A DNA stretch of 45,675 nucleotides from Victivallis vadensis (GTDB taxonomy: Bacteria > Verrucomicrobiota > Lentisphaeria > Victivallales > Victivallaceae), in contig NZ_QEKH01000036.1 in NCBI RefSeq assembly GCF_003096415.1, positions 1-45,675 on the forward strand, given 5' to 3'. The notes beneath the pieces are model-generated. The model did not search any database. It was not told where the DNA came from and saw only the letters and a program-made list of their open reading frames with translations. Below, one piece after another: positions 1 through 45,675 of this stretch. How positions within the stretch are numbered: position 1 is the first letter of the stretch; every line of letters begins with the position of its first letter. Made by a program: the position numbers and the translations under genes.

Positions 1-111
1 GCCAACGGCCGAATCGAATTGACCAGTCGCGAATTATCCGCGATTCTGTCGGGAATCAAACCGCAACGTTATTACAAAAGATATGCGAAAAAAGTGCCTG
101 AACTCACTTGA
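1..111 (+). CDS. tnpB: IS66 TnpB (Orf2) accessory protein, C-terminal fragment
   Basis: The frame is open from base 1 to a TGA at 109-111 and encodes 36 residues beginning ANGRIELTSRELSAILSGI. This resembles the end of IS66 TnpB proteins, where a basic/aromatic strand is followed by a helix of the type ELTxxQLxxLLxGI. The gene starts outside the window. It lies 30 bp before the transposase gene in the same direction, as expected in an IS66 operon. TnpB is needed for efficient transposition of IS66 elements, but its biochemical role is unclear. The fragment is short, so the call rests mainly on context. Confidence 0.6.
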   Translation, partial: ANGRIELTSRELSAILSGIKPQRYYKRYAKKVPELT

Positions 112-141
112 ATTTGAGCTCGAATCCGGTATATTTTCTGT

Positions 142-1632
142 ATGGTATTACCGGAGGTTACAACTTTAGCAGAGGCGAAAAGCGTCATCTGGGAACAAGC
201 TGAGGAAATTGAAAAACTCAGTAACGAATTGTCTTGGTTCAAGCGCCAGATGTTCGGTTCCAAGTCCGAACATTATCTTCCGACAGATGACACCCCCGCT
301 CTTTTTCCGGAAGAAACCCTTCCTGAACCAGTAAAAGAATCCCCAAACATCACCGTTGCGGAACACGACCGTCACGCGCGTCAGCCTAACGCTCTCGCAG
401 AGATTCCGGCTGATCTGCCGCGCGAAGAGCGCGTGATTGATGTCCCGGAGGATCAACGGCAGGGCATGACGCTGATCGGCTATGCCGAAAGCGAACGAAT
501 CGCCTACCGGACGGGACTGTATGTGATCCATTTCAAGCGTGCCAAATATGCAGCCCCTGATGACGCATTGCGTGGCGTTGTCACCGCCCCAGCTCCTGGA
601 GACGTGTTCGATTCTGCCAGCGGTCGAAGCCGTTACGATGTCTCTTTTGTAGCCAAGGTGGTGGCCGACAAGGTCGAAAACGCGATTCCGCTTGAACGGC
701 AGGCGCGGATGTTCGGCAACGAGGGCCTGCCTGTGGCACCTTCGACGCTCGAAGACCTTTACAAACGCACTTCCGATGCTTTATTACCTCTGTATGACCG
801 GATGACCTTGCTGATTATGCAGTGTGACATCCTTCATGTGGACGAAACCTTCATCAAGATGATGGTCAAGGGGGCGAGGAAATGCAAAAACGCATATATG
901 TGGTGTCGGTTGACCGGTGTCGGACCGCCGATGATCGCGTTTCACTTTTCGCCGTCGCGGTCTCAAGATGTTGCGGAAAGTTTGCTCGGAGATTATTCCG
1001 GAACAATTTTGCGGGATTCTTACATCGGCTACGACAAGCTCGAATGCGATGTCGCATGCTGTTGGGCACATGTCCGGCGCTATCTGGTCGTGGCCTTTGA
1101 CAACGGCTATTTGAAAGTCGAGCCGCTTCTGAAACTCGTGCGGGATCTTTATCAGATTGAGCACGATGCAAAGGAACGTGCTGAGAAAAAAGGGACGGAA
1201 ACCGCTCTCTTCCAAGAACGGAAAACGGCACGCCGAATGTCGCAAAAGCTGGTTGCCGAGTTTTTTGAGCAGGCCAAGGTGCTTCGAGACTCCGAACGGC
1301 CATCGTCGCCAGTGGCGAAAGCGGTCAACTATGCGTTGAATATCGAAGCGGAACTGAAAAAGTTCCTGAACAATCCCAAGCTCAACATCGACAACAATCC
1401 CGCTGAACGCCTCAATCGAGGTGTCGCTATCATTCGGAAAAACTGTCTGTTTGCCGGAAGCGAAACCGGCGGGCAGCGGTTGGCGATCCTTTATTCTTTT
1501 GCAGCCTCTTGCAAAGCGAACAACATCTGCTTCCGCCAATGGCTGGAAGACGTGCTTCCGCGTCTTTCCTCTACTTCGGCAAATCAAATCGAATCTCTGC
1601 TTCCCCCAAACTGGAAGTCTAACACCAAATAA
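142..1632 (+). CDS. tnpC: IS66 family transposase (TnpC, DDE)
   Basis: This is a full-length 496-residue DDE transposase that cuts and joins the ends of the IS66 element. The N-terminus is a short coiled coil ending in the IS66 hallmark WFKRQMFGSKSE (about residues 32-43). The catalytic core has D234 in HVDETF, D292 in ILRDSYIGYD followed by CCWAHVRR, and E422 in DNNPAERLNR. The C-terminal QIESLLPP tail is also typical. Length is normal for the family and the frame is intact, so the element may be active. No clear ribosome binding site precedes the ATG; it is the first ATG after tnpB. Confidence 0.93.
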   Translation: MVLPEVTTLAEAKSVIWEQAEEIEKLSNELSWFKRQMFGSKSEHYLPTDDTPALFPEETLPEPVKESPNITVAEHDRHARQPNALAEIPADLPREERVIDVPEDQRQGMTLIGYAESERIAYRTGLYVIHFKRAKYAAPDDALRGVVTAPAPGDVFDSASGRSRYDVSFVAKVVADKVENAIPLERQARMFGNEGLPVAPSTLEDLYKRTSDALLPLYDRMTLLIMQCDILHVDETFIKMMVKGARKCKNAYMWCRLTGVGPPMIAFHFSPSRSQDVAESLLGDYSGTILRDSYIGYDKLECDVACCWAHVRRYLVVAFDNGYLKVEPLLKLVRDLYQIEHDAKERAEKKGTETALFQERKTARRMSQKLVAEFFEQAKVLRDSERPSSPVAKAVNYALNIEAELKKFLNNPKLNIDNNPAERLNRGVAIIRKNCLFAGSETGGQRLAILYSFAASCKANNICFRQWLEDVLPRLSSTSANQIESLLPPNWKSNTK

Positions 1633-1699
1633 TTTTTCAATTTTTCCCTTTCAAGACACCGGAAATGCCTCAGACATGTAGCTCATTGGGCGCATACAT

Positions 1700-1736
1700 A
1701 AAAATCGTCCGGGAGCTTCAAGAAACTCCCGGACGA
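1700..1736 (-). terminator. Rho-independent terminator of the pseudopilin operon
   Basis: An 11-bp perfect stem (1705-1715 with 1726-1736) and a 10-nt loop are followed on the minus strand by a short T run (1704-1700). It lies 22 bp past the stop of the last cassette gene. The proposed IS66 end abuts the T run. Confidence 0.75.
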
Positions 1737-1757
1737 CCTTGATTTCACAAGTGTGAA

Positions 1758-4700
1758 TCAATCAATATAATCAATTTTCCGAACCATCATCTTACCTGTT
1801 TCCGGATTACGATCGATGGTTACAATCATTTTGACTTCTCCAGTGATTTCATCATAGTAAATATTATCTTCCGGATCTGATCCAACTTCTTCGTAATCGA
1901 ATTGTCCATTCTTTGCGGGTCTAGTTTGACCTATTCCATCTTTATCAATTCGCGTAATGGGTATTCCTGCCGAATCTCCCAAGTCGCGTATGGTTTGGGC
2001 TACAATGAGCACTTTGATTGTATTCGGAAGTGATCCGCCGGCAGTCATCAAATTAATTGTTTTTCCAATTACTTCTTCTTGACTTGCATCAGTGGTAAAA
2101 CTTGGAGATGAAGCTCCATTGTTATATCCTAACTTACCAAAACCCGTCTTTAAGGTATTACCTGCGTCCTCCCAATTGATAAATTCTGTGCGCAATACAA
2201 AAGGATCCTCCTTGATAGGCTTTGTTTTCAAGGGATTATCGCTGACTGTATCAATACGGTTGCCGGAAGTCACATCAGCAAAGTTACTGATTGACTGTCC
2301 TAACGAGAGATTCAAAAATAATGCCTTAGCGATATCATCATCATTGGCGGTATAACCACTATAATGCTGAGGAAGCATGTTAAGATCAACTTTACCTAAA
2401 GCACGAATGCCAGTTGTCATTTTTATTTGCTCTAAAATTCCACCATCTCCGGCCTGATAAGAAGTCCCGGATTTAGTCCAAGCGTTGTGATTAGGTTCCA
2501 TATCCATGGGGGTAATGTCAGAGGAAGAAGCATTAGGGCTACCGGCATGCTTGAGATTAATTGTTTCCCAAGCCGCACCACGATGAATTACACCGATTTC
2601 CCATGGGCTTTTCATTGGAGCATTACGAATATACGCAGTGGAGAGATGACCATTAGCTGGATCATCAACTGTTTCCTGATCTGCATTGGGCGATTTACCT
2701 CGTGGATCAGCCTCTGTTTCCCTATTTACAGTTCCTTTATAACTGTCTGGAGTTCCACTTGTTTCAACATCCATTACATCTGCCCATTTGTTAGTCGCTT
2801 CATCAAAACCTTTTATTGAAGGATCCGAAACAGACCAATCATCTTCGTTTAGATTTTGGCGTGGGTCTTGTCCGCGCATTCCGCCAAACAGGAATTTATA
2901 TGAATTCTTTGTGTCATCAAAAGTAATAGAAGCTCCTGTCTGCTCCAGCTTCTTTGTTAATTGAGGTTTGACATAATCAAGACCAATCCGTTCGGTCGTT
3001 GCCCCTCCTAAATGTTTATAATCAGCCATTAAAACCATACGACCATTTTGAATGCTGAAATCAGTCAGTTCAACTTCCTTGATCTCGATATCGGATTCCG
3101 AGCTTACTAATTCTACTGCACTCGGATATTTTTCCTTTACCATGGCTAATGTCAGTTCAGGTATTACTGGGGTGGGGGTGCCTGCATCATCAGTTACTGA
3201 AGTATAGGAGGTCTTAAAAAAAGCTCCCGTTCCAGTTTTAAAAGCATACCCATCAGTAAAATCTGCTGCAGAAAAAGAAATTGATTGAGAAGAATTGACC
3301 TCTGTTATGTCATTGGCTGTTTCATTTTTTTCCCATTTCTTGGAAAACTCGACTTTACCATATGTAGCTAGATCAATTTCCATGGGGGTAGATACGGTAT
3401 TATTTGTAGCCGGGTTACCTGCTTCTGTCCGATAAGTGAAATTATTGTAAGCAACCTTGGTAATCTTACCTTTTAATTCAATTCCCCGGAGTGTATGATA
3501 GAAATCAAAATTACTTAAATCATCTGAAATTCCATCATAAATATTAATTAATTTCACTGCGGGTGTTATTTCCAAATCAAATTTGAAACTGCGATCTGTT
3601 TTGTTAACTGCAATACCCGCAGTCCCACTATCATGGCTGATTTGAGATGAAAAACCGATTTCGTAGATGTATGGAGTTTTTTCATTTCCGGTATAATCAG
3701 GCTCTTTGGTCAACCAGTCTTTGGCGGAGATATTGGATGTTGGGATATAATCAGCATCACAATAGTCGTTAAAGTTAGCTGCAATTTGGCGACGGCGATT
3801 CTCCAAACCGGAAAGTCCGTTGATGCCAGTTGTTGCAAATGTTCCTTCATCATCTGCAATTCTTCTTAGAAACGGTAAACCTGAATTAAAGGGAGTACGA
3901 GTATCCGTCTCATTGAAAGGACGGCTGTCATGGGTCAAAGCATCAATTGCACTAGGAGCATTTGGGGTAATTGTTGTATCAGATATGCTGCTCTTGAAAC
4001 GATCATACCAATCATCTGGGGTATAGTTTTCAGCCTCAAAAGGCTTCCAAGAGATCAGAGGAAAACGATGAAAATAGGTAGTATCATCCCCATTTCTCTT
4101 ATAATAAATATAAGCCTCTTTTACGCTGGGATCAGTTCCTTCTGTAAACCAACGCTCGATCCACGCCCTATGTTTCTTACCAGTTTCGGTGGTATCATTA
4201 AAGTCGAAGTTCCCGTCATAGGGACCATATAGTTCATCATAGGTTTGAGGAATATATGTCCCATCATTAATTGTACTCCAACCTTGCAAGATTGTGGTTT
4301 TATCAATATATAATTCATCGATTTCTTTGCCGATACGATCGTTCCAAGGAACTCGACCACTATTAGCAACAAAGCCTCCCAAGACTGATTTTAGATTGAT
4401 ACGGCTGGATGAGGTTGATGGCAAAACCTGATAGGCAACACGACCAATAATTTTACGATCAGTATCGCTCTTATCGCCGGAATCATAAAAATATGTCCAT
4501 ACGGCCTTGCTATTCGAGCCTTTATAATCTAAATCATTATTCAGATAATTTAACTTGGAATTATCACCTGTCAATTGATCATTTGTAGTTTCACCTGAAT
4601 CTGAATTTAAGGTCTTAACTTTGTCATAGCTATAAATTGCAGTAAATTCAGTTGGCCAAAACTGTTTACTGAGATCTGTTTGGTGTTCAGCTTGGTATTG

Positions 4701-4913
4701 GTACAACATCAAAGAGATTGCAACTCTATTAATTGCTGATTGAGCCAACATCTTGGCTTGGCTTCTGGTACTATTATTGAAAGCGACCTTGCGCGCTAAA
4801 AGGGCATTACTGACAAATGCCAGTCCCAAGATTAGCAATAAAGATAAAATTCCGAGTGCAAATAATAAAGCAACGCCATGCCGCTTATTTTGTATTTTTT
4901 TTCCCTTTTTCAT
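1758..4913 (-). CDS. GspK/PilX-like giant pseudopilin, Verru_Chthon cassette protein A-like
   Basis: This 1051-residue protein starts with a short basic segment and RHG before VALLFALGILSLLLILGLAF, a pilin-type membrane helix (about residues 13-33). It has a glycine at -1 and no Glu5, as in GspK minor pseudopilins. The rest is a very long extracytoplasmic region rich in Asn, Asp, Thr and Ser, with no catalytic motif I recognise. GspK proteins are usually about 300 residues, so this is greatly enlarged. Its size and three smaller pilin-like partners match the Verru_Chthon cassette family A description (proteins over 1000 residues). It is the last gene of the operon, 28 bp after its neighbour. 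It is visibly AT-rich compared with genes beyond 7.4 kb. Function unknown; a tip or cargo role in a type II secretion- or pilus-like fibre is inference. Confidence 0.72.
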   Translation of the reverse strand: MKKGKKIQNKRHGVALLFALGILSLLLILGLAFVSNALLARKVAFNNSTRSQAKMLAQSAINRVAISLMLYQYQAEHQTDLSKQFWPTEFTAIYSYDKVKTLNSDSGETTNDQLTGDNSKLNYLNNDLDYKGSNSKAVWTYFYDSGDKSDTDRKIIGRVAYQVLPSTSSSRINLKSVLGGFVANSGRVPWNDRIGKEIDELYIDKTTILQGWSTINDGTYIPQTYDELYGPYDGNFDFNDTTETGKKHRAWIERWFTEGTDPSVKEAYIYYKRNGDDTTYFHRFPLISWKPFEAENYTPDDWYDRFKSSISDTTITPNAPSAIDALTHDSRPFNETDTRTPFNSGLPFLRRIADDEGTFATTGINGLSGLENRRRQIAANFNDYCDADYIPTSNISAKDWLTKEPDYTGNEKTPYIYEIGFSSQISHDSGTAGIAVNKTDRSFKFDLEITPAVKLINIYDGISDDLSNFDFYHTLRGIELKGKITKVAYNNFTYRTEAGNPATNNTVSTPMEIDLATYGKVEFSKKWEKNETANDITEVNSSQSISFSAADFTDGYAFKTGTGAFFKTSYTSVTDDAGTPTPVIPELTLAMVKEKYPSAVELVSSESDIEIKEVELTDFSIQNGRMVLMADYKHLGGATTERIGLDYVKPQLTKKLEQTGASITFDDTKNSYKFLFGGMRGQDPRQNLNEDDWSVSDPSIKGFDEATNKWADVMDVETSGTPDSYKGTVNRETEADPRGKSPNADQETVDDPANGHLSTAYIRNAPMKSPWEIGVIHRGAAWETINLKHAGSPNASSSDITPMDMEPNHNAWTKSGTSYQAGDGGILEQIKMTTGIRALGKVDLNMLPQHYSGYTANDDDIAKALFLNLSLGQSISNFADVTSGNRIDTVSDNPLKTKPIKEDPFVLRTEFINWEDAGNTLKTGFGKLGYNNGASSPSFTTDASQEEVIGKTINLMTAGGSLPNTIKVLIVAQTIRDLGDSAGIPITRIDKDGIGQTRPAKNGQFDYEEVGSDPEDNIYYDEITGEVKMIVTIDRNPETGKMMVRKIDYID

Positions 4914-4941
4914 ATAAAATCTCCACGCTGTATTTATTATC

Positions 4942-5751
4942 TTATAAAGTTTCAGCCCAACGACCTCCTAAAAAAACAGCACGGGTAAAGGTACGTTCAT
5001 GCTGTTGTCTGAAAGCATCCTGTTGAGCAGTGGGTAAATTACTCCATGTATCAAAATTCTTTTTATCCATCAATGATAACTGTATTTCAATTAAATATGG
5101 GGGTTTCCTATCATATTTATTGCCAGAGGGAGCAATAATTTCACTTCCCCCTCCTGTCGTCATTCTTGCAAAGGGAATGAAGCGCAGACCTGTAACATTA
5201 TTTAAGACAATTGCAGAATTATCGTCTTGAGTGGTTGATACCTTATTGTCAAGTTTGGTAACAAGCAGATTCTTGGCAACTTCATAAGAAGTAACAGCTC
5301 CTTCGCCATAAGGAGGGAAGAAATAACTATATGCTGTTGGACCTGAATCATCAGTACCATTATCTGCAAAGATTGCCATTACGAGTTTCTCGTTATGCGT
5401 TCCTGTGCGTTGGAAAGAAATAAAACGAATATCTTTTGTCCCTGGAAGATTATCCATTTTTGATTGGGCTGCAAAGTATATTTTAGAATTATCGGTATTG
5501 GGATTTTCAATGATAAAAGGAGTTCCGCCTGCAGAATAATAGGTGGATTGAAGTAATGTAGACATTAAGTCCATGGCAACACGTGCATCTGCATAAAGAT
5601 TATTTTTTTCTTCCATTCCTGTCCACATTTTTTGTGCACCGGAAAAAAATTGTAGCATCAGCACCAATAATATGCTGAATACAGACATTGCAACCAGCAG
5701 TTCAACTAGTGTAAAAATATGAAATATTTGTTTCTTGTTCTGGTATTTCAT
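4942..5751 (-). CDS. GspJ-like minor pseudopilin, Verru_Chthon cassette protein C-like
   Basis: This 269-residue protein begins with a basic leader and then FTLVELLVAMSVFSILLVLMLQF (about residues 13-35), a class III prepilin signal with Glu at +5. The residue before the cleavage site is Ile instead of Gly. Next comes a helix with KMWTGMEEKNNLYADARVAMDLM, which resembles GspJ minor pseudopilins. The C-terminal domain is probably globular and exposed outside the membrane. It lies between the PilV/GspI-like and GspK-like genes, 14 and 28 bp from them, so it is probably co-transcribed. The gene is AT-rich like its operon partners. Role in a secretion pseudopilus is inferred from the family. Confidence 0.75.
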   Translation of the reverse strand: MKYQNKKQIFHIFTLVELLVAMSVFSILLVLMLQFFSGAQKMWTGMEEKNNLYADARVAMDLMSTLLQSTYYSAGGTPFIIENPNTDNSKIYFAAQSKMDNLPGTKDIRFISFQRTGTHNEKLVMAIFADNGTDDSGPTAYSYFFPPYGEGAVTSYEVAKNLLVTKLDNKVSTTQDDNSAIVLNNVTGLRFIPFARMTTGGGSEIIAPSGNKYDRKPPYLIEIQLSLMDKKNFDTWSNLPTAQQDAFRQQHERTFTRAVFLGGRWAETL

Positions 5752-5765
5752 AGCAGGCCTTTGTA

Positions 5766-6455
5766 TTATTTGGCTTCATAAGATTCATTAAATAATTCGA
5801 AGCGAAATATTCTTTTCTCACGGTTTTCATATGGAACTTCGGCAGGCCAACTTAATTCAATACAGAAAGCCTTGGCGTAATCTCCCAGATTAAGGCGACT
5901 TGCATCAGCAGCAGTTAATTCCTGATACATTGTTGTTGCATAAGGATCAGGATAAAAGAGATCAAAGTCTTGATCCAGCCAAACTTTTATGATAGTGGAA
6001 AAATCTGCAATATCTGTTCCGTCGGGCAATCGTGTTAATTGCTGAAAGAGAAAAATCCCGTTAACATTGGGTTTGTTTAATCTTAGTAAGCGGGTTGCAC
6101 CTGTAGAGGAGCTGGAATTCAATGATGTCCAATCAGAAAGATTTAAACTATTATTTGCAACCTTGGCATCAGTATCATTGTTGATATCGACCAAGCTGGT
6201 TTTCATATGTTGTGTGAAAAATTTGTCTGCTGAAGCATTTTGCTGGTGCAAGTACCATTCAGAAGAGCAACCTGCACGTAGATGACTCATTACATATTCT
6301 GCGATATCTGCAAGATTATTATCTGCAATTGCCGACTTATTGGCATTTACTCCAACTGGAAATAGTACAAGTATACTGGATAAGCCAATTGCAATGATTG
6401 CCATTGCCAAGGCTATTTCAACCATGTTGAAAAACTTTTTTTGTATCTTTTTCAT
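5766..6455 (-). CDS. GspI/PilV-like minor pseudopilin, Verru_Chthon cassette protein B-like
   Basis: This 229-residue protein opens with MKKIQKKFFNMVEIALAMAIIAIG, a prepilin-type hydrophobic helix (about residues 9-30) with Glu at +5 if cleavage falls before the second Phe. The usual Gly at -1 is missing. The helix is followed by SSILVLFPVGVNANKSAIADNN, which is like PilV/GspI proteins, where this helix starts a pilin stalk. The C-terminal half ends with an R-F-x-F-E-L-F strand. It sits 14 bp from both neighbours in the four-gene operon. The family assignment comes from the N-terminus and from gene order; the exposed domain is unrecognised. Confidence 0.72.
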   Translation of the reverse strand: MKKIQKKFFNMVEIALAMAIIAIGLSSILVLFPVGVNANKSAIADNNLADIAEYVMSHLRAGCSSEWYLHQQNASADKFFTQHMKTSLVDINNDTDAKVANNSLNLSDWTSLNSSSSTGATRLLRLNKPNVNGIFLFQQLTRLPDGTDIADFSTIIKVWLDQDFDLFYPDPYATTMYQELTAADASRLNLGDYAKAFCIELSWPAEVPYENREKRIFRFELFNESYEAK

Positions 6456-6469
6456 CTGAAATTATACCA

Positions 6470-7195
6470 CTAAGGTTTATAATAGTTGACACGACCTGTA
6501 AAACGATTTATTTCCAAAACTAAAAAGTTAGTGGGACCAGTCGTATCACGACTGGGAAATACAAAGTTGTTTCCATTGGGAATGGCTTCTGCTATAGCCA
6601 AGTAAAGATTCTCATCATGTCTGATTCCGCCATAAGGAGAAAAGATAACAGCGCAATAAGTACGAGTATCGCTTGCTGAATCTTGGTAATTCGTAATGGT
6701 ATGAAGCAAAGGGTTGGTTCCACCAGCCGTGATAAGCCTATGCGTGATAGGATATGGAGAATTACCTAAGTCTAAACCTTGGCCTTCTACGAAATTTCCA
6801 TAGTCGTTTTTGGTAGCTTCATCTGCTACGGCCAGCAAGTGAGCCCCCGGAACAGGTATTCGCCACTCATAATCCGGCACCCAGCGAATAAATTGCCAAC
6901 TCGTTCCTGTCGAATCCTTTTTAACATACGCCATTCGAGAGCCGCCCAAGTTATACTGGGCTTCCTGCCCTGTCCAACCACTAGGCAAGATAACTGCTAC
7001 GTAACGTCGCGCAGTAATAGCATGTGACTGGGCTTGCTCTAATGCTAATTTTAAATTAGAGGCCATCTGATCGACTTGGTTGCCGCTGATCATCCGTTTG
7101 AAGGCGGGGAGCATCAGGGTCATCAGGACGCCCATTAAGAGCATCACGACCAACAGCTCAATTAAGGTAAAATTTCGTTTTGTTCGTTTGTTCAT
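6470..7195 (-). CDS. GspH-like pseudopilin, Verru_Chthon cassette protein D-like
   Basis: First gene of the operon, 241 residues. It has a short basic leader MNKRTKRN, then [24 protein letters not shown], a canonical type IV pilin/pseudopilin helix with Glu5 and Asn rather than Gly at -1. The segment after it, ASNLKLALEQAQSHAITARR, is typical of GspH/FimT minor pseudopilins. The C-terminal half has a predicted beta-rich domain ending in a FTGRVNYYKP strand. The gene has a good promoter at 7259-7287 but no obvious ribosome binding site. It probably forms part of a pseudopilus with the next three genes; the substrate is unknown. Confidence 0.75.
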   Translation of the reverse strand: MNKRTKRNFTLIELLVVMLLMGVLMTLMLPAFKRMISGNQVDQMASNLKLALEQAQSHAITARRYVAVILPSGWTGQEAQYNLGGSRMAYVKKDSTGTSWQFIRWVPDYEWRIPVPGAHLLAVADEATKNDYGNFVEGQGLDLGNSPYPITHRLITAGGTNPLLHTITNYQDSASDTRTYCAVIFSPYGGIRHDENLYLAIAEAIPNGNNFVFPSRDTTGPTNFLVLEINRFTGRVNYYKP

Positions 7196-7258
7196 ATCCG
7201 GGCCGACTGTTTCATCATTTTCAGCTTGTTTCCATTGCTGGCTGTCTCTCTAATGTGT

Positions 7259-7287
7259 ACTATAGGAGGCGCATTCCCATTTTTCAA
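7259..7287 (-). promoter_or_regulatory. Promoter of the pseudopilin cassette
   Basis: On the minus strand, TTGAAA (7287-7282), a 17-bp spacer and TATAGT (7264-7259) form a near-consensus sigma70 promoter. The predicted leader to the ATG at 7195 is about 55 nt. Confidence 0.65.
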
Positions 7288-7389
7288 CACCGCACAGACA
7301 ACTTTTTGGGAAAACTTCATTGTTTTTTGGTGATTTTTGCCTTTTTTAACGTTTTCCCGGAACTCTTGCCGTTATTTTCAGGGGGAGAC

Positions 7390-7418
7390 TTGATTTTTTA
7401 CGCTTGGCGGGGTAATGT
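7390..7418 (+). promoter_or_regulatory. Candidate promoter of the FklB-type gene
   Basis: TTGATT (7390-7395), a 17-bp spacer and TAATGT (7413-7418) lie 50 bp before the ATG. The -10 box is weaker than others in the window. The 7196-7467 gap holds this site and the divergent cassette promoter; I see nothing else in it. Confidence 0.45.
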
Positions 7419-7467
7419 ACGAATCATTCTGTTTCCCTAATGAAAAGTATCAGTTCAAGGAGCCGTC

Positions 7468-8091
7468 ATGAGCGACAAATTTGCCAGTGAAATCGATTTT
7501 CTCAGCTATGCCATGGGCATGAATATGGGAGAATACCTGACCCGCACTCCCATCGAAGTCAATACCCAGGCGGCGCTGGACGGCGTCCGCGACTTCCTCG
7601 CCAAGTCCCCGAAGCTCTCTCAGGAGGAGTATGTGAAGGCGATGCAGGTGTTGCAGGCGAAGATGCAGGCCGCCGTCCAGAAGCAGGTCGACGGCCTCGC
7701 CGCCGCCAACATCGAGGCCGAAAAGAAGTTCATGGCCGAAAACGGCGCCCGCGAAGGCGTGAAAACCACCGCCAGCGGCCTCCAGTACGAGGTGATCGCC
7801 GAAGGCAAGGGCGACAAGCCGCTCGCCCACAGCAAGGTGCGCGTCCATTACACCGGGACGCTGCTCGACGGCACCGAGTTCGACAGCTCCGTCCGCCGCG
7901 GTGAACCGGCCGAATTCGGCGTGAATCAGGTGATCGCCGGCTGGACCGAGGCGCTTCAGCTGATGTCCCCCGGCAGCAAGTACCGGCTCTTCATCCCCGC
8001 CAGGCTCGGTTACGGCGAACACGGCGCCGGACAGGCGATTCCGCCGAATGCCGCGCTGATCTTCGACGTCGAATTGCTCGACATCCTGTAA
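7468..8091 (+). CDS. fklB: FKBP-type peptidyl-prolyl cis-trans isomerase, FklB/Mip-like
   Basis: This 207-residue protein catalyses cis-trans isomerisation of prolyl bonds and helps protein folding. Residues 1 to about 100 form the helical dimerisation region of FklB/Mip proteins (FLSYAMGMNMG and a long helix with many Lys and Gln). The FKBP domain is at about 108-207, with SGLQYEVI, VRVHYTGTLLDGTEFDSS, GEPAEFGVNQVIAGWTEAL and GYGEHGAGQAIPPNAALIFDVELL. These include the conserved aromatic pocket residues. There is no signal peptide, so it is probably cytoplasmic. AAGGAG at 7457-7462 fixes the ATG. It is a single gene with its own terminator and is GC-rich, unlike the cassette upstream. Confidence 0.93.
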   Translation: MSDKFASEIDFLSYAMGMNMGEYLTRTPIEVNTQAALDGVRDFLAKSPKLSQEEYVKAMQVLQAKMQAAVQKQVDGLAAANIEAEKKFMAENGAREGVKTTASGLQYEVIAEGKGDKPLAHSKVRVHYTGTLLDGTEFDSSVRRGEPAEFGVNQVIAGWTEALQLMSPGSKYRLFIPARLGYGEHGAGQAIPPNAALIFDVELLDIL

Positions 8092-8113
8092 GCTCCGGCG
8101 TCGGAGTTCAAGG

Positions 8114-8147
8114 ACGGCGGTTCCCGGCGGACGGGGGCCGCCGTTTT
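8114..8147 (+). terminator. Terminator after the FklB-type gene
   Basis: ACGGCGG (8114-8120) pairs with CCGCCGT (8138-8144), followed by TTTT. It starts 22 bp after the stop codon. The T run also forms part of the -35 box of the next promoter. Confidence 0.7.
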
Positions 8148-8174
8148 GCTTTTCCGGCTCCGGCATGCTATAGT
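8146..8174 (+). promoter_or_regulatory. Candidate promoter of the GNAT gene
   Basis: TTGCTT (8146-8151), a 17-bp spacer and TATAGT (8169-8174). It overlaps the T run of the upstream terminator and would give a leader of about 15 nt. Confidence 0.5.
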
Positions 8175-8196
8175 ATGCGGCAATCGGAGGTCGATG

Positions 8197-8685
8197 ATGT
8201 TGATTCGTGAGATGCGGCCGGACGATCTGTCCGCCGTGATGCTGATCCAGAAGCGCTGTTACCACGCGATCACGCCGGAAAGCCCGGCGGTGATGGCGAG
8301 CAAGCTCGCGGCGGGGGCCGGATGCTGTTTCGTCTGCGAGGAAGAAAAGCGGGTCGTGGGGTATCTGCTCGGACACCCGTGGCGAAGCGATTCCGCAGTC
8401 GCCTTGCATCAGGAGCTGGAGGAGTTGCCGGAGGAGTGCGACTCCCTTTATCTGCACGATATGGCGGTGCTGCCTGAGATGCGGGGCAGGGGAGTCGGGG
8501 AGCTGCTGCTGCGCCGGTTCGAGGAGGCGGCGCGGGCGCGGAAACTGGCCGGCTCCCATCTGGTGGCGATTCAGGGCGCGGAAACTTTCTGGCGGCGGAT
8601 GGGATACCGCGAGAAGCCGGGCGTCGACATGGAGAAACTGGCCGGCTACGGTACGGCGGCTTTCCTGATGGCCAAGGCTTTTTAG
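8197..8685 (+). CDS. GNAT family N-acetyltransferase
   Basis: This is a 162-residue acetyltransferase of the GNAT fold, which moves an acetyl group from acetyl-CoA to an amine. The N-terminal strand and helix are IREMRPDDLSAVMLIQKRCY. The acetyl-CoA site is the LYLHDMAVLPEMRGRGVGELLLRRFEEAAR segment (about residues 87-116), with the diagnostic R-G-R-G-V-G loop. A later strand has the FWRRMGYRE motif. ATGs occur at 8194 and 8197. GGAGG at 8186-8190 is 3 nt from the first and 6 nt from the second, so I chose 8197. The substrate cannot be told. The stop overlaps the end of the convergent transporter gene by 4 bp. Confidence 0.85.
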   Translation: MLIREMRPDDLSAVMLIQKRCYHAITPESPAVMASKLAAGAGCCFVCEEEKRVVGYLLGHPWRSDSAVALHQELEELPEECDSLYLHDMAVLPEMRGRGVGELLLRRFEEAARARKLAGSHLVAIQGAETFWRRMGYREKPGVDMEKLAGYGTAAFLMAKAF

Positions 8686-9572
8686 TTCAGCGCCAGCAGC
8701 ACGACGCCGAGCAGGATCATGCCCAGCGCAAAAGCCTTCCGCTTCAGGTTGGCGTCGCGGAAGTACCAGCTGCCGACCGCGAAAGTCACGATGCAGCTGC
8801 AGCGGCGCACCAGCGACAGGATCGAAATCGGCATGTCCGGCAGGCTCACCGTGTAGAAATAGAGCCAGTCGGCGGCGATCAGCAGTATGCCGGTGGCGGG
8901 GATGGTCCAGCGCCACACGAATTTCCGGTCCGGTTTGAAAGCGGCCCGGCGGATCAGCCACGCCCCGCCCAGCAGGAACACCAGATCGATCGAAAACCAC
9001 AATTGCACCGTGTTGCGCGGGATGTGCAGCACTCCCATCAGATATTTGTCGTAGAGCGCCGAAACCGCTCCGAGCAGCGTGCCGATCAGGATCAGGTGCA
9101 TGCCGCGATGACGGCGGAAGCTGATCCCCTCCAGTTTCCCCAATACCGAAAAGGCGTAGTAGCCGATGAAAATGGTCAGCATCCCCAGCCCCTGCAGCAG
9201 CGTCGGAAATTCGCTGAACAGCAGCAGGCTGCCGAAAAAGGTCCACAACGGCGCGGAGGCCCGGATCGGCGCCGCGATTGAAATCGGCAGGTCGCGCATC
9301 GCGTAGTAAACGCAGGTCCAGCTGGTTCCGACCAGAACCGACTTCGCGAGAATCAGCAGCCAGTCGTGCAGCGGGCAGCGGATGAACTCCATGAAATGCC
9401 CGGAAAGCAAAGTCGCCAGCGTAAAGAACAGCGTTCCGGTGAATGTCGCGAAAAACAGCACCGGCATCACCGCGTTTTCGCGCACCGCGTGTTTCTTGCA
9501 GATATCGTAGAATCCGAGTCCGAGCGCCGAACCGAGGATCGGCAGCATCCACCCGGCGGTCGTCACCGTCAT
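8682..9572 (-). CDS. EamA/DMT-superfamily transporter
   Basis: This 296-residue protein is almost wholly hydrophobic, with about ten predicted membrane helices in two halves of five. That is the usual layout of EamA (drug/metabolite) transporters. Recognisable pieces are APIRASAPLWTFFGSLLLFSE at the end of repeat one and the matching ISILSLVRRCSCIVTFAVG in repeat two. Such proteins move small metabolites across the inner membrane by secondary transport; the substrate is unknown. AGGAG lies 7-8 bp before the ATG and a promoter is at 9615-9643. It is monocistronic and converges on the GNAT gene. Confidence 0.82.
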   Translation of the reverse strand: MTVTTAGWMLPILGSALGLGFYDICKKHAVRENAVMPVLFFATFTGTLFFTLATLLSGHFMEFIRCPLHDWLLILAKSVLVGTSWTCVYYAMRDLPISIAAPIRASAPLWTFFGSLLLFSEFPTLLQGLGMLTIFIGYYAFSVLGKLEGISFRRHRGMHLILIGTLLGAVSALYDKYLMGVLHIPRNTVQLWFSIDLVFLLGGAWLIRRAAFKPDRKFVWRWTIPATGILLIAADWLYFYTVSLPDMPISILSLVRRCSCIVTFAVGSWYFRDANLKRKAFALGMILLGVVLLALN

Positions 9573-9614
9573 GATCGGCTCCTGAAATAATCCTATTTAT
9601 AAACCTTCTATACT

Positions 9615-9643
9615 AATATAGCGCGGCAATTCCGCTTCTGCAA
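9615..9643 (-). promoter_or_regulatory. Promoter of the EamA transporter gene
   Basis: On the minus strand, TTGCAG (9643-9638), a 17-bp spacer and TATATT (9620-9615). The -10 lies in a short palindrome, CTATA-CTAA-TATAG (9608-9621), which could be an operator. Confidence 0.6.
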
Positions 9644-9646
9644 GCG

Positions 9647-9668
9647 AAAAGGCCGCTTCAGGCGCGGC
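9647..9668 (-). terminator. Possible weak terminator of the mannosidase operon
   Basis: GCCGC (9652-9656) pairs with GCGGC (9664-9668) around the stop codon, and four T residues follow on the minus strand. The stem is only 5 bp, so this is tentative. Confidence 0.3.
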
Positions 9669-11055
9669 AGCCGGTCAGGATCGGCCACTGGTCGACGAGG
9701 AAGGTCAGGTTGGCGCGGTGTTCCAGCGCGACGTGTTCCCCGTCGAAGCGGCAGACCAGCCGGATCTGGTACGGCGTGTTGTAGCTGCTCGCCAGAATCG
9801 TCAGCGTCCGGTCGTCGGTAAATTCGGCGCTGGCGGCGACACTGTGCGGAAACTGCGAGTCGAACTTCACCACGCTCTCCTCGCGATGGCCGAAACCGGC
9901 GAGAATGGTTTCAGGGCCGTTCGGGCCGGCCAGCGTCAGGCGGCAGCTGTCGGGGCCGGATTCAAACTCCAGCCGGGTGAAGCCTCCTTCGTTGGCGTTG
10001 AGCCGGTAGCTCTGCCGGGGCAGGGCGCGCCCCGTGGTTCCGAGGACCGGGAGCGTCAGCCGGGCGATCCGTTCCGCAAGGCGTCCGGCGGCAGCCGGAT
10101 CGGCGGGCAGCGGAGCCGGGGACATCGCCGGGAGCAGGTGCTGCCAGACCAGGTCCAGCACCTGCTGCATATTGCGGAGACCGCTGGTGATGGCGAGGAC
10201 CGCATCCTGCTCCGGCATCACCAGCGCGTACTGCCCGAATGCGCCGTCGCCGCGGAACGCGTTGTGGCGGCAGCGCCAGAACTGGAACCCGTAGCCGACC
10301 CGCCAGTCGGGCTGGTCGTTCATCGAATTGTCGATCTGGAATGAGGTGGCCATTTTCAGGTAATCGGCCGGCACCAGTTGCCTGCCCTGCCACTTGCCGC
10401 CCTGCAGCAGCATCTGGGCGAAGCGGGCGAGTTCTTCGGTCGTCGCGTAGAAGCCCCAGCCGCCGACTTCGATCCCTTTCGGACAGGTTTCCCAGTTGCG
10501 TTCGCCGAAGCCGAGCGGCTCCAGCAGCCGGGAACGCAGATAGGCGGTCAGCGATCGGCCGATGATCCGGCGCAGCAGCGCCGAAAGCATATAGGTCGCC
10601 CCGGAATTGTACACGAAACGTTCGCCGGGGCGATAGGCCAGCGGGCTTTGGAAGAAGGCCGCGGCCCAGTCGTCGGCGGAGGTCATATACTCCAGCGCGC
10701 AGCGGTCGTGCCCGGTCGCCATCGTCAGCAGATGGCGTATTGTCATCTCCCGGCAGCGCGGATCGGCGCCGCGGGTCAGTTCCGCGGGAAAAAACTTCGC
10801 GACCGGGTCGTCGAGGCCGAGCAGCCCCTCTTCGCGGGCGAGGCCGACGGCGCAGGAGGTGAAGCTCTTGCTCAACGAAAAAAGCAAATGCGGCGCTTCG
10901 GGACGGTAGGGCTTCCACCATCCCTCCGCGGCGACATTGCCGTGGCGAAGCAGCATGAAGCTGTGCGGAGAATCCAGTTGCGCCATCGCGTCGACGAAGC
11001 GTTCAATCGCGGCGGAGGGGATGCCCTGCGCCTCCGGTGCGGTTCGGTTCAGCAT
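9658..11055 (-). CDS. Serine hydrolase, class C beta-lactamase/esterase family
   Basis: This 465-residue protein has the serine beta-lactamase-like fold. The nucleophile motif S-x-x-K is S60-L-S-K63 in LLFSLSKSFTS. The second motif is Y149-N-S in ERFVYNSGATYML. The middle (HLLTMATGHD, about 108-116) is also typical of this family. Residues after about 340 form an extra C-terminal beta domain (DUF3471-like position). There is no signal peptide, so it is probably cytoplasmic. It follows the beta-mannosidase gene by 9 bp in the same operon. An esterase that removes acetyl or other groups from mannan fragments is a reasonable inference; true beta-lactamase activity is unlikely. Confidence 0.82.
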   Translation of the reverse strand: MLNRTAPEAQGIPSAAIERFVDAMAQLDSPHSFMLLRHGNVAAEGWWKPYRPEAPHLLFSLSKSFTSCAVGLAREEGLLGLDDPVAKFFPAELTRGADPRCREMTIRHLLTMATGHDRCALEYMTSADDWAAAFFQSPLAYRPGERFVYNSGATYMLSALLRRIIGRSLTAYLRSRLLEPLGFGERNWETCPKGIEVGGWGFYATTEELARFAQMLLQGGKWQGRQLVPADYLKMATSFQIDNSMNDQPDWRVGYGFQFWRCRHNAFRGDGAFGQYALVMPEQDAVLAITSGLRNMQQVLDLVWQHLLPAMSPAPLPADPAAAGRLAERIARLTLPVLGTTGRALPRQSYRLNANEGGFTRLEFESGPDSCRLTLAGPNGPETILAGFGHREESVVKFDSQFPHSVAASAEFTDDRTLTILASSYNTPYQIRLVCRFDGEHVALEHRANLTFLVDQWPILTGCRA

Positions 11056-11064
11056 GAAAACACC

Positions 11065-13530
11065 TCAGTTGTAGGTTTTGCGCAGGTAGTTCAGCGTCAG
11101 CGCCTTTTCCAGCGCCGTCGCCGCCGTCTTTTCCTTCGCGCTGAAAGTCAGCACTTTGGTCCGGCCCGGCACCAGCGTGAAGCTGTTGTCGCTGAAGATG
11201 CCCCGGATTCCGGGCGTGTCCAGCGTGACGAAGAAGGCGGGCCTGTCGGTGGTGAGCGTCACTTCAAACCGGTTCTCTCCGGCGGGCCGGACGGCGGTCT
11301 TCACCTCGGCGCGCCGCAGGTCGCAGTGCTTGTAGACGCTGAAGAAACAGCTGTTCTCGTGGGTCAGAAGTTCGCCGTCCGCAGTTTCGGCCTGGCTGGT
11401 CAGCTCCATGAAGCAGCCGTCCGGATCAAGTCCGGCCAGCTCGGCGGGCTTGAAGGTTTTCAGGCATTTGCTTTCGCCCGGCTTCAGGGAACTTTCCAGC
11501 TCGAAACTTTTCAGCAGTTTGCCGTCGAAGTCGAGGATTTCCGCCTTGACCGAAATCTTCGACCTGCAGCGCAGGTCGCTGACCGCGTGGAGCCGGGTGA
11601 CCCCTTCCTGATCCTTGTAGACCACCGCGATCACCGGCTGGTAGAAGCGTCTGGCGTGGTATTGCAATTGCTTCCACTTGCCGCCGTATTCGATGCTTGC
11701 CCAGGAGGCGACCGGCCAGTTGTCGTTGAGCTGCCAGAAGAGCGTGCCCATGCAGCGCGGCTTCAGGGTGCGCCAGAATTCGACGCCGGTTTTGATCGCG
11801 AGCGCCTGCTGCGCCTGCGACAGGTAGAGGAAGTCCGCGAAGCTCTCCGGCATCCGGAAGTATTTGCCGAACATGCCGATGATCGGGGCGTTGCCTTTGT
11901 CGCACTTCTGGTGGTGGTCCATCACCGGCGAAAAAACGTTGCGCTGATCCGGCGGACAGAATTTCTCCACGGTTTCGAGCGACGGGAACGACTGGTAGCC
12001 GAACTCCGAGCAGAAACGCGGTTTCACCGCGTAATAGGCGCTGAAATCCTTCGCCCCGTGCCACACCTCCCAGTAGTGCATGTCGCCGCAGGAGTCGTCG
12101 TGCCAGCCGTCGTTGAAATTGCCGGGGCCGCCGCACGGCGAACTCGGCCAGAACATCCGGGTGGGGTCGAGTTCCGCCACCATCCGGGCCAGCTCGCGGT
12201 TGAGCCGGTCGTAGTTGATCAAATAGGAGACCCGTTTTTCAGAGCCGTACCAGCCGGTCGCGCCGATCACCTCGTTGTCGCCGCACCACAATGCGAGGCA
12301 GGCGTGGTGGCGCAGCCGGGGAATCTGGTGGGCCAGCTCGGTTTTCACGTTGCTTATGAAGGTCTCGGTGGAGGGGTAGAGGCTGCAGCTGAACATCATA
12401 TCCTGCCACACCATCAGCCCCTTGCGGTCGCAGAGCCGGTAGAACTCCTCAAACTCATACTGGCCGCCGCCCCAGACGCGGAGCATGTTCATGTTGGCGA
12501 GCCGGGCGGATTCGAGCAGGTCGTCGAGGACCTCGGGCGTCTGGCGCTCCGGGAACGCGTCGGCCGGAATCCAGTCCGCCCCTTTGGCGAACACGTCGAA
12601 GCCGTTGACCCGGAACAGCATCGAAATGCCGTATTCATCTTTTTCATTCACCACCTCGATCGTGCGCAGCCCGATCTCCTGCTCGAGCGTCTCGTCGGGA
12701 GTTTCGACCGCGAGCGGATAAAGCGCCGGCTCCCCGAGCCCGTTGGGCCACCACAGGCGCGGATTTTCCACCACGAACTGCGCCTTGACCCGGTTCACGC
12801 CGGGCCGGACCGTTGCATTGACCGTGCGGGTTTCCCCGTAGAAGCGGAAGGTGACCGGCAGTTTGCCCGCCTTTTCTGCAAACAGCTCCGCCACGGCGGT
12901 CACTGTGACGCGGTTCTTTTCATGCTTCTGGTCGGCGTACAGATAGTCGATTCGTGCGGTGTTCACGCCGGTCAGCGTCAGCGGCATATAGACGCCGGTG
13001 ACCATCAGCGTAAGGCCCCAGTCCCAGCCGCCGTGACAGTGCACCTTGCGGATCAGGTTCAGGTTCGGAACTTTGCTGCAGCCGTTCATCGGCACCGGGA
13101 AGGGCTGTTCGGCGGCGGCTTTTTTCGCCTCGTTCTCGGCGGACTTGAAGCGGATTTCAATCCGGTTGGAGCCGGCCCGCAGCGCGGCTTTGACGTCGGC
13201 GCGGTAACGGGTGAACATGTTTTCGCAGGAAAGCACCTTTTTGCCGTTGATGAGCACGGTCGCGAAGGTGTCGACCATCTCGGCTGTCAAATAGACGTGC
13301 TCATAGCCGAGCAGCTCCGCCGGCACGTCGAAGTCGCGCGAATACTCCCAGTCGTGCCTGCGGAACTCCTGCACGGCCAGTTCGTTGCGCCCGTAGTGCG
13401 GGTCCGGGATCTTCCCCGCCGCGAGCAGCGCGGAATAGTTGTCGCCCGGCAGGTTCGCCGGGATGGTTTCCTCTTTCCATTCGGAACTTTTCAGCGACCA
13501 GACGCCGCTCAGATCAAGACTGCAAGCCAT
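11065..13530 (-). CDS. Beta-mannosidase-type glycoside hydrolase family 2
   Basis: This 821-residue enzyme releases beta-linked mannose from the non-reducing end of oligosaccharides. The N-terminal jelly roll includes DWEYSRDFDVP and VLINGKKV. The segment VHCHGGWDWGLTLMVTGVY (about residues 160-180) is a hallmark of GH2 beta-mannosidases. The TIM barrel has NMNMLRVWGGGQYE, the acid/base E420 in LWCGDNEV (most members have GNNE here) and the nucleophile E509 in FCSEFGYQS. WQLNDNWP follows. There is no signal peptide, so it acts inside the cell on imported oligosaccharides. The start has AGGAG upstream. The divergent LacI regulator at 13705 is its likely repressor, and the shared GAACCGGT motif supports that. 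Confidence 0.92.
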   Translation of the reverse strand: MACSLDLSGVWSLKSSEWKEETIPANLPGDNYSALLAAGKIPDPHYGRNELAVQEFRRHDWEYSRDFDVPAELLGYEHVYLTAEMVDTFATVLINGKKVLSCENMFTRYRADVKAALRAGSNRIEIRFKSAENEAKKAAAEQPFPVPMNGCSKVPNLNLIRKVHCHGGWDWGLTLMVTGVYMPLTLTGVNTARIDYLYADQKHEKNRVTVTAVAELFAEKAGKLPVTFRFYGETRTVNATVRPGVNRVKAQFVVENPRLWWPNGLGEPALYPLAVETPDETLEQEIGLRTIEVVNEKDEYGISMLFRVNGFDVFAKGADWIPADAFPERQTPEVLDDLLESARLANMNMLRVWGGGQYEFEEFYRLCDRKGLMVWQDMMFSCSLYPSTETFISNVKTELAHQIPRLRHHACLALWCGDNEVIGATGWYGSEKRVSYLINYDRLNRELARMVAELDPTRMFWPSSPCGGPGNFNDGWHDDSCGDMHYWEVWHGAKDFSAYYAVKPRFCSEFGYQSFPSLETVEKFCPPDQRNVFSPVMDHHQKCDKGNAPIIGMFGKYFRMPESFADFLYLSQAQQALAIKTGVEFWRTLKPRCMGTLFWQLNDNWPVASWASIEYGGKWKQLQYHARRFYQPVIAVVYKDQEGVTRLHAVSDLRCRSKISVKAEILDFDGKLLKSFELESSLKPGESKCLKTFKPAELAGLDPDGCFMELTSQAETADGELLTHENSCFFSVYKHCDLRRAEVKTAVRPAGENRFEVTLTTDRPAFFVTLDTPGIRGIFSDNSFTLVPGRTKVLTFSAKEKTAATALEKALTLNYLRKTYN

Positions 13531-13566
13531 ATTGGAATACTCTCCTGTTGTTTTCGCTTGCCATAC

Positions 13567-13594
13567 AATATATAGAAGGAACCGGTGAAATCAA
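13567..13594 (-). promoter_or_regulatory. Promoter of the beta-mannosidase operon with candidate operator
   Basis: On the minus strand, TTGATT (13594-13589), a 16-bp spacer and TATATT (13572-13567). The spacer contains GAACCGGT (13579-13586, plus-strand reading). The same 8 bases lie at the divergent regulator promoter, so it is a candidate operator. Confidence 0.6.
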
Positions 13595-13657
13595 GGTTTT
13601 TTCCCGGTTATCGTGCGCAATAAAATGTTGGTTTGTGCAAAAAATGTAAAATCCGGT

Positions 13658-13686
13658 TTGCGGAACGGCGCCTGAACCGGTATATT
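13658..13686 (+). promoter_or_regulatory. Promoter of the LacI regulator gene with candidate operator
   Basis: TTGCGG (13658-13663), a 17-bp spacer and TATATT (13681-13686). GAACCGGT occupies 13674-13681, and CCGGTT (13653-13658) with AACCGG (13675-13680) forms an inverted repeat around the spacer. Autoregulation is likely. Confidence 0.5.
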
Positions 13687-13704
13687 GTGGAAAAAGGAGT
13701 TCAG

Positions 13705-14679
13705 ATGAAACCTACTTTGCAGGAGATCGCCCGGCAGTGCGGCGTATCGGTCGCGACGGTGTCGCGGGCGCTGGCGGGTTCGCCCCGGATCAGTGCCGAC
13801 ACCCGCCGCCGGATATTGATGTGCGCGCGCCGGACCGGATACCGCAGCGACGCGTGCCGCACCGTCGCGCTGATCGTGCCGCACTTCAGTTTCGGCGGAT
13901 ACTTCGGCGGCTTGCTGGAACGGCTGTACCGGGAGCTGGCTCCGTCCGGTTTCATGCCGGTGGTGATTTCCGCCGAACACCTCGAAGTGCTCGAACAACA
14001 GGAGTTCTGCGGCGCGATTTCGCTGATGGCGCAGAGCGGGCTGGAGGCCTACTGGGGCAGGCGGCACGCGATGCCGCTGGTCTGCATCAACACCAGCCCG
14101 CGCCATCTGGACGGCATCTACACGGTCGGCTCCAACGACGAGCAGGGGATGCGTCTGGCGCTGGACCATTTGCTCAAGCTGGGGCACCGCCGGATCGGGC
14201 GCCTGGGCGGAATCAACTCTTTCGGCGACCCGAACAACTGGAACAGCTACGCCCGCGACCGGACCTTCCGGGCCGTGATGGCGCAGCACGGATTGCCGGA
14301 AGAGCTTTACGCCGCTCCCGGCGACGATGATTTCGCCGACGCGGTGAAGTCGCTGCTGGACCGGGGAATCACCGCATTGATCATCCTGAATGAAGGAATG
14401 GAGCTGGTCACGCTGCACACGCTGCGGCTGCTGGGCAAACGGGTGCCGGAGGATATTTCGGTGATCGCGTGGTCGCAGCCCGGCGTGGCGGGCCATCTGG
14501 TTCCGCCGCCGGCCAGTCTGGAACAGGACTTCGGCGCGCTGGTGCGGCACAGTTGCGAGCTGTTCCGCAAGCTGCTGGCGGGCGAACCGGTTTCGGATGA
14601 TGTACTGATCGACTACCGCTTCCGCCCGCGTTCCGGCACCGCCCCGGCCAATGGCAGGCCTGTGAAGAACGATCGGTAA
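13705..14679 (+). CDS. LacI-family transcriptional regulator
   Basis: This 324-residue protein has the LacI helix-turn-helix at residues 3-40 (TLQEIARQCGVSVATVSRALAGSP). A periplasmic-binding-protein-like sensor follows (about 55-310), with GSNDEQGMRLALDHLLKLGHRRIGRLGG and a C-terminal VPEDISVIAW segment. It binds DNA as a dimer and responds to a sugar ligand. An ATG 72 bases earlier is in frame but overlaps the promoter. AAGGAG at 13694-13699 supports the start used here. It is divergent from the beta-mannosidase operon with 174 bp between them, so it probably controls that operon in response to mannose or a manno-oligosaccharide (inference). Confidence 0.92.
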   Translation: MKPTLQEIARQCGVSVATVSRALAGSPRISADTRRRILMCARRTGYRSDACRTVALIVPHFSFGGYFGGLLERLYRELAPSGFMPVVISAEHLEVLEQQEFCGAISLMAQSGLEAYWGRRHAMPLVCINTSPRHLDGIYTVGSNDEQGMRLALDHLLKLGHRRIGRLGGINSFGDPNNWNSYARDRTFRAVMAQHGLPEELYAAPGDDDFADAVKSLLDRGITALIILNEGMELVTLHTLRLLGKRVPEDISVIAWSQPGVAGHLVPPPASLEQDFGALVRHSCELFRKLLAGEPVSDDVLIDYRFRPRSGTAPANGRPVKNDR

Positions 14680-14790
14680 ATCTGTTCAAAACACAGTTTT
14701 GCATATTTCCGGGGAATATATTGTATAAAATACATTTTCGGAAATAAATGATTAAATTCCGGTTTTTAATTGTTTTTTTTCGATTCTCTC

Positions 14791-14819
14791 TTGACATCGG
14801 CGGATGTTTCGAGTATAAT
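14791..14819 (+). promoter_or_regulatory. Consensus promoter of the second LacI regulator
   Basis: TTGACA (14791-14796), exactly 17 bp, TATAAT (14814-14819): a perfect sigma70 consensus about 36 bp before the ATG. Upstream, TATTTCCG (14704-14711) and CGGAAATA (14739-14746) form an inverted repeat around TGTAT-AAA-ATACA, a possible operator. Confidence 0.85.
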
Positions 14820-14854
14820 ATTGAACGAAGAACAAAAAGGCGAAATCAGAGATC

Positions 14855-15880
14855 ATGCCCAGAAAAAGCAAAAAAATCAATATCAGGCTGGTGGCCGAGG
14901 AAGCCGGTGTTTCGCTGGCGTCGGTCTCCCGGGTGCTGAACAACCATCCCGATGTCAGCGAAGCTTTGCGCCGACAGGTCATGGCCGTTGTCGAAAAAAA
15001 TAATTTCACGCCGGATAAGTCGGTTGAGCGGCTTCTGCGGATCAGCGTGATCGTCGGCGTCGGGGATATCACCGACTATATCGCCACGATCCTGACCGGC
15101 ATGGGACTGGCGGCGAATGCCGAAGGAATTGAACTGTCGATTCAGCGTTATACCGGCCGTCTGCCGTTGCTGCGGGTTTGCCGCATCTGGCGCTGTAATG
15201 CCGTGGCGGTGATCAGCGGAGCGGCGTGGCTTGACGAAATTTCAACGCTGGCAGCGGCCGGAATCCCCTGCATGCTGGTCGGAACTCCTCTGGAGGGAGA
15301 GCTGATCGGTTATTTCTGCACGGATTCCTACCATGCGATGTTGCAGATGCTGAAATATGTGCACTCTCAGGGACATCGTCGGATTGCTTATCTCTGTGCG
15401 GAACCTCCCAATCAGAGTTATCAGGAGCGGGTGCGCGCTTATCGCGAATTCATGGCGGCGATCGGTGAATCCGCCGACCGCTTTCTGGTTCCGCCCTGTC
15501 CGATCGGACATATCGACGGAATCGGACGTGACAAGGAGGCGGGATACCAGCAGACTGTGCAGTTCCTGAAAGGGCAGGGAAGGGCCACCGCGTTTGTCTG
15601 TGCCAATGACGAGATCGCTTTCGGATGTTACAAGGCCTGTTTCGACAATGGCCTGCGCATCCCGGAGGATATTTCCGTTGCTGGATGTGACGATCAGTCT
15701 TTCGCCAAATATCTGTCCCCCGGTTTGACCACGATCCGGTTGCCGCTCATCAGCCGGGGTAAACGGGCCATTCATTGCCTGAGCGATTATCTGCGTGGGA
15801 AACAATCGGGGCTGCCCCGTGAATATCTGCTTCCGGAGTTGGTGATCCGGAGTTCGGTGGCTGCGCCGCCGGATGCCTGA
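14855..15880 (+). CDS. LacI-family regulator of a pilin-glycosidase module
   Basis: This 341-residue regulator has a clear LacI helix-turn-helix at about residues 8-35 (NIRLVAEEAGVSLASVSRVLNNHPDVS). Its sugar-sensing domain includes HSQGHRRIAYLCAE, ATAFVCANDEIAFGCYKAC, IPEDISVAGCDDQSFA and LTTIRLP near the C-terminus. All are normal LacI/GalR features. It has a perfect promoter of its own and points toward the pseudopilin and GH50-like genes, which start 201 bp downstream. It is therefore the natural candidate to control them; the ligand is unknown. The ribosome binding site is weak. Confidence 0.92.
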   Translation: MPRKSKKINIRLVAEEAGVSLASVSRVLNNHPDVSEALRRQVMAVVEKNNFTPDKSVERLLRISVIVGVGDITDYIATILTGMGLAANAEGIELSIQRYTGRLPLLRVCRIWRCNAVAVISGAAWLDEISTLAAAGIPCMLVGTPLEGELIGYFCTDSYHAMLQMLKYVHSQGHRRIAYLCAEPPNQSYQERVRAYREFMAAIGESADRFLVPPCPIGHIDGIGRDKEAGYQQTVQFLKGQGRATAFVCANDEIAFGCYKACFDNGLRIPEDISVAGCDDQSFAKYLSPGLTTIRLPLISRGKRAIHCLSDYLRGKQSGLPREYLLPELVIRSSVAAPPDA

Positions 15881-15929
15881 CGGTTTGTTGTTTCCCGATA
15901 ATGATGCAGGGAGTTGAAATGAAAACGAT

Positions 15930-15947
15930 ATTGTCATGAATGATAAT
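15930..15947 (+). promoter_or_regulatory. Candidate operator upstream of pseudopilin gene
   Basis: ATTGTCAT-GA-ATGATAAT is an 18-bp imperfect palindrome (14 of 18 positions symmetric), the size of a LacI-type site. GATAATGAT overlaps it and is repeated at 15897-15905. A weak promoter (TTGTCA 15931-15936, 18 bp, TTTATT) would overlap it. The rest of the 201-bp gap is AT-rich without clear features. Confidence 0.4.
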
Positions 15948-16081
15948 GATTTAATTTATTTTGTGTTGAATTCTAAAAAAAGAAAGGGGGTGTTTGCTTT
16001 GAAAGTGAGAAGTTTCATAGAAAAAAACGAGAGAAGCTGTAACAATAACTTGATAAAACCTGACATAGAAGGAAGTAAAAA

Positions 16082-16855
16082 ATGAGTGTACATGCAAAAT
16101 CGAGAATGCAGATCAGCTTACTATTCACATTGATTGAATTGCTTGTTGTAATTGCAATTATCGCGATATTGGCAGCCATGTTGCTGCCTGCACTGAACAA
16201 GGCTCGTGAAAAAGCACGGGCGACTTCCTGTGTCAGCAATTTGAAACAGGTCATTTCCGGCGCGCTGATGTATGGGAACGATAATGGGGATTTTATTCCA
16301 ACCAGTGTTTTGACTGAAAATGGAATGTGGTGCAATTGGCTTTGTAACGGTGATGCGCCGGGAGGTCCCTGGAATAACGACTGGTGGTTGACCAAAGGGC
16401 ATGGAAGTTATATTGGTTGGAATGTAGTCAGATGTCCTGGTTCGACCAAACTCAATAATGACCTTGAGCAAAATGTTTACGGGGCCGTTGACTGGAGCGA
16501 TTCTAATGTGCCTGACGAAGTAATGGCACGTATGGGGCGGTTCGCTTGCCGGATAGGGATTGCCACACAGGGGGAATTTGCCTCCTTGACCAAAATGAAG
16601 TCAGTATCGGCATTGCCGCTTTATGCGGATACTCGTTTGCTGGATTCTCCTGGTGATCAGAGAAGGGCTTACAGATTCCGTTTTCATAACTATTGGAGTT
16701 GGCAGGCTGGACTTTTTTATGAAGCCCATCAGGGCCGGGGGAACCTTGCTTTTGCCGATGGGCATGTGAAGGCTATGTCGGGTAAAGATTTGCAGTCGTC
16801 GCCAATTGAAGCTTCTCAATGGTTTAATAGCAATGGAGCACGGGAAGTGCATTGA
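16082..16855 (+). CDS. H-X9-DG pseudopilin paired with a secreted glycosidase
   Basis: This 257-residue protein has an N-terminal leader of 14 residues and then [20 protein letters not shown], a prepilin-type helix with Glu5. The residue before the cleavage site is Leu, not Gly. After the helix comes the conserved [20 protein letters not shown] stalk. The C-terminal domain ends with H216, nine residues, D226-G227 ([13 protein letters not shown]), the H-X9-DG motif of prepilin-associated proteins common in Planctomycetes and Lentisphaerae. AGAAGGAAG precedes the ATG. The GH50-like gene starts 31 bp downstream, so the two are probably co-transcribed. A role in exporting or displaying that enzyme is inference. 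Confidence 0.85.
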
Positions 16856-16886
16856 TTGCTCCGGTACAAAAAATAACGAGGAAAGA

Positions 16887-19055
16887 ATGATGAAATTTTC
16901 TTCATGTGCCGCCGCTTTGCTGCTGGCGGCGGGTCTGGCCGCGGCTGACAGGCAGCTTTTCAGCATCGCCCGGGGCGGCGCCGTTTTCGCCCCGTTCAAC
17001 AAGACCGACAAGGTGAAAGTGACCGGCGACCGGCTCGCGCTTGAACTGCCGCCGAAAGGCGGTCGCTGGCAGGGGACGATCGTCACTCCGAAGAAAGGCG
17101 AAAAGTATTTCGACCTTTCCCAAGGCGCGATTCTGGCTGTGGATGTCAGGAATAACAACAAATATCCGATGCAGCTCCGGATGGAGATCGTCAACCTGAA
17201 GGAGGGGAAGAACTCGAACGCCTTCGCCCATATCGCTTATTCCTCGATCGCGCTGCTTCCCGGTGAAAAAGCGCCGCTGCGCGTCCGCTACGGCCGCGCC
17301 GTCAAAGAGAGTTCGGCATGGGCGCCCGAGGGGATGCAGCGTCTGCCCGACGGTTTCGTCAAGGGCGATCACAAGATCGTGCCGGACCGGGTCGCCCAGC
17401 TCCGCATCTGGACGAGCAATCCCGACGCCGACAGGCCGATGCGCTTTGAACTCTCCAATTTCCGCGTGGAAGAACCGGTGAAACCGCTTCCCGAAGCGTT
17501 GAGGAGCAAGGAGGCCTTCTATCCCTTCATCGACCGGTTCGGCCAGTACAAACATGCCGACTGGCCCGGCAAAGTGACCGATGTCGCCCAGCTCGGAGAG
17601 CGCAAGCTGGCGGAGGACCGCGAACTTGCCGCCAATCCCGCCGTTCCCGGCCGGAACCGTTTCGGCGGCTGGGCGGACGGGCCGACCTTCGGGGAGAAGA
17701 AAGGCGGCTGGGGCACAGTCAAGTACAAGGGGAAATGGTTCCTGACCGACCCGGAGGGCAAACTCTTCTGGTCGCTCGGAATGAATACAACTCATGATAA
17801 AGCCGACAGTGTTACCGCGATCACATTTCGGGAAAATTACTTTGAAGAGCTGCCGGAAAACAGTGCGGAAAATGCGGATTTCTACACGAAAGAACGTTTC
17901 CCCCGTTTCGGCTTCTATAAAGGCAAGGGCGGTAACCAGGACACCAATATTCTGCAGTTTCACTTCTATTGTTACAATATGTTCCGCAAATACGGCAAGG
18001 AATATCACAAGGAATTCGTGACTCGTTCCCAGCGCCGTTTTTCCAGTTGGGGGTTCAATACCAATGGCAACTGGGTGCACCCGGATATTCTGAAGACAGA
18101 GTTCCATCATCCCTACATCACCGCCGTGGAGTTCGCCAAATTTTACGATGTAATCGAAGGATGCAGGCAAATTGGCTGGCAGAAGTTTCCGGATGTTTTC
18201 AATCCCGAGTTCGCCGCCGGAATCAAAGAGGCGTTGCAAACCAGACAGAAATACACTGTTGATGATCCCTTCTGCATCGGATACTTTATCGATAACGAAC
18301 TTTCCTGGGGGAAAACCGACACTTTTCTCGCGGAAGGCGCGCTGCGCTCCCCGGCCTCCCAGCCGGCGAAAATCGCAATGACCGAATATTACAGAAATAA
18401 ATATGGCAACGATATTGCCGCGCTCAACAAGGTCTGGGGTACCGGATATGCCGACTTCGGCGCGTTTCTGAACAGTACCGCGATGCCCGCCGAACCCGAA
18501 AAGGCGCGGGCGGATCTGGAGGAGTTCAACGACGTCATCGTCAACCGTTATTTCCGGACCTGCAAAGAGGTCATCAACCGCGAAGCCCCCGGCAAACTCT
18601 ACTTCGGCTGCCGCTTCAACGACCGCAACGAAAAGGTGATCGCCACTTCCGCGAAGTATCTCGACGGATGCTCGTTCAATCTCTACCGCCCGGAGATCAG
18701 CGCCTGGCGTCTGCCGGCCGGAGTCGATATGCCGGTGATCGTCGGCGAGTGGCACTACGGCACCGCCGCCAACGGTCCGGCGCATCCGGGATTGCAGCCT
18801 GCCGCGAACCAGGCGGAGCGCGCCCGCGGCTTTGACCGCTATGTCCGCAGCGCCCTGTGGAATCCGCAGATCGCCGGTGTGCATTACTTCAAGTACACCG
18901 ACCAGATGGCGACCGGACGGCCTGCGGACGATGAGAACATCCAGTGCGGCTTCGTCGACGTGACCGATACGCCTTACCGGGAGATGGTCGATGCCGCGCG
19001 CAAAGTCAGCGCCGACATGTACCGCTACCGGCTTGCCGAAGGCCCCGGAAAATAG
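16887..19055 (+). CDS. Secreted GH50-like (beta-agarase-like) glycoside hydrolase
   Basis: This 722-residue protein begins with a signal peptide (about residues 1-20, cleavage after GLAAA). Residues 20-200 form a beta-rich carbohydrate-binding-like domain. From about 270 a clan GH-A TIM barrel follows (GKWFLTDPEGKLFWSLGMNTT). The likely acid/base is E471 in YFIDNELSWG and the nucleophile E621 in VIVGEWHYG. Both motifs resemble GH50 beta-agarases, which cleave galactans such as agarose, and the spacing is similar. The true substrate is uncertain and may be another galactan or host glycan. An earlier in-frame ATG overlaps the pilin gene; AACGAGGAAAG before 16887 and the signal peptide favour this start. 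It is the enzyme of a regulator-pilin-glycosidase module. Confidence 0.72.
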   Translation: MMKFSSCAAALLLAAGLAAADRQLFSIARGGAVFAPFNKTDKVKVTGDRLALELPPKGGRWQGTIVTPKKGEKYFDLSQGAILAVDVRNNNKYPMQLRMEIVNLKEGKNSNAFAHIAYSSIALLPGEKAPLRVRYGRAVKESSAWAPEGMQRLPDGFVKGDHKIVPDRVAQLRIWTSNPDADRPMRFELSNFRVEEPVKPLPEALRSKEAFYPFIDRFGQYKHADWPGKVTDVAQLGERKLAEDRELAANPAVPGRNRFGGWADGPTFGEKKGGWGTVKYKGKWFLTDPEGKLFWSLGMNTTHDKADSVTAITFRENYFEELPENSAENADFYTKERFPRFGFYKGKGGNQDTNILQFHFYCYNMFRKYGKEYHKEFVTRSQRRFSSWGFNTNGNWVHPDILKTEFHHPYITAVEFAKFYDVIEGCRQIGWQKFPDVFNPEFAAGIKEALQTRQKYTVDDPFCIGYFIDNELSWGKTDTFLAEGALRSPASQPAKIAMTEYYRNKYGNDIAALNKVWGTGYADFGAFLNSTAMPAEPEKARADLEEFNDVIVNRYFRTCKEVINREAPGKLYFGCRFNDRNEKVIATSAKYLDGCSFNLYRPEISAWRLPAGVDMPVIVGEWHYGTAANGPAHPGLQPAANQAERARGFDRYVRSALWNPQIAGVHYFKYTDQMATGRPADDENIQCGFVDVTDTPYREMVDAARKVSADMYRYRLAEGPGK

Positions 19056-19061
19056 TTCCGG

Positions 19062-19889
19062 TCAGCGGCCGGAGATGAGGTACAGCGCGTTATGCACGGG
19101 ACGCTCGCCCGCGTGATCGAATTTCCTGTTGTCGCTCGGGTGGTTGACCACTCCGTGGTGCCTGGTCCACATCGTGCTGGAGCCGCCGCCGTCGAGGTTG
19201 ACCGCATCGGTGCAGCCGAGATCCTTCAGCAGCGTGGCGAGTTCGGCGAAGGTGACTCCCGCGCTCTCTCTGGCCCGGCCGTCGATGACCACCAAAAGCA
19301 GGGTGTTTCCGGACAATCCTGCCGCAGTGCGCGGATGGCGCGCCTTGTCATCGCCGAGCGGCGGCACCTTGCCGTCTTTCAGCAGCAGCCGGTTGCCGTA
19401 GACCGCCGAACGGCATCGTTCCGGTGCAAAGTCCGCGGGGCCGACAATCGCGGGCCTGCCGGTTTGATCGAGGACGAAATAGGCCCGCTCCGGGTCGCCG
19501 CCGAGATCGGCGTTGAGCACTTTGCCGTCGATCTTCAAGTAGCGCACGCCCATCGGATTGCCTTTCATCGCGAAGAATCCGGCGTTGACCGCGGCCAGTG
19601 CGTCGAGTCTTCTGCCGAAATGGCTGACGGTCTCATAGTTGCCGCCGTCGCACTCCGCAAGCCCGAGCCGGAGGCCCGGCGTGGAGAGGTCTGCCCGGAG
19701 AACCGAAATAAACTGCGGTTTTCCGAATACCCGGACGCGGTCGAAAGTGGTCAGTCGGACTCCCGGCGCGAGCTGTTCCGTGCGGCTTTCGGCCTTTTGA
19801 ATCCACGCCGGAGCCTCCGGCGTCCTGGCTGCCGCCGCTGACAGCAGGGCGGTCGCGGCGAACAGCGCCGCAAACATTTTCTGAATCAT
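19062..19889 (-). CDS. Secreted phosphodiester glycosidase (NAGPA domain)
   Basis: This 275-residue protein has a signal peptide (about residues 1-21, ending SAAAA). The phosphodiester glycosidase/NAGPA domain fills the rest. Diagnostic segments are AVNAGFFAMKGNPMGV (about 99-114), PRTAAGLSGNTLLLVVIDGR and TDAVNLDGGGSSTMW near the C-terminus. Family members cleave sugar-phosphodiester bonds, as in human uncovering enzyme and wall teichoic acid-type substrates. It is exported. It lies 50 bp after the GH36-like gene in the same direction, with a strong terminator between them. AAGGAG (19903-19898) is the ribosome binding site. The stop is 6 bp from the convergent GH50-like gene. Confidence 0.88.
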   Translation of the reverse strand: MIQKMFAALFAATALLSAAAARTPEAPAWIQKAESRTEQLAPGVRLTTFDRVRVFGKPQFISVLRADLSTPGLRLGLAECDGGNYETVSHFGRRLDALAAVNAGFFAMKGNPMGVRYLKIDGKVLNADLGGDPERAYFVLDQTGRPAIVGPADFAPERCRSAVYGNRLLLKDGKVPPLGDDKARHPRTAAGLSGNTLLLVVIDGRARESAGVTFAELATLLKDLGCTDAVNLDGGGSSTMWTRHHGVVNHPSDNRKFDHAGERPVHNALYLISGR

Positions 19890-19904
19890 GTTTGAATCTC
19901 CTTG

Positions 19905-19933
19905 TAATAAAAAAGGCGCCTCACTGAGGCGCC
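19905..19933 (-). terminator. Intercistronic terminator before the phosphodiester glycosidase gene
   Basis: GGCGCCTC (19915-19922) pairs perfectly with GAGGCGCC (19926-19933), loop of 3 nt, followed on the minus strand by TTTTTTATTA. It ends just before the next gene's ribosome binding site, so it may be a regulated attenuator. Confidence 0.8.
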
Positions 19934-19939
19934 GGTTGG

Positions 19940-21556
19940 TTATTCGATCAGCAGTGCCGCGTCGTGCGGCGGCAGCGTGAGAGGGCCGGATATTCGTCCG
20001 AGGCCGATCAGCACCTCCTCGGCGGAGGCGCCGAGCCCTCCCTCCGAAAGCTCGAAAGTCATCTCCTGATCGGTGTCGTTGACGAAGGCGGCCGCCTTCC
20101 TGCCGTCTACGGTTCCGGTGAAAACCTGCGGCCAGCGGAACGGCTCCCAGCGGGCCGGAGCCGCGTCGCGGAGCCGGAGGCTCGCGGCCAGCTCCAGCAG
20201 CCGGTAACGTTCGGGTGCGATGGTGCCGAGGTGGTCGCTGGTGATCGACACGCCGGTGAGAATCGCGGCGAGGGTCGAAATGCGCGCTTCGCCGAGGGTG
20301 TAAAAGGCGTTGTCCTGCCGCGCCATCACCGTGTCGGGATCAGCGCGGAACCAGCGGTCGAACATCCACCAGTTCATGATCGTGCCGTGCCACGCATTCC
20401 GGATGCCGGGGAGTCCGGGGGAGTTGTCGCAGTTCAGCGGGCGCGGGTCCTGGCTGATCCAGTAGCGCGAAGTGTCGCAGCTGACCCGGCAGGCGTCGAC
20501 ATAGCCGAGGCAGGCCATGAACGGCGGGCAGCAGCCGAGAATGAACGCATCGGGCACCGCTTCGCGGATCGTTTTCAACGCGAGCCGGAACGCGCTGACC
20601 GCGGTGGCTCCGGCGTCCTGCCGCCGTCCTTCCGGCAGGCCGTAGCCGAGCCCGTCCAGCTTGAAGTAGCGGAAACCCCAGCTGCGGAAGGTTTTGAATA
20701 CATGGGTCAGGTGGTCGCGGACCGCCTGCTGCGTCGCGTCAAGGCAGGCCCAGTGGTTGTCCGGGGCGGGGGACCAGCCCGCGAACACCAGCGGTTCTCC
20801 CTTTTCATTGCACACAAAGTACTCCGGGTGCTCCCGGAAAGTGCGGCTGGCGGTCGACGCGAGCATCGGCATCAGCCAGATTCCCGGCGTCAGCCCCTTG
20901 GATGCGGCGTTGCGGGCGATTTCGGCCAGCGGCGTCGGCCACGAGGCGTCCTGGTCCAGCCAGTCGCCCTGAAAGGTCTGGTAGCCGTCGTCGATCTGGG
21001 CGATTCCGCTGGAATAGGGCGAATCGCTCCGGGCCGCGAGGGCTTCGAGGTTGTCGAGGAAATCCCGTTCGGTCACGTCCGCGTAGTAGTAGTACCATGA
21101 ACAGTAACCTGCGAGGTTGGTTTCGGCGGAGACGGGCTTCACGCCCATCCGGCGCGCGGACTCCTCCGCGTAGAACTTCAGCAGTTCCCGCCAGTCGCTG
21201 CCGGATTTGACCAGCAGCTCTTCGGGTTTTTCGCCGGGCTTCACGGAAGGCTGCGCGACCGCGATCGAGTGGAGCCGCCCGCTGCGGCGGCGGACCGTGA
21301 AGTAGGTCTGGGAGCGGTGGGCGGTCAAAGCTCCCACCAGCAGATAATCGGAGGTGCCCGCATCGCCGACCACCACCACGTCGTGGCTCGGCAGGTCGGC
21401 GTCGAAGCTGTCCGCCGAATGAACCGACGAGCCCGGCAGCACCGGCGTCATATTGTTGGTGCTGCGGTAGATGAAGTTGGCTTCCGGCGGGAAATTGAGC
21501 GGAAGCGCGGCGCGATAGCACTCCGGCTCCGGCCGCCACTGCGGAATCTGGTCCAT
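19940..21556 (-). CDS. GH36-type alpha-galactosidase-like glycoside hydrolase
   Basis: This 538-residue enzyme has an N-terminal beta domain (1 to about 150) and a TIM barrel. Barrel motifs are YCSWYYYY, IAQIDDGYQ, TPGIWLMPM, the nucleophile D301 in YFKLDGLGYG and the acid/base D361 in RVSCDTSRY. The 60-residue spacing matches that in the well-studied Thermotoga GH36 enzyme. A C-terminal Greek-key domain completes it. It should hydrolyse alpha-galactosides or related sugars. There is no signal peptide, so it is intracellular. The gene has a TATATT promoter and a strong terminator, and is followed by the phosphodiester glycosidase gene. Confidence 0.87.
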   Translation of the reverse strand: MDQIPQWRPEPECYRAALPLNFPPEANFIYRSTNNMTPVLPGSSVHSADSFDADLPSHDVVVVGDAGTSDYLLVGALTAHRSQTYFTVRRRSGRLHSIAVAQPSVKPGEKPEELLVKSGSDWRELLKFYAEESARRMGVKPVSAETNLAGYCSWYYYYADVTERDFLDNLEALAARSDSPYSSGIAQIDDGYQTFQGDWLDQDASWPTPLAEIARNAASKGLTPGIWLMPMLASTASRTFREHPEYFVCNEKGEPLVFAGWSPAPDNHWACLDATQQAVRDHLTHVFKTFRSWGFRYFKLDGLGYGLPEGRRQDAGATAVSAFRLALKTIREAVPDAFILGCCPPFMACLGYVDACRVSCDTSRYWISQDPRPLNCDNSPGLPGIRNAWHGTIMNWWMFDRWFRADPDTVMARQDNAFYTLGEARISTLAAILTGVSITSDHLGTIAPERYRLLELAASLRLRDAAPARWEPFRWPQVFTGTVDGRKAAAFVNDTDQEMTFELSEGGLGASAEEVLIGLGRISGPLTLPPHDAALLIE

Positions 21557-21609
21557 GTCGATGCTCCGTATTTTATTCCATATTGACTATATGATATGCG
21601 TATTGGACT

Positions 21610-21637
21610 AATATAGACCCTGCGCGGAAAGTTGCAA
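21610..21637 (-). promoter_or_regulatory. Promoter of the GH36-like gene
   Basis: On the minus strand, TTGCAA (21637-21632), a 16-bp spacer and TATATT (21615-21610). CTATAT (21589-21594) and ATATAG (21611-21616) form an inverted repeat over the start region, a possible operator. Confidence 0.6.
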
Positions 21638-21648
21638 GCAGCGAATAT

Positions 21649-22548
21649 TCAAATTCGGTTCGGATTTCCCGGCGGCGGAATCAGGTCGAGAATCGCGATC
21701 TCCGGCGGGCAGTTCAGCCGCAGCTTCAGGATGCTGTAGCCGAGGCCGGCTGTCACGAAAACGAGGTTGCCGCGATCCCGGATCAACCCGTGCTGATAGC
21801 GTTCCCCGAAGCGGGAGGGAACGGCGGGCGCTCCCAGCAGCGGCAGGTCGATCTGGCCACCGTGGGTGTGTCCCGCCACCGCCAGCGCCGGTTTTTCCGG
21901 CATCGAATCGAAAACGTCGGGCGTATGGGTCATCACCAGAGAGGGCAGGGAGTCCGGCGGGAGCAGCGCGCCCCAGTCCGGTTCCCGCTGTTTCAGCCAG
22001 TCGGTGACGCCGACCAGATGGAACGGCTTGCCGTCGGCTTCGAGCCGGATGGAACGGTTCTCCAGAAGCACGATCCCGTTGGCGGCCAGCGCGGCCTCTA
22101 TTCGCTGCGGCTGCTGCCAGTGGTCGTGGTTGCCGAGCACTGCGTAGACGCCGAGTTCCGCTTTGAGTTCTCCGAGCCGCACGGCGATCTCCTCCGGGGT
22201 TGCGGAGTGGGACGGAAGATGGCCGGCGACGAAATCGCCGGGCAGCAAAATCAGGTCGGGGGCTTCGGCGTTGGCGGCTGCGACGATCCGTTCGAGCCGT
22301 TTCAGGTCCTCCGGCGTCGGGCGGACATGGAAATCCGCCAGCACCGCGACCCGGAGCCGCGGTGCGCCGCTTCCCCAGCGCGGCGCGGTGATTTCGTGCC
22401 GGTGCACTTCAAACACATCGCAATTGCCGCGCATCAGCACGATCAGGGCGGTCGCCGCGGCGCTGCACATGAACAACCACAGCAGCACAAGCCGGAAAAC
22501 CAGCCGCCTGTGCCCGCCGAGCCATGTGATTGCACCGTCTGCTTTCAT
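21649..22548 (-). CDS. Membrane-anchored metallophosphoesterase, YkuE-like
   Basis: This 299-residue protein has one N-terminal membrane helix (about residues 17-38) and then a calcineurin-like phosphoesterase domain. All metal-binding motifs are present in order: VLADFHV, LPGDFVAG, LGNHDHW, VMTHTPD and AGHTHGGQ. The order and the anchor resemble YkuE-type phosphoesterases, which act on phospholipid or lipid-A precursor substrates in some bacteria. The substrate here is unknown. It is the last gene of a minus-strand operon, 42 bp after ygiQ. I see no good ribosome binding site before the ATG and no clear terminator after it. Confidence 0.87.
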   Translation of the reverse strand: MKADGAITWLGGHRRLVFRLVLLWLFMCSAAATALIVLMRGNCDVFEVHRHEITAPRWGSGAPRLRVAVLADFHVRPTPEDLKRLERIVAAANAEAPDLILLPGDFVAGHLPSHSATPEEIAVRLGELKAELGVYAVLGNHDHWQQPQRIEAALAANGIVLLENRSIRLEADGKPFHLVGVTDWLKQREPDWGALLPPDSLPSLVMTHTPDVFDSMPEKPALAVAGHTHGGQIDLPLLGAPAVPSRFGERYQHGLIRDRGNLVFVTAGLGYSILKLRLNCPPEIAILDLIPPPGNPNRI

Positions 22549-22590
22549 GGAAAAATCTGTTCGCCGGACTTTCTCCGGTGTAACGCGCCT

Positions 22591-24396
22591 TTACCGGCCC
22601 GGCTTTTTAAAACCTCCCGCCGGGCGGTTGCGGCCGGGACGGCGGGGTGCTTTTTCCCAGCAGCGGCGGGCCGGATCGGAGTTGATCGCGTTGCCCGAAC
22701 GCCGTTTCTTCAGGACGCCGATCTGCTCGCGCCGTTCGGCGAGGCCGCGGTTCACCACGATTTCGCGGCCGTCGGGAGCTTTGCCGGTGTAGTACATCGC
22801 CGCGCCCATGGTCATCGGCAGCGGGATGTAATCCTGCACCTGCTGGAGGCTCCAATGGTGTTTTTCGAGGAAGTCGTCGACGGTTTTCATCTCCTTGCCG
22901 GAGCAGCCGGGGAAGTTCGAGATGAAAAGCGGGATCAGGTACTGCTCCTTGCCGCACTCCTTGCTGATCTTCTCGAAAAGCTCCATGAATTTGTAGAACT
23001 CCTCCGCCGAGCTTTTGCGCATCAATTTGAGCACTTCTGGATTCAGGTGTTCGGGAGCGACCTTCAGGTGTCCCGACACGTGCTTGGAAATCAGCTCGCG
23101 CAGCAGTTCGGGCTGGCGCAGCGCGAGGTCGAGGCGGATGCCGGAGTTGATGTAGACGTGTTTGACCTTCGGGTGGGCGCTCATCCGGCGCAGCAGCCGC
23201 ACGATCTCCAGCCCGGTGCAGGTGTAGTTCGGGCACGGCGCCGGGTAGAGGCAGCTGGAGCGTTTGCACCGTCTGCACCGCTCCAGATCATACCTGCTCT
23301 GGTAGATGTTGCCCGCCGCGCCGCCGACGTCGCTGACCGTCCCCTTGAAGAACGGCTGGTCGGCGATCGCGTCGAGTTCGCGCATGATCGAATCCTCGCT
23401 GCGGCTCATCACGTGCCGCCCCTGATGGACGACCAGCCCGCAGAAGGCGCAGCCGCCGGGGCAGCCCCGCACCGCCTGGATCGAATCCTTGATCGTCTCA
23501 AACGCCGGAATCCGGCCCTTGTATTTCGGATGGGGCATCCGTGCGTAGGGCAGTTCGTGGACCTTGTCGAGTTCTTCGGGGGTCAGCACCTCCGGCGGCG
23601 GTTCGATCACGACGATCCGGTCGCCGTAACGCTGGAACAGGCCGCGCCCGCCGAGATAGTTCATCTCCGCTTCGATCATCCTGGTCGAAGTCATCAGCGC
23701 ATCCTTGTCGGCCAGCGTCTCCTCGTAGCTCGGCAATTCCAGATATTGATCCTTCGGGTCGAACGCTTCAGCGGCTTTTTTGCCGAGCAGCCGCGCGGTT
23801 CCGCGGATGCCGTCGAGCGGCAGCCCCTCCGCCCAGCGGCGGTAGACTTCGGGAGTGGGACGTTCGCCCATGCCGTAGACGAGCACGTCGGCCTTGGAGT
23901 CGATCAGCACCGACGGGCGGATCTTATCCTGCCAGTAGTCGTAATGGGCGACCCGGCGGAAGCTCGCTTCCAGTCCGCCGAGCTGCACGTTGATGCCCGG
24001 AAACGCCTGCCGCACCAGCTGTGCGTAGACGGTCAGGGCGTGGGGCGGGCGTTTGCCGATTTCGCCGTTTTCGCTGAAACAGTCGTCTTTGCGGAGGCGG
24101 CGGCCGACGGTGTAGATGTTGACCATCGAATCCATATTGCCGCTGGTCACGCCGCAGCCGATCCGGGGACGGCCCATGATTTTCAGGGCTTCCGGGTCCT
24201 TCCAGTCCGGCTGGGCGATCAGCCCGACCCGGTAGCCGAGCGATTCGAGCAGACGCCCGATGATCGCGACGCCGAAAGAGGGGTGGTCCACGTAGCAGTC
24301 GCCGGTGATCAGCAGGATATCCAGTTCATCGTAACCCGCCTGTTCCATCTCTTTGCGGCTGGTCGGCAGGAACAGCGGGCGCTTGGAGGGCGTCAC
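22591..24396 (-). CDS. ygiQ: YgiQ family radical SAM protein
   Basis: This 601-residue protein belongs to the YgiQ/UPF0313 radical SAM family. The N-terminal region matches E. coli YgiQ closely in FLPTSRKEMEQ, ITGDCYVDHPSFG and CGVTSGNMDSMVN. The radical SAM cluster motif is C312-x3-C316-x2-C319 in RGCPGGCAFC. A second Cys cluster (CRRCKRSSC, CPNYTC) follows, as in the family. The C-terminal domain ends in a Gly/Pro/Arg-rich tail. The function is not established. The start is GTG at 24396; the alignment with YgiQ before the first internal ATG supports it. It lies 3 bp after a small exported protein gene and is probably co-transcribed. Confidence 0.93.
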   Translation of the reverse strand: MTPSKRPLFLPTSRKEMEQAGYDELDILLITGDCYVDHPSFGVAIIGRLLESLGYRVGLIAQPDWKDPEALKIMGRPRIGCGVTSGNMDSMVNIYTVGRRLRKDDCFSENGEIGKRPPHALTVYAQLVRQAFPGINVQLGGLEASFRRVAHYDYWQDKIRPSVLIDSKADVLVYGMGERPTPEVYRRWAEGLPLDGIRGTARLLGKKAAEAFDPKDQYLELPSYEETLADKDALMTSTRMIEAEMNYLGGRGLFQRYGDRIVVIEPPPEVLTPEELDKVHELPYARMPHPKYKGRIPAFETIKDSIQAVRGCPGGCAFCGLVVHQGRHVMSRSEDSIMRELDAIADQPFFKGTVSDVGGAAGNIYQSRYDLERCRRCKRSSCLYPAPCPNYTCTGLEIVRLLRRMSAHPKVKHVYINSGIRLDLALRQPELLRELISKHVSGHLKVAPEHLNPEVLKLMRKSSAEEFYKFMELFEKISKECGKEQYLIPLFISNFPGCSGKEMKTVDDFLEKHHWSLQQVQDYIPLPMTMGAAMYYTGKAPDGREIVVNRGLAERREQIGVLKKRRSGNAINSDPARRCWEKAPRRPGRNRPAGGFKKPGR

Positions 24397-24399
24397 GGC

Positions 24400-24924
24400 T
24401 CAATTGACCTTCATGATGCCCGCGTCCGGGATGCGGCCGGGGGCGGTGAACGGCCTGGAGCCGAGGTTGTTCAGGAAAATCGTCTGTTCGGCGCGTTCCG
24501 CCGGCGGGAAATTGCATTTCAGGATCAGCTTTTCCTGCGGGGTCAGGCCGACGAGACTGCCGTTCAGCAAAAAGAGCAGAGAGTATTTTTCACCCTTTTT
24601 CACCTCGCGGATTTCGCGGCGGCCGGAGTCGAAATCGCCGTTGCCGGCTTTGATCGCGATGCAGGGCGAGGTCACGCCGAAAGCGTCGATCGAATAGTCG
24701 TAATTGCTGAGCGTCCGCCCCGGGGCGAGCCGGACGACCAGCACCGCGTAGATCGGCTTTTCAAAGGTTTCCGGGTAGGCGAACTTGTCGAAATTGTTGA
24801 TTTTGGGACGGACGGTCGAGAGCTCCGCCGCCAGCAGCTCGCCGCTGCGGAACGGAACGGTTTCGGCGGAAACGCTCAGCAGCACGGCGGCGGAAAACAG
24901 TGCGGCGAGGAAAAACTTTTTCAT
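24400..24924 (-). CDS. Small exported protein of unknown function
   Basis: This 174-residue protein has a clear signal peptide (MKKFFLAALFSAAVLLSVSA). I do not recognise the mature part. It has a predicted beta-sandwich look, with strands such as PIYAVLVVRLAPG, KYSLLFLLNG and EKLILKCNFPP, and no obvious catalytic residues. A longer in-frame start exists 90 bases upstream, but it overlaps the promoter -35 and -10 boxes and would hide the signal peptide, so I rejected it. It is the first gene of an operon with ygiQ and a metallophosphoesterase. The link to those genes is unexplained. Confidence 0.7.
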   Translation of the reverse strand: MKKFFLAALFSAAVLLSVSAETVPFRSGELLAAELSTVRPKINNFDKFAYPETFEKPIYAVLVVRLAPGRTLSNYDYSIDAFGVTSPCIAIKAGNGDFDSGRREIREVKKGEKYSLLFLLNGSLVGLTPQEKLILKCNFPPAERAEQTIFLNNLGSRPFTAPGRIPDAGIMKVN

Positions 24925-24985
24925 GATTCGGACAATCCTGTAGTATTTGGTCAATCTGACAATGTTCCGGGTGTTCTTGAAAAGA

Positions 24986-25014
24986 AATATAAATCCCGAA
25001 CCCGTGAAATTCAA
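24986..25014 (-). promoter_or_regulatory. Promoter of the small protein-ygiQ operon
   Basis: On the minus strand, TTGAAT (25014-25009), a 17-bp spacer and TATATT (24991-24986). The predicted leader is about 55 nt. Confidence 0.65.
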
Positions 25015-25035
25015 GCCCTTTTGCCGGATCGGAGT

Positions 25036-25064
25036 TTGATTTTCGGGGAAAAGCGGAGTATTTT
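25036..25064 (+). promoter_or_regulatory. Promoter of the phosphofructokinase gene
   Basis: TTGATT (25036-25041), a 17-bp spacer and TATTTT (25059-25064), 64 bp before the ATG. It is back-to-back with the ygiQ operon promoter. Confidence 0.55.
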
Positions 25065-25128
25065 ATCTACTCCGCCCGCCTGGACGGAAACAACCCGCAC
25101 AACGCCCGAATTTTTTGGAGAATGAAAT

Positions 25129-26421
25129 ATGGCCGTACCGGATCTGACTGTAAAACGCCTCGGGGAAGCGACGATTGATTCGCCGCTGTCCGGGGTGAAG
25201 TTTATTCCCGAGAACTCTTCCGTGATCTACGGAAAAGACGCCGACGAAGTGATCAGAGAGTACAACGAAAACGGCAGGCTCAGCGCTTTCGAACAGGCCG
25301 GGCCGCGCGAAAAGATCTATCATGATCCGGCGTGGACCCACGCGGCAATCCTGACCGCCGGCGGGCTCTGCCCCGGACTCAACGACGTGATCAAGGGGCT
25401 GACCCGCACGCTGATGGTCCGGTACAACGTGCCGATCGTGTTCGGCATCCGGTACGGCTATCAGGGGCTGATCCCGTCGTTCGGCTACGAGCCGATGCTG
25501 CTGACCCCGGATTCGGTGGACGGCATCCATGAGATCGGCGGCACCGTGCTCGGCAGCTCCCGCGGCCGCCAGGACGAGGTCACGATGGTTGAAACGCTCA
25601 AGCGCATGAACATCAAAATCCTGTTCTGCATCGGCGGCGACGGCACGCTGCGCTGCGCGCACGACATCGCGATGGAAGTCGAACGGCGCGGCCTCAACAT
25701 CAGCGTGGTCTGCATCCCCAAGACCATCGACAACGACATCAACTTCATCGACAAAACCTTCGGCTTCGAAACCGCGGTCTACGCGACCAATTCGGTGATT
25801 TCCTCCGCCCACAACGAGGCGAAGGGCACGCCGCACGGCGTCGGCCTGATCCATGTGATGGGGCGCGATTCCGGCTTCATCGCCGCCTATGCGACGCTGG
25901 CCAACACCCATGTGAACTACTGTCTGGTGCCCGAGGATGCGTTCAGCCTGTACGAGGGCGAACACGCGCTGCTGCCGAGCCTGGAACGCCGGCTGCGCGA
26001 ACGCAAGCACGCGGTGATCATCGTCTCCGAAGGCGCGGGCCAGCACCTGTTCGAGGAGGAGTCCAGTCGCCGCGACAAGTCCGGCAATGTGCTGCACCAT
26101 AATATCGGCGAATTTCTGCATGAGAAGATTGTCGCATGGGGCAAGGAGATCAATCTCGACCTCAGCGTCAAATATTTCGATCCGTCGTACCTGATCCGCA
26201 GCCTGCCGGCGCACGGCACCGACGCGGTGTTCTGCGAAATGCTTGCGCAGCACGCGGTGCACGCGGCGATGGCGGGCCGCACCGACGTGGTGATCGGCCA
26301 CTGGAACGACCGCTTCACGCATGTGCCGATTCCGGTCGCGACCAGTTCCCGCAAGAAGATCGACATCAACTCCAGCCTGTGGGACAGCGTGAAATCGGTC
26401 ACCTGGAAGTGCTACCGCTGA
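25129..26421 (+). CDS. pfkA: ATP-dependent 6-phosphofructokinase
   Basis: This 430-residue enzyme phosphorylates fructose 6-phosphate in glycolysis. Recognisable motifs are ILTAGGLCPGLNDVI, FGIRYGYQGL, GGDGT (residues 169-173), PKTIDNDI (K198), GFETAV and IHVMGRDSGFIAA. Gly at 172 is typical of ATP users, while Lys at 198 is typical of pyrophosphate users. This mixture is known from the long clade-X enzymes, such as the trypanosomal one, which use ATP. The phosphoryl donor is therefore probably ATP. GGAGA precedes the ATG. It has its own promoter and terminator and is followed by an ABC ATPase gene with a separate promoter. Confidence 0.92.
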   Translation: MAVPDLTVKRLGEATIDSPLSGVKFIPENSSVIYGKDADEVIREYNENGRLSAFEQAGPREKIYHDPAWTHAAILTAGGLCPGLNDVIKGLTRTLMVRYNVPIVFGIRYGYQGLIPSFGYEPMLLTPDSVDGIHEIGGTVLGSSRGRQDEVTMVETLKRMNIKILFCIGGDGTLRCAHDIAMEVERRGLNISVVCIPKTIDNDINFIDKTFGFETAVYATNSVISSAHNEAKGTPHGVGLIHVMGRDSGFIAAYATLANTHVNYCLVPEDAFSLYEGEHALLPSLERRLRERKHAVIIVSEGAGQHLFEEESSRRDKSGNVLHHNIGEFLHEKIVAWGKEINLDLSVKYFDPSYLIRSLPAHGTDAVFCEMLAQHAVHAAMAGRTDVVIGHWNDRFTHVPIPVATSSRKKIDINSSLWDSVKSVTWKCYR

Positions 26422-26445
26422 GTGCGCGGTGCGCCACGGAAAGAG

Positions 26446-26473
26446 GCGGCGGAGGTTTTTCCGCCGCTTTTTT
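26446..26473 (+). terminator. Terminator of the phosphofructokinase gene
   Basis: GCGGCGGA (26446-26453) pairs with TCCGCCGC (26460-26467), loop GGTTTT, then six T residues. Confidence 0.88.
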
Positions 26474-26484
26474 ATTGATCGAAC

Positions 26485-26512
26485 TTGAAAACGGCCCGGC
26501 CCGGTTTATATT
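26485..26512 (+). promoter_or_regulatory. Promoter of the UgpC/MsmK-type ATPase gene
   Basis: TTGAAA (26485-26490), a 16-bp spacer and TATATT (26507-26512). The leader is about 120 nt and contains a CCGGTTC-GGT-GAACCGG hairpin (26555-26571). Confidence 0.65.
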
Positions 26513-26637
26513 CTCTAGCTTTAAGAGCATGTTTTCGGTGTGCCCGGAGACGGACCGGTTCGGTGAACCGGAGCAATCCGCAGGTCGTCAGTGGCCGCTT
26601 CGGCATCGGGAACGCTTAAGTCAAGGAATGTATCACA

Positions 26638-27738
26638 ATGGCAGAAGTAATTCTGGAACACGTCTGGAAGATCTATGACGGCAAAGTGGCCGCCGTCAAA
26701 GATGTGAATCTCGAAATCAGGGACCGCGAGTTCATGGTGCTGGTCGGCCCCTCCGGGTGCGGCAAATCCACCACGCTGCGCATGATCGCCGGGCTGGAGG
26801 AGATTTCAAAGGGCGAAGTGAAGATCGGCGACCGCGTCGTGAACAATGTGGCGCCGAAAGACCGCGATATCGCGATGGTGTTTCAGAACTACGCGCTGTA
26901 TCCGCACATGTCGGTGTACGACAATATGGCGTTCGGGCTGAAGCTGCGCAATTTCTCCAAGGAGGATATCGATTACCGCGTGAAGGAGGCGGCCAAGATT
27001 CTCGGGCTTGAGGAGTACCTTGAGCGCCGTCCGAAACAGCTCTCCGGCGGCCAGCGCCAGCGCGTCGCCGTCGGCCGCGCGATTGTACGCAAGCCGAAGG
27101 CGTTTCTTTTCGACGAACCGCTGTCGAACCTCGACGCCAAGATGCGCGTGCAGATGCGCACCGAAATCTCCAAGCTCCACCAGCATCTTGAGAGCACGAT
27201 GATCTACGTGACCCACGACCAGACCGAAGCGATGACCATGGGGGACCGGATCTGCGTGATGAAGGACGGCGTGGTGCAGCAGGTCGCGGCTCCGATCGAC
27301 CTGTACGATCACCCGTGCAACAAATTCGTGGCGGGCTTCATCGGCACGCCGCCGATGAACTTCTTCGACGGCATGATCGTGCACAAGGACGGCAAGCTGA
27401 TGTTCGTCGAGCCGGGCTTCCAGTTCGAGGTGCCGGCTGAGTGGAAAGAGAAGATCGCTCCCTATGCGGATAAGAAAATGACGTTCGGCGTCCGGCCGGA
27501 GGATATCGGCACCAAGCAGGCCGAGGAGGCTCCCGGCATGCCGCGCGTGACCGCCCGGGTGGAGGTGATCGAGCCGATGGGTTCGGAGACGTTCGTGTAC
27601 CTGAACACCGGCGAGAACACCTTCATCGCCCGCGTCGATCCCCACCGGCAGGTCAAGGTCGGCGAGCAGGTCAGCTTTGCGGTGCTGCTGCCGAACGCCC
27701 ATCTGTTCGACGGCGAGACGGAGCTGACGGTCATCTGA
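26638..27738 (+). CDS. ugpC: ABC sugar importer ATPase, UgpC/MsmK/MalK type
   Basis: This 366-residue ATPase powers import of sugars or sugar phosphates. Walker A is G37-T45 (GPSGCGKST), the signature is LSGGQ at 135-139, Walker B is FLFDEP at 156-161 and the switch histidine is in YVTHDQTEAM. The C-terminal third is the TOBE/OB regulatory domain of the MalK subfamily (FGVRPEDI, EPMGSETFVYL). There are no permease or binding-protein genes beside it, so it probably serves several importers encoded elsewhere, as MsmK does in streptococci. AAGGAATG about 10 bp upstream supports the ATG. It has its own promoter and terminator. Confidence 0.94.
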   Translation: MAEVILEHVWKIYDGKVAAVKDVNLEIRDREFMVLVGPSGCGKSTTLRMIAGLEEISKGEVKIGDRVVNNVAPKDRDIAMVFQNYALYPHMSVYDNMAFGLKLRNFSKEDIDYRVKEAAKILGLEEYLERRPKQLSGGQRQRVAVGRAIVRKPKAFLFDEPLSNLDAKMRVQMRTEISKLHQHLESTMIYVTHDQTEAMTMGDRICVMKDGVVQQVAAPIDLYDHPCNKFVAGFIGTPPMNFFDGMIVHKDGKLMFVEPGFQFEVPAEWKEKIAPYADKKMTFGVRPEDIGTKQAEEAPGMPRVTARVEVIEPMGSETFVYLNTGENTFIARVDPHRQVKVGEQVSFAVLLPNAHLFDGETELTVI

Positions 27739-27753
27739 TCGATGGAACCCGGT

Positions 27754-27782
27754 GCGGCGGTCCGTCGGGGCCGCCGCTTTTT
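27754..27782 (+). terminator. Terminator of the UgpC/MsmK-type gene
   Basis: GCGGCGG (27754-27760) pairs with CCGCCGC (27771-27777), loop of 10 nt, followed by TTTTT. Confidence 0.85.
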
Positions 27783-27958
27783 GGTGCATGGTCCTGAAAA
27801 CCTCATCCGGATGTATGGTGTGTGAGAATATGAACCGGCGGAGTTACAACAGAAACGGGTATTCGTTCGGCGCGGCGGAGTGCCGCGCGCGCTACCGATA
27901 TTGTTTATGTTTTCCGGTCGTGCCGGACAGGTTGTTCTTTCTCCACCTCGGATGGCTC

Positions 27959-27998
27959 AGACGGATACGATGCTGATCGTATCCGTCTTTCCTGTTTT
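27959..27998 (+). terminator. Strong orphan hairpin with T-rich tail
   Basis: A perfect 13-bp stem (27959-27971 with 27976-27988) and a GCTG loop are followed by TTTCCTGTTTT. The preceding gene already has its own terminator at 27754-27782, and no convincing gene lies between them. It may end a small RNA or attenuate the ABC exporter 66 bp downstream. The rest of 27783-28054 shows nothing I recognise. Confidence 0.6.
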
Positions 27999-28054
27999 GG
28001 TTTGTTTTTTCGTGGATTGAATTGAGTTCAGGTTTAATAGTTTCAGGTTTTTAT

Positions 28055-29830
28055 ATGAGAGAGCTGCTCCATCGCGAATATCGCAATCGTCGGGCATTTC
28101 AGAATTATCTCGGTTTTTATGCCGGGTACAAGCTGCGCTTCCTGATGGTCTGGCTGATGTATGTGGTCAAGGCCGCACCGGCTTATGTGCTGCCGATCCT
28201 GACCGCGGAAGTCGTCAATATGATCACGGAAAGCGGATTGCCGCCGGAGGTGTTCTACCAACGGCTTTACTGGATCCTCGGTATCGGTTTTGTGGTGATT
28301 GTGCAGAACATCCCGACCCACATGTATTACGTGTGGCTGATGAGCGTGCCGTGCCGCACCGTCGAACGCAATCTGCGGTCGGCGCTCTGCACCCGGCTTC
28401 AGCATCTCTCGATTCCGTACCACACCTCGTCGAAGATGGGGTCGCTGCAGAACAAGGTCACGCGAGATGTGGAGAGCATCGAAAACATGACCCGCATGCT
28501 GCTCGACACCGTGCCGCACATCATCTGCACGCTGGCGGTGGCGGTGACGGTGACCGCGATCAAGGCGCCGCTGTTCATTGTGTTCTACGTGGCGGCGGTG
28601 CCGCTGGCGGTGGTGCTTTACGTCGCGATCCGCAAGCGCATGGCGCAGACCAACCGGGAGTTCCGCAAAAGCATCGAGGATATGTCCGGGCGGGTCACTG
28701 AAATGCTCCGGCTGATTCCGATCACCCGCGCCCACCACGTCGAAGACGTGGAGATCAGCCGGGTGGACCGGCGGCTGGAAGAGATCCGCAAGGCGGGGCT
28801 TCAGGTCGATTACGTGAACTCGATCTTCGGTTCGGTGAACTGGGTGATCCTGATGCTGTTCAACCTCTTCACGCTGGTGCTGATCGCGTTCCTGTACAAA
28901 AAGGGCATCCTGAAGATCGGCGTCGGCGACATCGGGCTGCTGGCGAACTATTTCGGCACCATCACCGGCACGGTGCTCGCGGCGATGAACTGCCTGCCCG
29001 CGATCACCAAGGGCATGGAGTCGGTCAAGTCGATCGGCGAAGTGCTGGAGTGCCCCGATATCGAGCTGAACGAAGACAAGCCGGAGGTGACCACGGTGAC
29101 CGGTGATTTTGTATTCGACCACGTCAGCTTCCAGTATCCGGGCTGCGAGGCGCATGCGCTGGAGGATATCTGCCTGCATGTGCCCGCCGGCGAAACCATC
29201 GCGCTGGTGGGGCCGTCGGGGGCGGGGAAATCCACGATCGCCCATCTGGTGATCGGCTTCGTCCGGCCGACGGCGGGCAGGCTGCTGCTGGACGGACGCG
29301 ATATGAACGAGCTGGATCTGCGCAGCTACCGCACCTTTATCTCGGTGGTCACGCAGGAGACGCTGCTCTTCGACGGCACGATCCGCGACAATATCTGTTA
29401 CGGAGCCAACCCGACGGAGTTCGAGCTGATGGACGCGGTGCGCAACGCCGACCTGATGACGCTGATCGATTCGCTGCCGGAGGGGCTGAACACGCAGGTG
29501 CGCGAAAACGGCGCGCGTCTCTCCGGCGGTCAGAAGCAGCGCATCGCGATCGCCCGCGCGCTGCTGCGCGATCCGCGCGTATTGATTCTCGACGAAGCGA
29601 CCAGTGCGCTGGACGTGGATTCCGAATCGCAGATCAAGGGGGCGCTCGACCGGCTGGTGAAGGGGCGTACCACCTTCATCGTCGCGCACCGCCTCTCCAC
29701 CATTCGTGACGCCGACCGGATCGTGGTGATGAAGGACGGCAGGATCGCCGAGATCGGCACCCATCGGGAGCTGATGGCGCAGAGCGGCGTTTATGCCGAA
29801 ATGGAACACAAATTCAGCGCCGCCCAGTAA
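28055..29830 (+). CDS. ABC exporter, fused membrane and ATPase domains
   Basis: This 591-residue half-transporter has six predicted membrane helices in residues 1 to about 320 (type 1 ABC exporter fold, with NREFRKSIEDMSGRVTEMLR as an intracellular loop). The ATPase domain has Walker A G386-T394 (GPSGAGKST), signature LSGGQ at 489-493, Walker B VLILDEATSALD and the H-loop IVAHRLSTI. Such proteins dimerise to export lipids, peptides or drugs; the substrate is unknown. A TTG codon 33 bases upstream is in frame, but ATG 28055 is preferred because the protein then starts with a charged segment; neither has a good ribosome binding site. It converges with the giant glycosidase gene, 7 bp apart. Confidence 0.92.
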   Translation: MRELLHREYRNRRAFQNYLGFYAGYKLRFLMVWLMYVVKAAPAYVLPILTAEVVNMITESGLPPEVFYQRLYWILGIGFVVIVQNIPTHMYYVWLMSVPCRTVERNLRSALCTRLQHLSIPYHTSSKMGSLQNKVTRDVESIENMTRMLLDTVPHIICTLAVAVTVTAIKAPLFIVFYVAAVPLAVVLYVAIRKRMAQTNREFRKSIEDMSGRVTEMLRLIPITRAHHVEDVEISRVDRRLEEIRKAGLQVDYVNSIFGSVNWVILMLFNLFTLVLIAFLYKKGILKIGVGDIGLLANYFGTITGTVLAAMNCLPAITKGMESVKSIGEVLECPDIELNEDKPEVTTVTGDFVFDHVSFQYPGCEAHALEDICLHVPAGETIALVGPSGAGKSTIAHLVIGFVRPTAGRLLLDGRDMNELDLRSYRTFISVVTQETLLFDGTIRDNICYGANPTEFELMDAVRNADLMTLIDSLPEGLNTQVRENGARLSGGQKQRIAIARALLRDPRVLILDEATSALDVDSESQIKGALDRLVKGRTTFIVAHRLSTIRDADRIVVMKDGRIAEIGTHRELMAQSGVYAEMEHKFSAAQ

Positions 29831-29837
29831 GGGGGGA

Positions 29838-32800
29838 TCACAGGAGTCTGGCCCGGCCGAACAGCTCCGGTGATTTATCGTTTTCGATGCCGCGGCTGAA
29901 TTCCATCAGCCGCAGGCGTTTGCCGCCGTCGTTGTCGTTGACCAGAAGCGACAGCCGGAACCGGGTGCCGGAGTGGGCCGGAATACCGGTTTCCGCGAGC
30001 GGAACCGCGAACCGGTAGCGGGTGACGCCGCTGTCGCGGACCACTTCCGCCTGAATCGGCCAGCTTCCTTTCTGTGCGGCGTCGGGGGCGCGATGCCGCC
30101 AGACGGCGGCCCGGTCGCGGGTGGAGCCGGAGACGGTCAGTTCGGTAACCTGTTTGCCGTCCTCCGGGGAGAGGGCGACCTGAATGGAGTCGTTCTTCCA
30201 GATCCGGTCTCCGTCGAAGGGCGTACAGTGTTCCTGATCGCGTACTTCGATGTCAAAGAGCAGGTTCTTCATGTCGTGGTTGATCCGGATGGTTGCCGAC
30301 AGGTCGTCCGGGCCGCTCCAGCGAGGTGTGACCGGATCGAAGGCAAGTTCGGTCAACTGCGCGGCGGAGTCGAGCCGCAGCGGATGAGGCGGCGTTCCGG
30401 CGGGCGGCACCGGCAGTGCGACGGCGATTTCCAGTTCGGCGGGTTGTTCGGTTTCTCCGAGCCGGAGCCGTGCCGGAATTTTCGCAACCGTACCCGGAAG
30501 CGCATCCGCCGGAATGATCAGGGGCAGTTCCAGATCGGCGGAAGCGCCCGGCTCCAGGCGGCGTGCGAGCTTTCGACCGTTGACGGCCAATTCCAAACAG
30601 GCGGTTTCCGGCAACGGATTGGTGAGGGTGAAGCGGCAGCGACAGCTTCCGCCGGGGATTCCCGACCGGCGGCCGCGCGGCGTCAGCGGCTGGATTCCCG
30701 GTGATACGGCTCCGGGCGGAGCCGAGAGGTAGAAGGGCAGGGCGGAGCTGGTGAGCATCGCGATGCCGTTCCGGGGGCGGATGGTTTCGGAGGAACCGAA
30801 AATATCGGTCCGTACCACGTCGGCTCCGGAACGCAGCGCGAACAGGAAGTTCCCGGAATCCTGTCGGGGCCAGCAGACGAAGACTTCCCGCTCCTTGCCG
30901 GTGAAACGGAGCGTTTCAAGCCTCGGATCAAGCTCCGCCGCCGGAGCCGGTGCGAGGCCGGCGAGCCGGCGGATCAGTTCGTTGTAGGCGAGAAAGGAGG
31001 GCTTGGGCTGGTTGTCCACGGTGACGAGGCCGAAGGAGTCGTCGGCGTTCACGTATTTATCCCAGTAATCCTGCAGCATAAACCAGATGTAGAACTCCGA
31101 GCCGCGGCTTTTCGCGTAGGCGATCTTCTTGACCAGCACTGCCGCCTGTATGAAGAAAAGCTCAGGGGCGCTCTGGTAGGAGCGGCTGCCCGCTTCGGTG
31201 TTGGCGACCGGCTTGCCGGGGGCGAGTTTTTCGATTTCGGCCTGATACCGCTTGTAGGTTTCGATGTCGTCGTGGCAGTGGAAGGCGGCGACGTCGTAGA
31301 AGTCGGCGCATTCGCGGTAGACGCGCCGGGTGAAGCCCGGCTTGCCGTAGGGGTGGGTCACGACCATGCCGCCGGTGGTCACCTTGAGCTGAGGCGCGTA
31401 TTGTTTCAGGATCGGATAGACCAGCTTCAGGCTGGCGATGTATTCGTCGGCGGTGCCGCCGAAGCCGCCGAGATCCGGTTCGTTGAGCCATTCGAAGTAT
31501 CTGATCTGCGGATGGACGGCGATGAACTTCGCGACGTCGGCGATATGCTCGGCCAGCATCTCCGGCAGGTCGGACATCCGGTTGCGGTGCCAGTTCGGGT
31601 CGTTCTTCTTTTTCGCGTCGGAGATGGTCCACGGCGGCACGTCGGCGGCATAGTCGAGCAGCAGCTCCAGTCCCGCGTCGAAGTGGGGCCGCCAGAGTTT
31701 CGCAAACGCTTCCAGCCCCGTTTGCGCGCCGCGTTCGTACTGGGCGGCGCCGCCCATGAAGATGCCGCGCAGCAGGTCGACGCCGAGCAGCTTCATCCAT
31801 TCGACGTGAAGCCCGGCCTCATACGGAGCGGTGTGGAATTCCTGGTCCTCGATGCCGAAATACATCGGGCCGTGATTGAGCCGCCGTCCGTTGGGGCGGA
31901 ACACGCCGAGCCATCCCTGAAAGGTGTTCCGCACACTGCCGTTGTCGGCGGCAAGCTCGATCCGGTAGGGGGCGATCCGGGAGAAGCCGTCGAGATCGAA
32001 CCGGATCATTTGCACACTCGCCGCGCCGATTTCGGCGGAAGCCCGCTGCCGGCGCAGCAGCTCGCCTTCCGGTGAAAAGACGCGCAGCTCGAAACGGCAC
32101 TCCACCGACCGTGCGAGCGCGTTCCGGACCCGGAAGCCGAGCCGGACCCGTTCGCCCGGCGCATGGGCGAGCTGCCGGTATTCGGAGCGGATTTCAAGCT
32201 GCTTGCGCGGATTGGAGACATCCGCGAGATAGGCGATATCGTCGAGCCGGATCACGCCGTTTCCCGGTTCCCGGAGCCGGAATTGCAGGCTGCGCATCGC
32301 GACCGGGAAAGCCAGCCGGTCGAACTCCGGGACGGTGGTGCGGTCGAACGGCAGCGTGTAGTTTTTCCAGCCGGAGCCGCTGACGGCGAGCTCAGCCGTG
32401 CGGAACCGCTTTCCCGCCTTGTCCTCGAATTCAAACGAAAGCGCGCCGTCGCGGCCCGCCGGATCGGCGGCGAAGGTGATTGCGGCGGGACGGCTCCAGG
32501 TCTGGTAAACCGCGTTTTTGATGAAGGCCGCCACGCCGTTCTTTTCGCGGAACGCGAACCGCAGTTCGCCGCAGAAGCCGTCGTCGCGTTCGGGAGCCGG
32601 CACCGAACCGAAGCTGAAATGGACCGGCCGGGTCGCGGCGGGAGCGTGGCCCCGGCGGGGGCCGCCGAGCCAGCTGGAGATGTCGGAGAAATCGTCCAGC
32701 ATCAGCCGCCCCTGTTTCTCCGGGGCGGCGGAAAAGCAGTCGTCGCGCCGCAGCGGCGCGGTGTCCACCCGGTCGCGGTAGGAGGGGTGTTCCGCCGGGC

Positions 32801-33323
32801 CGAGAACTTTCGCCGGTTTCCAGTGGGAAAAATCGCCTCCGGGCAGGTTCCAGCCGGAGGGATTCCGCGATTGCCAGAGTTCTTCGCCCGGCACGCGCAG
32901 CGATTCGCGGTCGAAGGCCAGAAACGACGGCCCGGAGTCGACCGTGACGGTCCTGCCCGATTTCAATACGATTTCCCCTTTGCAGATGAAGCCCGCACCG
33001 TGTTCGCCCGGCCATGCGGTGACGGCGAATACGTTTTCCCCTTTGGTGAAAGCCTTGCCGAGGTCGTAGCGCTGCACTTTCAGCACGGCCAGATTAAGCC
33101 ACGGCGTATCGGTTCCCCGGAACGGCAGTTTGCCGTTGATGTAGAGCAGGGCGCGCCCGTCGCAGGCGATGTGAAACACGGCGGAACGGACCTCTTCATC
33201 AAGTGTGACGGTCTTGCGGAAAGCGGCGGAGCGGCTCCGGTCCGGCAGCCAGATCCAGCTCGGAGCGGCCGGAAGCGCGGAAACGGCGAACAGCAGAAGC
33301 GAAAACGAAAAAAGTTTCATCAT
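29838..33323 (-). CDS. Giant secreted multidomain glycoside hydrolase (GH39-like core)
   Basis: This 1161-residue protein has a signal peptide (about 1-20, ending ALPAA). Residues 21-150 resemble the N-terminal beta domain of alpha-L-rhamnosidases ([35 protein letters not shown]). Residues about 205-370 look like a carbohydrate-binding beta sandwich. A clan GH-A TIM barrel spans about 480-790, with acid/base E615 in [11 protein letters not shown] and nucleophile E710 in [11 protein letters not shown], reminiscent of GH39. The last about 200 residues ([30 protein letters not shown]) resemble a CBM9-like domain. The substrate is unknown. The ATG overlaps the pilin stop by 4 bp (ATGA), so the two are translationally coupled. 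Confidence 0.75.
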
Positions 33324-34027
33324 GGATTGAGTTTCCCGAAAATATTGTTGGTGTTCGCCCGCAGGTCGGCATAGCGCACGGTGGCGGCGTGCCCGTCGAA
33401 AAAACCGATGCCGGCGGTTCCGTTGTGGCGGGGGGAGGGGCTGTAATAGCTTTCGGCGCTGACGTAAATCCAGATGGCCGGACGTTCCTCGCCGGGGGAG
33501 AGGTATTCCCGGGCGTCGGCCAGCAGCAGCGTGGCGGAGGGGCGCCGCACGCCGCCGCGTTTCACATGCAGGTCGAAAAAAATCTTTTCATACGAATCGC
33601 GCTGACCGGCGCTCCAACTGATCGGCACGCCGTAATCCCCCGAATTGGTCTGCACTTCGGCGGGGCAGCGGAAGATCGTCGGCCGGGCGCGGGAGGTCTT
33701 GGCGTAGCTGCGGTCAACCCATTGCGGTTCCGGTGCGTACTTGCCGTCGGTGAGGCGGTTGATCCAGTACCTGCCCGTGCCGTCGCCGTCGCGGAACAGC
33801 GGGAAGTAGTCGCCGTTGTCGTCGGCATAAAAGTTCAGCGCCGAAACGATCTGCCGGATGTTGCCGATGCAGTTGATGGTCCGGGCGCGGTCCCGGGCGC
33901 GGTTCAGCGCGGGCAGCAGCATGGAGGCGAGAATGGCGATGATCACTATTACGACGAGCAACTCGATCAGAGTGAAATATGGTTCTTTCCGGAATCGGTT
34001 GCGGTTCGGGATGAAATGAGGTTTCAT
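33320..34027 (-). CDS. H-X9-DG pseudopilin coupled to the giant glycosidase
   Basis: This 235-residue protein has a 17-residue basic leader and then [20 protein letters not shown], with Glu5 and Tyr rather than Gly at -1. The conserved stalk [20 protein letters not shown] follows. The C-terminal domain carries H201, nine residues, D211-G212 ([13 protein letters not shown]). Both ends overlap its neighbours by 4 bp (ATGA): it starts within the stop of the AraR-like regulator and its stop overlaps the glycosidase start. AAGGAG lies just before its ATG. This tight packing makes it part of one expression unit with the enzyme. Its job is unknown; a secretion or surface-display role is inference. 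Confidence 0.87.
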
Positions 34028-35109
34028 TCTTCTTCTCCTTCAGTTCTGTGTGGTAAATTCAGGATGGATGCGCGTTTGACCAGAATCGGGGGAACCAGTT
34101 TGCGGATATGCCCGTCGCGGCCCGCGAGCAACTCGTCGGTGACGGCGGCGAGGTGGATGCCGATGGCTTCCGCCGGGTATTTCACCGTGGTCAGCGCCGG
34201 AAGCATGAACTGCGTGTAGAACTGGTCGTCGAACCCCGCGATGCTGACGTCGGCCGGAACCCGTTTCCCGGCGGCGAACACGGCGGCGCAGAGTTCGGCG
34301 GCGATCGCGTCGCAGCCGCCGATCAGCGCGGAATGTCCCGCTTTCACCATCGGTTCGACCAATTTGCGCCGGAATCTGGCGTCGCTGAATTTCAACGCGG
34401 AAATCCGGGTCAGGTGCAGCGCCGCTCCGGCCGCGTCGAACACTTCCGCGCAGCCGTCGAGCCGCTGCCGGAAATCGCTGCCGGGGTCGCGGTCGTCAAA
34501 GGTGACCCCGCCGATGGAGCGGTGGCCGCATTCGAGCAGGTGCTCGGCGATCAGGCGTCCGGCCAGCCGGTTGTCCGGCGCGATGTAGTCGCAGTCGCCG
34601 GCCGTCGCGTTGAGCAGGACCAGGCGTCCGATCCGCTGCGCCAGTCTGCGGCGGACCGCGGCTTCCGGTACGGCGAACAGGATCGCCATGTCGGCGCGCA
34701 GGCTGCGGAAATCCTCCGAGGCGAGCTGGTCGATGAAAACGACGGAAATGCGCACCTTTTCCGAGCAGTATTTGCAGAACACCGTGAAAATCGCCTGCAC
34801 GACCGGGTTTGAAATCTGGTCGGGAGGCAGGATCAGCGCCGCCGAAAGTTCGGCCTGTGCCGCCGGGGCGGCTCTCAGGATCGCCGGGGCGTCGGCGGTG
34901 ACGACCGCGCCGGAACGGGGCCGCCGCCGGATCGCTCCCGCCGCTTCAAGCTCCTCAAGCGTCAACCTTACGGTGTTGCGGCTGATGCGGTATTTTTCGC
35001 TGAGGTCACGTTCGCTCGGCAGCTTCGAGCCGGCCGGATAGAAGCCGGAGAGGATTTCATACGCCAGCGTCTTGTGCAGGCTTCCCGTTTTGTCGAAAAC
35101 CGGATTCAT
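34024..35109 (-). CDS. AraR-like regulator: GntR DNA-binding domain plus LacI-type sensor
   Basis: This 361-residue protein has a GntR winged helix (about residues 8-75: [44 protein letters not shown] split across helix and wing). A LacI/GalR-type sugar-sensing domain follows (about 88-355), with [28 protein letters not shown] and [15 protein letters not shown]. This fusion is the architecture of Bacillus AraR. An upstream in-frame ATG overlaps the -35 box, and AAGGAA supports ATG 35109. A palindrome covers the -10 box of its promoter, so it probably represses its own operon (regulator, pilin, glycosidase) until a sugar binds. Confidence 0.88.
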
Positions 35110-35130
35110 GACGAATTGTTCCTTTGTTTT

Positions 35131-35172
35131 ATCTGGTACTATAATTATACCAGATTGAAAGCGAAATGTCAA
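35131..35172 (-). promoter_or_regulatory. Consensus promoter overlapped by a palindromic operator
   Basis: On the minus strand, TTGACA (35172-35167), exactly 17 bp, TATAAT (35149-35144). ATCTGGTA (35131-35138) and TACCAGAT (35148-35155) form a perfect inverted repeat with 9 bp between, enclosing the -10 box. A repressor bound here would block polymerase. Confidence 0.85.
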
Positions 35173-35222
35173 GCCCGGATCGATATTTTCAGCGAAAATT
35201 ACTTGAGAGAGGAGAAGAAAGG

Positions 35223-35247
35223 GCCGAAGGAGGTTCTACTCTTCGGC
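35223..35247 (-). terminator. Possible terminator of the TrmB operon
   Basis: GCCGAAG (35223-35229) pairs with CTTCGGC (35241-35247), with the TrmB stop codon in the loop. Only a pyrimidine-rich tract with scattered T residues follows on the minus strand, so this is tentative. Confidence 0.35.
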
Positions 35248-35976
35248 GGTCTCCCACATGCAGTTCCAGATGGTTTTGAGCAGCGTGAAGAGTTCGCGGC
35301 TCTCGATGCTCATCGAATAGTTCTCCTTGAGCGCGGACATCACCGCGACGGTGTCGTCGAACAGATAAAGCGAAGCCACGTCCTCAAAGATATTGCGGGG
35401 CAGGTAGCGGACCTGCCGCAGGTTCTGTTCTCCGGGGCGCATGTAGTCCCAGTCCACCTCGCGGGAGCGGACCCGGATCGCGTAGGAGCGGATGCCGCGC
35501 CGCACCCGCTCTTTGACGTACTCCTCATGGTCGCGCGGCGTGCAGAACTGGAACATCTCCTGCACAGAACCGAAGTAAAAATACTCCCCGGACTTCACAT
35601 TCAGCAGCTGCCGGTTGATCGCGCGGTAGGCCTCCTCGCCCTGATAGAAGCGCACTCTGGGACGGTGCGCCTGCTGGTCGTACAGCGCCTTGAGATCGGG
35701 GAGCACCGCGTCGAGCGCCTGACGGCGGCGGTTCTCCTCCTCGAGCAGGTTTTCGGGGTCTTCGGCGGTGAAGAGCTTGCGTCCGCCGGAGAAGCTCTCC
35801 GCGACCAGCCGCCGTTCCTTGAGCACGTCGAGCACGTCGTAGACGGTCGGGTGCTTGTAGCGGGTCGCCTTGGCGATTTCGATCGCGGAGGCGGTGCCGA
35901 GCTGCAGCAGCGCGATGTAGACGTTGGCCTGCCTGCCGTTCAGCCCGAGTCGGGTCAGTTGTTCCAGGCAACTCAT
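35236..35976 (-). CDS. TrmB-family transcriptional regulator
   Basis: This 246-residue protein has the TrmB winged helix at about residues 1-70 (LEQLTRLGLNGRQANVYIALLQLGTASA, KATRYKHPTVYDVLDVLKERRLV). A regulatory region follows, with VRFYQGEEAYRAINRQLL and GEYFYFGS, as in bacterial TrmB proteins. TrmB members are best known as sugar-responsive regulators in archaea, with scattered bacterial relatives. It is expressed in one operon with the ATP-cone-like gene, 2 bp upstream. The target genes are unknown. No sensor ligand can be named from sequence. Confidence 0.85.
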   Translation of the reverse strand: MSCLEQLTRLGLNGRQANVYIALLQLGTASAIEIAKATRYKHPTVYDVLDVLKERRLVAESFSGGRKLFTAEDPENLLEEENRRRQALDAVLPDLKALYDQQAHRPRVRFYQGEEAYRAINRQLLNVKSGEYFYFGSVQEMFQFCTPRDHEEYVKERVRRGIRSYAIRVRSREVDWDYMRPGEQNLRQVRYLPRNIFEDVASLYLFDDTVAVMSALKENYSMSIESRELFTLLKTIWNCMWETAEE

Positions 35977-35978
35977 CG

Positions 35979-36920
35979 TCAGCTGATCGAGAGCTTGTAG
36001 ACGTCGCGGGTGAAATCCGCCGCCAGCGCGCGCGCCAGCTCCCGGCCGAGCTTCTCGGAACGGCTCCGCTCGCCGCCGAGGTAGACGACGATGAAGTCGA
36101 GCATGTCCGGCACCGCCAGATAGAGCGGCAGCGGTTCCGGCGTTTTCAGGCTGGCTTCGATCGCGGCGCGGGCCTTTTCCAGCATGGCGCTCATCCGGTA
36201 GAGCAGCGGCCCGATCTCCAGCTCGGTGACCGGGGCGGTCAAAGCGAATTTCTCTGCGAACCGGTTCATGATGAAGAAGAAGCGGATGCAGGGAAATAGC
36301 GTGGAAATCCCGTTGACCCGGATCACTCCGGCATCGACCAGTTCGCGCACCTCCGGCGGCAGCAGCGCGGTGATCTCCGACTGGCTGACCGTGTGGGCGG
36401 CGGCGGCTTCCATGACCTCCGCGGGCGGCTGTTCGGATTCGGCGAGCCGCTCGTAGTACCGGGCCAGTTCCAGCAGCAGATGCGGGCTGGCGCTTCTGAT
36501 GTTCAGCTGCCGGGTTGCATTGCAGACCTGATCGACCACCCGCTGGAAGCGTTCCGGCGGGCAGGCGAGGAATTTGTGCAGCAGATCGGTGACCGGGCCG
36601 GGCTCGGCGTCGATGGTGACCGTGGTTTCGCCGCCGTTGCGCCGGAAGAGCGCCGCGACGTCGGGGAAGCCGGTTTCCTCAAGCATCCGCACCACGGCGG
36701 CGCCCAGCTCGCCGCGGCCGAACACGGAATCCGGGCGCGGGCTGTTGAGCAGCGTGTATTCGACCGCCAGCGCGATATCCTCCGCCATATAGCTGGATTC
36801 GCGCAGGCCCGCCGCCAGAAAACAGTTGATCAGTCTGGTCTGCAGTCCGACCGGATCGAATACGGTCCGGCTGCCGTCGAACTCCTGAATCAGAATTGCC
36901 CGTTCCGCCAATTTTACCAT
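35979..36920 (-). CDS. ATP-cone-like domain protein of unknown function
   Basis: This 313-residue protein begins with an ATP-cone-like domain (about residues 3-92: ILIQEFDGSRTVFDPVGLQTRL, MAEDIALAVEYTLL, VVRMLEETGFPDVAALFRR). That domain binds ATP/dATP in NrdR and ribonucleotide reductases. I do not recognise the rest, which is mostly helical (about 120-313). An ATG 24 bases upstream coincides with the expected transcription start of the TATAAT promoter, while GGGGA precedes ATG 36920, so I chose 36920. It is cotranscribed with the TrmB regulator. A nucleotide-sensing regulator is a reasonable guess only. Confidence 0.65.
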   Translation of the reverse strand: MVKLAERAILIQEFDGSRTVFDPVGLQTRLINCFLAAGLRESSYMAEDIALAVEYTLLNSPRPDSVFGRGELGAAVVRMLEETGFPDVAALFRRNGGETTVTIDAEPGPVTDLLHKFLACPPERFQRVVDQVCNATRQLNIRSASPHLLLELARYYERLAESEQPPAEVMEAAAAHTVSQSEITALLPPEVRELVDAGVIRVNGISTLFPCIRFFFIMNRFAEKFALTAPVTELEIGPLLYRMSAMLEKARAAIEASLKTPEPLPLYLAVPDMLDFIVVYLGGERSRSEKLGRELARALAADFTRDVYKLSIS

Positions 36921-36948
36921 AAGGTTCCCCGCGTGATCATACATTATT

Positions 36949-36954
36949 ATTATA
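36949..36954 (-). promoter_or_regulatory. -10 box of the ATP-cone-TrmB operon
   Basis: TATAAT on the minus strand, about 29 bp before the chosen ATG. No convincing -35 box at 16-18 bp; TTGATA lies 21 bp upstream. Confidence 0.45.
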
Positions 36955-37014
36955 ATTTAGCGCCGGAACCGCCGATATCAAACCCGGCGCGGAAAAAAAT
37001 CGGGCGCAGCCGTG

Positions 37015-37134
37015 GAAAAACAGCCGGAGAGCGGCTATATTCCGTACTCCGGCGCCGTGACGCGTTCCCGCCGCCGATTTTTTCGGAAATTTCACGGGGA
37101 AGCCGCTGGCATTTTCTGAAAAGTGTGATATTTT
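37015..37134 (+). promoter_or_regulatory. Tandem candidate promoters of rplM-rpsI
   Basis: An upstream site has TGGAAA, a 17-bp spacer and TATATT (about 37015-37043). A downstream site has an extended -10, TGATATTTT (37126-37134). The second gives a leader of about 154 nt. The stretch 36945-37294 otherwise contains the leader described below. Confidence 0.4.
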
Positions 37135-37140
37135 AATAAA

Positions 37141-37294
37141 ATCTTGTGGAATCCTGAACGCGGTACCCGATCATCACTGCCGGATGGAGGAACGGGAATT
37201 TTCACGGTTCGTCCGTATGGGGTGATGTGCGAAACACTTCGTATCCGGGCGGCAGCGTAGGAAAACAATCATTTATTACGGGCATTTACAAGTT
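37141..37294 (+). ncRNA. Candidate structured 5' leader of rplM (ribosomal protein leader)
   Basis: The leader can fold into a closing helix, CTGCC-GGAT (37177-37185) with ATCC-N4-GGCAG (37243-37255). Inside are one 8-bp hairpin with one mismatch (37186-37193 with 37207-37214) and a smaller hairpin near 37225-37240. This three-way shape is typical of autoregulatory ribosomal leaders, and L13 leaders are known in other phyla. The fold was made by eye and no homologues were compared. Confidence 0.4.
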
Positions 37295-37726
37295 ATGAAA
37301 ACTTATCTGGCAAAAACCGGCGAAATCCAGCGGGAATACCTGCTGTTCGATGCGTCGGAAGCTCCGGTTGGCCGTCTCGCCGTCCGCATCGCGAATGCGC
37401 TGCGCGGCAAGGATAAGCCGACTTATACTCCGCACGTCGATACCGGCGCGTTCGTCATCGTCATCAATGCTGAGAAGTCCGTCTTCACCGGCCGCAAGGG
37501 CGAGGAGAAGGTCTACGTGGACTACACCGGGTACCGCAGCGGCCGCAAGGAACGCACCGCCAAGGAACTGCGTTCCAGCAACCCCGAACGTTTCATCAAG
37601 GACGCGGTCTGGGGCATGATGCCGCACGGCCGTCTCGGCCGCGCTCAGTTCAGCAAGCTCAAGGTTTACGCCGGCGCGGAACATCCGCACACCGCGCAGC
37701 AGCCGACTAAAGTTACTGTGGAGTAA
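37295..37726 (+). CDS. rplM: 50S ribosomal protein L13
   Basis: This 143-residue protein is a complete L13, an early assembly protein of the large ribosomal subunit that binds 23S rRNA. Family motifs are W/Y-LLFDASEAPVGRLAVRIANALRGKDK (about residues 15-41), HVDTGAFVIVINAEK, YRSGRKERTAKEL and the MMPHGRLGR motif near 110-118. The usual Trp before DA is Phe here. It begins the normal rplM-rpsI pair, with 9 bp between the genes. There is no obvious Shine-Dalgarno sequence just before the ATG, which fits control by leader structure. Confidence 0.97.
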   Translation: MKTYLAKTGEIQREYLLFDASEAPVGRLAVRIANALRGKDKPTYTPHVDTGAFVIVINAEKSVFTGRKGEEKVYVDYTGYRSGRKERTAKELRSSNPERFIKDAVWGMMPHGRLGRAQFSKLKVYAGAEHPHTAQQPTKVTVE

Positions 37727-37735
37727 TGGATCGCT

Positions 37736-38134
37736 ATGGTTAAGAAGACTGATGAAATTTGGGCCACTGGTCGGCGTAAGTGCGCGGTGGCGCGTGTCCG
37801 GATCAAAGCCGGCACCGGCAAAGTCGTCGTGAACGACAAGGAAATGAACGAATACTTCAACAGTGAAGCGCTTTGCGGCTATGTCGCGCAGGTCCTGAAG
37901 GCCAGCGATTCCGAAGGCAAAGTCGATATCGTCGCCAGCATCGTCGGCGGCGGCATGGCCGGTCAGGCCGGTGCGCTCCGTCACGGTGTCGCCCGCGCGC
38001 TGGTGAAGATGGATGAAACGCTCCGTCCCGCCCTGAAGGCGGCCGGCATGATGACCCGCGACGCCCGCGTCAAGGAACGCAAAAAGCCCGGTCAGCCGGG
38101 AGCGCGCCGCCGGTTCCAGTTCTCGAAGCGCTGA
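37736..38134 (+). CDS. rpsI: 30S ribosomal protein S9
   Basis: This 132-residue protein is a complete S9, whose C-terminal tail reaches the P-site tRNA. Motifs are ATGRRKCAVARVRIKAGTGK (about residues 10-29), VGGGMAGQAGALRHGVARAL and the invariant end KKPGQPGARRRFQFSKR. It follows rplM by 9 bp, as in most bacteria, and is followed by a strong terminator. Length and ends are normal. Confidence 0.97.
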   Translation: MVKKTDEIWATGRRKCAVARVRIKAGTGKVVVNDKEMNEYFNSEALCGYVAQVLKASDSEGKVDIVASIVGGGMAGQAGALRHGVARALVKMDETLRPALKAAGMMTRDARVKERKKPGQPGARRRFQFSKR

Positions 38135-38161
38135 CGCTTCGCCGAACTGCGGCAATATCGA

Positions 38162-38193
38162 AAAAGAGCAGTCGTTGCGGCTGCTCTTTTTTT
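38162..38193 (+). terminator. Terminator of rplM-rpsI
   Basis: AAAAGAGCAG (38162-38171) pairs with CTGCTCTTTT (38181-38190), loop of 9 nt, and the T run continues to seven residues. Confidence 0.92.
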
Positions 38194-38238
38194 GTGTTTT
38201 TTGCGGAGCAGGCAGTGGTATTTTCTGCGTGAAGACAG

Positions 38239-38244
38239 TATAAT
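38239..38244 (+). promoter_or_regulatory. -10 box of the membrane protein gene
   Basis: A perfect TATAAT lies 25 bp before the chosen ATG at 38270. The -35 box is not convincing. Confidence 0.5.
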
Positions 38245-38269
38245 AGGGTGAATGGAAAGGAGGCGGCAG

Positions 38270-39010
38270 ATGTTGGCCCGGATCATGAGATTGGCGGAGC
38301 GGTTCTGCGGGGCGATCCTGCGGGGATTCCGGCGCAACTGGATTGCGTGGAGCGCACTGATTGCGGTATCGGCTGTTGCGGCGGTTCCGGTGGTGCTGCA
38401 CCGATGTCACGCAAATGCGCGGCTTCTTGAAGTTGAAAATTCTCCCTGCGGGGCCTACCGGGTTGAAATCTATGCGCTTCCTTTGCAGGCCGGGACACCG
38501 TCCGGCGGCGAATCCTCCAGACTGGTTGTGCTGCGCAACCGGCATGGCGAAATGCTCGCCTCGGGTTGCGGTGCCGTGCAGGGGCTCCGGTGGCGGGAGG
38601 ACCGGCTGGAAGTTGAGGGCGTGGCGACATGGCGGTTGCCGCCGGTTTCGCTCTCGATTCAGGACGGGATGAAGGAGGCCGACCGCTGGGACTGGTCCAA
38701 CAAGAGCGCGGGGTTCATCTGGCTGCAATTCTGGAATCTGTTGAGCGGATTGCTGAAACCGGCGGCTCTGATCGTGATCTGGGGAAGCGGCTGCTTCCGG
38801 CGCAGGTTTCTGTGGACGCTGTTCGCATTGGCGGAGTTTTCTTCGGCGTGCGGCGTGATGACGGAGCAGAATCTCTATCATTATGAAGATTGGGGCTACC
38901 GCCTTCCGTTCGGGGCGCTGGCGGTTCTGGCCGCATGGGGCTGGCGGAAATGGCGCTCCGTCGCGGGGGAATGCGTTTGTCCCGGCGGAGCGCGGCCGGA
39001 TCAGCTTTGA
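38270..39010 (+). CDS. Membrane protein of unknown function
   Basis: This 246-residue protein has one membrane helix near the N-terminus (about residues 24-46, WIAWSALIAVSAVAAVPVVL). A soluble middle part of about 100 residues follows, with PCGAYRVEIYALP and SSRLVVLRNRHGEML. Two or three hydrophobic segments lie toward the C-terminus. I do not recognise a family. The nearer ATG at 38270 is preferred over one 18 bases upstream because AAAGGAGG (38256-38263) is placed 6 bp from it. The end overlaps the convergent thioesterase gene by 10 bp. No neighbour suggests a function. Confidence 0.65.
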   Translation: MLARIMRLAERFCGAILRGFRRNWIAWSALIAVSAVAAVPVVLHRCHANARLLEVENSPCGAYRVEIYALPLQAGTPSGGESSRLVVLRNRHGEMLASGCGAVQGLRWREDRLEVEGVATWRLPPVSLSIQDGMKEADRWDWSNKSAGFIWLQFWNLLSGLLKPAALIVIWGSGCFRRRFLWTLFALAEFSSACGVMTEQNLYHYEDWGYRLPFGALAVLAAWGWRKWRSVAGECVCPGGARPDQL

Positions 39011-39735
39011 AAGAGGGCGCGGGCGGTGAAACTCAGCGCGCCTTCGTCATTCCGTCCCTGCACGAACAGCCGGTTCCCGTCGACCGCCCCGGCGATATGC
39101 AGCGAGGCCGGGGCGCGGACGGCGGAGAGGAAAGCCAGCTCGACGATTTGGAAGTGGGGCTCCTCACCGGTTTTCCACATCACGTAATCCTGCACCAGCC
39201 CTGCGTATTCGGCGTTGTTCAGATGGCCGTTGACATCCTCCATCGAGAAGCGGACCGGCACCGCAAACTCCTCGGCAAGCGCATCGTCCCCCGGCAGTTT
39301 TTCGTCCAGCCGGAAATGGACCGGCAGATCCGAGTTGTCGGGGAGAGGGCAGGGGAGCTGATCCGGGCGCAGCGGTCGCAATTTGGCCGCCGACAGCAGC
39401 AGCCACGCGCTGGAGGCGCGGGCGATCACTTCGCCGCTTTTGTCGAAAACCTGAAATTCCCGGGTGAAGAACAACCGGTTCACGCCGCTCGGATAGGTTT
39501 CGACGGTCAGTTCTTCTCCGATCTGCGGCGAACGGCGGATTTCCAGCTTCAGGCGCGAGAGCACCCAGAGCTGGCCGCGTTCGGTCAGGGCGTTCAGCCC
39601 GACGCCGAGCCGGGCGGCATGGTTGGCCGCGGCCTCCTGCAGGAAGTCGAACCAGCTCAACAGTTTCAACCGGCCGTTGCGGTCCGCTTCGCGGTGCCGT
39701 ACCCGGATATTTTCCCGATAAATGCGATATTCCAT
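39001..39735 (-). CDS. Acyl-ACP thioesterase, FatA/FatB-type
   Basis: This 244-residue protein matches the acyl-acyl carrier protein thioesterase family, which releases free fatty acids from acyl-ACP. It has the double hot-dog layout. The first half has VRHREADRNGRLKLLSWFDFLQEAAANHA and GQLWVLSRLKLEI, typical of the family. The second begins near 150 and carries DVNGHLNNAEY (about residues 167-177), with the Asn and His expected at the active site. GAGGAGG precedes the ATG and a promoter lies at 39775-39802. Cytoplasmic. It is convergent with the membrane protein gene. Confidence 0.86.
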   Translation of the reverse strand: MEYRIYRENIRVRHREADRNGRLKLLSWFDFLQEAAANHAARLGVGLNALTERGQLWVLSRLKLEIRRSPQIGEELTVETYPSGVNRLFFTREFQVFDKSGEVIARASSAWLLLSAAKLRPLRPDQLPCPLPDNSDLPVHFRLDEKLPGDDALAEEFAVPVRFSMEDVNGHLNNAEYAGLVQDYVMWKTGEEPHFQIVELAFLSAVRAPASLHIAGAVDGNRLFVQGRNDEGALSFTARALFQS

Positions 39736-39774
39736 TGATTCCTCCTCTTCCGGGACTCCGATTCCCTTTGTTGT

Positions 39775-39802
39775 AATATAGCCGGTTTTCGGCGGCTGTA
39801 AA
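39775..39802 (-). promoter_or_regulatory. Promoter of the thioesterase gene
   Basis: On the minus strand, TTTACA (39802-39797), a 16-bp spacer and TATATT (39780-39775). Confidence 0.6.
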
Positions 39803-39827
39803 GCGCGGAGCCTGCGGAAAGGGCGGA

Positions 39828-40511
39828 TTACGGGAGTTTTTCGCCGGCAAGCGTCGCCGCCAGCGGGCGGAGTTCATGTTCCCCGGCCGCTGGAGCGGAG
39901 AGGACGAATTCATCGGAAAAAGCGAAGGCGGTTTCCCCGGCGAACCGCACGGAGCGGTTCCGGCGGATATCGGTGATTTCGGCGGTGAATTTCTGCTTGT
40001 CCCCGGCGACTTCCGGCCACTGGGCGGCGGCGGGAATGCCGTGCTCCCAGATCAGATGGATGCGGCGGGTTTCAGGAGCCAGCGCCAGCAGCAGCCGACC
40101 GGCGGCGGAGGTGTACAGATCGTCCAGAAACGGTGGGAAGCCGCCGGTTGTTTCCGTGCCGTTCCCGTCGAACGCCAGCAGGACGGTGCGTCCGGAATTC
40201 AGCTGCATCGAAATCTGCACCGGCAGTTGATGGCCGAGGGCGTACTCCCGCAGCGGAGCGACCCACTTTTTCTGTTCCTCATTCCGGTATCGCCCGCCGC
40301 AGAGAAGATAACCCGCCGACGGGCCGAGGGTGTAGCCGCCTCGCTTGGAACTCTGTTCGGCGAATCCGGTCAGAACCAGATCCTCAAGCAGCTTCCGGGC
40401 GGTGGACGGGTTGATGCCGACCGCTTCCGACAGCGAGGAAGGCGTTGCGGGAGCGCCCCGGCGGCGCGCCAGTTCGAGCAGCAGCCTCAATCCTTCCTGA
40501 AACACTTTCAT
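39828..40511 (-). CDS. IclR-family transcriptional regulator
   Basis: This 227-residue protein has an IclR winged helix at about residues 1-65 (GLRLLLELARRRGAPATPSSLSEAVGINPSTARKLLEDLVLTGF). The effector domain follows, with PVQISMQLNSGRTVLLAF, LYTSAAGRLLLALAP (the conserved region before the ligand pocket) and an EFVLSAPA segment. It is slightly short for the family (about 250). It starts 12 bp after the AraR-like regulator gene and its ribosome binding site (AGGAAT) lies in that gap, so the two are one operon. Target and ligand are unknown. Confidence 0.82.
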   Translation of the reverse strand: MKVFQEGLRLLLELARRRGAPATPSSLSEAVGINPSTARKLLEDLVLTGFAEQSSKRGGYTLGPSAGYLLCGGRYRNEEQKKWVAPLREYALGHQLPVQISMQLNSGRTVLLAFDGNGTETTGGFPPFLDDLYTSAAGRLLLALAPETRRIHLIWEHGIPAAAQWPEVAGDKQKFTAEITDIRRNRSVRFAGETAFAFSDEFVLSAPAAGEHELRPLAATLAGEKLP

Positions 40512-40523
40512 GAGCCGGATTCC

Positions 40524-41603
40524 TCAGTATTGGCGGCGGTACAGCGGCAGGTAAACGGTTGCCGCCATTTCGCCGAATTGGAAGAAACTGCGGAGCGCCT
40601 TGCTCATGGCGCGCGGTTCCGGTTCGTAGCAGGTGTAGTGCAGTTGGTGTTCGCCCTGCCACGCGGCAGGCGGGGTGAAGCTGAAAATCTTCGGTCGGCC
40701 GAGCTTTCGGAAGAACTCCTCTCCCAGTTTCGACAGCGGATTGATATATCCGGCGAAGTCCACCACCGCTTTGGGTTTCAGCCGTTCGAGTTCGTGGCGC
40801 AGAACCAGTCCGGTCCACTGCGGGAAAGGGGCCTCCGGCAGAGTCAGCAGCCGGTCGGCGTCCGGTTTGCCGCACTGCTGCTTCCAGGCGTCGAGCCGGT
40901 AGCTGTACGGCGGCATGGCCGGATCGCCGGAGATGATCAGCGTCCGGTGCCGTTCCTCCTCCGAAAGCTGCGACAGAATATCGCCGATGCTGCCCGCGTC
41001 ATCGTACAAGATCGCCGGTGAGTGCAGTCCGGGAGGACGGCGGTGAAACAGCAGTTGCCGCACGCCCTGCTGCTCCATGCGGGCGATGAAGGCGATTTCG
41101 CACGATCCGGCATAGAACCAGACCAATGTGTCAAGGCCGTTTTCCAGAATGACCCGGGCGGGATCGGTCGCGGCGTACTCCTGCCATTGCGCGTAGGTCA
41201 GGATCACCAGCTTGCACTCCCCGGCGCTGATGCTGCCGATCACCTCGGAAAGCAGGTCGCGGATATTCCAGACCAGTTCGGCTTCGGAATCCCACGGGGA
41301 GAGGACGATGCCGATCCGCCGCGGTTTTCCGGTGCGGCCCAGCGGCAGTTCGGCGGGATGCTTCACCACGTAGGTGCCGCAGCCCCCGCGCGTTTCAACG
41401 ATCCCCTCCCGGAGCAGCGACATCACCGCCATCCGGGCCGTCACCTGGCTCACGTTGGCGCAGCGGGCGATCTCCCGGTTGGAGGGCAGCCGCCCGCCTA
41501 CCGGGACCGGCGTGTCGGCGATGTAAAAGCGCAACTTGTCCGCCAGAGATTTGGCGAGTTCGCCGTGCGGAACCGCAGTATTGATTTCCAGATTCATAAC
41601 CAT
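40524..41603 (-). CDS. AraR-like regulator: GntR DNA-binding domain plus sugar-sensor domain
   Basis: This 359-residue protein has a GntR winged helix at about residues 12-85 (ELAKSLADKLRFYIADTPVPVGGRLPSNREIARCANVSQVTARMAVMSLLREGIVETRGG in pieces). A LacI/GalR-like sensor follows, with FIARMEQQGVRQLLFHRRPPG, GDILSQLSEEERHRTLIISGDP and a region near VVDFAGYINPL. Two earlier in-frame ATG codons exist. The first overlaps the -10 box, and GGAG before 41603 supports this start. It is divergent from the pilin-glycosidase operon starting at 42033, with a 25-bp operator pair between, so it probably controls both directions. It is expressed together with an IclR regulator. Confidence 0.82.
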   Translation of the reverse strand: MVMNLEINTAVPHGELAKSLADKLRFYIADTPVPVGGRLPSNREIARCANVSQVTARMAVMSLLREGIVETRGGCGTYVVKHPAELPLGRTGKPRRIGIVLSPWDSEAELVWNIRDLLSEVIGSISAGECKLVILTYAQWQEYAATDPARVILENGLDTLVWFYAGSCEIAFIARMEQQGVRQLLFHRRPPGLHSPAILYDDAGSIGDILSQLSEEERHRTLIISGDPAMPPYSYRLDAWKQQCGKPDADRLLTLPEAPFPQWTGLVLRHELERLKPKAVVDFAGYINPLSKLGEEFFRKLGRPKIFSFTPPAAWQGEHQLHYTCYEPEPRAMSKALRSFFQFGEMAATVYLPLYRRQY

Positions 41604-41636
41604 GCCGTCAACTCCGAAACAGGATGTGTTTTTTAC

Positions 41637-41665
41637 AGTATACGTCATCTTCTCCGGGAAGTCAA
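41637..41665 (-). promoter_or_regulatory. Promoter of the AraR-like/IclR regulator operon
   Basis: On the minus strand, TTGACT (41665-41660), exactly 17 bp, TATACT (41642-41637). Confidence 0.75.
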
Positions 41666-41689
41666 GGACGCCGTGATGAAAAGCGCCGT

Positions 41690-41816
41690 AAATCAGATTA
41701 AACCGCTTTAAGCCGCGTTGCCCGGATCAAGTCCGACTCTGCGATGGTCTTTATTGCTGATTTATGTATTCCGGCAAAAGTGAATTAAAGTGGCTTAATT
41801 CGATTTAATCTGATTT
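41690..41816. repeat. Long inverted repeat with phased TTAA boxes, candidate operator pair
   Basis: The arms are 41690-41714 and 41792-41816, 25 bp each with 22 positions matching and 77 bp between. Read from the right arm it is GGCTTAA-N5-TTTAATCTGATTT. TTAA occurs at 41698 and 41708 in the left arm, and at 41785, 41795 and 41805 at the right, all exactly 10 bp apart within each cluster. GAATTAA-N6-TTAATTC (41782-41801) is an additional perfect palindrome overlapping the right arm. It lies between divergent promoters and probably binds the AraR-like regulator, possibly with DNA looping. Confidence 0.7.
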
Positions 41817-41830
41817 TTCTGGAAGATCGC

Positions 41831-41859
41831 TTGACTTTGGGAAGTGAATCCGTCATAAT
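41831..41859 (+). promoter_or_regulatory. Promoter of the third pilin-glycosidase operon
   Basis: TTGACT (41831-41836), exactly 17 bp, CATAAT (41854-41859). The right operator arm ends 14 bp upstream. The predicted leader is about 165 nt, and the rest of the gap to 42033 shows no clear structure. Confidence 0.65.
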
Positions 41860-42032
41860 AAAATAAATAAAACGCCGGTTTGTCGATTGAAATCAATAAG
41901 CATTCATGGGAGAGAATTAATTCAACGGGAAAAAGACGAGGTAGAAAGATAGTTTAATTGTTATTGATAGTCTGCTTGATTGCAGTGAGGAAAATGACTT
42001 TAATTTATGAGGAATAAAGGAAAGATTACAAA

Positions 42033-42728
42033 ATGAAAACAAGAAAATTTACTTTAATTGAGTTGCTCGTCGTGATCGCGATTATTGCGATTCTGGCCGG
42101 TATGCTGCTTCCGGCGCTGAACAAGGCGCGCCAGAAAGCGCGCGGAACCACTTGCATCAGCAATCTCAAACAGATGATGCTTTATACGCAGCAGTATCTC
42201 GACAGTTACAACGGCATGATCACTTGCGAGGGGGACTGGGAACAATGGGCGGGAGCTCTGTTCAAAGCCGGTTTGGTCGGACGCGGCGACTGGAAGGCGC
42301 TCAATTGCCCCGATGTCAACTTCTCTGCGGGAAACCTTGCTGGAGGAGTGGAAGACTGGAAGATCAATATGTTCGCCTATCCCGCTAATTATTTGGGCGC
42401 GGTCAAGATCAATGGAACATATTATGGCGAGTCGTCGGCCAGCCCCTACCGGATTATTCGCGATGCAAGCCATTCCGCGATTAATTTCAAGCCGATAAAG
42501 CAGCCGTCGAACTTCCTGTTTCTTGCCGACGGGCGAAATGATCAGGGAGAGCCTTGGGCGAGACTTTATCTGAAGACTGTCTGCGGCTGGGCAAGCGCTC
42601 CGTGGCGCGGACATAGCAGTACGGGGTTCTCCGCCGCCTGGGGAGACGGTCATGCATCGATGGCGAACGAGGGGAAATTGGAAGAGACCACCTGCCCGAA
42701 AGAAGATATCGCCTGGGCTGCCGAATGA
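42033..42728 (+). CDS. H-X9-DG-type pseudopilin paired with a secreted glycosidase
   Basis: This 231-residue protein has the shortest leader (MKTRK), then [20 protein letters not shown] with Glu5 and Lys rather than Gly at -1. The stalk [20 protein letters not shown] is nearly identical to that of the pilin at 16082. The C-terminal motif is H194, ten residues, D205-G206 ([14 protein letters not shown]), one residue longer than the usual X9. AAAGGAAAG lies before the ATG. The secreted glycosidase gene starts 26 bp downstream in the same direction. Role in export or display of that enzyme is inference. Confidence 0.87.
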
Positions 42729-42754
42729 GATTGGACGAGAAGAAAGTTTGGGTG

Positions 42755-45675
42755 ATGATGAAGAAATTGACTACCGGTCTGCTGGTGTTGCTGGCCGTGG
42801 CAGTTGCGGCTGCCGACCGGCTGCCTGTCAGCCCCGCCGTCGATGACCTCGGCAACCTGACCGTCGGAAAACTCACTCTGCATTGGACCTGGTATGCCTC
42901 CGACTGGCGCAGTGAAACTCTTCAGGCGGACAATTTCAAAGTGGACGCCGGATTCCCGCAGCGCAGTCCCGAGCGGTTCAAGACTTCCGGCAAATGGAAG
43001 AACTTCCATTCCGCGATTTCGGCGGTTGCGGCCGAAAACGGCCGAATCGCCTATTCCGCCCGTTTCACGGCGGTCCCGCCGGTGGATACCGCGGTTCTTG
43101 CATTGACCATGATCATGCCGAGCAGCGAAGCGGGTGATGTTTGGGCTGATGGTCAAAAGATTGTATTGCCGCAAGAGTTCGAGAAAATTTCCATTTTCAG
43201 CCAAAAGGTGTGTTCGCTCCGGTTCGGCAGTGGCGACAGGACTGTTGTTATTGAAGGCGACTTCCTGCTGCAGATTCAGGACAACCGGAAATGGGGCAGC
43301 CGGTATTACGAGTTCAGACTTGGGACGACTCCGGTTTCCGGAAAAATCGGCGAGGCTTCCATCGACTTGAGCATTCAGGTCGAATCGCCGCGTATCGTGC
43401 CGATTGATCTCAAAGAGGCGTTCAATATGGGGTTCAGGGATGAGACGCCCAACGATGGGGAGGGCGGTTGGACTGATCAGGGACCGGCCGCCGATCTGCG
43501 TATGATGAAGTTCGGAAAACTCTCTGTTTTCGGCATCGATTTCGATATCGTCGATCCGGAACGGAACGGCGGGCGTTCCTGTCTCGTGCTTTCATCCGGG
43601 CAGAAAAAATTCCCGGCGGAGAAAAGCGTTGCGCCCGACGGGGCTGGCAAGGGGTTCCGGTATCTGTATTTGCTGCACGCTTCAGCTTGGACGCCGGCGC
43701 AGATGCCGATCGGCACGATCATTGCGGAGTATGCTGATGGCGGAACGAAAGAAATTCCGGTGCGTGCCGGCCGCGATGTCGGTAACTGGTGGCCGCCCTA
43801 TAGTCTTGAAAATGGCGCCGTCGCCTGGACCGGGGAAAAAGAGGAGTCTTTCGTCGGGCTTTACCTGTCGCAGTTTTCGGTCGGTGCCACTCCGTCCAGG
43901 CTGACTTTCAAAGCAGCGGACGGTTCCAACGCCGTCTGGATGATTGTCGGTGCCGCACTCGGCGATCGCATGCTGAATCTCCGGCAGGTCGAGACTCCGT
44001 CGTACCTTGCCGAGGGCAAGGATTGGCTGCCGTTGGAATTCAACGGCAATACCGTGGCGGGTTCGGCGCTCGATTTTTCGGTTTACCTCGACGCTCCGGC
44101 CGGCAAATACGGTCCGGTCATTGTCACCGAAGATGGCCACTTCGCCTTCCGTGATGCGCCGGAAAAACGAATCCGGTTCTTCGGTACTAATCTGGTCGGC
44201 TCGTCGAATTGCCTCGACAAGGCGCTTGCCGATGATTTCGTGGCGAAGCTGACCCGGCTCGGATACAACTCGCTCCGTTTTCACCACTTTGAAAACGAAC
44301 TGCTTGATTTCCGCCCGGAGCTGACTTTCAACCCGAAAGCGCTTGATGAGTTCGACTATCTGTTCGCAGAACTCAAAAAACATGGCATCTACCTTTGCCT
44401 TGACCTTTACGCGAGTCGTATCGTCGATATAAACAAAGATGTGAAGGAGTTCAAAGGGTACTCTCTGCATGGTTTCGCGATGAAGACCCTGATTCCGATC
44501 AGCGAATCGGCGATGGATAACTGGAAGGAGTTCGCCCGGCGGCTGCTGACTCACCGGAATCCGTATACCGGCCTGACCTACGCGGAGGACCCGGCGCTCT
44601 ATTCGCTGAATCTCGTAAATGAAAATCCGCTTATCCTCGGCTGGAACAGTAATTCTGCGCTTGTTCCGCTTTTCGAGAAAAAATATGTCGAGTATTTGAA
44701 GACGAAAGGACTCGACACGCCGGAGAACCGCGCCTCCCGCGGCGGTCTCTTTATCGAATTTCTGAACGACCTCCAGATCAGGAGTATTGAGGAGCAGAAA
44801 CGCTTCCTGAAGGAGGAGCTGAAGCTGACTGCGCTGATCACCGACCTCAACATGCTCAGCAAGTTCACGATGAATGAAGTGCGCGAGCATCTGGATTTCG
44901 TGGACAATCACCAGTATTGGGATGGGCCGTCTTTTCCGGTGCAAGACTGGCAGCTGCCGTATGGTTTCAACAATAATTCGTGCATTGCAAATCGCGCGGA
45001 GCTCCCGCGGGATATGATGCCGGCAAGGATTTTCGGCAAGCCGTACACAGTTACTGAATTCAATTTCAGCAACCCGAATCCGTATCGGGTTGAAGCGGCT
45101 CCGCTGATTGGAGGCTACGCCGGACTGCAGGATTGGGACGGACTCTACCGGTTCGCCTGGTCGCACAGTCGGGATTACATGAAAACGGTTGATGTACCGC
45201 GCGGCTTCGATCACGTCAACGATCCGCAGGCGCAGCTGGCGGAACGCATCAGCAATCTGCTTTTCATGCGCGGTTTTATTCGTCCCGCCGGGCCGGCTTT
45301 CGCCTTTACCTGCACTCCGGAACAGATTCGCGCGCTGGCAGGAACTCCGGGAAGCGCCGGCGATTATCCGGCAGAGTTCACCGAACTCGGCCTCTACGGC
45401 CGGATCGGCACGCTCGGCGCCGCCGCTTCGTTCCCCGGCGTGTGGAAGGTCGATGCGCTTAATGCCGGTTGGGAGGAAAGGCTTCCTGTCGCCGCCCGCG
45501 CCGCTCTCGACAAGCTCGGGAAAAACGGAGTCATCACGAGTGCAGGCGGGCAGATCACGCTCGATTCGAAGGCGAAAACTGTGAAGATCGTCGCTCCGCA
45601 GTGCGAAGTGATGACCTTCTCCGGCGATATGTCCGGCAAAGTGATGAAACTTTCCGGAGCCGACCGTTACCAGAC
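42755..45675 (+). CDS. Secreted clan GH-A glycoside hydrolase, cut by window edge
   Basis: The frame is open from 42755 to the window end (973 codons), so the C-terminus is missing. A signal peptide occupies about residues 1-20 (ends VAVAAA). Residues 20 to about 460 form a large beta-rich region of unknown type. A TIM barrel starts near 470 (IRFFGTNLVGSSN, LGYNSLRFHHFEN). Likely acid/base E623 is in SLNLVNENPL and nucleophile E768 in YTVTEFNFSNP, as in clan GH-A cellulase-like enzymes. The exact GH family is not clear. ATG codons at 42755 and 42758 are both possible. It belongs to the third pilin-glycosidase module. Confidence 0.78.
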   Translation, partial: MMKKLTTGLLVLLAVAVAAADRLPVSPAVDDLGNLTVGKLTLHWTWYASDWRSETLQADNFKVDAGFPQRSPERFKTSGKWKNFHSAISAVAAENGRIAYSARFTAVPPVDTAVLALTMIMPSSEAGDVWADGQKIVLPQEFEKISIFSQKVCSLRFGSGDRTVVIEGDFLLQIQDNRKWGSRYYEFRLGTTPVSGKIGEASIDLSIQVESPRIVPIDLKEAFNMGFRDETPNDGEGGWTDQGPAADLRMMKFGKLSVFGIDFDIVDPERNGGRSCLVLSSGQKKFPAEKSVAPDGAGKGFRYLYLLHASAWTPAQMPIGTIIAEYADGGTKEIPVRAGRDVGNWWPPYSLENGAVAWTGEKEESFVGLYLSQFSVGATPSRLTFKAADGSNAVWMIVGAALGDRMLNLRQVETPSYLAEGKDWLPLEFNGNTVAGSALDFSVYLDAPAGKYGPVIVTEDGHFAFRDAPEKRIRFFGTNLVGSSNCLDKALADDFVAKLTRLGYNSLRFHHFENELLDFRPELTFNPKALDEFDYLFAELKKHGIYLCLDLYASRIVDINKDVKEFKGYSLHGFAMKTLIPISESAMDNWKEFARRLLTHRNPYTGLTYAEDPALYSLNLVNENPLILGWNSNSALVPLFEKKYVEYLKTKGLDTPENRASRGGLFIEFLNDLQIRSIEEQKRFLKEELKLTALITDLNMLSKFTMNEVREHLDFVDNHQYWDGPSFPVQDWQLPYGFNNNSCIANRAELPRDMMPARIFGKPYTVTEFNFSNPNPYRVEAAPLIGGYAGLQDWDGLYRFAWSHSRDYMKTVDVPRGFDHVNDPQAQLAERISNLLFMRGFIRPAGPAFAFTCTPEQIRALAGTPGSAGDYPAEFTELGLYGRIGTLGAAASFPGVWKVDALNAGWEERLPVAARAALDKLGKNGVITSAGGQITLDSKAKTVKIVAPQCEVMTFSGDMSGKVMKLSGADRYQ

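Follow-up and report, generated by a model that had tools for sequence, protein, structure and literature searches.

The sequence analyzed was positions 1 to 45,675 of contig NZ_QEKH01000036.1 of Victivallis vadensis (GCF_003096415.1; this genome is labelled G000), and this whole stretch of 45,675 bases is called the window. Four adjoining open reading frames on the minus strand, designated H, V, J, and K, form a tight operon at positions 1758–7195 (Table 1). They encode 241, 229, 269, and 1051 amino acids, respectively, and are separated by gaps of 14, 14, and 28 bases. In the same order, their overall GC contents were 0.446, 0.372, 0.370, and 0.396, and their GC3 values were 0.426, 0.309, 0.278, and 0.315, whereas the six neighboring genes measured, from 7.4 to 14.7 kb, had GC3 values of 0.81–0.85. 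The open reading frames and these differences bear out the AT-rich four-gene cassette described in the initial annotation.

Table 1 Features at the left end of the window
Feature	Position	Strand	Basis
IS66 element, cut by contig start	1–1697	+	Transposase 142–1632; terminal repeat 1675–1697
Intrinsic cassette terminator, 18-pair hairpin then U run	1701–1740	−	Folding compared with shuffles
K, giant GspK-like tip subunit (putative)	1758–4913	−	NCBIfam T2SS_GspK at N-terminus, below cut-off; structure match 5vtm_X
Predicted beta-sandwich domain inserted in GspK-like core of K, about residues 412–660	2934–3680	−	AlphaFold2 model
J, GspJ/PilW-like minor pseudopilin, 269 aa	4942–5751	−	TIGR02599 Verru_Chthon C, gspJ
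V, PilV/GspI-like minor pilin, 229 aa	5766–6455	−	TIGR02523 PilV, TIGR02598 Verru_Chthon B
H, GspH/FimT-like minor pseudopilin, 241 aa	6470–7195	−	TIGR02596 Verru_Chthon D, gspH, Pfam N_methyl
Candidate sigma-70-type promoter	7259–7287	−	10-of-12 match; not above chance
FKBP-type peptidyl-prolyl isomerase, conserved divergent neighbor	7468–8091	+	Pfam FKBP_C, E 5e-30

Boundaries of the cassette

The operon stops after K at a terminator hairpin (1740 to 1701) with a folding energy of −32.1 kcal/mol (z = −6.8); none of 200 shuffled sequences was equally stable. This terminator was absent from the list produced by a simple consensus scan. A scan for promoters gave 19 promoter-like sites, compared with 16.1 (SD 4.0) in shuffled sequences. 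Thus, of the promoter and terminator that the cassette had been said to carry, the terminator stands and the candidate promoter is at chance level.

The adjoining transposable element was confirmed by matches of its transposase to Pfam DDE_Tnp_IS66 (E 5.8e-70) and, above cut-off, to NCBIfam. Its end was placed at 1697, 3 bases from the terminator stem, because three copies stop agreeing there, and the same end was found again at two other contig ends of the genome. Because the element ends at about 1697, recurs at those two contig ends, and has a GC3 (0.577) unlike that of the cassette, we conclude that it is a bystander lying outside the cassette.

Within H, the first 40 codons had a GC3 of 0.70 and the remainder 0.37, a difference of +0.33 that was considered as a recombination breakpoint. 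Since a tendency to a GC-richer start of H was also present in 25 relatives (mean +0.11, largest among them +0.31, so that this genome has the maximum), it was not counted as a recombination edge, and no recombination boundary was found in the cassette.

Family matches, predicted structure, and proposed function

Prepilin-type N-terminal segments were seen directly in the sequences of all four proteins, and NCBIfam gave N-terminal matches for all four. In the Pfam scan, N_methyl was the only match above cut-off, in H; J matched below cut-off, and V and K had no match. H matched TIGR02596 Verru_Chthon D (E 1.8e-11, 44.5 of 70 bits) and gspH (E 8.2e-11), and V matched TIGR02523 PilV (E 5.5e-6) and TIGR02598 Verru_Chthon B (E 5.9e-5, 23.3 of 51.4 bits), all below cut-off. 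The best family for J was TIGR02599 Verru_Chthon C (E 8.7e-12, 44.9 of 256.5 bits), with gspJ at E 0.0064. For K, hmmscan found no match to Verru_Chthon A at E 1, and a six-frame search gave 21.6 of 332.3 bits; 9 of 15 K proteins matched this model at E 0.01 or better. The proposed resemblance to Verru_Chthon cassettes is therefore real, in that D, B, and C are the best or near-best families for H, V, and J, but none of the four proteins reached a curated cut-off (TIGR02596/02598/02599/02600).

The four genes of the cassette are linked and correspond in kind to A, B, C, and D, the A-like one being giant; Verru_Chthon A (TIGR02600), with 1,296 model positions, is giant as K is. True members, found above cut-off only in G181 and G190 (2 of 145 genomes), are multi-copy, with at least four places in each of these genomes, whereas the Victivallis cassette is single-copy. 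Literature searches did not find the term Verru_Chthon, and searches for Lentisphaerae pseudopilins or Victivallis type II secretion gave a match only to work on the Legionella type II secretion system (T2SS).

The cassette shares with the T2SS genes GspH-GspI-GspJ-GspK (XcpU-V-W-X) the gene order, the prepilin N-termini, and a K protein lacking Glu at mature position 5; mature K starts after Gly12 (KRHG/VALLFALGIL). The match of K to NCBIfam T2SS_GspK (E 2.5e-5, below cut-off) was confined to residues 12–104. In an AlphaFold2 model of K (pLDDT 79.9, pTM 0.81), the top VIA-align match, over K residues 50–1051, was 5vtm_X (Z 6.3, rmsd 3.8, 173 of 259 residues), a score tied with that of the unrelated beta-galactosidase 3bga_A (Z 6.1) and below the tool's caution level of 8. 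Plain Foldseek found no match with an E value of 0.001 or lower; the highest-ranked rows were beta structures of toxins with probability ≤0.05 and were taken as chance, as were the five matches, all to a ubiquitin hydrolase, of the K profile to sequences of solved structures (E 0.46–0.60). The predicted beta domain matched Ig-like domains of GH2 enzymes with Z up to 6.1. At these middling Z scores, the model fits a GspK/XcpX-like core with an inserted beta domain.

K differs from T2SS GspK in being about three times longer, in matching the profile at its N-terminus only, and in having a predicted beta insert instead of a recognized alpha domain. The claim that K is far oversized holds against the genome's own canonical GspK, which sits in a 374-aa open reading frame, but not among its own kin: 860–1,330 residues is normal for K in this lineage (50 of 78 loci were taken, and 46 entered the structure alignment).

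The Type IVa minor pilins FimU-PilV-PilW-PilX(-PilY1) are tabulated as counterparts of GspH-I-J-K in both order and class of homology (PMC7248040, table), and V matches PilV. The cassette differs in carrying the large insert in K itself, and no PilY1-like gene was noticed adjoining it, the operon ending after K at its terminator. Thermus ComZ is described as a GspK-like pilin with a large inserted domain and a proposed role as tip receptor (PMC6561018). The ComZ insert is described as a beta-solenoid, whereas that of K is a predicted Ig-like beta sandwich.

In the T2SS, GspK is reported to occupy the tip of the pseudopilus, which the GspI-J-K complex primes and caps (PMC7248040). We infer both the function and the tip position of the cassette: the four genes probably build the tip of a pilus-like fiber. 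In the inner membrane, K, V, and J would form a priming complex like that of GspI-J-K, which H would link to the shaft. The complex would start a pseudopilus or type IV-like pilus with a PilB/PilC or GspE/GspF motor, its shaft being made from some of the at least 150 GspG-like pilins. K would stay at the tip, where the inserted beta domain, lying in front, could bind whatever the fiber touches. The giant GspK would be a test case for a pseudopilin turning into a receptor-bearing tip, as proposed for Thermus ComZ.

It is unlikely that the cassette is instead the tip set of an ordinary T2SS, serving secretion only and lacking a surface-binding tip. The GspH/I/J/K-like order and the predicted GspK-like fold are what such a set would have; however, contig C4 of the genome carries a separate, complete-looking T2SS operon that includes G, H, I, J, and a small K of its own, and 39 of 61 relatives had a GspK match of canonical size. 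The cassette operon lies apart from this T2SS operon, and its neighbors in the window include no gene for a T2SS motor, a secretin, or a major pseudopilin. In G002 and G003, a secretin lies within a few kb of the cassette; it was considered as the cassette's own channel and rejected, because MacA/MacB-type exporter-like genes, recognized by eye, follow it and the corresponding G000 cluster is on another contig.

Conservation of the locus and divergence of its alleles

With the own genome included, K was found in 56 of 61 genomes of the order and J in 114 of 137. The H-V-J-K order recurred across the Victivallales relatives examined, among the matches listed; relatives were annotated with our own open reading frame picker, and several of their cassettes are cut by contig ends. 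H adjoins the same FKBP gene in six of the seven genus genomes compared, with FKBP homologs beside H in relatives G001, G002, G003, G007, and G008, and this conserved neighbor fixes the ancestral locus. As in a genomic island, composition is unlike that of the host (GC3 0.32, compared with a flank median of 0.80 and 0.83 for rpoB); absence from the locus in relatives, the other mark of an island, was not observed. We conclude, with a probability of roughly 85%, that the cassette is an old, vertically kept second minor pilin/pseudopilin operon of the Victivallales, separate from the ordinary T2SS operon.

Cassette identity was highest to G001 (H 59%, V 51%, J 53%, K 45%), which is the sister of this genome on 3,964 core columns (support 93/95). 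The first K tree grouped G000, G001, and G006 (support 99/98); the V tree of that set was of a quick form. The position of G000 in the cassette tree moved with taxon sampling. One cassette tree intermingles members of two genera, which rpoB resolves as distinct with full support. Forcing the genus together was rejected (AU p = 0.0034), but was not rejected with fewer distant rows (p = 0.41 and p = 0.069). Among 21 reciprocal best pairs between G005 and G003, the four lowest identities were those of the four cassette genes, at 32–50%, compared with 67% for the next gene and 97.8% for rpoB. Cassette genes are thus among the most divergent orthologs compared, and their sequence changes unusually fast. 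G005 probably carries a swapped allele, and there is support for cassette alleles having been exchanged among genera within the family.

Origin of the AT-rich composition

Cassettes commonly lag mildly toward AT: in 43 of the 49 other genomes, GC3 of the cassette fell below the median of its flank (Wilcoxon p = 2.6e-8, 43 genomes with enough data), some of the genomes compared having an incomplete set of the four genes. The lag is one-directional, with a largest positive difference between cassette and flank of +0.037 and a clearly GC-richer cassette in none of eight AT-rich genomes. The shift in this genome was the largest of 50; none of 372 single flank genes of relatives deviated from its neighbors by −0.45 in GC3, compared with −0.47 for this cassette. 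GC at four-fold sites was 0.32, whereas intergenic GC was 0.51 (52 spacers of this genome). FYMINK residues made up 30.7% of this cassette, compared with 25.7–27.1% in G001–G003 and 30.0–32.5% in the AT-rich relatives G017, G030, and G123; G007 had 30.3% despite an rpoB GC3 of 0.70. From its four-fold GC and a FYMINK level like that of AT-rich relatives, the cassette looks foreign in composition. AT-richness common to all core pilin genes, which the initial annotation had named as counting against its reading, was not found: in this genome, PilB/PilC and the genes of the canonical T2SS are GC-rich, and the shift is less marked in the remaining pilin and T2SS genes than in the cassette (pilins sampled as the best 30 of 150 listed loci, six without a motif-caught open reading frame, 29 rows representing 27 distinct genes).

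Acquisition from another lineage, as initially proposed, does not hold for a new cassette, which is single-copy, present in most genomes of the order, and at the same locus; as replacement of an allele in place it is live, because exchange between genera is supported. We infer, with a probability just short of even, that the AT-richness came from replacement by the allele of an AT-richer relative in the genus. The locus would evolve very fast and its alleles would be exchanged in place among related Victivallaceae; the present allele would have resided long in that AT-richer relative before replacing the resident one. No AT-rich donor was found for this cassette: rpoB GC3 across nine genus genomes was 0.64–0.85, none being AT-rich, the G000 cassette was not seen to root in AT-rich lineages, and the best matches of J beyond the genus, G136 and G044, are not especially AT-rich.

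Combining exchange with the proposed function gives a more speculative and rather doubtful reading, in which the cassette is an interchangeable tip module with genetics like those of a locus for a surface antigen. It would be swapped in place from other Victivallaceae, the K insert would set binding, and the AT-rich form would be what such a swap, from some AT-rich relative outside the sample, has left behind. Should tip sets indeed be replaced in place across genera, these gut-associated bacteria would alter the specificity of their pili or secretion through exchange of alleles, and the cassette would mark the partners in DNA exchange.

A serious contender, though itself somewhat under even odds, is vertical inheritance with the locus, drift or selection having moved the cassette toward AT on the branch that leads to this genome, as could happen if GC-favoring codon selection or GC-biased gene conversion did not act on it. 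The locus shared with the genus, the sister genome G001 as nearest relative, the grouping in the first K tree, and the general one-directional lag agree with such a shift. However, four-fold GC lies below spacer GC, so that losing GC-favoring forces would suffice only if mutation were strongly biased toward AT; other fast pilin genes of the genome moved less far; and G000 and G001 as a pair were borderline rejected in one taxon set (p = 0.045).

Strong AT-richness and an adjoining transposon alone do not prove recent arrival. Arrival of the whole cassette as a new island from another lineage, with or via the IS66 element, is very improbable and largely refuted by the conserved locus: low GC3 and the neighboring IS66 would favor it, but the cassette is ancestral and single-copy with the same neighbor gene as in relatives, and the element lies beyond the terminator, differs in composition, and ends two further contigs.

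Composition and layout of the cassette

The window corresponds to contig C36 in the 5.2-Mb draft genome of Victivallis vadensis (G000). The four genes of the minor-pilin-like cassette (H, V, J, and K) are separated by gaps of 14, 14, and 28 bases, and their third-codon GC (GC3) is 0.278–0.426, compared with 0.81–0.85 in the six neighbor genes measured, which extend to position 14.7 kb. The AT-rich four-gene cassette proposed in the initial annotation is therefore real, and it does have its own terminator and adjoin a transposable element, an IS66 copy; the promoter also claimed for it was not sustained, because the match was no better than chance for the region. The two other contigs that stop there have the same last bases ahead of the terminator, apart from one mismatch just beyond the IS66 end.

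Features of the cassette and its borders
Feature	Position	Strand	Remark
H	6470–7195	−	GC3 0.426
V	5766–6455	−	GC3 0.309
J	4942–5751	−	GC3 0.278
K	1758–4913	−	GC3 0.315
Cassette terminator	1740–1701	−	18-pair hairpin
Promoter match	7287–7259	−	Not above chance for region
IS66 copy	End ~1697		Last bases before terminator common to two other contigs that stop there

Within G000, GC at four-fold sites was 0.32 in the cassette and 0.51 in 52 spacers, and FYMINK residues made up 30.7% of the cassette, compared with 25.7–27.1% in three genomes of the same genus (G001–G003). Among the other G000 genes in the stretches compared, 3 of 108 had GC3 below 0.43; all three were on contig C68 (L139), whose end likewise carries the IS66 copy, and one of them looks by eye like a restriction subunit. 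Another AT-rich gene of this mostly GC-rich genome, on contig C31 (L287, 12310–13866), had a GC3 of 0.36 and by eye appears recombinase-like.

Cassette GC3 was below the flank median in 43 of the 49 other genomes with a complete or partial cassette. The difference (cassette minus flank) had a median of −0.047 and a lowest value of −0.26 (G014) in those 49 genomes, versus −0.47 in G000. In a stricter set of 43 other genomes, limited to those having five or more flank genes and 600 or more cassette residues, the AT lag was significant (Wilcoxon p = 2.6e-8) and tended to be slightly larger where flank GC was higher (Spearman −0.34, p = 0.024). Only 1.1% of single flank genes (n = 372) deviated below −0.2, and none below −0.45.

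Conservation and predicted role of K

The cassette is unusual in composition, as had been proposed, but ordinary in presence and size. K was matched in 56 of 61 genomes (G000 counted, where the match was single); for J, a match was present in 114 of the 137 genomes from the order. The 1051-residue K had been considered far larger than normal; however, K frames spanned 862–1,331 residues in the 49 named relatives with full coverage (50 examined), and a Verru_Chthon A match, at least N-terminal (E ≤ 0.001), was found in 78 of 145 genomes across the phylum, with the cut-off exceeded in 2 of the 145. We therefore concluded that K size is a lineage trait. Two relatives (G030, locus L065; G050, locus L066) carry two J-K or V-J-K sets inside one short contig stretch, which suggests tandem duplication.

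The N-termini of all four proteins resemble those of prepilins and match minor pseudopilin families, but no protein reached any NCBIfam cut-off that defines a named minor pilin. The match of K to the GspK model was confined to residues 12–104. Canonical GspK is not known to have Glu5. Among 15 K relatives, 12 matched GspK and 9 matched Verru_Chthon A (E ≤ 0.01). K was modeled with AlphaFold2 from 47 sequences (pLDDT 79.9, pTM 0.81). For this model, the top row in a second-look aligner was chain X of 5vtm, the XcpVWX tip complex (Z 6.3, residues 50–1051), and residues 412–660 matched Ig-like domains of GH2 enzymes (Z up to 6.1); a Z below 8 in this aligner can reflect no more than a common arrangement. 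Because these scores were under 8 and plain Foldseek gave no match to the model at E ≤ 0.001, the fold is suggestive, not proof, of a GspK-like core with an inserted β-sandwich domain.

In the system already described, assembly is primed by GspI-J-K, and GspK forms the cap (PMC7248040). ComZ is a GspK-like pilin into which a large domain is inserted, and it has been proposed as a tip receptor (PMC6561018). By analogy with both, the four cassette proteins would prime fiber assembly, and the insert of K would be displayed at the fiber tip. As far as literature searches show, the cassette is new as a described variant.

Origin of the AT-rich allele

Acquisition from another lineage or unusual selection had been suggested, and for the G000 allele we consider exchange and a shift in place close to even. 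The rpoB tree separated the genus of G000 from a second genus (g15) with full support; in the joined cassette protein tree the two were intermixed. Monophyly of the nine genomes of the genus was rejected on the cassette (p = 0.0034), and keeping the genus together was not rejected in smaller taxon sets (p = 0.41 and p = 0.069). Core proteins (3,964 columns, 11 genomes) paired G000 with G001 (93/95). For the cassette, one K tree grouped G000 with G001 and G006 (99/98), whereas with another taxon set the cassette placed G000 outside G001, G006, and G136 (98/94), and the G000–G001 pair was borderline rejected (p = 0.045). AT-driven residues held in common may pull G000 in cassette trees.

Cassette genes ranked low in identity among reciprocal best pairs, which were taken from fetched stretches only. 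Of the five lowest-ranking pairs, four were cassette genes both between G000 and G001 (19 pairs in all; cassette 37.7–50.8%) and between G002 and G003 (29 pairs; 66.6–74.3%); between G003 and G005 (21 pairs), cassette genes took the four bottom places (32.3–50.2%; next 67.4%). Despite close rpoB (97.8% for G005/G003; 97.1% for G002/G003), the G005 cassette was as distant from that of G003 as were cassettes of other branches. G005 lacks the FKBP gene that neighbors H, and the other side carries a 777-residue gene without counterpart. From these sequences, we read the G005 cassette as probably replaced in place; in a reduced tree, however, it still groups with the cassettes of G002, G003, and G008, so that either a close donor or a burst of change may lie behind the divergence.

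Other pilin and secretion genes of G000

Contig C4 contains ORFs for secretin, GspE, and GspF and, from reading of N-termini, apparently GspG, H, I, J, and a small K; this set is a second, ordinary system (T2SS) besides the cassette. These and the other pilin genes sampled did not share the AT-richness to the same degree: GC3 was 0.77–0.85 in the six called C4 ORFs (secretin to I), 0.81–0.83 in PilB, PilB, and PilC of contig C13, and 0.51–0.83 in sampled pilins (median 0.71, versus 0.77 for other genes of the same loci; p = 0.025). A pilin at 16082–16855 of the window was under the sampled range (0.46). G000 pilins tilt slightly to AT, the cassette much more so.

That pilin and another at 42033–42728 are GspG-like H-X9-DG/DUF1559-type proteins, and a large ORF of no assigned family comes after each. 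A conserved cluster (L285–L289) combines a small secretin with genes resembling the MacA/MacB exporter; in G002 and G003, a few kb separate this cluster from the cassette.

At least 150 pilin-type N-termini in G000 exceeded the Pfam cut-off (150 of 308 candidates scored), and Peptidase_A24 had a single match. Across the window and relatives' cassettes, glycine seldom preceded the prepilin cleavage site in H (1 of 37), V (3 of 41), and J (3 of 42), nor did it often do so in sampled G000 pilin rows (L071–L100; 5 of 29); by contrast, it did so in 43 of 48 K proteins. One enzyme would therefore need to accept many residues at that position.

Follow-up and report, generated by a model that had tools for sequence, protein, structure and literature searches.

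Tandem 10-bp boxes as predicted operators of a GntR-type regulator at a prepilin-glycosidase locus of Victivallis vadensis

The divergent locus and its repeated boxes

The window analysed here is the whole of a 45,675-nucleotide contig (C36) from the 5.2-Mb draft genome of Victivallis vadensis (G000). Towards its right end, two sets of genes diverge from a 429-bp intergenic region. On the minus strand lie the gene of a probable operator-binding protein, hereafter REG (40524 to 41597), and that of a second winged helix-turn-helix (wHTH) protein with a weak match to IclR-type helix-turn-helix domains (39828 to 40511). On the plus strand, a DUF1559-like gene with prepilin-type N-terminal methylation (42033 to 42728) is the predicted first gene of the regulated operon and is followed by a large open reading frame (ORF) that is cut by the contig end (42725 to 45675). 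The latter is matched by no Pfam or NCBIfam model and shows weak PDB similarity to GH5 mannanases at residues 535 to 643, in agreement with the pilin-glycosidase operon that a preliminary description had placed at this position. Large glycosidase-like ORFs of this type form a family of at least a dozen copies per genome in the genus, for which neither Pfam nor NCBIfam has a model.

REG combines an N-terminal GntR-type wHTH domain (PF00392, 39 bits against a cutoff of 27, a match shared by all seven aligned REG proteins) with a C-terminal domain predicted to adopt a LacI/AraR-like fold. A Pfam search of this C-terminal domain gave no sequence match to a LacI-type effector domain. The AlphaFold model, obtained from a seven-sequence alignment (mean pLDDT 80.6), was matched by Foldseek to CcpA, to the effector domain of AraR (3tb6, among the top matches) and to LacI-family proteins, with E-values of 1e-9 to 1e-7; as modelled, REG would possess the LacI-type effector-binding fold of AraR-type regulators. 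All seven aligned proteins have the same recognition helix, VSQVTARMAV.

The intergenic region contains two 25-bp arms (41690 to 41714 and 41792 to 41816), 77 bp apart; in inverted orientation they agree at 22 of their 25 positions. Among 300 dinucleotide shuffles of the region, the best inverted match of this length had 20 positions (mean 16.3) and none reached 22. The tetranucleotide TTAA recurs at exact 10-bp steps, at 41698 and 41708 on the left and at 41785, 41795 and 41805 on the right, where the array holds one TTAA box more; no shuffle out of 3000 produced a TTAA run as long or as many 10-bp pairs. A perfect palindrome on 41782 to 41801, GAATTAA-6-TTAATTC with AGTGGC at its centre, overlaps the right arm. 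These features, announced in the preliminary description except for the extra TTAA box of the right array, withstand statistical scrutiny or are present as described, and the phasing is moreover kept in relatives. The palindrome, in the alignment of ten promoters discussed below, is not kept; we dropped it as a candidate functional element, and it is a by-product of the neighbouring TTAA boxes.

The conserved unit is not the 25-bp inverted pair, but a box of about 10 bp, GYGRCTTAW, whose head-to-tail copies follow one another every 10 bp exactly. Such a repeat has a polarity, a property absent from the preliminary description. On the plus strand, the predicted operator of the pilin/glycosidase promoter (41780 to 41819) consists of the boxes GTGAATTAAA, GTGGCTTAAT and TCGATTTAAT and the weak box CTGATTTTTC. 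On the minus strand, the predicted operator of the regulator promoter (41687 to 41716) consists of GCGGCTTAAA (41716 to 41707), GCGGTTTAAT (41706 to 41697) and the weak CTGATTTACG (41696 to 41687). Each array comprises two strong boxes and one or two weaker ones. An alternative LacI/cre-like reading of the left arm, TTAAANCGNTTTAA, suits some of the sites and fails at four related loci (L079 to L081 and L092), where the direct repeat alone is kept.

Conservation of the boxes with the regulator and with promoter position

Homologs of REG (E <= 1e-25, 33 to 66% identity) are found in 8 of the 137 genomes of the order: four from the genus of the window and four from one genus of another family. 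Since four of the eight come from a single genus and are not independent, about five independent lineages are represented. The tandem repeat, with its exact 10-bp period, lies upstream of the REG gene at every one of these loci (the window, L078, L079 to L081 and L090 to L092), for instance as TGCGGCTTATTGCGGCTTAA at L080 and AGTGACTTATAGTGACTTAT at L092. The sites thus present the traits of a direct-repeat GntR operator: a head-to-tail series of at least two boxes, evenly spaced and kept alongside the regulator at eight loci out of eight. Gene order varies around them. The divergent layout of the window recurs at L078 (contig C13 of G005), with identities of 65% for REG, 52% for the IclR-like protein, 40% for the pilin and 54% for the glycosidase-like protein. 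At L079, L081 and L090 to L092, REG is followed on the same strand by a prepilin gene, and at L080 another long ORF stands between the two.

Sequence constraints at these sites are concentrated on the boxes. Of 20 boxes, 19, 20 and 20 carry the T, T and A of positions 6 to 8, and 19 have G at position 1. The ten promoters of the eight loci align almost without gaps across 85 bp, and invariant columns are nearly confined to the boxes and to the TTGAC and ATA.T hexamers. A leave-one-out matrix, built for each locus without the locus's own sites, retrieved the promoter site as the top match in 8/8 whole-locus scans (17.6 to 25.6 bits), with a best score outside the arrays of at most 11.7 bits. 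When genomes were searched at up to one mismatch, all nine matches in REG-bearing genomes fell at the REG locus, and a match of any kind was seen in 7 of the 8 REG genomes versus 8 of the 129 others (Fisher p = 3e-7), a value to be taken as supportive and not independent because the search pattern derives from these very sites, a circularity that the leave-one-out scan answers in part. In the eighth genome (G046), the site is present at two mismatches. The regulator gene of that genome (L081, 226 to 1283 of the locus, contig C29) is itself broken by a frameshift/TGA, through either assembly error or recent decay, and its operator and promoter are intact.

The 10-bp period is specific to this regulator family within the genomes surveyed. 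No group signal of a 10-bp period was detected upstream of 25 other GntR-paralog genes, and we dropped the idea of 10-bp repeats as a general rule for such paralogs. Nor did a wider regulon emerge: at up to two mismatches, the genome of the window contains only two other weak sites (contigs C8 and C12). Matches elsewhere in the genome to a first-pass pattern drawn from the arms, AATCNGATTNAANCNNNTTAA, needed two mismatches and had no REG homolog beside them; the arm sequence itself occurs once. Outside the order, a more distant homolog (28% identity, recognition helix VSRVTARLAI) exists in G369, from another order of the class, and this out-of-sample test was negative, with no boxes and no recognisable promoter at its locus.

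Promoters were predicted from sequence by scoring against the E. coli consensus hexamers: for each operator, the top-scoring sigma-70-like promoter with a 17-bp spacer was retained within 260 bp downstream, regardless of distance. In the window, this procedure yields two predicted sigma-70 promoters that the preliminary description had not reported. The promoter of the pilin/glycosidase operon (41831 to 41859, plus strand) is made of TTGACT (41831 to 41836) and CATAAT (41854 to 41859), with a predicted start near 41866; that of the regulator gene (41637 to 41665, minus strand) is made of TTGACT (41665 to 41660) and TATACT (41642 to 41637), with a predicted start near 41630. The latter lies within the 374-aa ORF that is listed as beginning at 41648, so that REG is probably translated from 41603 or 41597. 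Relative to the predicted starts, both operators of the window span -86 to -68, are centred at -77 and end 32 bp before the -35 hexamer; the boxes in this position are the two at 41780 to 41798 in the right operator and GCGGCTTAAA and GCGGTTTAAT in the left one.

The same geometry is found throughout: the gap from operator to -35 measures 31 to 33 bp at all ten predicted promoters. At L081, the box pair lying at the conserved distance scores lower against the pattern than the other. The DNA between operator and -35 has a mean pairwise identity of 31%, and a gap whose length is kept while its sequence drifts suggests a geometric requirement, for example a contact with RNA polymerase. The distance from the -10 hexamer to the start varies between about 28 bp and 80 bp or more. 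Promoters of the REG family are also unusually close to consensus, scoring 10 to 12 out of 12 with 17-bp spacers (three of them 12/12), against mostly 6.5 to 9, and twice 10, for the promoters of 15 other pilin genes in the same genomes. Neither a matrix scan nor the promoter alignment revealed a second site over the promoter.

With promoters in place, the inverted aspect of the arms receives a simple explanation. To judge from their sequence and position, the arms are two separate operators, one per promoter, each pointing to its own, and they look inverted because the two promoters, each with an identically oriented and equally distant operator, diverge. Divergent loci (the window and L078) accordingly have two operators and codirectional loci one, and the single operators of the six codirectional loci show the orientation and distance of each paired operator. 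Double sites in which each site controls its own operon are a described class in GntR divergons (PMC4494728). At L078, an extra partial box pair, CCGGCTTAAACTGAAATAA, was noticed on the minus strand (4605 to 4623 of the locus), in opposite orientation and overlapping the regulator-side array.

Predicted mode of control and competing explanations

Our preferred reading, to which we give a probability of roughly 0.7, is that REG binds these boxes and that the operators act separately, each from a fixed upstream place. Binding by REG is well supported and very probable: the preliminary description had attributed the repeats to the regulator encoded at 40524, and the motif is kept at all eight loci of that regulator's family. 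REG subunits would bind consecutive boxes, aligned along a single face of the helix. As the distance to the -35 hexamer is held within 1 bp, REG may work through contact with RNA polymerase, or by governing the upstream DNA used by the alpha subunits, instead of covering the promoter. One promoter would drive REG and the IclR-like gene, and the other the prepilin/glycosidase operon. The LacI/AraR-like domain may respond to a sugar or oligosaccharide that the glycosidase sets free; the most likely outcome would be ligand-relieved repression with autoregulation. We hold this addition of ligand-relieved repression to binding at separate operators at slightly less than even odds.

Near-perfect 25-bp inverted arms around a 77-bp centre might instead delimit a small mobile element (MITE) or form a hairpin in a transcript. 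We rejected both, and their residual probability is negligible: the sequence is single-copy in the genome, no target duplication is visible at the arm ends, the boxes are kept in relatives without an inverted partner, Rfam returns no match, and neither transcript contains the arms since both are upstream of both predicted starts. A repression loop, as put forward in the preliminary description, is a more serious proposal. REG at both arms would be bridged into a loop of about 80 bp, in the manner of the B. subtilis AraR, a protein of the same two-domain layout that binds two-box promoters cooperatively, in phase, with a small loop (PMC4218819), and both divergent loci do carry two arrays. However, six loci out of eight have one operator only, so looping is not the general mechanism, and the divergent promoters with their identically placed operators fully explain the inversion. 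The centre-to-centre distance between operators is 82 bp in the window and 79 bp at L078, a 3-bp difference that alters helical phase instead of adding a whole turn, at odds with the two in-phase operators of an AraR-type cooperative loop. As both arrays lie upstream of both promoters, the loop itself would enclose neither start site. We thus regard the loop as improbable. Still less probable is that another regulator binds the boxes and that REG is merely a target. One candidate would be the IclR-like protein, whose gene adjoins REG in the window and at L078 and whose family includes proteins able to bind tandem sites (PMC8222616). A second would be an AraC-type protein whose gene lies elsewhere, since AraC proteins fit direct repeats. 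The boxes, however, track REG across the 137 genomes, and the IclR-like gene is found at only 2 of the 8 box-bearing loci versus 8 of 8 for REG.

The sign of control is more finely balanced. REG could be an activator that, once bound to its direct repeats at -77, uses the alpha C-terminal domain to bring in RNA polymerase, like AraC-type and MocR-type regulators (TauR, PdxR). An upstream-only site, a distance fixed to within 1 bp and the lack of a second site over the promoter all favour this possibility. A repressor acting solely from -77 would be unusual, the position being commoner for activators. Precedents come from MocR-type regulators, GntR-superfamily proteins that bind direct repeats and are often activators (PMC5320631), and in particular from TauR, whose box is CTGGACYTAA and which activates its promoter (PMC4254191). 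Against activation stand the near-consensus promoters, of a kind that rarely needs an activator and that the other pilin genes of these genomes lack, and a LacI/AraR-like sensor domain, which is mainly a repressor architecture. The quality of the promoters and the AraR/CcpA/LacI-like fold make us lean to repression, at about 60:40 over activation, a judgement drawn from general knowledge of promoter architecture; in the specific form stated here, the activator hypothesis seems less likely than not to us, yet it is a serious rival. Repression or activation aside, the fullest version of our preferred reading can be offered only tentatively: an AraR-layout regulator that dispenses with palindromes, aligns its subunits head-to-tail at one per turn, contacts polymerase from a rigid -77 position with no site over the promoter, and switches near-consensus promoters off (or on).

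Relation to known regulators and to other pilin loci

In domain organization, REG most resembles AraR of Bacillus subtilis, with a GntR wHTH followed by a LacI/AraR-like effector domain (predicted in the case of REG), and the two are also alike in their association with polysaccharide-breakdown genes and in an autoregulated promoter (again predicted for REG). Their sites differ: AraR recognizes 16-bp palindromic boxes, At(T/A)tGTaCGTAcaa(A/T)T, and paired boxes loop (PMC4218819), whereas the predicted REG sites are direct repeats of GYGRCTTAW without the GTaCGTAc palindromic core, spaced by 10 bp at a fixed -77 and usually forming a single array. The predicted mode of DNA recognition recalls that of TauR and other MocR regulators, in which a GntR wHTH binds direct repeats at whole-turn spacing in autoregulated divergons (PMC5320631); the TauR box CTGGACYTAA resembles GTGRCTTAA. 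MocR proteins, however, carry an aminotransferase-like PLP domain that is missing from REG, to which NCBIfam MocR models match in the wHTH only and far under their cutoffs. In the MocR direct repeats characterised by experiment, the spacing is two or three turns (PMC5320631), versus one turn for the boxes found here.

Two further GntR proteins share part of this description. FarR, from the HutC subfamily, has a 10-nt direct-repeat motif, TGTATTAWTT (PMC4494728), and differs from REG by its subfamily and box sequence. The other protein, NanR of E. coli, has a tandem direct-repeat operator as well. It is a FadR-type protein, without a LacI-like domain. Several cooperating NanR dimers bind (GGTATA)3, in which less than half a turn separates successive repeats and which is located downstream of the polymerase site (PMC8012715), whereas the boxes found here are one turn apart and upstream. 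Direct-repeat operators are already known for several GntR-superfamily proteins, namely NanR, FarR, NagQ, TauR and GabR (PMC8012715, PMC4494728, PMC5320631). No description of the GYGRCTTAW box, or of how these operons are controlled, was found in the literature searched, which covers few subscription journals. The analysis brings to the Victivallales a predicted operator, as well as the regulator, promoter and target operon that go with it. The rigid operator-promoter distance makes this system well suited to testing cleanly whether polymerase can be controlled from upstream by an AraR-like protein. Pairs of prepilin and large-glycosidase genes are numerous in these genomes, and control of one set of them is now directly testable.

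Another such pair displays a different kind of variation. Upstream of a prepilin-glycosidase pair that is 95%/90% identical to that of the window, a segment of about 290 bp has 100% identity but opposite orientations in two genomes (L076, 3623 to 3907, on contig C23 of G005; L077, 3160 to 3444, on contig C19 of G006). The segment is bounded by 16-bp inverted repeats (ATACTGGATATGTGAA / TTCACATATCCAGTAT), which extend into the start of the prepilin ORF, and a tyrosine-recombinase-like ORF is present at L076 (268 to 1674). From its sequence, the segment resembles the 5' end of a pilin gene that can invert and may be phase-variable. Around position 8330 of L082, before another prepilin gene of G005, lies a diverged version of the repeat, CGGGTATGTGAAACGAAACAGCATTGCCGCC, which suggests that there may be more such invertible sites.
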